This document shows, one piece after another, positions 1 through 40,039 of a stretch of DNA of 40,039 bases. Numbering within the stretch: position 1 is the first letter of the stretch; each line of letters starts with the position of its first letter. The position numbers were made by a program, and so were the translations under genes. Source of the DNA: a virus; IMG/VR virus record IMGVR_UViG_3300044956_001540, positions 1-40,039 of that record, one strand, 5' to 3'. The notes under the pieces were generated by a model that searched no databases, had not been told where the DNA came from, and saw only the letters and a program-made list of their open reading frames with translations.

Positions 1-1095
1 TCAGAACTTCGGCCGGGGAATCGCCGCCGCGGCGGCTGAATCCCTGGCCTTGTTCCTCCGAGCGTAGCGGTCCGTGGTCTTCGGGTCGAGGTGGCCCAGC
101 AGGTCGCGCACCTCCGCGAGTTCGCTGCCGCCATCCAGCCACCAGGACGCAGCGGCTGCGCGCATCTCCTTGATCGTCACCGGCTCGATGCCGGCGTCGG
201 CCACGGCTTGCCGAAACACGGGCGACCAGTTGCTGTTGCGTAGGACTGCTCCCCGCGGCGTCGTCAACACCAGGGGCGATCGGCACTGCCCCACGACATG
301 CCCCACACCGCAGTCCGTGCCCCTAGGTTCGAGATCGCGCAACATGGGGACCAGCCACTCCGGCAACGGCACCGTCCGGCGTCGCCGACCCTTGGGGTAT
401 GCCTTCATGAGCCCAGACTTCTCGGAGAACGTCTCCTGCACCGCGAGGAGGCCCGCATCTAAGTCGACGCGGTTCCAGTGCAGCCCGGCCATCTCGCCCC
501 AGCGCAGGCCGGTCGACGCGAGCATGGTGAGAATGAGCTTGTCCCGAAGCGTCGGCATCTGTTCGAGGATGGCGTTGTACTCGTCCTCCGTCAGGAACCG
601 GTCACTCGGCGGGGGTTCCGGAAGGTTGCGCAGACCCAACGCCGGGTTGTGGTCGATCTTGCCGGCGTCCACCGCTGCGGTGAGCGACACCCGCAGCAGC
701 GCCACGATGCGGTTGATGTTCGAGTTCGACTGCCCAGCGCGACGCATGGTCGCCCGCCATGCCTTGATCTCCTGCCGGTCAATGGCACCCACCGGAACCT
801 GACCCCACCGGGGCATCAGGTGGTTGTCCCGCCGCGACGCCTCCGTGCGCAGCGTGGAGTCCTCTACCGTTCGCGTCGGCCACCATTCCTCACACCAGTC
901 ACCCCAGCGGTCACGACCACCCGAGACGTCGCGGTGCTGGTGGCGGCGAGCCTTCGCCTCGACCTCACCAGCGATGCGCCTCGCCTCACCCTTATGCGTG
1001 TAGGTCTTGCGAGGCGTCGCGTTCCGCTTGGCTCCAGCCGCATCCCGGTACATCGCTCGGTAGCGTCCGCTCGCCAACTTCTCTGCCCATGCCAT
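1..1095 (-). CDS. int: Tyrosine recombinase (phage integrase)
   Basis: This enzyme would integrate the phage into the host chromosome and, with an excision factor, cut it out. The protein is 364 aa from the ATG at 1095, with an N-terminal arm-binding segment (GRYRAMYRD), a helical core-binding domain at about 65-150 and a catalytic domain at about 165-355. Catalytic residues visible are R198 (TGLRWGE), K235 in the beta hairpin, R312, H335 (LLGHLDP) and nucleophile Y344 (TDRYARR). The usual HxLRH box reads K309-E-M-R312-A, so its first histidine is a lysine; family members are known to vary here. A GTG at 1119 is also in frame. I prefer the ATG because MAWAEKL..GRYRA resembles usual family starts and a -10-like TACCGT ends 6 nt before it. 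The stop codon is at the window edge, so attP/attL is not visible. Confidence 0.96.
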   Translation of the reverse strand: MAWAEKLASGRYRAMYRDAAGAKRNATPRKTYTHKGEARRIAGEVEAKARRHQHRDVSGGRDRWGDWCEEWWPTRTVEDSTLRTEASRRDNHLMPRWGQVPVGAIDRQEIKAWRATMRRAGQSNSNINRIVALLRVSLTAAVDAGKIDHNPALGLRNLPEPPPSDRFLTEDEYNAILEQMPTLRDKLILTMLASTGLRWGEMAGLHWNRVDLDAGLLAVQETFSEKSGLMKAYPKGRRRRTVPLPEWLVPMLRDLEPRGTDCGVGHVVGQCRSPLVLTTPRGAVLRNSNWSPVFRQAVADAGIEPVTIKEMRAAAASWWLDGGSELAEVRDLLGHLDPKTTDRYARRNKARDSAAAAAIPRPKF

Positions 1096-1101
1096 GCACC
1101 T

Positions 1102-1107
1102 ACGGTA
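1102..1107 (-). promoter_or_regulatory. Candidate leaderless -10 box of int
   Basis: On the minus strand the hexamer TACCGT is followed by 6 nt and then the integrase ATG at 1095. Transcription starting about 7 nt after the -10 would begin at the start codon. No convincing -35 is seen. The same spacing recurs before other singly transcribed genes of this window. Confidence 0.4.
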
Positions 1108-1230
1108 TCCGTGGTCCACGACACAGACTGTCAGCGGCGCGTGGTTATATCAGAGAACCTTGTTCACGACGCCGATCACCCGCGTGTCGGCGTGTCGCAC
1201 AAAGCGCGGGCGGAGATTGGACCTCGAGCA

Positions 1231-1377
1231 ATGCGGGTCTTCGACATCGAGAACCTCGGCTACTCGGCCGCCATCGTCACCATCTGCGGGGAACGCATCC
1301 TCTTGATGGACGTCGCCATGAACCAGGACGAGCGAGTCAGCGCCATGCTTGATGCGATGGCCGACCTAGATCACTGA
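1231..1377 (+). CDS. Small hypothetical protein between int and repressor
   Basis: A 48-aa rightward frame lies between two leftward genes and overlaps the end of the repressor gene tail-to-tail by 7 nt. The family is not recognised. Support comes from codon use: by hand count about 42 of 48 third positions are G or C from the ATG at 1231, and the bias is weaker upstream of it. There is no good ribosome binding site (GGAG lies about 14 nt upstream). It could be a small control protein, but it could also be chance. Confidence 0.38.
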   Translation: MRVFDIENLGYSAAIVTICGERILLMDVAMNQDERVSAMLDAMADLDH

Positions 1378-1853
1378 TTGGGCTGCTCCGTATCTTCCTC
1401 GCGGAATACCGGGGCGTCGGCCGGATTGAACGGGCTGGGCGGAACGTCGTCCGCCCTCACGATCTTCTGAGCTGGCGTGCCACTGCCTGAACCTTCTTTC
1501 TCGTGGGCGTCGAGGATTGCGTTGACGACTCCGAGAACCACTCGCCGCTCTTCCCTGCTGAGCCGGTCGGCTCGCTTGGGGAGTGCGAAGGGCTTGAGGC
1601 GGGGACGCTTTCCCGCCGCTTCGAGAACTTCTTCGACGGGCACGCCGGCCATCGCTGCGACTGCATCAGCTGCTCGGTCGCCAATGTTCGTGTGCTCGTC
1701 GTTGAGGATCCGTCGGATGAGCTCGTAACTCACGATCGGCTTGCCGTCGACGTGCGCGAACTCAAGCCACGCAGCGTGGGGCGAGATGTTCTCGCCGCGC
1801 TTGTCGCTTCGTGCCGCGAGTCCGCGGGTCAGCAGGCTTGCCAGATCGGTCAT
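1371..1853 (-). CDS. HTH immunity repressor (XRE-like)
   Basis: Predicted DNA-binding protein of 160 aa that would keep the lytic genes off in the lysogen. The helix-turn-helix lies at about residues 45-85 (SYELIRRIL...DRAADAVAAMAGVPVEEVLEAAG), followed by a basic linker and an acidic, proline-rich tail. The ATG at 1853 is chosen over an upstream in-frame start at 1919 because GGAGAG lies about 10 nt before it and the upstream stretch holds a control palindrome. The gene diverges from the rightward early operon, the usual arrangement for a temperate phage repressor. No peptidase domain is seen, so control by RecA-driven self-cleavage is not supported. Confidence 0.78.
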   Translation of the reverse strand: MTDLASLLTRGLAARSDKRGENISPHAAWLEFAHVDGKPIVSYELIRRILNDEHTNIGDRAADAVAAMAGVPVEEVLEAAGKRPRLKPFALPKRADRLSREERRVVLGVVNAILDAHEKEGSGSGTPAQKIVRADDVPPSPFNPADAPVFREEDTEQPNQ

Positions 1854-1882
1854 GACGAGGACTCTCCGGGCAGTTGGAAGGT

Positions 1883-1890
1883 TTGTACAA
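1883..1890. promoter_or_regulatory. Operator candidate, TTGTACAA copy 1
   Basis: A perfect 8-bp palindrome sits 30 nt upstream of the repressor start codon, over the stretch where the leftward promoter should lie. The same core recurs at 1980-1987. Repressor binding here would give autoregulation. Confidence 0.5.
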
Positions 1891-1977
1891 CGAATGACAA
1901 CGGTGCAATCACAAGTCATTGCCCGGCCTCAGTGTGGCTTACCCCTGAAACCCCGGTCGAAACCGCCCCCGAGGTCT

Positions 1978-1989
1978 ACTTGTACAAGT
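1978..1989. promoter_or_regulatory. Operator candidate, TTGTACAA copy 2 (12-bp palindrome)
   Basis: ACTTGTACAAGT is a perfect 12-bp palindrome with the same core as the site at 1883. It covers the -35 box of the predicted rightward early promoter, so a bound repressor would block RNA polymerase. The two cores lie 97 bp apart. Confidence 0.6.
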
Positions 1990-2008
1990 AACAACTCACT
2001 GCTACTGT
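1980..2008 (+). promoter_or_regulatory. Predicted rightward early promoter
   Basis: The sequence TTGTAC (1980-1985), a 17-nt spacer and TACTGT (2003-2008) matches a sigma-70-type promoter facing the early operon. The predicted start near 2015 leaves a leader of about 30 nt before the first gene. Its -35 lies inside the palindrome at 1978-1989. Confidence 0.6.
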
Positions 2009-2047
2009 CTCCCGTGTTGGTTGTAATCGTCCGAACGAAGGAGCATG

Positions 2048-2350
2048 ATGAGTCGCAGAAGCAACCGCTCACGATTCGAGGTCTGGATGTACGTCAAGAA
2101 CCCGGAGCGACTCCGCCGTCGCCGCAAGGATCGCGGCCTCAGTCAGGTCCAGCTCGCGTCGCTCGCCGGCTGCACGCAGCAGTACATCTCGCTGCTCGAG
2201 CAGGGCGATGACCGTGACGTATCGGAGAAGATCGCCGAGAAGATCAGCCGCTGGCTTGAAGTCGACCTGGAGGACTACTTCGACGAGCACCGCGTTGATC
2301 GCATGTGCAGTATTGCAACTGCCACGCGAGACAGTGGGATTCCCGCATGA
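2048..2350 (+). CDS. Cro-like XRE helix-turn-helix regulator
   Basis: First gene of the rightward operon, 100 aa. The XRE-type HTH is clear at about residues 17-65 (PERLRRRRKDRGLSQVQLASLAGCTQQYISLLEQG...), followed by a helix (EKIAEKISRWLEVDLEDYF) typical of small actinophage regulators. GAAGGAG at 2037-2043 serves the ATG at 2048; an ATG at 2045 is too close to it. An ATG at 2087 (MYVKNPERL) with a weaker GAGG upstream also matches known starts, so the first 13 residues are uncertain. Facing the repressor across shared operators, it is best read as the Cro-like switch partner. Confidence 0.82.
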   Translation: MSRRSNRSRFEVWMYVKNPERLRRRRKDRGLSQVQLASLAGCTQQYISLLEQGDDRDVSEKIAEKISRWLEVDLEDYFDEHRVDRMCSIATATRDSGIPA

Positions 2351-2532
2351 AGACCGACCTCGACCGCCGCATCTGGCACACCGTCCAGACCGCCGCCATC
2401 TACACCGGCTACAGCGAGCGCACTGTCCTCGACGCACTGCGCGACGGCACCCTCGTCGGCGCCCAGCGCAAGGACCGCGGCCACTGGCGCATCCACATCA
2501 CCGCACTCGACGCGTGGATGGAGGGAAAGTGA
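2347..2532 (+). CDS. Excisionase-like small HTH protein
   Basis: A 61-aa protein with the layout of MerR/excisionase-type winged helix proteins: VQTAAIYTGYSERTVLDALRDGTLVGAQRKDRGHWRIH, where the recognition helix and the wing (W and R near the end) are visible. It starts by ATGA overlap with the regulator before it and is followed by TGATG coupling. A role as recombination directionality factor for the integrase is likely from size and fold but not proven; a second early regulator is the alternative. Confidence 0.68.
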   Translation: MKTDLDRRIWHTVQTAAIYTGYSERTVLDALRDGTLVGAQRKDRGHWRIHITALDAWMEGK

Positions 2533-3026
2533 TGACTCTTCCCGACACCTTCCACGCCAAGACGCGACCCTCCGACTGCATCGTCTGGACCGGAGCTCTC
2601 AACTCGCGGGGATACGGCTGCTTCGCCATCCAGGGCAAGTCGCACCTTGCCCACCGCGTCGCCTACGAGGACGCCCACGGTCCGATCCCGGACGGCATGA
2701 CGATCGACCACCTGTGTTCGCAGAAGCGTTGCGTGAACCCCGATCACCTAGAGGTCGTCACCCGGGGCGAGAACAACCGGCGCGGCCACTCGCTCGAGGT
2801 CGGGATGTTCTGCCAGGGCGGCGCGCACCTGATCGAGACCGAGGGTGACCTGTACGTCAATCCGACCGGCCGGCGTCAGTGCAAGCGGTGCATGCGCGCC
2901 ACCAGCGTCAAGCGCACCCGGCGGGACGTGCGCGAGTGGGCGCGCCTGAACGGGTTCGAGGTTTCGGATCGTGGGCGACTGCCCAAGGCGATCGTCGCGG
3001 CCTACGACAAGGCGGCCGCAGCATGA
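2532..3026 (+). CDS. HNH endonuclease fused to an Lsr2-type DNA-binding domain
   Basis: 164 aa. The N-terminal half is an HNH nuclease of the free-standing homing type: IDHLC and CVNPDHLE supply H60, N69 and H72. The C-terminal 35 residues carry REWARLNGFEVSDRGR, which closely resembles the C-terminal AT-rich-DNA-binding domain of the nucleoid protein Lsr2, with its RGR minor-groove motif at 147-149. A pair of cysteines (CKRC) lies between. The fusion suggests cleavage targeted to AT-rich or Lsr2-bound DNA; that is inference. The start is set by TGATG overlap with the gene before it. Confidence 0.85.
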   Translation: MTLPDTFHAKTRPSDCIVWTGALNSRGYGCFAIQGKSHLAHRVAYEDAHGPIPDGMTIDHLCSQKRCVNPDHLEVVTRGENNRRGHSLEVGMFCQGGAHLIETEGDLYVNPTGRRQCKRCMRATSVKRTRRDVREWARLNGFEVSDRGRLPKAIVAAYDKAAAA

Positions 3027-3427
3027 CCGCCCCCATCGGCACCGACCTCCCCGGCCGCTGCACCTCCTGCGGCTGCGACCCACGGCCCGACGTCCAAGGT
3101 CATCGGCTCCCGTGCACCCCGACCGGCCACATGGCGAACCTCGAGCTCGCCCGCCAACGCCGAGACGAGGGGATGACTCGCACGGTCGATGCCCACCCGG
3201 ACGACGCAGCCCTGGTCGACCGCGTGCTGGCTGACCGGATCCGTCGTGGCGGCGAGTGGTCACTGAACGACCTGCGCCCCCTGCTGGCCGACGTCCGCGA
3301 GAAGCACGTCATTGGCGCTCGAGTCCAGGCGGCAGCTCGTGCGAAGCGGATCGTCCGCACGGGCTACGTGCCGTCGACCGATCCCCGGACGAATGGTCAT
3401 CCGATCGCTCAGTGGCGAGCGGCCTGA
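3023..3427 (+). CDS. Hypothetical winged-helix-like protein with Cys motif
   Basis: 134 aa, ATGA-coupled to the HNH-Lsr2 gene. The N-terminus has a cysteine cluster (C13, C16, C18, C31: RCTSCGCDP...LPC) that could bind zinc. The C-terminal two thirds (WSLNDLRPLLADVREKHVIGARVQAAARAKRIV ending GYVPSTDP..NGHPIAQWRA) resembles the winged-helix end of small actinophage proteins in which a GYVPS turn forms the wing. DNA binding is plausible; the target is unknown. Confidence 0.7.
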   Translation: MTAPIGTDLPGRCTSCGCDPRPDVQGHRLPCTPTGHMANLELARQRRDEGMTRTVDAHPDDAALVDRVLADRIRRGGEWSLNDLRPLLADVREKHVIGARVQAAARAKRIVRTGYVPSTDPRTNGHPIAQWRAA

Positions 3428-3506
3428 ACCCCCACCCAACGCAAGACCCGCCGGATCTTCCACAACCGCGGCGGGCCTCACGAAACAACTCACCAAGGAG
3501 TATCGC

Positions 3507-3776
3507 ATGTCCGATCCACGCATCACCTTCAAGAACCCGCCCCCCGATCCGCGAGGGACCAAGCCGAGTCGCCACTGGCAGGAAGTCGCCGACGAACTCA
3601 TGTCGCGTCCGGGCGAATGGGCACTCGTGGGGACGATCAACAACGCCGCGATGGTGACGCAGATCAACAAGGGGCAGACGCGGGCGTTCGAACCCGCCGG
3701 AGCCTTCGAGGCCACCAGCCGCGCGAACGGCGAGAAGCGCGATCTGTACGTGCGTTACGTGGGTGACCCCCGATGA
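3507..3776 (+). CDS. Hypothetical phage protein
   Basis: 89 aa with a clear AAGGAG six nt before the ATG, after a 79-nt gap. The N-terminus is rich in Pro and Asp, the middle has HWQEVADELMSRPGEWALV, and the C-terminus ends in a short strand-like DLYVRYVG. It looks like a small mixed alpha/beta protein without catalytic motifs; no family is recognised. It starts a new translationally coupled run of six or more genes. Confidence 0.72.
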   Translation: MSDPRITFKNPPPDPRGTKPSRHWQEVADELMSRPGEWALVGTINNAAMVTQINKGQTRAFEPAGAFEATSRANGEKRDLYVRYVGDPR

Positions 3777-3991
3777 CCATCGACTTCGCCCTCCTCCGCG
3801 ACCTGACCGACCGCCAGCAGCACCAGGCCGACGTCGCCCTCGCGATGTCCCTGCACCCGGCCGGCAAGCGACTCCACGACACCTACCTCGACACGTCCGC
3901 CGAGGACGCCAACCACGCCGAGATCGTCACCCTCCGCGAGCACCTGGCCGACGTCATCGACCTGGACTCGAAGCGGGGTGGGCGGGCATGA
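3773..3991 (+). CDS. Small hypothetical protein
   Basis: 72 aa, ATGA overlap with the gene before and after. The sequence is almost wholly helical and charged (LLRDLTDRQQHQADVALAMSLH, EIVTLREHLADVIDLDS). No cysteine pairs or membrane segment. Family not recognised; accepted on coupling and strong G/C third-position bias. Confidence 0.68.
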   Translation: MTIDFALLRDLTDRQQHQADVALAMSLHPAGKRLHDTYLDTSAEDANHAEIVTLREHLADVIDLDSKRGGRA

Positions 3992-4464
3992 AGGAGCCGA
4001 TCGACTCCGACCTCTTGCGCGTGGGCGACCTCGTGCGCTGGGAGTCGGCCGTCAGTGACGACGCGCGAGAGTGGCGCGTCACCGAACCCGACTCGGTGCA
4101 GATGACTCCGCGCGGCCTGTGGTTCCTCCTCGACCGCCCCACCCCCGCCGTGGACCTGCCGACCGAGCCGACGCTGGGGTGGGCCAGCGGGCGCACCGAG
4201 TACGGCGTCGAGGTCAGCAACCTCTTCGGGTCGTGGGCTCAGCCGACTGACCTGCTGAACCGGACGGGGCACACCTACGCCGACGACCACGGCCTCGTCC
4301 ATCTCAAGGCCCGCGAAGTCACCGCCTTCACCCCCGCCACCGCCGTCCCGACCGAGGCGCTGGACCGGCTGCGCGCTGAGCACAGCCACGATCAGCCAGG
4401 CGCGTGCCCGGATGTCATCGACTTCCTCGCCGCAGTCGACGCCGCCAACGGTGACCACGCATGA
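3988..4464 (+). CDS. Hypothetical protein
   Basis: 158 aa, ATGA-coupled on both sides. The N-terminal part (LLRVGDLVRWESAVSDDAREWRVTE) looks like a small beta-barrel of the kind that begins with R.GD.V.W, the middle is loop rich, and the C-terminus is helical (IDFLAAVDAAN). No catalytic motif is visible and I do not recognise a family. Confidence 0.68.
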   Translation: MKEPIDSDLLRVGDLVRWESAVSDDAREWRVTEPDSVQMTPRGLWFLLDRPTPAVDLPTEPTLGWASGRTEYGVEVSNLFGSWAQPTDLLNRTGHTYADDHGLVHLKAREVTAFTPATAVPTEALDRLRAEHSHDQPGACPDVIDFLAAVDAANGDHA

Positions 4465-4838
4465 CCGCCGCCGAGAAGCTCCGACGGGCTGCGAAGGTGC
4501 TGCGGGAGCGGGCCGAGGCTGCGACGCCTGGGCCGTGGTACGTCGACCCGAAGTCGCGAGGTGCGGATGTTCGCGGACTGCCCGAGAACACGTCCTACGA
4601 CTACCGCGGCGACTCGGTCGCCACTGCGGCAGACGGTGACTTCGGGGCTTGCGGCACCGAAGACGCCACCTACATCGCGCTGCTCGACCCCACCGTCGCG
4701 CTCGCCGTGGCGGACTGGCTTGAGTTCGAGGCCAAGGTCATGATGCTGCACCTCTCTGAGGGCCGTCTGTTCCCGGTCGATCGAGCAGAACGCTCAGACG
4801 CCGTCGCTGACGCCATCCTCGCGGGGGTGGAGGGATGA
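4461..4838 (+). CDS. Conserved phage protein, Ea22-like pattern
   Basis: 125 aa. The pattern of an N-terminal helix (AAEKLRRAAKVLRERAEAATPGPWYVD), a middle with ATAADGDFG...DATYIALLDPTVALAVADWLE and a short helical tail is widespread in temperate phage early regions and resembles ead/Ea22-type proteins, whose function is unknown. Coupled by ATGA on both sides. The family link is a pattern match by eye. Confidence 0.7.
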   Translation: MTAAEKLRRAAKVLRERAEAATPGPWYVDPKSRGADVRGLPENTSYDYRGDSVATAADGDFGACGTEDATYIALLDPTVALAVADWLEFEAKVMMLHLSEGRLFPVDRAERSDAVADAILAGVEG

Positions 4839-5065
4839 GCGCCGAGTACAAGCGGGGCGTTGAGTTCCCGCTGGAGGTCGTCGAGTGGGCTGCCAAGTTG
4901 GCACGCGCTCTCAATGAGGTCGGCACCAGCGTGCAGACCGCTCACGGCACCTACGACCTCGCCGACATCCCCATCCTGTTCGAGGCCGAGGAGACCGGAC
5001 TGGCGCTGCTCGGTTCTGAGTTTGGCGAGTCGCACACGCTCGGGACGCGGGAGGTCAAGCGATGA
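4835..5065 (+). CDS. Small hypothetical protein
   Basis: 76 aa, coupled by ATGA to its neighbours. Helical N-terminal half (EFPLEVVEWAAKLARALNEVGTSV) and a short acidic strand region (DLADIPILFEAEETGLALLG). No recognised family. It precedes a small membrane protein and the methyltransferase. Confidence 0.66.
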   Translation: MSAEYKRGVEFPLEVVEWAAKLARALNEVGTSVQTAHGTYDLADIPILFEAEETGLALLGSEFGESHTLGTREVKR

Positions 5066-5268
5066 GACTCCTCCCCTTCATCTACCTGCTCATCACCCTC
5101 TTGGCCGCCAGCCTGCTCGCCACCCACCCCGGCGCACGCATCACCGTCCACGCAGGCTGGCACGCCATCGACCCCACCCGAGTGCCGGTCGTCTACTGGC
5201 TGCTCCTGCTGCCCGTCATCGCCGGGGCCACGCTCATCGCCGTCGTGCGGGTGGGGAGGGAGTCGTGA
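5062..5268 (+). CDS. Small two-helix membrane protein
   Basis: 68 aa with two hydrophobic segments, about residues 3-20 (LLPFIYLLITLLAASLLA) and 43-63 (VVYWLLLLPVIAGATLIAVV), joined by a 22-residue polar loop, so a hairpin inner-membrane protein is predicted. It lies in the early region, far from the lysis genes, so a holin role is unlikely. It overlaps the methyltransferase start (GTGA). Function unknown; membrane protection in lysogeny or early infection is only a guess. Confidence 0.7.
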   Translation: MRLLPFIYLLITLLAASLLATHPGARITVHAGWHAIDPTRVPVVYWLLLLPVIAGATLIAVVRVGRES

Positions 5269-6641
5269 GAGTCGGATCCCTCTTCAGCGGCTACGGCGGA
5301 CTGGACCTTGCAACGGAAGCGGCTTTCGACGCCACGACTGCCTGGGTCGCTGACATCGACAAGGGCGCGTGCAAGGTGCTTGCTCACCGCTTCCCTGACG
5401 CGCCCAACCTCGGTGACATCGCCGCAACTGACTGGTCCGCCGTCGAGCCTGTCGACATCATCACCGGCGGCTCACCCTGTCAAGACCTCAGTCACGCCGG
5501 CCGACGCGCTGGCATGACCGACGGCACCCGCTCAAACCTCTGGGTCGCCATGCGTGAAGCGATCGCGCAGCTGCGACCCACCTACGTCATCTGGGAGAAC
5601 GTCCGTGGAGCGTATTCAGCAGCAGCCGATAGCGCGGTGGAGCCCTGCCCGGGATGTGTGGGAGACGGATCAGGCGTGCATCTGCGGGCACTCGGACGTG
5701 TTCTCGGAGACCTTTCCGACCTCGGGTATGACTGCCAGTGGCGTGGCCTACGCGCTGCCGACGTGGGCGCCCCGCATGGACGGTTCCGCGTCTTTGTCAT
5801 CGCCCGTCTTGCCGACGCCGACGACGACGCAGCGAGGCACCGATTCACGCCTACACGAGCGGGAGGGCGCGCAGGCGAACTTGCACAACACGGTCATCGA
5901 GTTGCTGCCGACACCGCGAGCGACGGACGGCACAAAAGGGGGTCCGAATCAGCGCGGCTCGTCGGGCGACTTGATGCTGCCGAGCGCGGCCTGCTCCCTA
6001 CCCCGACCACCCGAGACGTGAAGGGCCACAACCAGCGCCGAGACGCGACGGCGCTGACAGGGGCATTGCTGCCCTCCCCGCGCACGAGCGACACGAATGG
6101 GGCCGGCCTGCATGGCGACGGTGGGCTCGACCTGCGCACTGCGGTCACCCTGCTGCCGACGCCGGTAGTCACGGACGCCAAGGGGGCACGCAACAGCACC
6201 GCGAACCGTAGCGAGACGGCGCGTCCGCACGCTGTCGGCGACACGCTCGGCGACCTCGTGTTCGACGGACGACTACTGCCGACGCCGATGGTGGGTTCGA
6301 CATCGCCCGCCGCGCACGGTCAGATCAGCGGCGACTTCCGGGCCAAGATGGACGACGCGCTCACGCGATTCGGTCAGTACGCGCCCGCTATCGCCCGCTG
6401 GGAGTCGACCACTGGCCTTCCTGCGCCGTCACCCACTGAGCCGACCGGGCGTGGTGGCGCGCACCGCCTGAGCCCCCGCTTCACCGAGTGGATGATGGGC
6501 CTCCCCGCGGGATGGATCACCGACGTGCCCGACGTGACCCGCAACGAGGCATTGAAGCTCTGCGGCAACGGCGTGGTCCAGCAGCAGGCGTTCGCGGCGA
6601 TCTGCGATGCGCTTCACGCGTGGGCGGAGGCCGCCGCATGA
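5265..6641 (+). CDS. DNA C5-cytosine methyltransferase (Dcm-like)
   Basis: 458 aa, GTG start preceded by GGGGAGGGAG. It would methylate cytosines in phage DNA, most likely to avoid host restriction. Motifs in order: I (FSGYGG, 7-12), IV (PCQD, catalytic C72), VI (ENV, 111-113), VIII (ADVGAPHGRFRVFVIA, R173 and R175) and X (CGNGVVQQQAF, about 433-443). The target recognition region at about 245-370 holds spaced LLPTP/LLPSP units, a pattern known in actinophage methylases. Between about codons 115 and 245 the third-position G/C content drops to roughly 60%, against about 75% in the first 100 codons, and the +1 frame there looks protein-like (separate entry). The frame is open throughout, so a full protein can be made. 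Confidence 0.93.
   Translation: MRVGSLFSGYGGLDLATEAAFDATTAWVADIDKGACKVLAHRFPDAPNLGDIAATDWSAVEPVDIITGGSPCQDLSHAGRRAGMTDGTRSNLWVAMREAIAQLRPTYVIWENVRGAYSAAADSAVEPCPGCVGDGSGVHLRALGRVLGDLSDLGYDCQWRGLRAADVGAPHGRFRVFVIARLADADDDAARHRFTPTRAGGRAGELAQHGHRVAADTASDGRHKRGSESARLVGRLDAAERGLLPTPTTRDVKGHNQRRDATALTGALLPSPRTSDTNGAGLHGDGGLDLRTAVTLLPTPVVTDAKGARNSTANRSETARPHAVGDTLGDLVFDGRLLPTPMVGSTSPAAHGQISGDFRAKMDDALTRFGQYAPAIARWESTTGLPAPSPTEPTGRGGAHRLSPRFTEWMMGLPAGWITDVPDVTRNEALKLCGNGVVQQQAFAAICDALHAWAEAAA
5605..6021 (+). CDS. Overlapping +1-frame ORF inside the methyltransferase gene
   Basis: A 138-aa frame begins at a GTG with GGGAG at 5593-5597 and lies wholly inside the methyltransferase gene, shifted by +1. 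By hand count about 81% of its third positions are G or C, against about 60% for the methyltransferase frame over the same DNA. Its product contains SETFPTSGMTASGVAYALP (a motif I recall from many phage methylase-associated proteins as ETWPRSGMTRNGTAY), then VLPTPTTTQRGTD and ELLPTPRATDGTKGG, units of the same LLPTP series that continues downstream in the other frame. It may be a real overprinted gene, a segment read by frameshifting, or the relic of an ancestral reading. Translation is unproven. Confidence 0.42.
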   Translation: MERIQQQPIARWSPARDVWETDQACICGHSDVFSETFPTSGMTASGVAYALPTWAPRMDGSASLSSPVLPTPTTTQRGTDSRLHEREGAQANLHNTVIELLPTPRATDGTKGGPNQRGSSGDLMLPSAACSLPRPPET

Positions 6642-6925
6642 ACCTCCCCGACGACAACCCGAGCATGTGGGGCCAGCTCGAGCACGCGGGCCAGACCTAC
6701 CCCAGCGACGACCGACCCGACCCCGCCGACCTGCTCGACGGTCCCAACCTGTCGCCGCTCTGGCCCGCACCCGCACCCAAGCCCCAGCAGTGGAGCGACC
6801 CACTGTGCCCCAGATGCGAGCGAAACGAACTCGACTGGTGGGACCACTGCTGCAAGGAATGCGCTGACGACCTGCTGGCCGAGGAAGCGCACGACCGGGG
6901 ACGGGCGGGTGAGTGGGATGACTGA
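6638..6925 (+). CDS. Small zinc-ribbon protein
   Basis: 95 aa, ATGA-coupled to the methyltransferase. The first 50 residues are polar and rich in Pro and Asp. The C-terminal half has two cysteine pairs (LCPRCERNELDWWDHCCKECADD), a likely zinc ribbon, then an acidic tail. Specific function unknown; a nucleic-acid or protein adaptor is possible. Confidence 0.7.
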   Translation: MNLPDDNPSMWGQLEHAGQTYPSDDRPDPADLLDGPNLSPLWPAPAPKPQQWSDPLCPRCERNELDWWDHCCKECADDLLAEEAHDRGRAGEWDD

Positions 6926-7340
6926 GCTGACACGCCGTCAAGCAGACGATGCGCGCAGCCGACTTGCCACGTTCTTTGTCGTGGACAAGGAGAGCGGTTG
7001 CTGGACCTGGACTGGAGGCCTGGATTCGCACGGGTACGGGAACTTTGCCCTGGCTGGCAAGTCCTTTGGGGCGCATCGGATCTCCTACTTGCTTCAGGTC
7101 GGCCCGATTCCCGACGGACTTGAAATCGATCACCTCTGTTTCAACCGGAAGTGCATCAACCCGGAACACCTGGAGCCGGTAACGCACCAGGAAAACTCTC
7201 GCCGCAGGAGTGCCCGTCTTACGGCCTGCAAGTGGGGTCATGAGTTCGACGAGGCGAACACGTACCGGCACGACGGGAAAAGACGTTGCCGCGCCTGCAA
7301 TAGAAGGCATCAGAAGAACAAGAAGCAGGTGCCGAAATGA
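6918..7340 (+). CDS. HNH homing endonuclease
   Basis: 140 aa. HNH signature: EIDHLC (H72) and KCINPEHLEPVT (N81, H84), with an N-terminal tryptophan-glycine segment (CWTWTGGLDSHGYGNF) shared with the HNH-Lsr2 protein at 2532, and a C-terminal CK.GH...CRAC zinc knuckle. It has no Lsr2 domain. Codon use is clearly less G/C-biased than its neighbours (many codons such as CTT, TTG, ATT, GAA), a sign of recent acquisition expected for a mobile endonuclease. The ATG at 6918 overlaps the previous gene by 8 nt. Confidence 0.88.
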   Translation: MTELTRRQADDARSRLATFFVVDKESGCWTWTGGLDSHGYGNFALAGKSFGAHRISYLLQVGPIPDGLEIDHLCFNRKCINPEHLEPVTHQENSRRRSARLTACKWGHEFDEANTYRHDGKRRCRACNRRHQKNKKQVPK

Positions 7341-7699
7341 CCCGCAACCGAGCAACCGCCAAGGCCGCCGGATCCCGGTTCGAACGCCTCATTGCCGACC
7401 ACCTCGCTCAGCACGTCGATGACCGCATCGACCGCCGCGTCAAGACCGGCGCGAAAGACCGCGGCGACATCGCTGGGTGGAGATTCGCTGGCCGGCGGAT
7501 CGTCGCCGAACTCAAGGACTACGGCGGCCGATTCCAGATCGGTCCGTGGCTCAACGAAGCCGAGACCGAGCGAGGCAACGACGACGCCGACGTGGGACTC
7601 GTCATCGCCAAGAGACGCGGCACCACTGACCCAGGCGACCAGATCGTCTTCATGACCCTGCGCGACCTGATCGCGCTGACCACGGGAGAAAGAGCATGA
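7337..7699 (+). CDS. PD-(D/E)XK nuclease, resolvase-like
   Basis: 120 aa. A compact restriction-endonuclease fold is indicated by E16 in the first helix (AGSRFERLIADHL), D44 in DRGDIAG and E58-x-K60 in IVAELKDYGG, the order seen in archaeal-type Holliday junction resolvases and related phage nucleases. The rest (GRFQIGPWLNEAETERGNDDADVGLVIAKR) is typical of the actinophage version. Next to the exonuclease and SSB genes, it probably resolves branched recombination or replication intermediates. Junction versus other DNA specificity cannot be told from sequence. Confidence 0.8.
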   Translation: MTRNRATAKAAGSRFERLIADHLAQHVDDRIDRRVKTGAKDRGDIAGWRFAGRRIVAELKDYGGRFQIGPWLNEAETERGNDDADVGLVIAKRRGTTDPGDQIVFMTLRDLIALTTGERA

Positions 7700-8382
7700 C
7701 ACTCCACACCTACGACCACCTCGAGCAAGGCAGTGAGGAGTGGCTGGCGGCAAGACGCGGACTCATCACCGCCTCCGTCGTCGGCAAGCTCATCACGCCG
7801 AAGACCATCAAGGTCGCCGAGAACGACGAAGCGCGCGGACTTCGCGCGCTCCTCGTCGCCGAACGCATCACTGGCTGGTCCGAGCCGTCCTACTTCAACG
7901 ACGACATGCAGCGCGGCCACGACGTCGAGCCCATCGCCCGTGACTGGTACGCCAGCAAGAACAACGTCGTCGTGGACCAGATCGGGTTCATGGTCCGCGA
8001 CTTCAACGACGGCCACCGCATCGGCTACTCGCCCGACGGCCTAGTCGGCGACGACGGCCTGATCGAGATCAAGGCCCCGAGGTCCAAGGCGCATCTACTG
8101 ACCCACGTCGCTGGGCAGATGCCCATGCAGCACATGGCCCAGGTGCAGACCGGGCTGCTCGTGTCCTCGCGCGAATGGTGCGACTACATCTCGTACTGCG
8201 GAGGGATGCCGCCGTTCGTGCAGCGCATCCACGCCGACGTCCGATGGTTCGACACCATCCTCGCCGCCGTCGAGCAGTTCGAGATCAAGGCCGCCGAGAT
8301 GCAGGCCCAGTACGAGACCAAGACCCACGGGCTGCCGACGACCGAGCGGCTCACCTTCGACCTTGAGATGACGGGACTCTGA
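7696..8382 (+). CDS. YqaJ / lambda-exonuclease-like recombinase
   Basis: 228 aa. Features of the YqaJ viral recombinase family: SEEWLAARRGLITASVVGKL at the N-terminus, then E78 in a helix (RGHDVEPIARDWY), D114 in GYSPDGLV and E124-x-K126 in LIEIKAPR, forming the two-metal active site. It would resect double-stranded ends 5' to 3', leaving 3' tails for annealing. ATGA-coupled to the nuclease before it and followed after 1 nt by a conserved partner gene, so the three form a recombination unit. Confidence 0.93.
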   Translation: MTLHTYDHLEQGSEEWLAARRGLITASVVGKLITPKTIKVAENDEARGLRALLVAERITGWSEPSYFNDDMQRGHDVEPIARDWYASKNNVVVDQIGFMVRDFNDGHRIGYSPDGLVGDDGLIEIKAPRSKAHLLTHVAGQMPMQHMAQVQTGLLVSSREWCDYISYCGGMPPFVQRIHADVRWFDTILAAVEQFEIKAAEMQAQYETKTHGLPTTERLTFDLEMTGL

Positions 8383-8383
8383 C

Positions 8384-8923
8384 ATGGACATCAGTGACAC
8401 CATCGCCCCCAACTCCGACCAGCTCGACGCGATCGAACTCGTGTCCGGACCGCGCACGTTCACGATCGAGCGGGTCAGCAAGGGCAACGCCGAGCAGCCG
8501 GTCAACATCCACCTTGCAGGCTTCCCGCGACCGTGGCGACCCGGCAAGTCCATGCGACGCGTGCTGGTCTCCGCGTGGGGTGCCGACGCGAGCCAGTACG
8601 TCGGCCGGCGCGTGACCCTGTTCTGCGACCAGTCCGTGATGTTCGGGAAGGAGAAGGTCGGCGGCACGCGGATCAGTCACCTGTCGCACATCGACGGGCC
8701 GAAGTCCGTCCCTCTGCTGGTCTCGCGCGGCAAGTCGGCGATGTACAAGGTCGAACCCCTGCCCGATGCGCCCACGCCACTCCCCGAGCCCACCGCCGAG
8801 CAGGTCGCAGCGTGCACGGACCTCGACCAGTTGCGCGCCTGGTACACGGCCACGAAGGACGAGGGCCTGCAGGGACTCATCAGCGAGCGCGCGACCGAGC
8901 TGCGGAGCGGGGGCGGCGAGTGA
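8384..8923 (+). CDS. Recombination-associated conserved protein
   Basis: 179 aa. Position directly after the YqaJ-type exonuclease is where many phages encode a single-strand annealing or ssDNA-binding partner. The segment SQYVGRRVTLFCDQSVMFGKEKVGGTRISHLSHI looks like a beta-rich, OB-like core, and the C-terminal 50 residues form a helical tail (EQVAACTDLDQLRAWYTATKDEGLQGLI). This is a common actinophage protein next to the recombinase, but I know of no assigned activity; annealing is inferred from context only. Confidence 0.8.
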   Translation: MDISDTIAPNSDQLDAIELVSGPRTFTIERVSKGNAEQPVNIHLAGFPRPWRPGKSMRRVLVSAWGADASQYVGRRVTLFCDQSVMFGKEKVGGTRISHLSHIDGPKSVPLLVSRGKSAMYKVEPLPDAPTPLPEPTAEQVAACTDLDQLRAWYTATKDEGLQGLISERATELRSGGGE

Positions 8924-9081
8924 TGCACCTCGACCTCAGAGCCATGCGCTTGTCGCTGGACTTCCACCTCTCGTTCGGCAAGGACGACCAGCAGGAAGAC
9001 CGCTACGAGGACGGCGTCGGCACCCACCACCAAGCCGGATTCATCACCGGGATCAACCACACCCGCCCGGAGGACCAGTGA
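8923..9081 (+). CDS. Small hypothetical protein
   Basis: 52 aa, TGATG-coupled to the recombination gene and GTGA-coupled to the next. Polar, with SLDFHLSFGKDDQQEDRYEDGVGTHHQAGFITGI. No family recognised. Accepted on coupling and codon bias. Confidence 0.66.
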   Translation: MHLDLRAMRLSLDFHLSFGKDDQQEDRYEDGVGTHHQAGFITGINHTRPEDQ

Positions 9082-9341
9082 CTGATCATTTCGCCAACCT
9101 CCAGGACCGCTTCATCTACGGCCAGGGCAAGCGGTGGCGCGTTGAGTGCAAGCCCTGCCGCTGGACCTCCCAGTGGCACCGCACGTCCGCACTCGCCAAC
9201 GCCGACTACCAGGACCACGCCACCCCGCCGAAGGTCTGGACCGAACCCACCGACGCCGAACTCGTCGGCTACGGACTCCACCCATCCCTCGTCACCGGCC
9301 AGGAATACGGCACCGACCCCAGAGGCAGGCGACGTGGATAA
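9078..9341 (+). CDS. Small hypothetical protein
   Basis: 87 aa from a GTG with GGAGGACCA before it. It contains WRVECKPCRWTSQWH, a single CxxC that may bind a metal with nearby histidines, then an NADYQDHA helix. Unrecognised, conserved-looking small phage protein. Overlaps genes on both sides. Confidence 0.66.
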   Translation: MTDHFANLQDRFIYGQGKRWRVECKPCRWTSQWHRTSALANADYQDHATPPKVWTEPTDAELVGYGLHPSLVTGQEYGTDPRGRRRG

Positions 9342-9513
9342 CAACCAACGCCCCTGCGACACCTGCGGACGACACAGGAAGTGGCACAAGCGCGCCTCCA
9401 CCACCTGCCGCGACTGCCTCGAGATCGAACGCCACGTCCCGGACCTCGGCGAACCGTTCACCGGCGCCTGGACCCACGGACTCATCAGACGACCCATCAA
9501 GGAGCACGCATGA
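9334..9513 (+). CDS. Small zinc-finger protein
   Basis: 59 aa from a GTG preceded by AGAGGCAGG; it overlaps the gene before by 8 nt and couples to ssb by ATGA. Two cysteine pairs (CDTCGRHRKWHKRASTTCRDC) form a likely zinc finger. A helper in replication is possible from its place before ssb, but not shown. Confidence 0.64.
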   Translation: MDNNQRPCDTCGRHRKWHKRASTTCRDCLEIERHVPDLGEPFTGAWTHGLIRRPIKEHA

Positions 9514-9938
9514 CCCTCCCCACCATCACCGCCACCGGACGACTCGGCGCGGACCCGGACCTCAGCTTCACGCCGTCCGGGAAGGCCGTCGCGAAGTTCC
9601 GCATGGCCTGCGACGAACGACGCAAGGAGGGCGACGAGTGGAAGACCATCGGCACCACCTGGCTCTCCGTCGACCAGTGGGGTGACGACGCTGAGGCCGC
9701 CGCCCACAACCTCCAGAAGGGCGACCTCGTCACCGTCGTCGGCCTGCTCAACGTCCGCGAGTACGAGAAGGACGGCACCAAGCGACTCAGCGTCGAGATC
9801 AAGTACGGCCGCGTGTCCAAGGCGCTCCCCAAGGCCAAGAACGGCACCGGGGCGCCCATCCAGCAGTCCACCAGCAACCCCTGGGACCAGCAGGGAGGTG
9901 GTTCGGCATGGGGAACGAGCGAGCAGGCACCGTTCTGA
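9510..9938 (+). CDS. ssb: Single-stranded DNA-binding protein
   Basis: 142 aa. The OB fold is complete: ITATGRLGADPDLSFTPSGKAVAKFRMACDERR, WLSVDQWGDDAEAAAHNLQKGDLVTVVGLLNVREYEKDG. A Gly/Gln/Ser-rich tail ends in EQAPF, close to the DEPPF-type acidic tip that bacterial SSBs use to recruit partners. It coats ssDNA in phage replication and recombination and lies just downstream of the exonuclease unit. The start codon overlaps the previous stop (ATGA). Confidence 0.95.
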   Translation: MTLPTITATGRLGADPDLSFTPSGKAVAKFRMACDERRKEGDEWKTIGTTWLSVDQWGDDAEAAAHNLQKGDLVTVVGLLNVREYEKDGTKRLSVEIKYGRVSKALPKAKNGTGAPIQQSTSNPWDQQGGGSAWGTSEQAPF

Positions 9939-10243
9939 GAGCGCCAGGAGCCAAGTCGCCGGCGTGCATCGACTGTCGCACCCGACGCGGCGCGAACCAG
10001 GGTGAGCGGATCCGCGGACTCTGCAGAGCCTGCTACACGCGCGGACTCCGGCGCGGACAAATCGAGCCCCGGCCGCACCACCGCGGCGCCAACGTCGTCG
10101 AAGACCTCGAGTGGCTCGGCTTCGACCCAAGGCTCCCGATCGCGCCCCAGCTGCGTCGATTCGCACCGCGGCTCGGCATGACCACGGGCGCACTGGCGAA
10201 GGCTTGGCAGCGGCACTCGGCGCGGGTCAAGGAGGTGGCGTAG
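9908..10243 (+). CDS. Zinc-finger / HTH-like hypothetical protein
   Basis: 111 aa, overlapping the end of ssb by 31 nt, with GGGAGGTGG before the ATG. The N-terminal part has two cysteine pairs (CIDCRTRRG and CRACYTRGLRRG), and the C-terminal part (DLEWLGFDPRLPIAPQLRRFAPRLGMTTGALAKAWQRH) looks like a helix-turn-helix with recognition helix TTGALAKAW. A DNA-binding role in replication control fits its place between ssb and the replication genes. Confidence 0.72.
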   Translation: MGNERAGTVLRAPGAKSPACIDCRTRRGANQGERIRGLCRACYTRGLRRGQIEPRPHHRGANVVEDLEWLGFDPRLPIAPQLRRFAPRLGMTTGALAKAWQRHSARVKEVA

Positions 10244-10813
10244 ATGGCAGTCAGCAAGCGCACCCGCTTCGAGGTGCTCAAACGCGACAACTACACGTGC
10301 CGCTACTGCCGCAGTGACGAGAACCCGATCACCGTTGATCACGTCATTCCCACCGCACTTGGAGGCAGCGACGCCCCAGACAACCTCGTGGCAGCATGCA
10401 AGGACTGCAACGCCGGCAAGACGTCAACGTCGCCGGACGCCCAGCTCGTGTCGAACGTCGCCGAGGACGCACTCCGGTGGTCTCGAGCCATCGCCGCGTA
10501 CAACGCCGACCGCCAGGCGGACCGCAAGAAGCGCAATGCCTACGTGCGCCGGTTCCGCAAGGCTTGGGACCAGTGGACCTGGGGGGCGCTGCACAAGGCC
10601 ATCCCGCTGCCAAACGACTGGGAAGGAACGATCTGGTCGTACTACGCGAGTGGTCTGCCGATCGTCGAACTCGAGGACGCCGTCACCATCTCCGCCAGCA
10701 ACCAGATGGTCCGCCCCGAGGCCGTCTTCAGGTACATGTGCGGCGTCGTCAAGAACAAGATCGAGCGCCAAAACGACGGTGCGAGAGCCATCATCGACGC
10801 GGGCGGTGCCTAA
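10244..10813 (+). CDS. HNH nuclease-domain protein of the replication module
   Basis: 189 aa, starting directly after the preceding stop with AAGGAGGTGG upstream. The N-terminal HNH domain is the zinc-binding type (VLKRDNYTCRYC, DHVIPTALGGSD, NLVAACKDCNAGKT), with both CxxC pairs and the DH and N residues in place. The C-terminal domain (RKAWDQWTWGALHKAIPLPNDWEGTIWSYYASGLP) is shared with HNH proteins next to actinophage replication initiators. Codon use is normal for the genome, so it looks like a resident replication-module gene rather than a recent homing element. Its DNA target is unknown. Confidence 0.85.
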   Translation: MAVSKRTRFEVLKRDNYTCRYCRSDENPITVDHVIPTALGGSDAPDNLVAACKDCNAGKTSTSPDAQLVSNVAEDALRWSRAIAAYNADRQADRKKRNAYVRRFRKAWDQWTWGALHKAIPLPNDWEGTIWSYYASGLPIVELEDAVTISASNQMVRPEAVFRYMCGVVKNKIERQNDGARAIIDAGGA

Positions 10814-11307
10814 TGGCGCGCAACTTCGCACGGATCTACACGCGAATCTGGCACGACCGCGACTTCCGAGCACTGAGGACGGACGCCCAACACGCATACT
10901 TCGCGGTCCTCAGTAGCCCAGATCTGTCCCACGTCGGGAGAGCGGACTACATCCCGCAACGCATCGCCGGCCTGACAGCTGACGGGAACAAGCGCAGATC
11001 GACGGCGGCTCTAACCGAGCTGCACGACGCCCGGTTCATCATCGTGGACGAGGGCACCGCAGAAATGTGCGTGCGGTCTTTGGTGCGGCATGACGGGCTT
11101 TTCGACCGGGTCAACATGGGCAAAGCTGCCGCGCGGGCGTACCGCAAGGTGCTGTCGCTCGAGATCCGGGACGCCCTCGTAGACGAGATGGCGCGGCTGT
11201 ACCGGGACAACGAGGACCTGACCGGGTGGCACGGGTTTGCCGAGATCGAGCCTGATGCGTTCGACCTTGTTACCAAGACCGCATCGCGCATGGCATCGGG
11301 GATGTGA
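10813..11307 (+). CDS. Replication initiation / replisome organiser-like protein
   Basis: 164 aa, TAATG-coupled to the HNH gene. The layout ARIYTRIWHDRDFRALRTDAQHAYFAVLSSPDLSHVGRADYIPQRIA followed by ALTELHDARFIIVDEGTAEMCVRSLVRHD is that of winged-helix proteins found where actinophages keep a replication initiator. No helicase or primase motif is present, and none is encoded nearby, so it would recruit host enzymes. The repeat-rich stretch right after it is a candidate origin. Function is inferred from domain pattern and context. Confidence 0.72.
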   Translation: MARNFARIYTRIWHDRDFRALRTDAQHAYFAVLSSPDLSHVGRADYIPQRIAGLTADGNKRRSTAALTELHDARFIIVDEGTAEMCVRSLVRHDGLFDRVNMGKAAARAYRKVLSLEIRDALVDEMARLYRDNEDLTGWHGFAEIEPDAFDLVTKTASRMASGM

Positions 11308-11364
11308 TCGGCAATGGCATCGAACATCGCATCGACAACGGCACCACTGATGGAGACCCCAACT

Positions 11365-11396
11365 CCCCTAGTCCCCTTGTCCCCTAGTCCCCTTGT
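11365..11396. repeat. Tandem 16-bp direct repeat
   Basis: CCCCTAGTCCCCTTGT occurs twice head-to-tail (11365-11380 and 11381-11396) in a pyrimidine-rich, gene-free stretch just after the replication protein. Such iterated units are common at phage origins, but slippage in a C-rich tract is an alternative. Confidence 0.6.
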
Positions 11397-11417
11397 CCCC
11401 CGTCTTCTTGCTTATCT

Positions 11418-11462
11418 CCCATCCCCATCAGTAAGTACACGCGCGAGCGCGATGGGGATGGG
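11418..11462. other. 12-bp perfect inverted repeat (hairpin) before the 11466 gene
   Basis: CCCATCCCCATC (11418-11429) and GATGGGGATGGG (11451-11462) are perfectly complementary around a 21-nt loop. The right arm contains the only Shine-Dalgarno-like G-rich run of the gene starting at 11466, so in RNA the hairpin would hide the start. It lies 22 bp after the tandem repeats, so a role at an origin is equally possible. Confidence 0.6.
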
Positions 11463-11465
11463 CTC

Positions 11466-11858
11466 ATGAACAAGCAAGAGGCCACCCGCATCGCCGGGGC
11501 GATTAATGCTCTTCGCCCGGACTGGGGCGTCTCGGGACTCATGTCGATCCTCGGCGACGACCGACTCAGGAACCGCGCCTACGAGGACATGACCCGAACG
11601 TTCGTCGCCCTGGCCCTCGACCCGAAGTCAGCCAAGCCGACCCGGGTGTTTGAGGACGGTCCCTGGTGGCACGTGACAACGCTCGGCCGGCGCGAGCGCA
11701 ACACGAGCTCCAACATCCGCCACGCAGCACCCACCGACTGCGACATCTGCGGCTTCCCGGCTGACCGACACGTCGTAGCCAGCCTCAACGACCACGACTA
11801 CCGCCCACGCAACGCCAGCGGGCATGGCACCACCGCCCCGGAAGGACTGATCCGATGA
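11466..11858 (+). CDS. Hypothetical protein with zinc motif
   Basis: 130 aa. The N-terminal helical part (KQEATRIAGAINALRPDWGVSGLMSILGD...YEDMTRTFVALALDP) is followed by TDCDICGFPADRH, a CxxC/H knuckle. It resembles small actinophage proteins coded after the replication gene; role unknown. Its ribosome binding site lies in the right arm of a strong hairpin. The gene ends 5 nt before the convergent HTH gene. Confidence 0.72.
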   Translation: MNKQEATRIAGAINALRPDWGVSGLMSILGDDRLRNRAYEDMTRTFVALALDPKSAKPTRVFEDGPWWHVTTLGRRERNTSSNIRHAAPTDCDICGFPADRHVVASLNDHDYRPRNASGHGTTAPEGLIR

Positions 11859-11863
11859 CCGCC

Positions 11864-12067
11864 TCAACCCTGCAGGTCGGCCCGCCACTGGTAGATGCGG
11901 CTGGTGCTGGTGCCGGCGGCTTCTGCGACGTCGCGGATCGACCCCTCCGTGAGTGCGGCGATGACGGCGCGCTTGAACTCGAGGTCGGCCTCGTCTCGTG
12001 CGCTTCGGAGCGCGGCGAGTCGCTGACGGGTCTCGTCGGACAGGTCGCGGCGCTGGGTCATGGACAC
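11864..12067 (-). CDS. Small leftward HTH regulator
   Basis: 67 aa, on the strand opposite to all its neighbours. The N-terminal helix (LSDETRQRLAALRSARDEADLEFKRAVIAALTEG) is followed by a clear HTH: SIRDVAEAAGTSTSRIYQWRADL, as in small Hin/XRE-like regulators. The start is a GTG 7 nt after a -10-like TACAGT, implying a leaderless transcript; an ATG at 12061 is also possible and neither has a Shine-Dalgarno. Being separately transcribed and divergent from the zinc-ribbon gene around a palindrome, it probably represses one or both promoters. It may be expressed in the lysogen. Confidence 0.78.
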   Translation of the reverse strand: MSMTQRRDLSDETRQRLAALRSARDEADLEFKRAVIAALTEGSIRDVAEAAGTSTSRIYQWRADLQG

Positions 12068-12074
12068 ATCATGA

Positions 12075-12080
12075 ACTGTA
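12075..12080 (-). promoter_or_regulatory. Leaderless -10 box of the leftward HTH gene
   Basis: TACAGT on the minus strand is followed by 7 nt and then GTG at 12067. Any -35 would overlap the palindrome at 12101-12117. Confidence 0.45.
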
Positions 12081-12091
12081 GCCGATTCGGC

Positions 12092-12120
12092 TTCACTTCC
12101 GTATCCGGAACGGATACACT
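12092..12120 (+). promoter_or_regulatory. Leaderless promoter of the zinc-ribbon gene
   Basis: TTCACT (12092-12097), 17-nt spacer, TACACT (12115-12120), then 7 nt to the ATG at 12128, so the transcript would start on or beside the start codon. There is no Shine-Dalgarno. The palindrome at 12101-12117 fills the spacer and enters the -10. Confidence 0.55.
12101..12117. promoter_or_regulatory. Operator candidate GTATCCG-gaa-CGGATAC
   Basis: A perfect 7-bp inverted repeat with a 3-bp centre lies between two divergent start codons and over the rightward promoter. Position and symmetry fit a dimeric HTH repressor, most simply the product of the leftward gene ending at 11864. Confidence 0.6.
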
Positions 12121-12127
12121 GATCCCC

Positions 12128-12355
12128 ATGAGCACTAGCCGCGCGACGACCCCCACCGGCGTGCCGATCGAGGACTGCGACAACTGCGGCCGGCGCCATC
12201 CCGTCACCCGCTCCCACTGCGGCACGTGCGGTTCGGCGGCGTTCTTCTGCCACCTGGGAGCCACCCGCACTCCCGCCCCCGCTGGACTCACCAGGAAGGC
12301 AGCACCGATGACCCCCTCCCCCCTGTCCGAGAACGCCGGAAGGAACGACCGATGA
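12128..12355 (+). CDS. Zinc-ribbon protein, divergent partner of the HTH gene
   Basis: 75 aa. Contains CDNCGRRHPVTRSHCGTC, a two-pair zinc ribbon, then a Pro/Ala-rich tail. The ATG at 12128 has no Shine-Dalgarno and lies 7 nt after a TACACT -10, so it is likely translated from a leaderless mRNA. It heads a coupled run of rightward genes (the next starts by ATGA). Specific function unknown. Confidence 0.62.
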   Translation: MSTSRATTPTGVPIEDCDNCGRRHPVTRSHCGTCGSAAFFCHLGATRTPAPAGLTRKAAPMTPSPLSENAGRNDR

Positions 12356-12600
12356 GCACGACGAAATACGCAGTCCAGGCGTCGCTGCTGACGCCCGCCA
12401 TCCACGTCGGACGGGCGAACAAGGCCGGCACCGCGTTCGTCGACAAGGCCGAGATGACCGACGACGTCCTGCTCGCTGTCGCGGCCTACGTGGAGGGGCA
12501 CTTCAACGGCCGGCTGCGCGCTGGCTACAAGGGCGACGACCACGACCTGTCGATCCAGGTCAGTGTCACCCGCACGCCGCACGCCGAGGAGTCCCGATGA
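12352..12600 (+). CDS. Conserved hypothetical actinophage protein
   Basis: 82 aa, with GGAAGGAA before the ATG. The sequence (KYAVQASLLTPAIHVGRANKAGTAFVDKAEMTDDVLLAVAAYVEGHFNG) matches a pattern I recall in several actinobacteriophages; its function is not known. Probably a small alpha/beta protein. Confidence 0.74.
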   Translation: MSTTKYAVQASLLTPAIHVGRANKAGTAFVDKAEMTDDVLLAVAAYVEGHFNGRLRAGYKGDDHDLSIQVSVTRTPHAEESR

Positions 12601-13400
12601 CCGCCGACCCCACCGCCCAGCCCGACCCCACGCCTGCACCCGTGGCAGTGCCGGACCGGCAGGCGTTCCGTCTCCAAGCGCGCGCGCACCTGCTGGCCCG
12701 CCTCGCCGACGAGTTCCCGGGCATCCCGTTCGAGGAGCGCGTGGCGTTGGCCGAGTCCAGTGCGAACGAGCTCCTCTGGGCCGCCCAGGACTACAGCGAG
12801 CGCCACGCTCCCCGCGAGGACGCCCCCCGCCCCGAGCCCGTCATGGCCCCGCTGCCGAGCGAGGCGGTGCGGGAGGGGCTGGTGCGTGACGTGCTCAAGG
12901 CTCTGCGGACCGCGTGGCAGGACGACTACTCGACCCGAAGCGTGGCCGAGGGCGTGGCCGACGCGATCCTCGCCGCCGGGTACACGCTCCCCGCCGCCGA
13001 CCAGCCGGACGAGGGGACGGTGCGCCGGGCCGTGCTCGTCGCGATCGAGGACGACGGCAACGACCCCGAGCGCCCCACTCACCCGGAGCGGATCGCGGGC
13101 TGGCGAGCGTGCGCACAGGCCGTGCGCGAGGCTCTGGACAGCGTCGAGGACGAGGGGACGGTGCGGGGTCTGCGTGCCGCCTTGGACTTCAAGGGCGGCA
13201 TCATCTCCGACCTGGCCGCGACGGTCGAGCGACTGGAGGCCGAGGGGACGGTGCGGGAGGAGATCGCGCGGGAGATTCAGGAGGCCGACAGGAAGCGTCT
13301 CGACAGGATTATCGACAGGGCGCCCGTCGACGACGTGCGGCACCTCGTCGACATCGTGCTCACGCAGGCTGCGCACATCGCACGAGGCGGCACCCGATGA
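12597..13400 (+). CDS. Hypothetical protein with repeated EGTVR linkers
   Basis: 267 aa, helical and acidic. Four helical blocks are joined by near-identical linkers: EAVREGLVRD at about 90, then DEGTVRRAV, DEGTVRGLR and AEGTVREEI. The DNA under the last three is an exact 15-bp repeat. The blocks differ (one resembles DVLKALRTAWQDDYSTRSVAEGVADAILAAGY, common in actinophage small proteins), so this looks like a mosaic built from small domains. No catalytic motif seen. Confidence 0.7.
   Translation: MTADPTAQPDPTPAPVAVPDRQAFRLQARAHLLARLADEFPGIPFEERVALAESSANELLWAAQDYSERHAPREDAPRPEPVMAPLPSEAVREGLVRDVLKALRTAWQDDYSTRSVAEGVADAILAAGYTLPAADQPDEGTVRRAVLVAIEDDGNDPERPTHPERIAGWRACAQAVREALDSVEDEGTVRGLRAALDFKGGIISDLAATVERLEAEGTVREEIAREIQEADRKRLDRIIDRAPVDDVRHLVDIVLTQAAHIARGGTR
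13010..13255. repeat. Three dispersed exact 15-bp repeats inside a gene
   Basis: CGAGGGGACGGTGCG occurs at 13010-13024, 13151-13165 and 13241-13255, all in the same frame (encoding EGTVR). Identical third positions suggest recent duplication or use as recombination seams between modules. Confidence 0.7.
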
Positions 13401-13630
13401 GCGGCGGGGAGGGCGTGCAGGTCGAGGCGCGGACGCTGTCGGGCGGCGAGTGGGTCTCCGGGCTGCTTGCGTGGCCGTGCGAGGTCACGACCGCCGAGCC
13501 CGACAACGACTTCGCCGGACACGTGATCGTGGGCCTGCGGCGGCCCTGGCTCCCAAGGCGTGAGCAGCACTGCGTGACGTCCATGCCGCCCACCGACCTC
13601 GTCACCCTGACCGGTGGGGGTGCGTCGTGA
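13397..13630 (+). CDS. Small hypothetical protein
   Basis: 77 aa, ATGA-coupled to the mosaic protein gene and GTGA-coupled to the next. Looks mostly beta (VQVEARTLSGGEWVSGLLAWPCEVTTAEPD, HVIVGLRRPW). Family not recognised. Confidence 0.64.
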   Translation: MSGGEGVQVEARTLSGGEWVSGLLAWPCEVTTAEPDNDFAGHVIVGLRRPWLPRREQHCVTSMPPTDLVTLTGGGAS

Positions 13631-13881
13631 GTGACCGACCCCACCCCTTCGACGTCGTGGAGACCATGACGCCGGACGAGAGCGCATCCACGCCTCGCTA
13701 CGGGAACGCGGCCTACTACGACTGGCTCGAAGCTGTGATCAAGGCGGCGACTCGTCGAAACGTCCCGTGGACGGCCGTTGAACTCGGCATCCTGCTCGAT
13801 CGCACCATCCGCGCGCACGAAGCCGAGGCGACTGGCGGTCCGAAGTGCGCGGAGTGCATCGCGATGGAGGCCGACCAGTGA
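13627..13881 (+). CDS. Small hypothetical protein
   Basis: 84 aa from a GTG. A core AYYDWLEAVIKAATRRNVPWTAVELGILLDRTIRAHEAEATG is helical and ends in CAEC, a possible half zinc site. Coupled to both neighbours. Function unknown. Confidence 0.64.
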   Translation: MSDRPHPFDVVETMTPDESASTPRYGNAAYYDWLEAVIKAATRRNVPWTAVELGILLDRTIRAHEAEATGGPKCAECIAMEADQ

Positions 13882-14198
13882 GCGCCGCGGACGAGGCGCG
13901 GGAGGTGGAGGTGGTGGCGCGCTTGCAAGCCGTTCGCCTCGGCGAGGAGGGCCAGCCTGCGGCAGAGCGACGGCATCTGACGGCGATGGAGGCCCGGACG
14001 ATCTGGGCCGCTCTCGAGCCCATCCGTGCGGCTGAGCGGCAGGAGGCGGCGCGGGAGGCCCTGCTGGCGGCGGCTGAGGAGGTCGGAGCCGCGATCCGTG
14101 ACGACCATCCGAACGCAGGCTACCGAGACGGACGGGACCGAGCCGTGATGATCCTCCGCGACCGCGCTGACGGGGTGACCGGGCGGAGCGAGACGTGA
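13878..14198 (+). CDS. Small hypothetical helical protein
   Basis: 106 aa from a GTG that overlaps the previous stop. Almost wholly helical and charged, rich in Ala, Glu and Arg (LTAMEARTIWAALEPIRAAERQEAAREALLAAAEEVGAAI), with a short tail HPNAGYRDGRDRAVMILRDRA. Coiled coil possible. Unrecognised. Confidence 0.62.
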   Translation: MSAADEAREVEVVARLQAVRLGEEGQPAAERRHLTAMEARTIWAALEPIRAAERQEAAREALLAAAEEVGAAIRDDHPNAGYRDGRDRAVMILRDRADGVTGRSET

Positions 14199-14220
14199 GG
14201 CCAGCGGTGGAGGGGACGAG

Positions 14221-15063
14221 ATGGGTGACACTTGGGGTGCGGGGCGAAAGGGGTGCGGGATGAGCGAAGTGACCATCTGCCAGGCGGCGGCCTGCATGCG
14301 ACCGAGCGACGGCTGGATCCTCTGCCGAGACTGCGGACGCGTGCTCACCGAAGTGCTCACCGATATGGGCTGGATGCTCGACGAGCTCGACCTCGTCCTC
14401 ACTGGGCAGGTGCGCTACGTCAGTCAGTCGACGAGCAAGTCCAGCGACACCCCGATGCCGTTCGATGTCAAGGCCAGCGAGACCCGCGCCTACCTCACCG
14501 CAGAGATCGCTACGGCCGTCCGCCTGCTCGAGGAGGCCAACCGGTGGGAGTCGCAGGCAAAGACCGAGAAGGCCGCCGCGCTGTGGCTGCGGGACAAGGT
14601 CAGCGCCATCCGACTGCACCCAGCAGGCGGGGACATCATCGACAACCTGCTGCGGTGGTGGGCTGCCGGCCAGTGGGTCATTGACCGGCCCACTCAGCGG
14701 CAGTACCTCGGCGACTGCGAGAAGGACGTGGCCGGCATGGACTGCGGTGGACGGATCTACGGCAGGCAGGGCAAGGCCGAAGCCAGGTGCGACACCTGTG
14801 GCGGCGAGTACGAGGCTGAGGAGATGCGGGAGAAGCTCCTGAACGAACTCGACGAGCGACTTTGCACAGCCTCCGAGATCGCTCACCTCTCGACCTACCT
14901 TGGACTCGTCGCCGACCGGACAGCCGTGCGCAAGAGGATCAACCAGTGGCACACCCGCAAGCGCGTCAGCCCGCACCCGAACGACGACGGCGACGTGCGT
15001 TTCAGGTTCGGCGAGGTGTACGTGATGCTGCTCCAGGACGACGCGCTGAGGCAGTCAGCATGA
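14221..15063 (+). CDS. Zinc-ribbon / HTH DNA-binding protein
   Basis: 280 aa from the ATG with GGAGGGG 5 nt upstream; an ATG at 14260 (MSEVTICQAA) with AAAGGGG is a good alternative and removes 13 residues. N-terminal cysteine pairs (C..C and CRDCGRV), a helical middle, a CDTCGGEYEAEEM ribbon at about 210 and a C-terminal HTH-like stretch (CTASEIAHLSTYLG...RTAVRKRINQWHTRKRV) suggest a DNA-binding protein. It is the last long gene before packaging, so control of late transcription is conceivable, but no family assignment is claimed. Confidence 0.72.
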   Translation: MGDTWGAGRKGCGMSEVTICQAAACMRPSDGWILCRDCGRVLTEVLTDMGWMLDELDLVLTGQVRYVSQSTSKSSDTPMPFDVKASETRAYLTAEIATAVRLLEEANRWESQAKTEKAAALWLRDKVSAIRLHPAGGDIIDNLLRWWAAGQWVIDRPTQRQYLGDCEKDVAGMDCGGRIYGRQGKAEARCDTCGGEYEAEEMREKLLNELDERLCTASEIAHLSTYLGLVADRTAVRKRINQWHTRKRVSPHPNDDGDVRFRFGEVYVMLLQDDALRQSA

Positions 15064-15125
15064 GTGGCTGGACATTCGAGCGCAACCCTGTCACCATCTC
15101 CGTAGGGCTGATCTGCCGTTCCTGA
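15060..15125 (+). CDS. Possible 21-aa coupled ORF
   Basis: An ATGA overlap with the preceding gene opens a 21-residue frame (MSGWTFERN...), with fair codon bias. Too short to judge; listed because coupling is the rule in this operon. Confidence 0.25.
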   Translation: MSGWTFERNPVTISVGLICRS

Positions 15126-15168
15126 AACCGGGAACCTGATCGGCCCTTCGTCATGTCAGGAGGCTGCG

Positions 15169-15378
15169 ATGGCCGTGCCCCTCGACATCGACCTGAGCAC
15201 CGAGCCCGACCTGCACCTGGACGCCCGACTCATGCGCCTGTACGCCGAGCACCTGGCAGCCGATCCGATGCGCCGGCTCGACGTGCACCGGCAGATCATG
15301 GGCGTCATCGGGGAGCAGAGCAGGAGGCTGGACGCATGGCTCGACGAGTCTGCGCCGAGCCTGGCTGTCCCGAGCTGA
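15169..15378 (+). CDS. Small hypothetical protein before HNH/terminase
   Basis: 69 aa with a strong AGGAGG upstream. Helical: LHLDARLMRLYAEHLAADPMRRLDVHRQIMGVIGEQSRRLDAWLDE. It overlaps the HNH gene by 43 nt. Small proteins of this kind are common before the HNH-terminase pair; role unknown. Confidence 0.7.
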   Translation: MAVPLDIDLSTEPDLHLDARLMRLYAEHLAADPMRRLDVHRQIMGVIGEQSRRLDAWLDESAPSLAVPS

Positions 15379-15674
15379 CCGACCGCACACGCTGCACCAA
15401 GCACTCGCGCGCGCGAGACAAGGCGCGAGGGTCACGGCAAGAGCGTGGATACGACGCACAACACGACCGCCTTCGCCGAGCCTGGCAACGCGAGATGGAC
15501 CGCGGACTCGGCATCACGTGCTGGCGATGCGGTGACCTGATTGACCCGACCAACTGGACACTCGGCCACTGCGACGACGACCGCACGAAATACCACGGAC
15601 CTGAATGCCCGCCCTGCGACTACGCAACCAGCGGCCGAACCGCTTGCCCTAGCCCCGAGCACCTCGTGGCCTGA
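15336..15674 (+). CDS. HNH endonuclease of the packaging module
   Basis: 112 aa, CAGGAGG upstream of the ATG. Pattern VCAEPGCPELTDRTRCTKHSRARDKARGSRQERGYDAQHDRLRRAW, then CWRCGDLIDPTNWTLGHCDDDRTKYHGPECPPCDYATSG, is the short HNH protein that sits before TerS in many cos phages and that in HK97-like systems supports terminase cleavage. Two zinc CxxC pairs are present. The usual CN..T of the HNH box reads CDYATSG here, so the asparagine is replaced by aspartate. It probably helps terminase cut at cos. Confidence 0.85.
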   Translation: MARRVCAEPGCPELTDRTRCTKHSRARDKARGSRQERGYDAQHDRLRRAWQREMDRGLGITCWRCGDLIDPTNWTLGHCDDDRTKYHGPECPPCDYATSGRTACPSPEHLVA

Positions 15675-15867
15675 CTCGATATATCACCGGGCGGGTACGG
15701 ACCCAGGGGGTGGGGGCGAGGCTGGCCCCCTCAGTACCGCCGGGGAGGGCTGAAAAACGTGCGGAGGGTTCAGACCTTCCCGCCGACACCACCAGACGCA
15801 TAACCGCCGAGCGCGATGCTCGAGCGGTCCACCGATGTGGCGCGACGCCGCTGAGGAGTGATCGACT
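15675..15867. other. Gene-free stretch before TerS: candidate cos region
   Basis: This 193-nt gap between the HNH gene and TerS has nested dyads: GGGGGC (15712-15717) with GCCCCC (15725-15730), enclosed by GCGGGTAC (15691-15698) against GTACCGC (15734-15740) with one bulge. It also has G-rich runs. Location between a packaging HNH and TerS is where cohesive-end sites often lie, but no overhang can be read from sequence. A transcription terminator is the alternative. Confidence 0.35.
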
Positions 15868-16347
15868 ATGTCCCGAGGTGGAGCTCGCAATCGTTCCGGA
15901 CCGCCTCCCAGTGAGGAGTCCGGACGCTCTGACCGTCGAGGTTTCTCGCTGACGGCCCTCCCGTCTGCCGGCTACGCAGGACCGATTCCGGAGTTCCCGC
16001 TGCCCGGGGCGTCGCCTCGTGAACTCGAGGTGTGGACGCAGGCGTGGCGCTCCCCTCAGGCGTGCGCGTGGTCGATGCCGTCGGAGCAGTGGCGCATCCG
16101 CACCGTGGCGATGTGGACTCGCCTGACTGTCCGTTGCGAGGATCCTGAGGCGGGAGCCGCGCTGCTAGGGCAGCTGCACCGGTTCGCCGATCAGATCGGC
16201 ATGACGACCGCGGGCCTCGCCGAGATGGGCTGGAAGGTCGCTGTTGATCAGGTGGCCGCGAAGGCTGCTGAGAAGGCGGCCAGTTCCGAGCCCCCGAGGT
16301 CGTCGTCTCGGAACCGACTCGCCGCGGTCGCCGGCAATGGCGACTAA
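15868..16347 (+). CDS. terS: Terminase small subunit
   Basis: 159 aa. The N-terminus (GGARNRSGPPPSEESGRSDRRGFSLTALPSAGYAGPIPEFPLP) and the tryptophan-rich helical core (ELEVWTQAWRSPQACAWSMPSEQWRIRTVAMWTRL..RCEDP) match the actinophage TerS family, which recognises the packaging site and recruits TerL. The C-terminal helices (ADQIGMTTAGLAEMGWKV) are family-like. An unrelated-looking HNH gene now lies between it and TerL. Confidence 0.85.
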   Translation: MSRGGARNRSGPPPSEESGRSDRRGFSLTALPSAGYAGPIPEFPLPGASPRELEVWTQAWRSPQACAWSMPSEQWRIRTVAMWTRLTVRCEDPEAGAALLGQLHRFADQIGMTTAGLAEMGWKVAVDQVAAKAAEKAASSEPPRSSSRNRLAAVAGNGD

Positions 16348-16360
16348 ACTAAAGGCAAGG

Positions 16361-16389
16361 CCCCCGCGACGACTGGCATCGCCCGGGGG
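16361..16389. other. Hairpin upstream of the HNH gene
   Basis: CCCCCG (16361-16366) pairs with CGGGGG (16384-16389) across 17 nt, between the TerS stop and the HNH start. It could terminate or damp late transcripts entering the HNH gene, or keep the endonuclease poorly expressed, as hairpins do for some phage homing endonucleases. Confidence 0.4.
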
Positions 16390-16414
16390 TGTGGCCGACT
16401 GGTTTGGAGTCGAC

Positions 16415-16945
16415 ATGGCTAACACTACTTGCGCCGTGAGCGGGTGCGAAAAGGCAGCGAGCAATAAGGGGCTCTGCGGAATGCACGCCATGCGCGTGAA
16501 GCGTCGCGGCACGACCAATGCGCCGCCCGCGAGGACGCGATCGACCTGTTCACTGGACGGTTGCGATCGCCCACACGTTGCTCGGTCGTTCTGCGGTCCC
16601 CATTACCGGCGCTTCGTTGCCTCTGGGGATCCGGGCGGTCTTGCCATCAAGTCCTACGACAAGTCGGCGACGAGATACGTAAACCCGCGCGATGGGTACG
16701 TCCGGATCAAACTTGATCACCCCAGGTCCTCTCGCGGCTGGGTGCGCGAGCACATTGTCGTGATGGAGGCGACGCTTGGTCGCCCACTTCTGCCAGGCGA
16801 AGAGGTTCACCACATCAACGGCGTGAAGGACGACAACCGCCCTGAGAACCTCGAGCTTTGGGTGGTTCGCCAACCGAAGGGTCAGCGGCCATCTGACTTG
16901 GTTCAGTGGGCGAAAGAAATCCTCGCCTTGTACGACGATGAGTGA
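16415..16945 (+). CDS. HNH homing endonuclease between TerS and TerL
   Basis: 176 aa from an ATG with GGAG upstream. Two N-terminal C/H knuckles (CAVSGCEKAASNKGLCGMH; CSLDGCDRPHVARSFCGPHY) are followed by an HNH_3-type core: VREHIVVMEATLGRPLLPGEEVHHINGVKDDNRPENLELW. Codon use is less G/C-biased than TerS and TerL around it, which suggests a mobile gene. It overlaps the TerL start by 8 nt. It probably targets the terminase locus of related phages lacking it. The frame is open upstream to an ATG at 16337, but that has no ribosome binding site. Confidence 0.88.
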   Translation: MANTTCAVSGCEKAASNKGLCGMHAMRVKRRGTTNAPPARTRSTCSLDGCDRPHVARSFCGPHYRRFVASGDPGGLAIKSYDKSATRYVNPRDGYVRIKLDHPRSSRGWVREHIVVMEATLGRPLLPGEEVHHINGVKDDNRPENLELWVVRQPKGQRPSDLVQWAKEILALYDDE

Positions 16946-18563
16946 CGACCTTTCACTGGACTTCGACCCGCTGCACAGCCTTGGATTCTTGGTCACGGAT
17001 TGGATCGAGCACCACTGCCGAGTCCCGGGTGGCGTGTACGAGGGCGAGCCGCTGTCCTTCAACGGGTGGCAGCTCTACTGCACTGCAAATCACTACCGAC
17101 TTGAGCCCGACGCGGTCGTTGATCCTCGGCGCCTGTTGGCCCCGTTCCACTACCGACGTTCGGTCGTGGTCGGGCCGCAGAAGTGCGGGAAGTCGCCCTG
17201 GGGTGCCGGCATGGTGCTGGCGGAGGCTGTCGGGCCGACGCTGTTCGCCGGCTGGGCTAAGGGTGGCGAGGTGTACGAGTGCTCCGCCCACGGTTGCTCG
17301 TGCGGATGGGAGTACGAGTACGAGGTCGGCGAGGCGATGGGCCAGCCGCGACGCAAGTCGCTGATCGGCCTGCTCGCCTACGCGGAAACGCAGACGCAGA
17401 ACGTCTACGAGCCGTTGCAGACGATGATCCACTCGGGTCCGCTGTCGGAGTTCGTCCACGTGCGCGAGGGCTTCATCCGAACCCCGAACCGCGGCAAGAT
17501 CATCCCATTGTCGGCTGCTGCGAAGTCGAAGCTTGGCCAGCCCCTCACGGGCGGCCTCGGCGATGAGTCCGGGCTTTACACCTCGTCGAACAAGGTGCTC
17601 GACACGTGGCAGACGATGCGACGTGGAATCGCAGCGATGCAGGGTCGCACGATCGAGCTGACGAACCCGTGGGATCCGATGGAGAACTCGGCCGCCCAGC
17701 AGGCGTTCGAGTCCAAGGCGCCTGACATCTTCCGGTACTACCGCAAGCCTCCGGTCGACCTGGACTACAAGAAGAAGCGCGACCGGGCGAAGATTCACCT
17801 GCACGTGTACGCCGATTCGCCCTGGGTCGACCCGCCCTCGGCCATCGACCCCGAGGCTGACGAACTGGTCGAGACCGATCCGACGCAAGCTGAGCGGTTC
17901 TTCGGCAACCGGCTAGTGCAGGGCCTCGGAGCGTTTCTGGACGACCCGCTGTGGACCGCTCAGACCCGCACGGGCGTCGCGCTGGGGACGAAGGTCTGCC
18001 TCGGCTTCGACGGGTCGTATTCCGGCGACTGGACGGCGCTGCGGGCAGAGACGATCGACGGGCACCGCTTCACGCCCACCTATGGCCCGGACGAGCGTCC
18101 GACGATCTGGAACCCGGCCGAGTGGAACGGGCGCATCCCGCGCAGCGAGGTTCAGGCTGCGGTTGCGGAGCTGTTCGACCGGTTCGCGGTCTCGCGCATG
18201 TACGTCGACCCCCGCCACTGGGAAACCCAGGCCGACGAGTGGTCACTCGAGCACGGCGAAGACACGGTCATCCAGTGGCCGACGAACTCGATTGGGCGCA
18301 TGTTCCCCGCTCTGGATCGGTACTACACCGACCTGCTGGAGAACGCCACGACGCACGACGACTGCCCGACAACCCGCACCCACGCGTTGAACGCACGCAA
18401 GCTCGCCAAGCCTGGCGACAAGTTCATCCTCGGCAAGCCATCAGAGCACCAGAAGATCGACGCGCTCATGGCTGACGTGCTCGCCCACGAAGCCGCTTCG
18501 GACTCGCGTGCTGCCGGCTGGGCCGTCGACGCCGGACCAACCTACTTCCGACTTCCCCGCTGA
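16938..18563 (+). CDS. terL: Terminase large subunit
   Basis: 541 aa packaging motor. ATPase domain: Walker A-like GPQKCGKSPWGA (79-90) and Walker B GLGDES (D209, E210). Nuclease domain: acidic residues D358 (CLGFDGS), D364 (SGDWTAL) and D424 (MYVDPRHW) in the RNase H-like order. A cysteine-rich insert (ECSAHGCSCGW, 114-124) lies between the Walker motifs and is a feature of this subfamily. It cuts and pumps DNA into the prohead with TerS and the HNH protein. Start by overlap with the HNH gene (GATGAG). Confidence 0.96.
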   Translation: MSDDLSLDFDPLHSLGFLVTDWIEHHCRVPGGVYEGEPLSFNGWQLYCTANHYRLEPDAVVDPRRLLAPFHYRRSVVVGPQKCGKSPWGAGMVLAEAVGPTLFAGWAKGGEVYECSAHGCSCGWEYEYEVGEAMGQPRRKSLIGLLAYAETQTQNVYEPLQTMIHSGPLSEFVHVREGFIRTPNRGKIIPLSAAAKSKLGQPLTGGLGDESGLYTSSNKVLDTWQTMRRGIAAMQGRTIELTNPWDPMENSAAQQAFESKAPDIFRYYRKPPVDLDYKKKRDRAKIHLHVYADSPWVDPPSAIDPEADELVETDPTQAERFFGNRLVQGLGAFLDDPLWTAQTRTGVALGTKVCLGFDGSYSGDWTALRAETIDGHRFTPTYGPDERPTIWNPAEWNGRIPRSEVQAAVAELFDRFAVSRMYVDPRHWETQADEWSLEHGEDTVIQWPTNSIGRMFPALDRYYTDLLENATTHDDCPTTRTHALNARKLAKPGDKFILGKPSEHQKIDALMADVLAHEAASDSRAAGWAVDAGPTYFRLPR

Positions 18564-18579
18564 CTTACAAGGAGGGCGC

Positions 18580-19938
18580 GTGGCACTCACACCCTCCGAG
18601 ATCGCCCTCATTGAGGAGCTCAAGGCGCAGCACGACGCCCGCTACCTCGCCGACGAGCGCCTGTACCGGTACTACCGGCTCAAGCAGCGGATCGAGCAAC
18701 TGGGGATGGCGATTCCCCCGGACATGCGCCGGTTCCTTGTCGTCGCGAACTGGCCGCGCGTGGTCGTGCGCACGATTGCCGGCCGCCAGAAGGTTCGCGC
18801 CATGATCCTGCCCGGCGAGGAGGTCGCCGACCAGCGCCTGCGCGCCATCTGGGACGCGTCGAACCTGTCCGCGCAGACGCGCATGTTCCGCGTCGACAAG
18901 TACGTCTCGGGGCGCGCGTTTCTGTCGGTCGGCACGAACGAGAAGAACCCGGACCTGCCGCTCGTGCGCGTTGAGTCCCCTCGCGAGATGGAAGCGAAGG
19001 TCGACATCCGCCGCGAGGAGATGACGGCCGCTGCGCGGTTCTATGGCGTCGACAAGCAGGGCGTGGGGCCGACGAACGTGACCCTTTACCTGCCCGAGGT
19101 GACCGTCTGGACCGCGAAAGGCGCCGACGGGCGCTGGTACGAGGTCGACCGCGACGAGCACGGGCTCGGGCGGGTGCCGGTGCTGATGGACGTGAACAAC
19201 CGCATCTCCGACAGCTTCGAGGGCGAGTCCGAGTTGACGGACATCATCGGACTCACCGACTCGGTCGCCCGTTCGCTGACCAACCTGCAGTTTGCGCAGG
19301 AGGCTCACGGGATCCCGCGCATGTGGATGGCCGGCGTCAAGCCCGAGGAGTTCGTGGGCGCCGACGGCAAGCCGACCCCCATGTTCGAGGCGTACTTCGA
19401 TGCGATCCACACGATCACCGACCCGGCCGGCAAGGTGGGCCAGCTGACCGCGGCCGACCTGAAGAACTTCGAGACCGCGCTGGAGATCTACGGCAAGCAG
19501 GCCGCGCTCTCCTACGGCTTCCCGGCCCGCTACTTCGGGATCACATCGGTCAACCCGCCCGCCGAGGGCGCGATCCGGGCCGATGAGAACGACCTCGTGA
19601 ACTACGTCGAGGACAAGAACGAGTCCGAGGGCATGGTGCTCGGCTGGATGGGTGCCCTCGCCCTGCGTTTCGCGACTGGCGAGGACGTCGAGGGCAACCG
19701 GGTCCGCGTCGACTACTTCGATCCCGCCACCCCGGCCATGTCCCAGCGCGAAGATGCGCTCGCCAAGCGGCGCGCGGCTGGCGTTCTGTCCCGCGAGGGC
19801 TACTGGGACGAACTGGGCTGGTCCGAGGCGCGCAAGGCCAAGGAGCGGGCCTACTTCGAGGCCGAATCCGAGGACGCCCTGTTCGAGCGGATCCTGAGGC
19901 CGATCGCGGGCACGCCGGATGCTGGAATCAGCGGCTGA
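18580..19938 (+). CDS. Portal protein (SPP1 gp6-like)
   Basis: 452 aa from a GTG with AAGGAGGGCGC upstream. The family is recognised from LYRYYRLKQRIEQLGMAIPPDM, NWPRVVVRTIAGRQ, the GESELTDIIGLTDSVARSLTNLQFAQEAHGIPRMWMAG core (stem and clip) and PARYFGITSVNPPAEGAIRADE. It forms the dodecameric DNA channel at the capsid vertex. It follows TerL and overlaps the MuF gene by 20 nt, the usual order. Confidence 0.95.
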   Translation: MALTPSEIALIEELKAQHDARYLADERLYRYYRLKQRIEQLGMAIPPDMRRFLVVANWPRVVVRTIAGRQKVRAMILPGEEVADQRLRAIWDASNLSAQTRMFRVDKYVSGRAFLSVGTNEKNPDLPLVRVESPREMEAKVDIRREEMTAAARFYGVDKQGVGPTNVTLYLPEVTVWTAKGADGRWYEVDRDEHGLGRVPVLMDVNNRISDSFEGESELTDIIGLTDSVARSLTNLQFAQEAHGIPRMWMAGVKPEEFVGADGKPTPMFEAYFDAIHTITDPAGKVGQLTAADLKNFETALEIYGKQAALSYGFPARYFGITSVNPPAEGAIRADENDLVNYVEDKNESEGMVLGWMGALALRFATGEDVEGNRVRVDYFDPATPAMSQREDALAKRRAAGVLSREGYWDELGWSEARKAKERAYFEAESEDALFERILRPIAGTPDAGISG

Positions 19939-21004
19939 GCACTACGGCCGTCAGCAGCGTTTGACTGCCGCTGCGCTCGCCCTCATGCGCCGCGGCGACT
20001 GGCGCGACGCTCGCCGCATCGCGGAGATCGTCGCCATGTTCCAGCTCCGTGCTGCGCAGGATGCCATCGACTCGATCGAGCCGATGCTCGCCGAGCAGGG
20101 CATCTCGGTGGACCCCGTCGCCGCCGTGGCCCCTGCGACAGCCTTCGCCGGCACGGCGATGGACGGCAGACCACTCGAGTCATTGTTCGAGCAGGCCTCC
20201 TCCTCTGCGGCCACAGCCTTGATGGTTGTCACCCAGATCCAGGACGCTGCCCGTGCAGCGGCGGGCGTCGGCATCGTGACACGCCCCCGAACCGGGTACG
20301 TCCGGATGCTCAATCCTCCGTCCTGCTCGCGTTGCGTCATCCTTGCTGGACGCTTCTACCGGTGGTCCGCCGGTTTCCAGCGCCACCCTGGTTGCGACTG
20401 TAGGCATATCCCTTCTCGGGAGAACGTGGCCGGGGACCTCACCACCGATCCTCGCGCCTACTACGACAGCCTCGACGAGGCTGGGCGGATCAAGTTCGCG
20501 GGATCGCGCGCCAACGCCCAAGCCATCGACGACGGCGCTGACCTCAACCAGATCGTCAACATCTACCGCCAGCAGCGCGGCGGAGGCTTGGGGCTCGCCC
20601 AGCCTCTATCGCCGCTCGAGCGGGAGTACGGGCTGAAGTTCACGACCGCAGGATCGACAACTCGCTCGCGGTTCACGCAGCAGCAGGTCGGCCTGGGGCT
20701 GCGCAAGCCGGAACGCATCAATGGTCTCCGCCGTCGTCTGATGCCCGAGTCGATCTACGCCAACGCAGAGAACCGCGAACAGGCGCTGGAGATGCTTCGC
20801 GCCAACGGATGGGTCGTCGACCTTGAGGCGATCGGTCGAGGTCGCGCCGCACTTGAGGCGACGCGTCGAGTGGAGCGGGCCGAGCGCCGACGAAGCAGGC
20901 GCGAGCAGCGACGCGAGGAACTCGCCGCCGCGGCCACCGCTCCAGATATCGCCGAACTGCGACGCCTCGTGCGCGAGCGCCGAGCACGCCGGTCCGCGTC
21001 CTGA
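19919..21004 (+). CDS. MuF-like head morphogenesis protein
   Basis: 361 aa. N-terminal helices (AEHYGRQQRLTAAALALMRRGDW), then the zinc-type motif PSCSRCVILAGRFYRWSAGFQRHPGCDCRHIPS at about 132-165, typical of MuF-like proteins that act with the portal in capsid assembly. The C-terminal 100 residues are extremely basic and helical (RVERAERRRSRREQRREEL), probably contacting DNA or scaffold. No protease or toxin domain is evident, and no separate maturation protease is coded nearby. Confidence 0.87.
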   Translation: MLESAAEHYGRQQRLTAAALALMRRGDWRDARRIAEIVAMFQLRAAQDAIDSIEPMLAEQGISVDPVAAVAPATAFAGTAMDGRPLESLFEQASSSAATALMVVTQIQDAARAAAGVGIVTRPRTGYVRMLNPPSCSRCVILAGRFYRWSAGFQRHPGCDCRHIPSRENVAGDLTTDPRAYYDSLDEAGRIKFAGSRANAQAIDDGADLNQIVNIYRQQRGGGLGLAQPLSPLEREYGLKFTTAGSTTRSRFTQQQVGLGLRKPERINGLRRRLMPESIYANAENREQALEMLRANGWVVDLEAIGRGRAALEATRRVERAERRRSRREQRREELAAAATAPDIAELRRLVRERRARRSAS

Positions 21005-21068
21005 CCGACGCCCCACATTCTCCCGACGACGCGATGTCGCCGGGCCATCCCCCGCGACGGAGGAAATC

Positions 21069-21581
21069 ATGTCCGACCAGACGAACAACACCCCGCAGGC
21101 CGTCGGGAACGAGGCCCACGCCTCGGTCAACGACAAGCCGCTGGGCGAGAACGGCGAGAAGGCCCTCAAGGCTGAGCGCACCCGCGCATCGGCCGCCGAG
21201 AAGGAGCGCGACGCTCTCAAGGCCCAGCTCGACAAGATCGCTCAGGCGAACGAGACGGCAGTCGAGAAGGCGCAGCGAGAGGCGCAAGAGGCCCGCGATC
21301 AGATCGCGAAGCTCCCCAACCTCGTCGCCGACCAGCTCAAGAGCCACCTCGTGAGCATCCACGGCATCTCCGACGAGGACAGCGAACTGTTCCTGACTTC
21401 CTCGGACCCTGAAGTCCTGCTCAAGCAGGTGACCCGCCTCACGGATCGTTCGTCCACGAAGGACACCCAGCCTGCCGGCCCCCGCCCAGACCTCTCCCAG
21501 GGCGGCAAGGGCGGCGAGGCTCTCGCGCTCAACTCCAACGGGCTCGAGGACGCACTCAAGAACAAGCTCGGCATCTCCTGA
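21069..21581 (+). CDS. Capsid scaffolding protein
   Basis: 170 aa with GGAGGAAATC before the ATG. Acidic and coiled-coil in the first half (EKALKAERTRASAAEKERDALKAQLDKIAQANETAVEKAQREAQEA), with a short C-terminal helix (LEDALKNKLGIS) that would bind the capsid protein. Position directly before the major capsid gene is typical for scaffold. Confidence 0.9.
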   Translation: MSDQTNNTPQAVGNEAHASVNDKPLGENGEKALKAERTRASAAEKERDALKAQLDKIAQANETAVEKAQREAQEARDQIAKLPNLVADQLKSHLVSIHGISDEDSELFLTSSDPEVLLKQVTRLTDRSSTKDTQPAGPRPDLSQGGKGGEALALNSNGLEDALKNKLGIS

Positions 21582-21607
21582 TGCCCCTTCCGTCCTAGGA
21601 GGACACC

Positions 21608-22525
21608 ATGGCGATCACCGCCGCAACCAAGACCTCGGACTTCGAGGGCTTCCTGAGCCCCGCCGAGTCCGCCCCGATCTTCGACGACGCCCGTCGCCAG
21701 TCGGTCTTCCAGCAGCTCATTCCCCAGACGCCGCTCGGCATCAACGGGCAGAAGGTGCCGGTCGTCACGACCAAGCCCACCGCCAACTGGGTCGGCGAGG
21801 GTGGCAAGAAGCCCGCCACCGCAATGGGCATGGACCTGCTGTTCATCGAGCCCAAGAAGCTCGCGGCCATCGCCGTGCTCTCGGCGGAGGTCGTCCGAGC
21901 CAACCCCGGCAACATCAACGGCCAGCTCCGCCCGTACCTCGCCGAGGCGTTCTCGATCGCCTTCGACCTCGCGGTCGGCTACGACGTCGGCGGCGACGGC
22001 ACCGGCACCAGCCCCTTCGAGAACCCGCTCTCGGCGACCACGAAGTCGGTCGAGCTCGGCACCTCCACGCAGGCCAACGGCGGAATCCACGGCGACCTCG
22101 TCGCTGGCATGAAGCTGCTGGTCGACGACGGCAAGAAGCTGACCGGCTTCGGGCTGGACGACACCCTCGAGCCTGACCTGTGGGGCGCGGTCGACACCAC
22201 TGGCCGCCCGCTGTACACCGAGCTGCCCACCGACGCGACGTCGCAGACCATCGCCCGGCCGGGCCGCCTGCTCAACCGTCCGTCCTTCATGGGCGAGGGC
22301 GTCGGGCGCGGCACCACGAAGGCGTTCGGCGGCGACTTCCGCAAGGCCGCCTGGGGCGTCGTGGGCGGCATCTCCTACCGCGTCTCGACCGAGGCGACCG
22401 TCACCATCAACGGCGCGCTGACCTCCCTGTGGGAGAACAACCTCGTCGCGGTCCTGGCCGAGGCGGAGTACGGCTACGTCAACTCCGACGTCGAGAGCTT
22501 CGTCAAGTACGTCGACGCGGCCTGA
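21608..22525 (+). CDS. Major capsid protein (HK97 fold)
   Basis: 305 aa with AGGAGG upstream. Pattern of the HK97-type capsid family: flexible N-terminus, QSVFQQLIPQTPLGINGQKVPVVTTKPTANWVGEGG (E-loop region), MDLLFIEPKKLAAIAVLSAEVVRANP spine helix and the P-domain end VSTEATVTINGALTSLWENNLVAVLAEAEYGYVNSDVESFVKY. No cleaved delta domain is seen; the separate scaffold takes that role. Confidence 0.96.
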   Translation: MAITAATKTSDFEGFLSPAESAPIFDDARRQSVFQQLIPQTPLGINGQKVPVVTTKPTANWVGEGGKKPATAMGMDLLFIEPKKLAAIAVLSAEVVRANPGNINGQLRPYLAEAFSIAFDLAVGYDVGGDGTGTSPFENPLSATTKSVELGTSTQANGGIHGDLVAGMKLLVDDGKKLTGFGLDDTLEPDLWGAVDTTGRPLYTELPTDATSQTIARPGRLLNRPSFMGEGVGRGTTKAFGGDFRKAAWGVVGGISYRVSTEATVTINGALTSLWENNLVAVLAEAEYGYVNSDVESFVKYVDAA

Positions 22526-22662
22526 TGTCCGACGCAGTGAAGGTGACGCTGCCCTCCGGTGCCGTCGTGACCTGCTCGGCAGAGCAGGCCAAGCGGTACC
22601 GGGCCAGCGAGCCGAAGAAGGCGCCAGCCAAGAAGGCCGCGTCCAGCAAGTCCGAGCAGTGA
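22525..22662 (+). CDS. Small lysine-rich protein after capsid gene
   Basis: 45 aa, TGATG-coupled to the capsid gene. A short beta start (VKVTLPSGAVVTCSAEQAKRYRA) and a Lys/Ala tail (EPKKAPAKKAASSKSEQ). Small proteins of this kind follow the capsid gene in many actinophages; role unknown, possibly head decoration or DNA contact. The Lys/Ala tail resembles that of the protein at 24321. Confidence 0.74.
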   Translation: MSDAVKVTLPSGAVVTCSAEQAKRYRASEPKKAPAKKAASSKSEQ

Positions 22663-22681
22663 CAAGTGAGGTGGAGTCGCC

Positions 22682-23119
22682 ATGACCTACGCAACGCCGG
22701 AGGACGTCGCAGTGGCCTTGCGCGGCTCCACCTCCGTCACCGATGCCGAATCGGTTCAGTGGCAAGCATGGCTGAATCGCGTGGAGCGAAGCATCGCCGC
22801 CGCGTTTCGTCGCGCCGGTCTGAATCTAATTCAGCAGATCGGTCTCGACGCACCCCCGGCTGACGAAGTCGCTGACGTCGAGGTCGCAGCCGTGATCCGC
22901 AAAATCGACAACCCTAAGTGGGGACGCACATCGCAGACCCGCAGTGTTGACGACGGCTCAATCACGTACCGAAATGAGGGGCTTACGGCCAATGCCGATC
23001 CGCTGGCTCTCCTGCCAGCAGAGATTGCCGACCTCCTCCCCGCATCCAGTGCGACGGCTTTCTCCAGTCGACCTGCCTTCCAGTCGGATCGAATCCGCGA
23101 TCCACAGGAGTGGTTGTGA
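22682..23119 (+). CDS. Head-to-tail connector (gp6/gp15-like adaptor)
   Basis: 145 aa. An N-terminal helical bundle (YATPEDVAVALRGS...SVQWQAWLNRVERSIAAAFRRAGLNL) and the middle VADVEVAAVIRKIDNPKWGRTSQTRSVDDGSITYRNEG match adaptor proteins that dock under the portal. First of four neck genes in standard order. GGTGGAG precedes the ATG. Confidence 0.88.
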   Translation: MTYATPEDVAVALRGSTSVTDAESVQWQAWLNRVERSIAAAFRRAGLNLIQQIGLDAPPADEVADVEVAAVIRKIDNPKWGRTSQTRSVDDGSITYRNEGLTANADPLALLPAEIADLLPASSATAFSSRPAFQSDRIRDPQEWL

Positions 23120-23538
23120 GCCTTTTCGGCGACGAGCTTCAGGCTGTCCTGCTCGAACTCCGCCAGATGGCCGAGGCACGCATGACGGCGACGTGCCTCG
23201 TCGAACGAATCGTCGGCGGCCGCGGTGAGATGGATCCGGAGACACTTCGCTACGCGGCCGTGAACACCGAGATCATCTACGAGGGTAAGTGCCGCATCCA
23301 GGATCGGCGTGATCGCGATGTGTCTGACGATGCTGGCGAGCGCGACCAGCGGCTCGGCGCCCGGTCCCTCCACCTGCCGATCGAAGGATCGGCCGACGTC
23401 TCCGTGCGGGACATCGTCACCATCGTCGCCAACCCAGACGACGAAGGAATGACGGGCCGTGTGTTCACCATCGACGGACGTCATGAGAAGTCTCAGGCCA
23501 CCGCGCGGCGCCTGCCGATCGTGGAGGTGACCGGATGA
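23116..23538 (+). CDS. Head-tail stopper-like protein (DUF6093 pattern)
   Basis: 140 aa from a GTG with AGGAG 5 nt upstream. A short helical start, then beta-rich sequence (ARMTATCLVERIVGG, YEGKCRIQDRR, LHLPIEGSADVSVRDIVTIVANPDDEGMTGRVFTIDGRHEKSQATARRLPIVEV) typical of the small barrel stoppers that close the head until the tail joins. Confidence 0.82.
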   Translation: MSLFGDELQAVLLELRQMAEARMTATCLVERIVGGRGEMDPETLRYAAVNTEIIYEGKCRIQDRRDRDVSDDAGERDQRLGARSLHLPIEGSADVSVRDIVTIVANPDDEGMTGRVFTIDGRHEKSQATARRLPIVEVTG

Positions 23539-23915
23539 CTAAGTGGGACACCAGCGAGCTTGATCGGCTGGCCGCGGACCTGTCTGGCGCGCCCGGTCGG
23601 ATCCAGCGGCAGGCGCCGAAGGTGTTCGAGGTCGCGGCCAACAAGATCAAGAAGGGCATGGCTGCGGACGCGACGGGCCACCGCCACCTGCGCAGCCTTC
23701 CGGCTCATGTGTCATATGACCGCCAGGGGCTGCTGCGCTTCGAGATCGGCTTCGACAAGAAGGGGCAGGGCAACCTCGCGAACTTCGCGGCGTTCGGGTC
23801 CATCAACAACGCACCAGTCATGGACCACCGCGCCGCCATGCGTCGCGAGCTCCCGAGTCTCGTGCGCTATCTCGGCGACGAGGGCGAGGAAGCTGCGATC
23901 GGCGGCCGACGATGA
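23535..23915 (+). CDS. Neck protein (HK97 gp10-like)
   Basis: 126 aa, ATGA-coupled. Pattern LDRLAADLSGAPGRIQRQAPKVFEVAANKIKKGMAADATGHRHLRSLPAHVSYD...EIGFDKKGQGNLANFAAFGSINNAPVMDH is the HK97 gp10 family of tail-completion proteins at the head-tail joint. Confidence 0.88.
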   Translation: MTKWDTSELDRLAADLSGAPGRIQRQAPKVFEVAANKIKKGMAADATGHRHLRSLPAHVSYDRQGLLRFEIGFDKKGQGNLANFAAFGSINNAPVMDHRAAMRRELPSLVRYLGDEGEEAAIGGRR

Positions 23916-24307
23916 CCGACGCGGTTGTCCTGGCGAGCCTGGCGACAGTCCCGCACCTGACCGTGTACGACGGCAAGGTCGACGCCGATGAAGCGGCCAA
24001 GGTCATCGCGGTACCCCTGCCCTACGTCGTGTTCTGGTCGTCGCCCGGCTACGACAACGACGAGCGGTTCGACGGCCGCGCGAATGGCCGCGTGCTCGAG
24101 TTCCAGCTCACTGGCGTGGGCGAGACGCGCGAGCAGGCCAAGGCGGTCCTGGATCGCGCACGCCAGCACCTGAACCGTCGGCGCATCGGCAGAGGGCTCT
24201 GCAAGCGATCCGACGACAACCAGATGGTCCGGCGCGATGACACGTACACGCGCCCAGGCGGCGGCCCTCTCTTCTACGGCGTCGACCGCTACACCCTTCC
24301 AATCTGA
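23912..24307 (+). CDS. Tail terminator protein
   Basis: 131 aa. PYVVFWSSPGYDNDERFDGRANGRVLEFQLTGVGETREQAKAVLDRARQHLNRRRI shows the alternating sheet-helix of the tail-terminator family (lambda gpU type), which caps the tail tube and joins it to the neck. Fourth neck gene, just before the tail tube genes. Confidence 0.87.
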   Translation: MTDAVVLASLATVPHLTVYDGKVDADEAAKVIAVPLPYVVFWSSPGYDNDERFDGRANGRVLEFQLTGVGETREQAKAVLDRARQHLNRRRIGRGLCKRSDDNQMVRRDDTYTRPGGGPLFYGVDRYTLPI

Positions 24308-24320
24308 CCAGGAGGTCACC

Positions 24321-24566
24321 ATGACGTTCCAGGACGTTCAGAAGGTGCGCGTGAAGCACCCCGTGCTCGGCGAGTTCAACGTGCGCCGCGTGTACGGCGA
24401 CCTGACCCAGATTGACAAGTCGGCCACCCGTCCCGGCGGCGAGGAAGTTCCCGCCAAGCCCAAGACCACCGTGGCGAAGAAGGCCGCGGCGACCGCCAAG
24501 AAGGCGGACCCCACCCCCAACGGCGGCGAGCCCGCCAGCGATCCCAAGGAGGGCTCGATCTCATGA
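24321..24566 (+). CDS. Small Lys/Ala-rich tail-region protein
   Basis: 81 aa with AGGAGGTCACC before the ATG. A compact start (FQDVQKVRVKHPVLGEFNVRRVYGDLTQIDKSA), then a disordered tail with TVAKKAAATAKKAD. Overlaps the major tail gene by ATGA. Its role is unknown. Confidence 0.74.
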   Translation: MTFQDVQKVRVKHPVLGEFNVRRVYGDLTQIDKSATRPGGEEVPAKPKTTVAKKAAATAKKADPTPNGGEPASDPKEGSIS

Positions 24567-25078
24567 CCGTCTCCATTCCCGAGAGCGTCCAGGCCGAGGG
24601 CAACGTGAAGGTGGTGTTCGTTCCGACGATCGCCAGCCTGTCTTCGCCGTCCGCCGCTGCGCTTAACGCCGGTACTGACATCTCTTGCTACCTGATGCCT
24701 GACTGGGACGGCGCGACCGGCACGCAGAACACCGGTGAGTCGCGTCGGTTCTGCTCCCGTCAGACGTTCCAGCGGATGGGCCGTGAGCAGTGGTCGATCG
24801 CGCCACTGTCCTACACCTACGATCCGCAGAACGCTGGCGGCGACGCGAACGCCGTGTACGACGCGCTCGCCCAGGGCAACGAGGGCTACCTCGTGTTCGG
24901 CTACGGCATCGAGCCCGCCAATGACTTCGCCAGCGGAGACGTCGTGGACATCTACCCGGTCGAGGCCGGCCTGCAGTCGAAGGCCGCTCGAGGCACGGAC
25001 GAGTTCGCGCCCCTGACTGTCATGCAGACCCTCGGCGTCATCGGCCCTCGGGTCGAGGACGCGGTCCTGGCTGCCTGA
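24563..25078 (+). CDS. Major tail (tube) protein
   Basis: 171 aa, beta-rich: VKVVFVPTIASLSSPSAAALNAGTDISCYLMPDWDGATGT, then FCSRQTFQRMGREQWSIAPLSYTYDPQ and EGYLVFGYGIEPANDFASGDVVDIYPVEAG, as in actinophage tube proteins with an Ig-free single domain. Location between the tail terminator and the frameshifted chaperones, with a strong hairpin right after it, supports the call; tube protein needs high, separate expression. Confidence 0.92.
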   Translation: MTVSIPESVQAEGNVKVVFVPTIASLSSPSAAALNAGTDISCYLMPDWDGATGTQNTGESRRFCSRQTFQRMGREQWSIAPLSYTYDPQNAGGDANAVYDALAQGNEGYLVFGYGIEPANDFASGDVVDIYPVEAGLQSKAARGTDEFAPLTVMQTLGVIGPRVEDAVLAA

Positions 25079-25089
25079 CGCGACGCGTG

Positions 25090-25120
25090 GGGCGGGCGTT
25101 CTTGCTCGGGGCGCCCGCCC
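25090..25120 (+). terminator. Hairpin after the major tail gene
   Basis: GGGCGGGCG (25090-25098) and CGCCCGCCC (25112-25120) form a perfect 9-bp GC stem with a 13-nt loop, starting 12 nt after the stop codon. A smaller stem (TGCTC 25121-25125 with GAGCA 25130-25134) follows at once. There is no U-run, common for actinobacterial terminators. Partial termination here would lower chaperone and tail-tip expression relative to head and tube genes. Confidence 0.72.
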
Positions 25121-25150
25121 TGCTCACCCGAGCATCCGAGCAGGAGAGAC

Positions 25151-25711
25151 ATGACTAGTCACCGCCGCACAGAAACGGTCGCCCTTTACCCGGGCGAGTA
25201 CGAGCAGTCCCTGGTCACGGCCATGCAGGACGCCGAAGACGCGGCTAGGCGTGAAGCGCTTGCTGGCGGCATCCGGTTCGGCCAACGCTCACCCGCGCTG
25301 GCGGCGGCCGCGAAGTTCGACGAGCTGCGCGATTCACCCCCTGAACCGGTCGACTCGGTGACTCTCTCGCAGGTCGGCTACCTCGACTGGGACGACCTTC
25401 TGGCGCTGCACCCTCCGCGCGAGGACCAGGCCGGTGACCTGGCGCATGGCGTGGACATGAGCAGTTTCCCGCGCGCAGTGCTACACCTCTCCCTGGTTGA
25501 CCCGGATGCGTCGGGCGACCTCGCGGAACGGCTTCGCGTCGGCGAGGCGCGTCTCCGCGCCCTGAATCCGTCGCGCATTCAGTACCTCAAGCTTGAGTCG
25601 AAAGCGTGGGGCCTGAACAACGAGGACTTGAATCTCCCAAAAGAGTCGCTCGTCTCGCTGATGACCCAGAGGCGAGGCGACGACTCCGAGCAGCGCGCCG
25701 AGCAGGGGTAA
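25151..25711 (+). CDS. Tail assembly chaperone G
   Basis: 186 aa. The fold pattern (VTLSQVGYLDWDDLLALHPPREDQAGD...FPRAVLHLSLVDP...DLAERLRVGEARLRALNPSRIQYLKLESKAWGLNN) is that of siphophage G-type chaperones, which coat the tape measure during tail assembly. A slippery heptamer at 25636 near its 3' end allows a -1 shift into the following frame. The N-terminus of 80 aa is charged and helical. Confidence 0.88.
   Translation: MTSHRRTETVALYPGEYEQSLVTAMQDAEDAARREALAGGIRFGQRSPALAAAAKFDELRDSPPEPVDSVTLSQVGYLDWDDLLALHPPREDQAGDLAHGVDMSSFPRAVLHLSLVDPDASGDLAERLRVGEARLRALNPSRIQYLKLESKAWGLNNEDLNLPKESLVSLMTQRRGDDSEQRAEQG
25636..25680 (+). promoter_or_regulatory. Programmed -1 frameshift signal
   Basis: C CCA AAA (25636-25642) is in phase as X XXY YYZ with the G frame, so tRNAs can re-pair on CCC AAA after slipping back. 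Seven nt downstream, 25650-25658 pairs with 25672-25680: a 9-bp stem with one G-U pair and a 13-nt loop. Both spacer and stem size are those of known -1 signals. Confidence 0.87.
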
Positions 25712-26115
25712 GCCTCAGGACGTTTGAAGGCTGGTCACCGACCGAGGTGCACGAGCATCGCGACCAGGACGGTCGCGTCATCGGCACTACGGTCGTCCGA
25801 CGTGAACCGGAGTTCGACGACCGGCTCCGCGCCGAGTACCTGGCCGAGGTGGGCTACGACGATCGCTGCTGCAGGTCGTGCGGCAACTTCGACACGCTCG
25901 TCGAGGTCAAGGAGTCCCAGCGTCACGTGACTTGGGACGAGCACGGCGGGCGCGTCATGGACGTGCACCACTTCATCTGCCTCGCTTGCGCCTCAACGGA
26001 CATCATCAAGCGCGACTTCGAGAAGCGGTACGAGAAGGTCGAGCCGAAGCCCGGTCAGGCCAGCCCGACCGACGGCCGTCTCATCGTGGCGGCACCGCTG
26101 TCAGCCGAGGGGTGA
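25642..26115 (+). CDS. Tail assembly chaperone T-frame extension (GT product)
   Basis: Reached by -1 frameshifting: 164 residues of G are followed by 157 residues from RVARLADDPEARRRLRAARRAG, giving a GT protein of about 321 aa. The extension holds SLRTFEGWSPTEVHEHRDQDGRVIGTTVVRREPEFDDRLRAEYLAEV and then a two-pair zinc motif (CCRSCGNFD ... FICLACAST), ending in a basic helix. G and GT together act as tail-length chaperones in the lambda paradigm; the zinc part suggests a specific contact with the tape measure or tail tube. It ends 15 nt inside the convergent lipoprotein gene. Confidence 0.8.
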   Translation, partial: RVARLADDPEARRRLRAARRAGVSLRTFEGWSPTEVHEHRDQDGRVIGTTVVRREPEFDDRLRAEYLAEVGYDDRCCRSCGNFDTLVEVKESQRHVTWDEHGGRVMDVHHFICLACASTDIIKRDFEKRYEKVEPKPGQASPTDGRLIVAAPLSAEG

Positions 26116-26478
26116 GCCGACCGCTTCGCAGGCAGAGTCCAGGCTCTCAAACGCTGCCAACTCCGCCCGCCGAGCCTCCAGCATTGAATCAGTGCCGGCG
26201 GAGTCGACCGCCTGCTGATAGGCGTCGCGTAGTCGCGTCAACACCGCCCTCGCCTCTGGCTGCGAACTCTTGACCAGGTCCGCAGCGCGGTCGCGCAGTG
26301 GCGCGTAGTCCGCCTGTTCAATCGGTTGCTCCTTGCCAAGCGCCGATACCTCGACGCAAGCCTCAGCGAGCGTCATCTGCGTGGCCTTGCTGGTGGCCTC
26401 AGGCGGCGAGTTCTCTGCGGCCTGAGAACACCCGCCCAGGCACAGAAGCGCGCCGGCTAACACAAACATCAACTTCAT
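26101..26478 (-). CDS. Leftward lipoprotein (candidate superinfection exclusion)
   Basis: 125 aa, the only leftward gene in the structural region. MKLMFVLAGALLCLGGC is a lipoprotein signal: K2, hydrophobic stretch and lipobox L14-G-G-C17. The mature part is helical and polar with two cysteines (EACVEVSALG.., LDSACEAVG) that could form a disulfide outside the membrane. A TAGGCT box ends 6 nt before the ATG, implying its own leaderless promoter, so it can be expressed in the lysogen. A surface lipoprotein coded beside the tape measure recalls phage lipoproteins that block incoming phage DNA injection (such as Ltp of TP-J34), but no sequence similarity is claimed. Host fitness factor is the alternative. 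Confidence 0.8.
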   Translation of the reverse strand: MKLMFVLAGALLCLGGCSQAAENSPPEATSKATQMTLAEACVEVSALGKEQPIEQADYAPLRDRAADLVKSSQPEARAVLTRLRDAYQQAVDSAGTDSMLEARRAELAAFESLDSACEAVGSPLG

Positions 26479-26484
26479 CGCCGC

Positions 26485-26490
26485 AGCCTA
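26485..26490 (-). promoter_or_regulatory. Leaderless -10 box of the lipoprotein gene
   Basis: TAGGCT on the minus strand followed by 6 nt and ATG. The small gap between this gene and the divergent tape measure gene (43 nt) leaves space for little else. Confidence 0.42.
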
Positions 26491-26521
26491 GTCGCTGCTG
26501 ACGGATACCGGGAGGTGCTCA

Positions 26522-29218
26522 ATGGCTGACCGGTCCGTGAAGGTTGTCCTGGATGGCGACGTTAGTCGCTTTAACCGCGCTCTCCTTGGCGCAGCGGCCA
26601 CGACGAAGGCGTTCAGCAAGGAGCTGGACACCTCGACGGACCGTGCGGCGAACCTGACGCAGTCGATCTTGGCGATTGGCCCCGCTCTGGTGCCGATCGC
26701 CACGGCGGCGGTGCCTGCCATCGCCGGGCTGTCGAATCAGCTTGCGATGACTGCGGGCGCTGCGGGTGTTGCTGTTCTGGCCTTTTCGGGCGTGGGCGAG
26801 GCGCTCAAGGCGGTCAACGACTTCCAGGTGGAGCCGACCACGGCCAACTTCGAGAAGTTGCAGCAGACGATGGACTCGCTTGGTCCGGCCGGGCGTGACT
26901 TCGTGGCGTACCTGCAGTCGATCCGCCCGGAACTGCAGCGACTGCAGGACGTCGCCCAGGAAGGCTTGTTCCCGGGCCTGCAGGTCGGCATCGACGAGCT
27001 GATGACGCAGGCGCCCCAGGCTGAGCGCATCGTCAGCGAGATCGCCTCCGCGCTGGGTCAACTGGGGGCCGAGGCTGGCGCCAGTCTGGCCGGGCCACGC
27101 TGGGAAGAGTTCTTCAACTTCCTCGAGGCCGAAGCCAAGCCCACGCTGCTGGACATGGGCCGCACGGTCGGCAACCTCGCCGACGGGTTCGCTCAGCTCT
27201 GGATGGCATTCGCGCCGACGTCGGCGAACTTCTCGCGCTCGTTCCTGCGCATGTCGCAGGACTTCGCATCGTGGGCGAGCACGGTCGACGAGACCCAGGG
27301 TTTCCAGGAGTTCCTGGACTACCTGGACCAGACTGGCCCGCAGGTCTGGGACACGCTCGGCGCTCTCGGCAATGCCCTGCTGCAGGTGGCCGAGGCCGCC
27401 GCACCTGTGGGCGCCGCCGTGCTGCCGATCATCGAGATCTTGGCTGACGGGATTGCGTTGATTGCCGACTCCGACGCTGGCCCTGTGCTCATCGGCATCG
27501 CTGCGGGCATCTCGGCGATCTCTCGTGCAGTCGCGCTGTACAACGTGGCGAACGGGTCGGCGCTCGCGACTCTGCTGGCGGGTACTCGCGCCGGCGGCGC
27601 GGTTCGGCAGGCCAAGGATCTCGGTGGCGCGTACCGCGAGTTCGCAACCACCGTGGACTTCGCTGCCGAGCGCGCTCGCACTGGACGTGAGCCGATCAAT
27701 CGGCTGTTCACGGCCCTCGGTGGCGCGGGCAAAGTGGCCGCTGGCATGGGTGCTCTGGCGTTCGCGGCGTCCGACCTGGACGACAGTCTCGGGCTGGCGA
27801 ACACGACGATGCTCGCCCTGGCCGGGTCTGCGTTCGGGCCGTGGGGCGCCGCAGCCGGCGCGGCCGTCGGCATCACCCGCGACCTGTCCGCTTCGACTGA
27901 CAAGCTCTCCGGGGCGCTGGACGCAGCGAACCGTGCTGCCGACGGCGGAACGATCGAGCAGCGCAACGCGGCGATGGCGGCCTTGCGCGAGGAGATCGAG
28001 AAGGCGCAACAGGGCGAGGCCGGATTCGGCCAGCGCATCGCCGAGTGGGCCGAGAACGCGCAGAGCGCAGACACGGCGACCCGCGGGCTGGCTGGGATCG
28101 TCGACAAGTTCACGACGTCCTCGGCAGAGGCGGGCAGCGAGCTCGGTGATCTGGAGAAGAAGCACGCTGCAGCCAGGCGCGAGGCGGACGACCAGAAGAT
28201 CGCTGAGGCCGGGCTTGAGAACGCTATGTCGGACGCCAGCGACTCCGCGCGTGAACAGACCGCGGCGCTGCTCGACAACATCGATGCACTGAACGCGCGA
28301 CGCGATGAGGTGCTCAAGTCGCTGGACAACGAACTCGCCTACGAGGCGGCCATCGACGAGGCCGCGAAGGCTGCGCGCGACGGGGCTGACAGCGTCGACA
28401 AGACGACCGAGGCGGGCCGCACAAACCTTGGGCTGCTTTACGACCTCGCCGAGGCGTGGAATGCACAGACGCCAGCACAGCAGAGTGCTGCAGGGGGTGC
28501 AGCCAGGGCTCGCCGGGCATTCATCCAGTCGGCTACGGGCATGGGGATGGCGCGGCGCGAGGCTGAGCGCCTCGCGGACCAGCTGCTCGACATCCCGCCG
28601 GCCGTCTCGACGCGCGTGACCCTGTACGGCGCACCGGAAGCCGGCTCGGCACTCCAGGGCGTCCTGGATCGAATCAACGCGCTCCCGTCGCAGAAGACCA
28701 TCGGCATCAAGGTGGTTGGCGGCACGACGACTCGTCAGGCGGACGGCGGTTTCTGGGAGGGGCGCGTCACGGCCCGCGCGGACGGCGGGTTCGACGAGTA
28801 CGGCCGGCCCGTTCCCCGCACCCCTCAGATCCGGGCCGGCTCTCAGGGCGTCGTGCAGTGGGGCGAGCCTGAAACCAACTGGGAGGCGTACATCTCGGGC
28901 AAGCCCGGGATGAAGGAGCGCAACGTCGGCGTGCTGATGGAGGCTGCGAGTCGTCTCGGGGTTCTCGACCGACTTAACGTGCGCCGCTACGCCGACGGTG
29001 GTCTTGCTGCGAACCCTGTCCGCGTATCTTCGCCCGGCGCCGGCGCCTCCATGCCGCCGAGCGTGACGGGGAACTGGAGTGCGTCCCTGAAGGGCGCGCA
29101 GGTGCAGATCGGCGCCGATGGTCTCGGGACCTTTGTGTCCGGCGTCGTCAAGGCAGAGCTCGACGGCGAGGCCAAGTACCAGGACCGGAACAAGCGAGCA
29201 GGACGGGGCAACCGATGA
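26522..29218 (+). CDS. Tape measure protein
   Basis: 898 aa, the longest gene, with GGGAGGTG before the ATG. It sets tail length and probably guides DNA through the membrane. The pattern is typical: a helical start (VKVVLDGDVSRFNRALLGAAATTKAFSKELDTSTDRAANL), hydrophobic stretches (AMTAGAAGVAVLAFSGVGEAL; AGPVLIGIAAGISAISRAVALY), long coiled coils (REEIEKAQQGEAGF; EKKHAAARREADDQKIAEAG) and a C-terminal Gly-rich part with ADGGFWEGRVTARADGGFDEYGRPV. No peptidase domain or lysozyme motif noticed. Confidence 0.95.
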   Translation: MADRSVKVVLDGDVSRFNRALLGAAATTKAFSKELDTSTDRAANLTQSILAIGPALVPIATAAVPAIAGLSNQLAMTAGAAGVAVLAFSGVGEALKAVNDFQVEPTTANFEKLQQTMDSLGPAGRDFVAYLQSIRPELQRLQDVAQEGLFPGLQVGIDELMTQAPQAERIVSEIASALGQLGAEAGASLAGPRWEEFFNFLEAEAKPTLLDMGRTVGNLADGFAQLWMAFAPTSANFSRSFLRMSQDFASWASTVDETQGFQEFLDYLDQTGPQVWDTLGALGNALLQVAEAAAPVGAAVLPIIEILADGIALIADSDAGPVLIGIAAGISAISRAVALYNVANGSALATLLAGTRAGGAVRQAKDLGGAYREFATTVDFAAERARTGREPINRLFTALGGAGKVAAGMGALAFAASDLDDSLGLANTTMLALAGSAFGPWGAAAGAAVGITRDLSASTDKLSGALDAANRAADGGTIEQRNAAMAALREEIEKAQQGEAGFGQRIAEWAENAQSADTATRGLAGIVDKFTTSSAEAGSELGDLEKKHAAARREADDQKIAEAGLENAMSDASDSAREQTAALLDNIDALNARRDEVLKSLDNELAYEAAIDEAAKAARDGADSVDKTTEAGRTNLGLLYDLAEAWNAQTPAQQSAAGGAARARRAFIQSATGMGMARREAERLADQLLDIPPAVSTRVTLYGAPEAGSALQGVLDRINALPSQKTIGIKVVGGTTTRQADGGFWEGRVTARADGGFDEYGRPVPRTPQIRAGSQGVVQWGEPETNWEAYISGKPGMKERNVGVLMEAASRLGVLDRLNVRRYADGGLAANPVRVSSPGAGASMPPSVTGNWSASLKGAQVQIGADGLGTFVSGVVKAELDGEAKYQDRNKRAGRGNR

Positions 29219-31011
29219 CCACGAACCAGCTCACGGTCGTCTCCGATGCGCAGGTGTGGTCGGGCAATGCTGACAAGAACTACGGCGGCCTTGGGAAGAT
29301 GGGCGTCAACACGGGCGATACTCCCCGCGCGGCGTACCTGTTCTTCGGGCGGCCGTTCCCGAACGGGGTCACGGTGCTGTCGGCGAAGCTGCGTCTGTAT
29401 CAGCAGGGGGCAGCGACGGGCGGCAGTCGGACGCTCGCGGTGCAGCGGGTCACGAAGGCGTGGTCCGAGTCCGGGCTGACGTGGGAGAACCGTCCACTCG
29501 GCACGGGGGCGACTGCGACTCGCACGCAGGGTGACAGCGCCACCGATGGTCGCGTGTGGGAGTTCGACGTTCAGGCGCTCATGCAGCAAGTCGCCGACGG
29601 CGCGTCGTTCTACGGCGTGCGGGTGACGTCGAACCTGTCGGCGCCAATCTGGTTCTACTCCAAGAACGCGAACATCGGCCAGTACATGGCCTCGCTCGAG
29701 GTGGAGTGGTCTGAGGCTCCTGACGCGCCGACAGATTGCTCTCCGACGGCTGAGCAGGCGGTGAGTATCGTCCGGCCGACGTTCCGCATGGACTACACGG
29801 ACCCGTCTGGCGAGGACGGCCTGCAGGCGGTGCAGGTGCAGGTGTCGACGTCGAGCACGTTCGGCACGCTGCAGCAGGACTCGGATGCCTTCCCGACGGA
29901 TCTGCCTGAGTGGACGGCCACGACTGACATCCCGACGTCGACCGGCGTGTACTACTGGCGCGGTCGGACGCAGGATGCTGCGGGCAACTGGTCTCCGTTC
30001 TCGGCGCCGCAGCCGTTTCGCCGCACGTCCAAGGGTGTGCTGACGTTGACGAACCCGACGGCGACGGTCTACACGCCGACGCCGTCGTGGTCGTGGACGT
30101 GGGCGCCGGCGGTTGCTGGTGACACGCAGCGTGCGTTCCAGGTCTGGATCATGGACCCGGCGGACGTCACGCAGGTGCTGTGGACGTCGAACAAGATCAC
30201 CTCGACCACGACGTCGTACACGATGCCTGACCGGGACCGGCTGCTGCTGACTCCCGGCCAGTCGTACACGACGGTGCTGCGGGTGTGGGGCGAGGTTGCG
30301 CGGGCGGCGACACCGAATGACCCGGTGTACGTGGAGGCGTCGAGGACGTTCGGGTTTGGCACGACGGGCGCGTCGAACGTCACCGGCCTGGACGTCAAGG
30401 ACGGCAGTCCGTTCGCGCGTCTGGAATGGACGACAAGCTCGGCGCCGGACCAGTTCGTCATCATCCGCAACGGCAAGACGGTCGCGGTGGAGGACGCTGA
30501 CGACCTGCGGGTGAGTGGCACGTTCTACCGCTACGAGGACCGTGGCGCCCGGCCCAAGCAGCAGCACACGTGGGGCGTGGCGACAAAGAGCGGCGCCTCG
30601 ACCGCGAACCCGGTCACGAAGCAGGGCGTGCTGGAGGTCGAGGGCCTCTGGATCTACGGGCCGAAGACTGGTGACCTCGCGGTGCAGATGTGGGGCCAGG
30701 ACGGCGACCCTGACCCGATGTCATTCACGCCCGACGAGGATGTGGCGATCTTCGCCGGCGCAGGCTCCACTCGCGCCGTAATGATCGCGACGGGCTCCGG
30801 CTCTCGCCCAAATCGTCGAAGCGTGAAGGCCGCGATCCTCGCGACGGATCTGCCCGCCTGGCGGCAACTCACAGCGCGTCGAGCGGTGACCCTCGGGGCC
30901 ATGCTCATCACGACGGTGATTGAGGTTCAGCTCTACAACGTCGTCACTGGCGACAGGGCCGAGTTTGACGACCTTGTCCCAGTCGAGTTCGACATGATCG
31001 TGGTCGGCTGA
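29215..31011 (+). CDS. Distal tail / minor tail protein with DNRLRE-like domain
   Basis: 598 aa. Residues about 1-165 (VVSDAQVWSGNADKNYGGLGKMGV..RAAYLFFGRPFPNGVTVLSAKLRLYQQ...WENRPL) resemble the DNRLRE beta-sandwich found in surface carbohydrate-binding proteins. Residues 170-470 look like two fibronectin-type repeats (YYWRGRTQDAAGNWSPFS). The C-terminal third (LEVEGLWIYGPKTGDLAVQMWG ... TTVIEVQLYNVVTGD) resembles distal-tail-like barrel sequence. ATGA overlap with the tape measure gene. It likely sits at the tail tip and may bind host glycans. Confidence 0.82.
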   Translation: MTTNQLTVVSDAQVWSGNADKNYGGLGKMGVNTGDTPRAAYLFFGRPFPNGVTVLSAKLRLYQQGAATGGSRTLAVQRVTKAWSESGLTWENRPLGTGATATRTQGDSATDGRVWEFDVQALMQQVADGASFYGVRVTSNLSAPIWFYSKNANIGQYMASLEVEWSEAPDAPTDCSPTAEQAVSIVRPTFRMDYTDPSGEDGLQAVQVQVSTSSTFGTLQQDSDAFPTDLPEWTATTDIPTSTGVYYWRGRTQDAAGNWSPFSAPQPFRRTSKGVLTLTNPTATVYTPTPSWSWTWAPAVAGDTQRAFQVWIMDPADVTQVLWTSNKITSTTTSYTMPDRDRLLLTPGQSYTTVLRVWGEVARAATPNDPVYVEASRTFGFGTTGASNVTGLDVKDGSPFARLEWTTSSAPDQFVIIRNGKTVAVEDADDLRVSGTFYRYEDRGARPKQQHTWGVATKSGASTANPVTKQGVLEVEGLWIYGPKTGDLAVQMWGQDGDPDPMSFTPDEDVAIFAGAGSTRAVMIATGSGSRPNRRSVKAAILATDLPAWRQLTARRAVTLGAMLITTVIEVQLYNVVTGDRAEFDDLVPVEFDMIVVG

Positions 31012-32204
31012 TGCTGGCCCTGGGCCTGTCGTCGGCCCGCTACAAGGAGTTCCGGGCGACGCTGTGCCGGTCGCATGAGATGAAGGTGACGTGCCTGATC
31101 CTGACGCCTGAGCATCAGGTGGTCCGCACGATCACCGAGTCGCTTGAGGACGGCCAGGTTGACGTCACGACCCCGAAGCGCGACGGCGATTCGGTGGAGA
31201 TTTCCCGCACCGCGTCGCTGGTGTTCTTCGACCCGTTCGGCCGGCTCGCCCTTGACGACACGACGCCCACGGACAACGCGTTCTACCTGAACCGGATGAT
31301 CCGCGTCATCTACTCGGTGCGGTGTTCGTTCGGGTGGGTGGACGTGCCGGTATTCACGGGGCCGATCGTGGACCTGGAGCGCGACGCGGAGTACGTGTCG
31401 GTGGAGTGCCAGGGCAAGGAGGTCTGGGCGCTCGGTTCGTCGGTGCGGACCGGGGTGCTCAAGGGCACGCGATTCCAGGTGACCCGCAGCCTGCTGGAGC
31501 GGGCCGGGGAGACGAGACGTCGCATCGACATCCCGTCGGGCGGCTCAAAGACATCCGTGACCTTGGCGCGCGATTCGAAGCTGTGGATCAAGGCGTGGAA
31601 GTTGCAGGCCGCCGCCGATCGGGTGCTGTTCTACGACGGCCGCGGTGTGGCGAAGGCTCGACGCAAGCCGTCGAAGCCAGCTCTGACGCTGCGCCTGGGC
31701 GACGGGCAACTGTTGCTGTCGCAGCCGCGCATCTCCTACGAGGTGGACGATTCGATCATCAACTACGCGCGGGTGACCGGTCGCAAGCCATCGAAGGGCA
31801 AGAAGCGGCCCGTGGCGGTGGTGACCGCGCCGGCCTCGCACCCCCTGTCGCCGAAAAAGTTGGGTCGCAATGGTCAGCCGTTGCATCTGACCGGCGATGG
31901 TCAATCGCTCGTGAACAACCCGGACATCAAGACGGATGCGGGTTGCTACCAGGTGGGCAAGCGCATGATCGAGGACTCCCTGATGCAGCACGTCGTGGCT
32001 GACATCGAGACGTTCCCGATCCCCGACCTTGAGCCGTGGGATGTGCTGCAGGTCAACACCAGTGACGTGTCCGTGCGGATCCGGGCGAACCAGTTCACCC
32101 TCCCGTTGGTGCAGCGCGGCGACGGGGAGGCGATGAGTATCGGCGCCTTGAAGAACACGCGTCGTGTGCGGCTGCGGTCGAAGCGGAAGGGGCGTAGGCG
32201 GTGA
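31011..32204 (+). CDS. Minor tail protein, baseplate hub-like
   Basis: 397 aa, TGATG-coupled. VTCLILTPEHQVVRTITESLEDGQVDVTTPKRDGDSVEISRTASLVFFDPFGRLALDD..YLNRMIRVIYSVRCSFGWVDVPVFTGPIVDLERDAEYVSVECQGKEVWAL is typical of siphophage tail-hub proteins that cap the tube (gp27-like ring). The C-terminus is basic. Third in the tail-tip run. Confidence 0.83.
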   Translation: MLALGLSSARYKEFRATLCRSHEMKVTCLILTPEHQVVRTITESLEDGQVDVTTPKRDGDSVEISRTASLVFFDPFGRLALDDTTPTDNAFYLNRMIRVIYSVRCSFGWVDVPVFTGPIVDLERDAEYVSVECQGKEVWALGSSVRTGVLKGTRFQVTRSLLERAGETRRRIDIPSGGSKTSVTLARDSKLWIKAWKLQAAADRVLFYDGRGVAKARRKPSKPALTLRLGDGQLLLSQPRISYEVDDSIINYARVTGRKPSKGKKRPVAVVTAPASHPLSPKKLGRNGQPLHLTGDGQSLVNNPDIKTDAGCYQVGKRMIEDSLMQHVVADIETFPIPDLEPWDVLQVNTSDVSVRIRANQFTLPLVQRGDGEAMSIGALKNTRRVRLRSKRKGRRR

Positions 32205-34507
32205 GCATGCAGGATGTCGGCAAGGTCGCGAGCATCGCCACCCGTCGCGTCGGCACGGCGCTGGTGGGCGACCACGCTGTGGGCGTCTCGAGCCTGTTCG
32301 TGTACGACGCGTTCGACTTCGACGAGACCGGCGGCGAGATGCAGGTCGGCGACACGGTGCTGGTGTACACGGGCTGGTCGACGGATGACGACGACCCTGA
32401 TGCCCCGGACGTGGTCATGCTGGCCGCGCCGACTGCGGTCGCGTTTGAGGACGGCCTGCAAGCGTGGGTGTTGCCCCTGTCGAACGTGACCACCGCCGCA
32501 GTGATCCTCGATGAGACTGGCGAGGCGCTCGACGACGTGGTGGTGCCGCAGCACCTTGTCCCGACGCTGCTAGATGGCGTCCGGCTGACGCACGATGCGA
32601 CAGTCGCCGAGGAGGGCGTCACTGAGGTACTTGCCGACGCAGAGACCGTCACCGTTCGCGAGGACGAGTACGGCGAGTGGGAGGTCGTGTCGGTCGACCG
32701 GGCGAAGGCAGTGCTCGACGGCGGACTGATCGATCCCGACACCACCATCCCGCCGGCCGCCCTCACCGACGGCAACCCGCCGTCGACCGCTCCCACGCTG
32801 GAAGCGTTCGCGGCGACCGACTTTGTGGCCGTTCGGCTCAGCGAGATCACGAACGCGGACCCCGTACAGGTTCGCGTCCTCGTTTCTACGAATCCGGCTG
32901 GACCGTTCGTGCAGGTCGGCGTGGTGGAGAACGGCGGCGTGGGAGCCGTTCGGGCCATCAGCGGGGCACCCCTGGCCCAGGGCGTGGACTACTACTTCCG
33001 GGCCGTCCCGTTCGACGCCGACGGTGACGGTCCGACCTCGACGACAGTAGGCCCGATCCGTCTGTCGAAGATCGTCCGCACCCAGATCGGCGACAACGAG
33101 ATCCAGACGTACCACCTGGCCGCTGATGTCATCACCGCCGACCTACTGGTCGCGAACGACGCCCTGATCGAAGCGTTGCGCGTGTCCGACCTGTCAGCGG
33201 TCAATCTCGAAGGCGTCAGCATCGTGGGCGGCACCATCTCGATCGCCGAGGGCAGCTCCGGGCAGTACCTCGAGACGTGGTCGGGCCTCGATGATCCGGG
33301 CCTCCCGGTCGGGAGCCCCACCCCTGACTGGGTGCTGAGGCGGACGGACCCGAGCCGTGAACGGCTCAAGTTCGTGTCCACCCGCGAGGCCGGCGAGGCG
33401 CAGGCCCTGTTGCGTGCGGTCGTGAACGAGCGGGCCGCCGCTGGCGACCGTAACGACTTCGACTTCGTGTACCTGTCGAAGCCGTCCGTCCTGCCGGAGA
33501 TGTCCCAGGACACCATCGTGACCTTCGACGTCCGGCGAACTGGTGGGGCCAACTGGTCGTTCTTCGCGGGCATGCTGCTGCGGGAGCAGGACCAAGTCCT
33601 CGACGGCATCGTCGGCAACGACGCGGTGGACCTGCAGATCAAGGGCCAGGGTCGCGTGCGACTCCTGGCCGATATCGAGACCGTCGGCGGTCTGGACAAC
33701 GGCCTGAACTTCACGCTGCCCGTGGACGTCTGGCACACGTTTGAGGTCGTCGTGAGGGGCTCGTCGGTGTCCTTCGCCGCGAAGCCGCGGGGCGCGACCG
33801 CGTGGGCGTACCAGTGGTCGGGGATCATCCCCGGACTGACACCGGCGCCCGGACGTGTCGGCTTCTACTCGCGGACCGACTCGCACAGCTCCAACGAACC
33901 ACTCGACGCGCAGCTCGAGTTCGACAACATCGACATAACTGCGCTCGCAACGGGACTGCAGGTCGACCCGTCCGGCGCGACGCGTGTGTCGGACCTGAAG
34001 GTGGGTGCCCTCGCGGTCTCCGAGATCGCCACCGTCCCTGACCCGCTGATGCCGGACCACGCAGCGAACAAGGGGTACGTCGACACCGCGATGGTCTCGA
34101 ACTTCTCGATGTGGCAGGACACCTCGGGGCTCACCCCCACCGGGTACCTGCGCTTCTTCGGCTCCAACCCGATCGTCTCGGGCGCGTGGTCCATGGCGTC
34201 AACGTCGCCTTACGCGTTCACTTGCATCACGCCGGGCGTGTACGCCGTGGTGTGCTCGCTGGTCTGGGAGGCGAACAGCACCGGCCGCAGGACGCTGGTG
34301 TGGGAGCTGGATGGTGACGCGACGCCGCAGATCGAACGCTCGGACATGGTGCCCAATGGCTCCTACCCCGTCGGTCAGCAGATCATGTTCACCCGTCGGT
34401 TCGCGGCCGGGCAGACAGTCTCGTTCCGCACCGTCGAGACCTCTGGCGTCGTCGGCGAGCTGGACATCTTGCGCCAACGGGTCACCTTCACACGAGAGGG
34501 CGCCTGA
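32201..34507 (+). CDS. Minor tail protein, receptor-binding candidate
   Basis: 768 aa from a GTG (an ATG at 32207 also fits). N-terminal 110 residues look like a tail-attachment domain (GDHAVGVSSLFVYDAFDFDETGGEMQVGDTVLVYTGWSTDDDDP), then a helical linker and a fibronectin-like part (YYFRAVPFDADGDGPTSTTVGPIRLSKIVRTQIGDNEIQTYHLAADVITADLLVANDALIEAL, the usual fibre-neck motif). A LamG/concanavalin-like sandwich lies at about 350-585 (YLETWSGLDDPG...WHTFEVVVRGSSVSFAAKP), and a C1q-like jelly roll at about 630-768 (NFSMWQDTSGLTPTGYLRFFG...FTCITPGVYAVVCSLVWEAN). Two sugar- or protein-binding folds at the C-terminus point to receptor binding. Confidence 0.84.
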   Translation: MSMQDVGKVASIATRRVGTALVGDHAVGVSSLFVYDAFDFDETGGEMQVGDTVLVYTGWSTDDDDPDAPDVVMLAAPTAVAFEDGLQAWVLPLSNVTTAAVILDETGEALDDVVVPQHLVPTLLDGVRLTHDATVAEEGVTEVLADAETVTVREDEYGEWEVVSVDRAKAVLDGGLIDPDTTIPPAALTDGNPPSTAPTLEAFAATDFVAVRLSEITNADPVQVRVLVSTNPAGPFVQVGVVENGGVGAVRAISGAPLAQGVDYYFRAVPFDADGDGPTSTTVGPIRLSKIVRTQIGDNEIQTYHLAADVITADLLVANDALIEALRVSDLSAVNLEGVSIVGGTISIAEGSSGQYLETWSGLDDPGLPVGSPTPDWVLRRTDPSRERLKFVSTREAGEAQALLRAVVNERAAAGDRNDFDFVYLSKPSVLPEMSQDTIVTFDVRRTGGANWSFFAGMLLREQDQVLDGIVGNDAVDLQIKGQGRVRLLADIETVGGLDNGLNFTLPVDVWHTFEVVVRGSSVSFAAKPRGATAWAYQWSGIIPGLTPAPGRVGFYSRTDSHSSNEPLDAQLEFDNIDITALATGLQVDPSGATRVSDLKVGALAVSEIATVPDPLMPDHAANKGYVDTAMVSNFSMWQDTSGLTPTGYLRFFGSNPIVSGAWSMASTSPYAFTCITPGVYAVVCSLVWEANSTGRRTLVWELDGDATPQIERSDMVPNGSYPVGQQIMFTRRFAAGQTVSFRTVETSGVVGELDILRQRVTFTREGA

Positions 34508-34563
34508 TGCGCGTCGCCCCCCGCTCAACGACCAATCTCAAGAAGGCGGGGATCAGCCTGTGA
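34507..34563 (+). CDS. Possible 18-aa coupled peptide
   Basis: TGATG at the end of the tail gene opens an 18-codon frame (MRVAPRSTTNLKKAGISL) whose stop overlaps the next GTG start. 16 of 18 third positions are G or C. It may be a real small peptide or a coupling element that delivers ribosomes to the next gene. Confidence 0.35.
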   Translation: MRVAPRSTTNLKKAGISL

Positions 34564-34949
34564 CCGCTGAGGAGCCGCGCCCGGCCGAGCTTTCGCGCCG
34601 CGTGGACGATCTGCGTGACGAGATGCGCACGTCCTTCCGCGACATCGGCGTGCGACTGGATCGGATGCCGACCAACGACATCCTCTTGGCGTACCTCGCG
34701 ACCCGCGATGCGGAGATGAAGTCGATGGGCGAGAACCTGAAAGAACTGACCGCTGGGCTGGCCCAGGAGCGGGTCGAGCGCATCGCCGCGGTCTCAACCG
34801 AACAGCAGGCGCGCGAAACCGCGATGAAGGAACAGGCCGCGCGCATCGAAGGGTCACGACGATGGGGCATCGGCATCGCGCTCACCGGCCTCGGCACGCT
34901 GGTCGGCGTGGTCGGGTTCATCCTCAACGCGTCGGGGGGCGCGTCATGA
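34560..34949 (+). CDS. Coiled-coil protein with C-terminal membrane anchor
   Basis: 129 aa from a GTG. Residues 8-100 are coiled coil (RRVDDLRDEMRTSFRDIGVRLDRM...EMKSMGENLKELTAGLAQERVERIAAVSTEQQARETAMKEQAARIE), then one membrane helix (WGIGIALTGLGTLVGVVGFIL) and a short tail. The layout is like XhlA/hemolysin-type phage lysis accessories, and it stands at the head of the lysis region. A role beside the holin is likely but not certain. Confidence 0.75.
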   Translation: MTAEEPRPAELSRRVDDLRDEMRTSFRDIGVRLDRMPTNDILLAYLATRDAEMKSMGENLKELTAGLAQERVERIAAVSTEQQARETAMKEQAARIEGSRRWGIGIALTGLGTLVGVVGFILNASGGAS

Positions 34950-35551
34950 TCCGCAAGTGGCTGAAGTACGCCCTCATCCTGGCGCTCGTGGCGGGTGGTG
35001 CGTGGCTGGTCTTCACGGTCCTGTCCCTGGCCTCGGAGAACGACCAGCTCGAGGGCGTGGACCGCCTCTCGATCGCTGACCGTGCCGAACTGCGCGAGGC
35101 CATCAACGAGGACCGCACGAAGATCAACCTGCTGGTCGAGCAGATCGAGGGCCTGGGCGAAGAGCCTGTGGTCAACCCGTCCACGCCCCTGCCGCGCATC
35201 CTGCGCATCCCGGGCGACGACGGCAAGGACGGCAAGGACGGCGCCGACGGCAGGAACGGCCGGGACGGGCAGGACTCCACCGTGGCCGGCCCGCAGGGTC
35301 CAGGCGCCACCGACGCGCAGGTCGCCGCCCAGGTGGCCGCCTACTGCTCGGCCCGCAACGACTGCACCCCGCCCGCCCCCAAGGACGGCACGAACGGCAA
35401 GGACGGCGAGCCCGGCCGCGGCATCGCTTCCATCGGCTGCACCAGCGGCCTCACGCCCCAGACGTACACCGTCGTCTACACCGACGGCACCACCCAGGAC
35501 TTCACGTGCGGCGAGCTGCCGCCCGTCGAGCCCACCCCTACACCCGAGTAG
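34946..35551 (+). CDS. Membrane-anchored collagen-like protein
   Basis: 201 aa, ATGA-coupled. N-terminal membrane helix (WLKYALILALVAGGAWLVFTVLSL), coiled coil (RAELREAINEDRTKINLLVEQIEGL), then Gly-x-y repeats at about 90-110 (GDDGKDGKDGADGRNGRDGQ) and 146-158 (DGTNGKDGEPGRG), with a C-terminal small domain holding paired cysteines (C134, C140; C165, C188). It may form a trimer projecting from the membrane. Collagen-like repeats are usual in phage tail fibres; a membrane-anchored one in the lysis cassette is unusual. Confidence 0.8.
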   Translation: MIRKWLKYALILALVAGGAWLVFTVLSLASENDQLEGVDRLSIADRAELREAINEDRTKINLLVEQIEGLGEEPVVNPSTPLPRILRIPGDDGKDGKDGADGRNGRDGQDSTVAGPQGPGATDAQVAAQVAAYCSARNDCTPPAPKDGTNGKDGEPGRGIASIGCTSGLTPQTYTVVYTDGTTQDFTCGELPPVEPTPTPE

Positions 35552-35613
35552 CAGCCCACCCCTGCCAGCCGACCCCACCCGGTCGGCCACTCACCCATGC
35601 CCAGGAGGCTCCC

Positions 35614-36327
35614 GTGGTCTACCGCCTGCTCACCGACCTCGACGTCGCCTGCCGCAAATCCGGCCTCAAGGTCATCGAGGTGCCCGGCTGGAAGAACCGC
35701 GGTCGCCCCGGCCAGTTCTTCCCTCGCGGTGTCGTCGCGCACCACACCGGCTCCGAGGGCGGAGGCATGGGCGTCGCAGGCGGCATCCTCACGCAGGGTC
35801 GCCCTGGACTGAACGGCCCCCTGTGCCAGCTCGGCCTCGGACGCAACAGCGAGGTGTACGTCATCGCCGCCGGACGCGCGAACCACGCCGGACTCGTGCG
35901 CCGCGTCAACTTCCTCTCAGCGGGCGACGGCAACACCCAGTCGCTCGGCATTGAGGCCATGCTGTCCGGCTCCGAACCGTGGCCCGGGTCGATGGAAGAC
36001 GACTACCACCGTCTCGTCGCAGCCCTGTGCGACCACTACGGCTGGCCCCGAACCAACGTCGTCTCCCACGCCGAGTGCTCCACCGCCGGCAAGTGGGATC
36101 CGGGCGTGAACGGCAAAACGATCGACATGGCCGCGTTCCGGCGTGCCGTGCAGGCAGTCACCAGCACGAAGGAGAAGCAGATGACCCCCAAGCAGGACGC
36201 CATGCTCCGCGTGGTCTACAACGCGGTCAAGAACGGCAAGAAGGGTGTGCGGACCGATGGCGAGGTCACCCGCATCGTCAAGTCCATCGACCGCCGCCTG
36301 TCCGCCCTCGAGAAGAAGGTGGGCTGA
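35614..36327 (+). CDS. Endolysin, N-acetylmuramoyl-L-alanine amidase
   Basis: 237 aa from a GTG with AGGAGG upstream. PGRP/Amidase_2 domain at about 35-175: VVAHHTGS (zinc ligand H43 or H44), GRANHAG, LGIEAM, VVSHAEC (H152) and KWDPG (D162), matching the usual zinc site and substrate pocket. The C-terminal 55 residues (VTSTKEKQMTPKQDAMLRVVYNAVKNGKKGVRTDGEVTRIVKSIDRRLSALEKK) form a helical tail, probably for wall binding or oligomerisation. It would cut the bond between glycan and peptide in peptidoglycan. No lipase (LysB) was noticed, so the host may lack a mycolate layer or lysis of it is done otherwise. Confidence 0.93.
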   Translation: MVYRLLTDLDVACRKSGLKVIEVPGWKNRGRPGQFFPRGVVAHHTGSEGGGMGVAGGILTQGRPGLNGPLCQLGLGRNSEVYVIAAGRANHAGLVRRVNFLSAGDGNTQSLGIEAMLSGSEPWPGSMEDDYHRLVAALCDHYGWPRTNVVSHAECSTAGKWDPGVNGKTIDMAAFRRAVQAVTSTKEKQMTPKQDAMLRVVYNAVKNGKKGVRTDGEVTRIVKSIDRRLSALEKKVG

Positions 36328-36328
36328 C

Positions 36329-36616
36329 ATGCTGACGCTCGACCTGGTCGCCTACTACGCGAAGGCCGTCGCGGGCCTCGTGTCCGCCGTCGCCACCTCC
36401 CTGCTCGCCGTGTACGGCGCTGACACCGAGGTCGGGAAGCTGCTGACCGTCATCGTCGCCATCGCGGGCGCGGTGGCTGTGTACGCCATTCCGAACCGTC
36501 AGCCTGCCGGGGTGCCGTTCGACTCGCCGGAAGACCTCGAGCACGAGGATCACCTGGACGAGTTCGAACCGGTGGACCTTGACTCCGAGCCCGGCCAGCA
36601 CCGCGCCGAGGGCTGA
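36329..36616 (+). CDS. Holin
   Basis: 95 aa directly after the endolysin (1-nt gap). Two membrane helices (about 9-29 LVAYYAKAVAGLVSAVATSLL and 36-54 GKLLTVIVAIAGAVAVYAI), followed by a long acidic tail (DSPEDLEHEDHLDEFEPVDLDSE) that would stay in the cytoplasm. Size, order and topology fit a class II-like holin that opens the membrane for the amidase. Confidence 0.88.
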   Translation: MLTLDLVAYYAKAVAGLVSAVATSLLAVYGADTEVGKLLTVIVAIAGAVAVYAIPNRQPAGVPFDSPEDLEHEDHLDEFEPVDLDSEPGQHRAEG

Positions 36617-36619
36617 GCC

Positions 36620-36751
36620 GTGCTGCTCGTCCTGCGCGGCCTGTGGCACCAGCACCGACCACAGCGCCGAGACGAGACGCCCGAGCAGTGGGTCGCTCGG
36701 AAGTACCCCCACCTGAATCCTCCGCTGCCGTGGACCGATGGCACGAACTGA
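36620..36751 (+). CDS. Small hypothetical protein after holin
   Basis: 43 aa from a GTG 3 nt after the holin stop (VLLVLRGLWHQHRPQ...). The C-terminal part (EQWVARKYPHLNPPLPWTDG) has strong codon bias. No membrane segment long enough for a second holin. Function unknown. Confidence 0.55.
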   Translation: MLLVLRGLWHQHRPQRRDETPEQWVARKYPHLNPPLPWTDGTN

Positions 36752-36763
36752 GCAGGAGCACGC

Positions 36764-37633
36764 ATGACGATCACCCCGCCCCCGAACGTGTCGTATGGCC
36801 GTGTCGTCTGGCAGGCGCTGTCGGATGTGACGGATGGTCCCGATTCGGGGACTCGCCCAGACTTCATCGCCCCGTCGGGCGAGGTGACGTTCGTGGCCTC
36901 GACGGTGGTCGAGCGGAACCCATCGGCGTCCCCGAACCCGGTGTCGATCTTGCGTGACCCGATCGCGGGCGTCCTGGACGACGAGGGCTACCTGTGCACG
37001 CCGGGCGAGGATGGACTGCCCGCGTACCGGGGCGTGGACCTGATCGCGACGGACGACCCGGACCTGAACCCGACGGACTGGGTCTACAACGTCTCGTACA
37101 AGGTGAAGGGCAAGAACGGTCGTCAGATCGCGCTCGCCTCGCACCAGATCTACGTGCCGACGGACGCAGTGGTGGACCTGACGACGGTTGGACCGGTCGA
37201 CAACGCCACCGCAATCGGCATCCCACAGGCTGAGGCGCTGGCCGCCCAGGCTGCTGCTGCGGCCGAGGATGCGTCGGTGGCGGCGTCCCAGGCGCTGGCC
37301 GCGGCGGAAGCTGCTGAGGCGGCGCTGACCGACCTGGATACGACCACCGCAGACAACATCCAGGCGGTCGGCTCGCAGACCCAGACTGCACTTTCTGCCC
37401 AGAGAGTGCAGGCTCTCGCGACCAACACCTCGGTCACGTGGTCGGGCGGCCTGCCCGCGACCGAGACGCTCACCACTCCCCTGGGGAACCTCGTCAAGAC
37501 CTTCCAGTGGGATGCCGCAGGCAACCCGGTCTCCTGCGCGTGGGACATGCCCGCACCTCTCGGCGACCTGGTCGAGACCTTCACCTACGACTCCGCTGGC
37601 AATCCCACCGGCTCGACCTTCGCAGGAGCGTGA
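36764..37633 (+). CDS. Tail fibre / minor tail protein
   Basis: 289 aa with AGGAG upstream. N-terminal beta domain (SYGRVVWQALSDVTDGPDSGTRPDFIAPSGEVTFVAS ... YNVSYKVKGKNGRQIALASHQIYVPTDAVVDLTTVGPV), an Ala-rich trimeric coiled coil (QAEALAAQAAAAAEDASVAASQALAAAEAAEAAL) and C-terminal WDAAGNPVSCAW and YDSAGNPTGSTF repeats resembling short YD-type units. It would be a thin fibre bound to the tail tip. Tail genes after the lysis cassette are common in actinophages. Confidence 0.84.
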   Translation: MTITPPPNVSYGRVVWQALSDVTDGPDSGTRPDFIAPSGEVTFVASTVVERNPSASPNPVSILRDPIAGVLDDEGYLCTPGEDGLPAYRGVDLIATDDPDLNPTDWVYNVSYKVKGKNGRQIALASHQIYVPTDAVVDLTTVGPVDNATAIGIPQAEALAAQAAAAAEDASVAASQALAAAEAAEAALTDLDTTTADNIQAVGSQTQTALSAQRVQALATNTSVTWSGGLPATETLTTPLGNLVKTFQWDAAGNPVSCAWDMPAPLGDLVETFTYDSAGNPTGSTFAGA

Positions 37634-37637
37634 CCGC

Positions 37638-39422
37638 ATGGACATCCTGACCCTCGCAGCAGCCAAGGCGGCCGGCAAGCAGGCATTCTCCGGACAGCCC
37701 GGTGCACTCCTCACCAAGCTCGGCATCGGCAGGGAATCTGCCGCCCTGCAGGTGCTCGGCGACTCCACCGGCAACGAGCCCACCGAATGGGTCTACCTAC
37801 TCGCCCAGTGGCTCGGCACGCAGTACCCCCGGTACGCCGTGCGTCACCGCCTGTGGAACGACTCCACCCAGACCTACGACGCCCCGACGGTCGTCTCGGC
37901 AGGCACCGACATTCCGCCTCCGACGGTCGCGGATACCTACGACCGAGCCGACGGTCAGGTCACCACGGACTCCCTGACCTCCTCGGGAGCGGCGTACCTG
38001 ATCGTGGGCGGCGGCACCCTGTCCGTCACCAGCAACAAGCTCGTGCCGTCCCAGTCCGGCGCCTACTTCCTCATCGCCGCCCCGCGCGCCGACTACACGA
38101 TGACCGTCGACCACACGTTCGTCACCGGCACCAACCCGCGATTCTTCATCCGGCACGCCGACGACGCGAACCACCTGTTCGTCGAGATCGGACTCTCGTC
38201 GATGACGCTCTACAAGCGCCAGGGGGGCACCCTCACCTCCCTGGGGGCAGCCAGCAGCCTCGGCATCACCAACGGGCAGGTCAAGACCGTCACGATCACG
38301 ACGAGCGCGCAGACCGTCACGATCACCGTCAACGGCGTCACCCTCACATACTCGCTCAGCACCGTCGAGCAACAGGTCTTCAGGTCGCCGACGACGGTCG
38401 GCTTCTATGCCAACGGCACCGTCGCCGGCACGTCAATCGACTCCCTCAACATCGTCCCGGGCGGCCTGTTCCTCGACATCTGGAACGCGTCCATGCCCGG
38501 CGCCACCGCGTCCTACTCGTACACCCGTTTCGCTCAGCAGCTCGTCGTCGCCGCCGAGATGACGATCACCAACTACGGGCACAACCAGACGTACCAGGAC
38601 ATTCGACCCGAGCTCCTCGCCCTCGCCCGGGGCGTCCTGAACTACAACCCCCGCACGCAGCTCGCGCTCACGGCACAGAACCCTCGAGCAGCCACCAACG
38701 GGAAGTTCACCGACGGCATCGTCAAGAACCAAGCCATCGCATCCCTCGCGGCGACCGAGGGGTACGGGCTCATCGACGCCGGCTCGGCCTTTCTTGCGAA
38801 CCCGAACTACGCGGCGGACTGGCTGCTGTCCGATGGGCTGCACCCCAACGCCGCCGGGTCGGTCGTGTGGTCGCGGGCGGCCCAGGACTTCATGCGCCGC
38901 ACGCGCACGCAGCCGTCGACGGTGCAGCGCCCGTCCCGCATCTTCGTCCCGGCGTCAGCGTTCACGCCCACTGAGGGCGCGCCGAGTCTCGGCCTACTCG
39001 CCGACGTGATCGGCATGGCGTTCGACCCGGCGACGCAGGAGACGGCGCACACCGTCGTCGACATCCCCTCGTACTGGCAGTCGTTCAACCTGACCGTCAT
39101 CGCTACGACGCCGGCCAACTCTGGGCTCACGGGCTCGACAAACGGCATCGTCTGGCAGATCCAGATCGGCAACCTCGGGGTGGACATCACCGCGACCAAC
39201 GCCGCGCCCTCGACCGTGGTCCCGGCTCAGGCCGCCACACAGGGGACTATGGCGGTCAACAACGCCGGGGCGCCCAGCGTCTACGCCCGACAGATCGTGT
39301 CTCGCGCCTCGGTGACCGGCCGGCCCATGCCCATGCGAGTGCGACGACTCGCAGCAGACGGAGCGGATACCTACGCGCAAGATGCCTCGCTCATCGGTGT
39401 CGTGATCGAGCGCGCGGCGTAG
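37638..39422 (+). CDS. Tail protein with SGNH hydrolase split by a lectin-like insert
   Basis: 594 aa. SGNH hydrolase blocks: I GDST (S43), III YGHN (N316) and V SDGLHPN (D399, H402), giving a Ser-Asp-His triad. Between I and III lies an insert of about 180 residues (92-275, TYDRADGQVTTDSL...RFFIRHADDANHLFVEIG...VTITVNGVTLTYSL) that looks like a concanavalin/LamG-type beta-sandwich. The C-terminal 160 residues are another beta domain. It may deacylate host surface sugars during adsorption. The start has GGAG at a long spacing. Confidence 0.88.
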   Translation: MDILTLAAAKAAGKQAFSGQPGALLTKLGIGRESAALQVLGDSTGNEPTEWVYLLAQWLGTQYPRYAVRHRLWNDSTQTYDAPTVVSAGTDIPPPTVADTYDRADGQVTTDSLTSSGAAYLIVGGGTLSVTSNKLVPSQSGAYFLIAAPRADYTMTVDHTFVTGTNPRFFIRHADDANHLFVEIGLSSMTLYKRQGGTLTSLGAASSLGITNGQVKTVTITTSAQTVTITVNGVTLTYSLSTVEQQVFRSPTTVGFYANGTVAGTSIDSLNIVPGGLFLDIWNASMPGATASYSYTRFAQQLVVAAEMTITNYGHNQTYQDIRPELLALARGVLNYNPRTQLALTAQNPRAATNGKFTDGIVKNQAIASLAATEGYGLIDAGSAFLANPNYAADWLLSDGLHPNAAGSVVWSRAAQDFMRRTRTQPSTVQRPSRIFVPASAFTPTEGAPSLGLLADVIGMAFDPATQETAHTVVDIPSYWQSFNLTVIATTPANSGLTGSTNGIVWQIQIGNLGVDITATNAAPSTVVPAQAATQGTMAVNNAGAPSVYARQIVSRASVTGRPMPMRVRRLAADGADTYAQDASLIGVVIERAA

Positions 39423-39532
39423 CGGCTTCCGTGTCAGGAGCAGCTGACCGAGGTGGACGTCACCGCCACAGGCTAGACGATTCCGGAGCGCGACCGTCGC
39501 ACCTTCGACCACGTAACCGCACACCCCCACCA

Positions 39533-39570
39533 CGCCCCCGGCGTCGGACTTCGGTCCGGCGTCGGGGGCG
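39533..39570 (+). terminator. Strong rho-independent terminator (UUCG loop)
   Basis: A 17-bp stem (39533-39549 with 39554-39570, two G-U pairs) is closed by a TTCG loop within GGAC-TTCG-GTCC, the most stable RNA tetraloop type. A short T-rich run (CTTCGTCATT) follows. It lies about 110 nt after the last tail gene and would end the late transcript, insulating the last gene. Confidence 0.9.
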
Positions 39571-39591
39571 CTTCGTCATTCCCTGGGTGGT

Positions 39592-39713
39592 CCATAACTA
39601 TGGCGCATTCTGCTGTCGCCACGAATCACCCAAAACTGTGAGACGTTATGAACGTCGCCCCTGAAATCGCAGGGATTACGAGCCTTAGCGCGCTTTATGG
39701 CGACCCCATAAAG
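39592..39713. promoter_or_regulatory. Three dyads before the last gene
   Basis: CCATA-ac-TATGG (39592-39603), GACGTT-atg-AACGTC (39642-39656) and CTTTATGG-cgacc-CCATAAAG (39693-39713) lie within 122 bp that are more AT-rich than the rest. The first and third share CCATAA/TTATGG. They could bind a repressor of the last gene, or be integrase arm or attachment-related sites, since the circularised phage would place this end beside int. Confidence 0.5.
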
Positions 39714-39727
39714 TCCGACCCCGCCCC

Positions 39728-39733
39728 TACGCT
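39728..39733 (+). promoter_or_regulatory. Leaderless -10 box of the last gene
   Basis: TACGCT followed by 6 nt and GTG at 39740. The 21-bp dyad at 39693-39713 lies where a -35 or operator would be. No Shine-Dalgarno precedes the GTG. Confidence 0.48.
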
Positions 39734-39739
39734 CACCCC

Positions 39740-40039
39740 GTGCCCATCCCGCACCACACCAACACCGGCAACGCAATGCCGTCGCACCACTGGCAGTGGG
39801 TCGAGAACCAGTGTTGGCCGGAGCGCGACGAGAACGGCCCCCACGCCCGCAGCATCAAAGCCGAGGCCACCGAACGCACGCCCGTCCGCGTCAAGCTCCT
39901 GTTCGACCGCGACGGGTGGGTGGTCATGGACGGCGAAGTCAGACGACGAGCCAACGGGTGCGTCTACGTCCACGTCAACGACCGGCGCGTCAGGAACTGG
40001 GCGTGCTGGGTCAGCGAGCAGCACGTGCAGGAGCGGTGA
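39740..40039 (+). CDS. Separately transcribed right-end gene, unknown
   Basis: 99 aa from a GTG that lies 6 nt after a -10-like TACGCT. Basic, with many aromatic residues (HHWQWVENQCWPERDENGP, WVVMDGEVRRRANGCVYVHVNDRRVRNWACWVSEQHVQ). The second half looks like a four-stranded beta unit (RVKLLFDRDGWVVMDGEVRR). It has no recognised family. Isolated from the late operon by a strong terminator and placed beside int in the circular map, it is a candidate for expression in the lysogen. Cysteines are few, so a zinc site is unlikely. Confidence 0.68.
   Translation: MPIPHHTNTGNAMPSHHWQWVENQCWPERDENGPHARSIKAEATERTPVRVKLLFDRDGWVVMDGEVRRRANGCVYVHVNDRRVRNWACWVSEQHVQER

What the first reader, a model, noticed from the sequence alone, without database searches (positions are those of the whole stretch)
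26101..26478. Leftward lipoprotein gene next to the tape measure: possible superinfection exclusion
A single gene against the direction of the late operon has its own -10-like box and encodes a small secreted lipoprotein (lipobox LGGC). Lysogen-expressed surface lipoproteins in some phages block DNA entry of related phages by acting on the tape measure protein. Its place 43 nt from the tape measure start would keep the pair co-inherited.
Basis: partly seen in the sequence, partly recalled or inferred. Interest (0 to 1): 0.65.

Follow-up and report, generated by a model that had tools for sequence, protein, structure and literature searches.

The report
Prophage lipoprotein gene beside tape measure
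A temperate phage of a high-GC bacterium carries a small backward-facing gene, with its own promoter, for a surface lipoprotein just before its tail tape-measure gene; many related phages keep a different small membrane protein in the same spot, where E. coli phage HK97 keeps a proven gene for shutting out rival phages, so this is probably a prophage's lock against superinfection.

Summary
Window 26101-26478 (-) is a real 125-codon lipoprotein gene, the only leftward gene in the late operon. A relative (L004; MTP 92%, TMP 64-68% identical) keeps it in the same place at 41% identity, with lipobox, two mature cysteines and the TAGGCT-N6-ATG start region conserved. Relatives without it (L007/L008, L014) have chaperone and tape measure 2-5 nt apart instead of about 406.

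It generalises. Across 71 non-redundant related loci, leftward ORFs with a -10 box 6-7 nt before the start codon (leaderless-mRNA layout) concentrate in this junction: 14 of 35, about 0.5 expected. Twelve of the 14 encode lipoproteins or small membrane proteins of several unrelated families. Envelope-type occupants occur only with two TMP families (17/23 versus 0/47). All 11 whole-record carriers have a tyrosine integrase. HK97 gp15, a proven superinfection-exclusion membrane protein linked genetically to the tail tube/TMP genes, lies in the same junction, though rightward.

Best reading: a prophage-expressed envelope moron that most likely blocks DNA entry of related phages. Gene, export signal and promoter layout are well supported; lysogenic expression, exclusion and a TMP target are inferred. 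No known protein family was matched.

The parts
26101..26478 (-). lipoprotein gene, 125 aa; predicted mature domain is an acidic four-helix bundle with Cys41 and Cys117
   Evidence: translation, gene caller, homologue L004:4576-4959, AlphaFold model pLDDT 73
26431..26478 (-). signal peptide, residues 1-16; lipobox LGGC, lipidated Cys17 codon 26428-26430
   Evidence: sequence; conserved in L004
26485..26490 (-). TAGGCT -10 box, 6 nt before the ATG (leaderless layout)
   Evidence: sequence; identical TAGGCTGCGGCGATG in L004; layout 14/19 slot genes versus 0.66 expected
25151..25711 (+). tail assembly chaperone G
   Evidence: gene caller, synteny with annotated phages
25636..25642 (+). CCCAAAA slippery heptamer for a -1 frameshift
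   Evidence: in frame with G; T frame open to 26115
25606..26115 (+). chaperone T frame; last 15 nt overlap the lipoprotein gene's 3' end
   Evidence: ORF list; matches annotated Arthrobacter phage tail assembly chaperones
26522..29218 (+). tape measure protein, 898 aa
   Evidence: PHROG tape measure families, best 1.6e-13
24563..25078 (+). major tail protein
   Evidence: PF25595, 3.2e-36
1..1095 (-). tyrosine integrase (temperate lifestyle); start also has TACCGT-N6-ATG
   Evidence: PF00589 1.8e-23; start region
2087..2350 (+). Cro/CI-type helix-turn-helix regulator
   Evidence: PF01381 1.6e-11

Best explanation
The gene is a prophage-expressed envelope 'moron' inserted between the frameshifted tail assembly chaperone and the tape measure gene of a temperate actinophage-like siphovirus. 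It is transcribed leftward from its own host-type -10 promoter as a leaderless mRNA, independently of the late operon. The protein is exported, lipidated at Cys17, and displays an acidic, probably disulfide-tied four-helix domain outside the cytoplasmic membrane. Most likely it stops related phages from delivering DNA by interfering with the tape measure/DNA channel at the membrane, as HK97 gp15 and TP-J34 Ltp do; its place beside the TMP keeps the exclusion gene with the tail module to which its specificity is matched. Shown: gene, lipobox, conservation, insertion, promoter layout, slot recurrence, TMP-family association. Inferred: lysogenic expression, exclusion, TMP as target.
For: Frame-specific conservation with lipobox and cysteines. 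Insertion: gap 406-410 nt with, 2-5 nt without the gene. Leaderless layout in 14/19 slot genes versus 0.66 expected, none at five other offset pairs, 5/1095 rightward starts; blind scan 14 of 35 leftward hits in 1.5% of sequence, 12/14 exported versus 3.2% of small rightward genes. Leftward genes 19 at this junction in 69 loci versus 6 at 492 other junctions. Envelope occupants only with two TMP families. Integrase in 11/11 whole-record carriers. HK97 gp15, a proven exclusion protein linked to the tail tube/TMP genes, lies in the same junction. Lipoprotein and TMP C-terminus diverge alike between window and L004.
Against: No expression or infection data. No sequence or fold relation to gp15, Ltp or any defence family. 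The Ltp-style charge match is weak: TMP C-terminus only mildly basic. TMP-family association is not corrected for phylogeny. Two slot genes (L033, L043) are not exported. The -10 box has no -35. Six neighbouring-group late junctions elsewhere also hold leftward genes.
Confidence: 0.5

Rival explanations
1. Receptor masking or other surface lysogenic conversion: the lipoprotein is made by the prophage but acts at adsorption or on host surface properties, not on the tape measure; the site next to the TMP is only a tolerated insertion point.
For: Surface lipoproteins can block receptors (T5 Llp, own knowledge; PMC9586334). Leftward leaderless lipoproteins also occur away from the TMP, downstream of tail genes (L104, L136).
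Against: Enrichment at the chaperone-TMP junction over other late junctions and restriction to two TMP families; most slot occupants are 2-TM proteins with little outside the membrane.
Confidence: 0.25
2. A cargo gene with no role in phage competition: it gives the lysogen some other benefit, or is a near-neutral passenger, and the junction simply tolerates insertions.
For: No family match; the protein diverges faster than its neighbours (41% versus 63-92%); two slot occupants are cytoplasmic (L033, L043).
Against: Reading frame under protein-level constraint; strong bias of occupants to the envelope and to certain TMPs.
Confidence: 0.15
3. A factor used in the lytic cycle or virion assembly that happens to be encoded backwards, for example a membrane partner for the phage's own tail or lysis.
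For: Position among tail assembly genes.
Against: Opposite strand, own leaderless host-type promoter; absent without replacement in close relatives.
Confidence: 0.08
4. The ORF is spurious: a chance open frame in GC-rich DNA.
For: The window has 272 ORFs of 60 aa or more; no database family hit.
Against: Frame-specific conservation in L004, gene-caller score 18, an otherwise uncovered 406-nt gap, and the slot pattern.
Confidence: 0.01

Closest known systems
Escherichia phage HK97 gp15 (superinfection-exclusion moron)
   Same: Small envelope protein encoded between the frameshifted chaperone and the TMP of a temperate siphophage; published to block DNA injection, with escape by exchange of tail tube and TMP genes (PMC10883804).
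   Different: gp15 is rightward, 62 aa with one TM (PF13974 YebO-like), Gram-negative host; the window protein is leftward, lipidated and unrelated in sequence.
Streptococcus phage TP-J34 Ltp (exclusion lipoprotein)
   Same: Prophage-encoded acidic helical lipoprotein outside the membrane; Ltp acts on the TMP of incoming phages (PMC3952083).
   Different: ltp lies in the lysogeny module, not beside the TMP; no sequence or fold match found; weaker charge complementarity here.
2-TM slot proteins of Arthrobacter phages (Anekin gp17, Bridgette gp17, Auxilium gp18 and others)
   Same: Same junction, same leftward strand, own promoter, temperate phages.
   Different: Two-TM proteins, not lipoproteins; function unknown; no sequence relation.
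Corndog gene 53 (cluster O mycobacteriophages)
   Same: Leftward gene inside the structural operon with a predicted leaderless SigA promoter (PMC4351075).
   Different: Encodes a putative DNA-binding protein.

Membership tests
Moron (self-contained gene inserted between late genes) | Present in some and cleanly absent from other close relatives | tested here: met
   Gap 406/410 nt with the gene (window, L004), 5 and 2 nt without (L007, L014)
Moron (self-contained gene inserted between late genes) | Own promoter | tested here: met
   Conserved TAGGCT-N6-ATG; layout strongly enriched in slot genes; sequence evidence only
Moron (self-contained gene inserted between late genes) | Own terminator | tested here: not met
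   No terminator-like site downstream of the gene near 26101; the only hit, at 25179-25197 (-), is no better than shuffles. Many published morons have one; not required by all definitions
Bacterial lipoprotein | Signal peptide with lipobox and Cys | tested here: met
   LGGC at residues 14-17, conserved position in L004
Bacterial lipoprotein | Lipidation and surface location | not testable with these tools
   Needs labelling or fractionation
HK97 gp15-like exclusion protein | Chaperone-TMP junction | tested here: met
HK97 gp15-like exclusion protein | Sequence family (YebO/phrog_5031) | tested here: not met
   gp15 matches PF13974 and phrog_5031; window protein matches neither
HK97 gp15-like exclusion protein | Same direction as the late operon | tested here: not met
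   Window gene leftward, gp15 rightward
Ltp-type exclusion lipoprotein | Ltp sequence or fold | tested here: not met
   No PDB sequence hit at E<=1; no PDB fold hit at E<=0.001; model only moderate confidence
Superinfection-exclusion protein (functional class) | Expressed in the lysogen and blocks infection by related phages | not testable with these tools
   Needs RNA-seq and infection assays

The most novel reading that the evidence does not exclude
In temperate actinophages the chaperone-tape measure junction is a dedicated exclusion locus: interchangeable, unrelated envelope proteins, each driven leftward by its own (mostly leaderless) promoter, go with particular tape measure families, so the slot encodes the prophage's tail-specific lock on DNA entry. 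The window lipoprotein would be the founder of a new exclusion-lipoprotein family.
Probability: 0.4. Interest if true: 0.8.

Novelty: new variant of a known kind. Interest (0 to 1): 0.62.

Why it matters
Few exclusion systems are known in actinophages, and those that act through the tape measure (HK97 gp15, TP-J34 Ltp) were found one at a time. A fixed genomic address with a recognisable promoter layout gives a simple rule for finding candidates in sequenced prophages, including unannotated ones (Isolde, L144:3980-4159), and pairs each candidate with its likely target. Cluster AY and FF Arthrobacter phages are reported to form lysogens (PMC11993905, PMC12628072), so the idea can be tested directly.

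Tried and rejected
Spurious ORF: rejected. Known family: no Pfam, PHROG or PDB sequence relation, and no meaningful PADLOC hit; the phrog_1119 'Cor superinfection exclusion' line (E=0.41, residues 1-33) covers mainly the signal peptide. Fold search: nothing at E<=0.001; top hits are generic helical bundles (FAK FAT domain) and, in BFVD, a Gordonia phage lipoprotein at E=0.86. Homology to the Gulosibacter slot lipoprotein (L040): similar two-cysteine layout, but BLASTP not significant. Acidic lipoprotein versus basic TMP C-terminus as in Ltp: only weak. Sigma-70 consensus scan: none, for want of a -35, hence the -10/start-offset test. MTP profile in genome contigs gave no loci; the MCP profile did. 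Closer relatives of the lipoprotein: none in 50,697 phage records; only an identical IMG/VR contig and L004 among viral contigs. The list of 19 slot genes includes two (L068, L119) noticed because they are exported, so the export statistic quoted is that of the motif-defined set (12/14), not 17/19.

Full report
WHAT IS THERE. Window 26101-26478 (-) encodes MKLMFVLAGALLCLGGCSQAAENSPPEATSKATQMTLAEACVEV...LDSACEAVGSPLG, 125 aa. The signal peptide is short, the lipobox is LGGC and the residue to be lipidated is Cys17. Gene order: major tail protein 24563-25078 (PF25595), chaperone G 25151-25711, CCCAAAA slippery heptamer 25636-25642 in frame for a -1 shift, chaperone T to 26115, the leftward gene, tape measure protein (TMP) 26522-29218 (PHROG tape measure families). 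The phage is temperate: tyrosine integrase 1-1095 (PF00589, 1.8e-23) and a Cro/CI-type HTH gene 2087-2350. The window is a 40,039-base IMG/VR virus record. The host is unknown, but most of its closest phage proteins are from Arthrobacter, Brevibacterium, Rothia and other actinophages.

IT IS A REAL GENE. No record of the phage collection has a homologue. One IMG/VR contig is identical over the stretch compared (L001). A second, 3300044956_001544 (L004), is related: MTP 92%, chaperone 63-69%, TMP 64-68% identical. It carries the same leftward gene at the same place at 41% identity. Only this frame is conserved: BLOSUM score 203 against at most 87 for the other five frames, with DNA identity 57%. 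The lipobox position, two mature cysteines and the start region TAGGCTGCGGCGATG are conserved. In other relatives (L007/L008, MTP 59%; L014) the gene is absent and the TMP starts 2-5 nt after the chaperone stop, against 406 and 410 nt with the gene. The gene is therefore an insertion, a moron.

THE JUNCTION IS A SLOT. A major-capsid profile brought in 113 loci from bacterial genomes and viral contigs. With loci already fetched, 93 reach the TMP start, 77 of them non-redundant. By one rule (score at least 12, mostly uncovered by rightward genes) there are 19 leftward genes at the chaperone-TMP junction in 69 loci, against 6 at 492 other late junctions (Fisher p about 5e-14). The occupants include the window/L004 lipoprotein, an unrelated lipoprotein in L010/L016, another in a Gulosibacter genome (L040, with a second leftward membrane protein beside it), and many 2-TM proteins. 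The same is annotated, as hypothetical or membrane protein, in Arthrobacter phages Anekin, Bridgette, Hum25, Auxilium, Seahorse, Constance and Hestia and Microbacterium phage Footloose. In Isolde the junction is empty in the record but holds an unannotated 2-TM gene.

THE START LAYOUT. For 19 slot genes I asked whether a TANNNT box lies at a given distance before any in-frame start. At 6-7 nt it does in 14 of 19, against 0.66 expected from shuffles. At offsets 2-3, 4-5, 8-9, 10-11 and 12-13 it does in none, and at 14-15 in two. Among 1095 rightward gene starts in the same loci, 5 have it. A scan blind to export and gene calls, over 694 kb per strand in 71 loci, found 35 leftward ORFs of at least 45 aa with this layout. 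Fourteen are in the slot, which is about 1.5% of the sequence (p about 7e-17). Twelve of those 14 are exported, against 3.2% of small rightward genes under the same rule. A -10 box ending 6-7 nt before the start codon places the transcription start on the start codon, i.e. a leaderless mRNA, common in actinobacteria (own knowledge; the same reasoning is used for Corndog promoters in PMC4351075). The window's own integrase start reads TACCGT-N6-ATG. Some Arthrobacter slots instead have TATGAT about 28-32 nt upstream and a Shine-Dalgarno-like run, so leaderless is the common form, not the only one.

LINK TO THE TAPE MEASURE. Grouping TMPs by BLASTP, the 17 envelope-type occupants fall in two families (14 of 18 and 3 of 5 members); none occurs with the other 47 TMPs (Fisher p about 2e-11, computed with 46). 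The two non-envelope occupants (L033, L043) sit with another TMP family. This is not corrected for phylogeny and may partly be shared descent of the tail module; but unrelated protein types recur within the same TMP families, which descent of one gene does not explain. Between the window and L004 the TMP N-terminal 300 residues are 84-87% identical and the last 200 are 37-41%, similar to the lipoprotein's 41%.

LIFESTYLE. Every whole-record carrier tested has a tyrosine integrase: the window, the L004 contig, Anekin, Bridgette, Footloose, Hum25, Auxilium, Isolde, Seahorse, Constance, Hestia. L037, L039 and L040 come from bacterial genomes. Slot-lacking records are mixed (7 of 13 have an integrase, some being fragments); AGM1, without an integrase hit, lacks the gene. 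Cluster AY and FF Arthrobacter phages are reported to form lysogens (PMC11993905, PMC12628072).

MECHANISM. HK97 gp15 is annotated as a moron product between the frameshifted chaperone and the TMP. Published work names it a superinfection-exclusion protein of the inner membrane; HK97 hybrids with HK022 tail tube and TMP genes escape it, and TP-J34 TMP changes overcome the lipoprotein Ltp (PMC10883804). Ltp's acidic repeats are proposed to bind the basic TMP C-terminus (PMC3952083). The window protein's mature part is acidic (-8; L004 -11; L040 -21), but the TMP C-terminus is only mildly basic, so I do not claim the same interface. AlphaFold (two sequences, mean pLDDT 73, pTM 0.65; other models 48-59) gives four helices with Cys41 in the first and Cys117 in the last; a disulfide between them is inference. 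No solved or viral structure matches significantly. I rate: real leftward gene 0.97; own promoter, leaderless 0.88; expressed in the lysogen 0.75; superinfection exclusion 0.5; TMP as the target 0.35.

NOVELTY. Morons, exclusion lipoproteins, and an exclusion gene at this junction (HK97 gp15) are known; a leftward leaderless gene in an actinophage structural operon is known (Corndog 53). The lipoprotein family is new. I found no report of recurrent leftward, self-promoted envelope genes at this junction in the papers searched, but most subscription papers are not in that library. Hence 'new variant of a known kind'.

Noticed in passing
L144:3980-4159 (-), Arthrobacter phage Isolde: An unannotated 59-codon leftward 2-TM gene with TACAAT-N6-ATG fills the chaperone-TMP gap that the record leaves empty.
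   Followed up: yes
L104:17859-18233 (-) and L136:13341-13688 (-): Leftward lipoprotein genes with the same -10/start layout lie downstream of the TMP rather than beside it; a second home for such genes.
   Followed up: partly
L040:13510-13941 and 14004-14411 (-), Gulosibacter genome: Two leftward envelope genes, a TM protein (phrog_13160) and a two-cysteine lipoprotein, both in the chaperone-TMP gap.
   Followed up: partly
L021, upstream of 4996 (-), Microbacterium phage Footloose: An inverted repeat TTACCGCC-N14-GGCGGTAA lies over the slot promoter (a possible operator), and an HNH gene separates slot and TMP.
   Followed up: no
L019, L020, L143, L145, upstream of the slot genes: Arthrobacter slots share a CTATTGA(G/C)TT-like element just upstream of the -10 box at non-standard spacing; possibly a regulator site.
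   Followed up: no
window 1096-1107 (-): The integrase start also shows a -10 box 6 nt before the ATG (TACCGT-N6-ATG), like the lipoprotein gene.
   Followed up: partly
window 38168-38251 (-): ARAGORN tRNA-Tyr call lies antisense inside a well-scored rightward gene (37638-39422); probably spurious, or an attachment-site remnant.
   Followed up: no
window 5265-6641 and 29215-31011 (+): A C5 cytosine methyltransferase (PF00145), and a post-TMP tail protein with CBM96 and Rha78A-like Ig domains.
   Followed up: no
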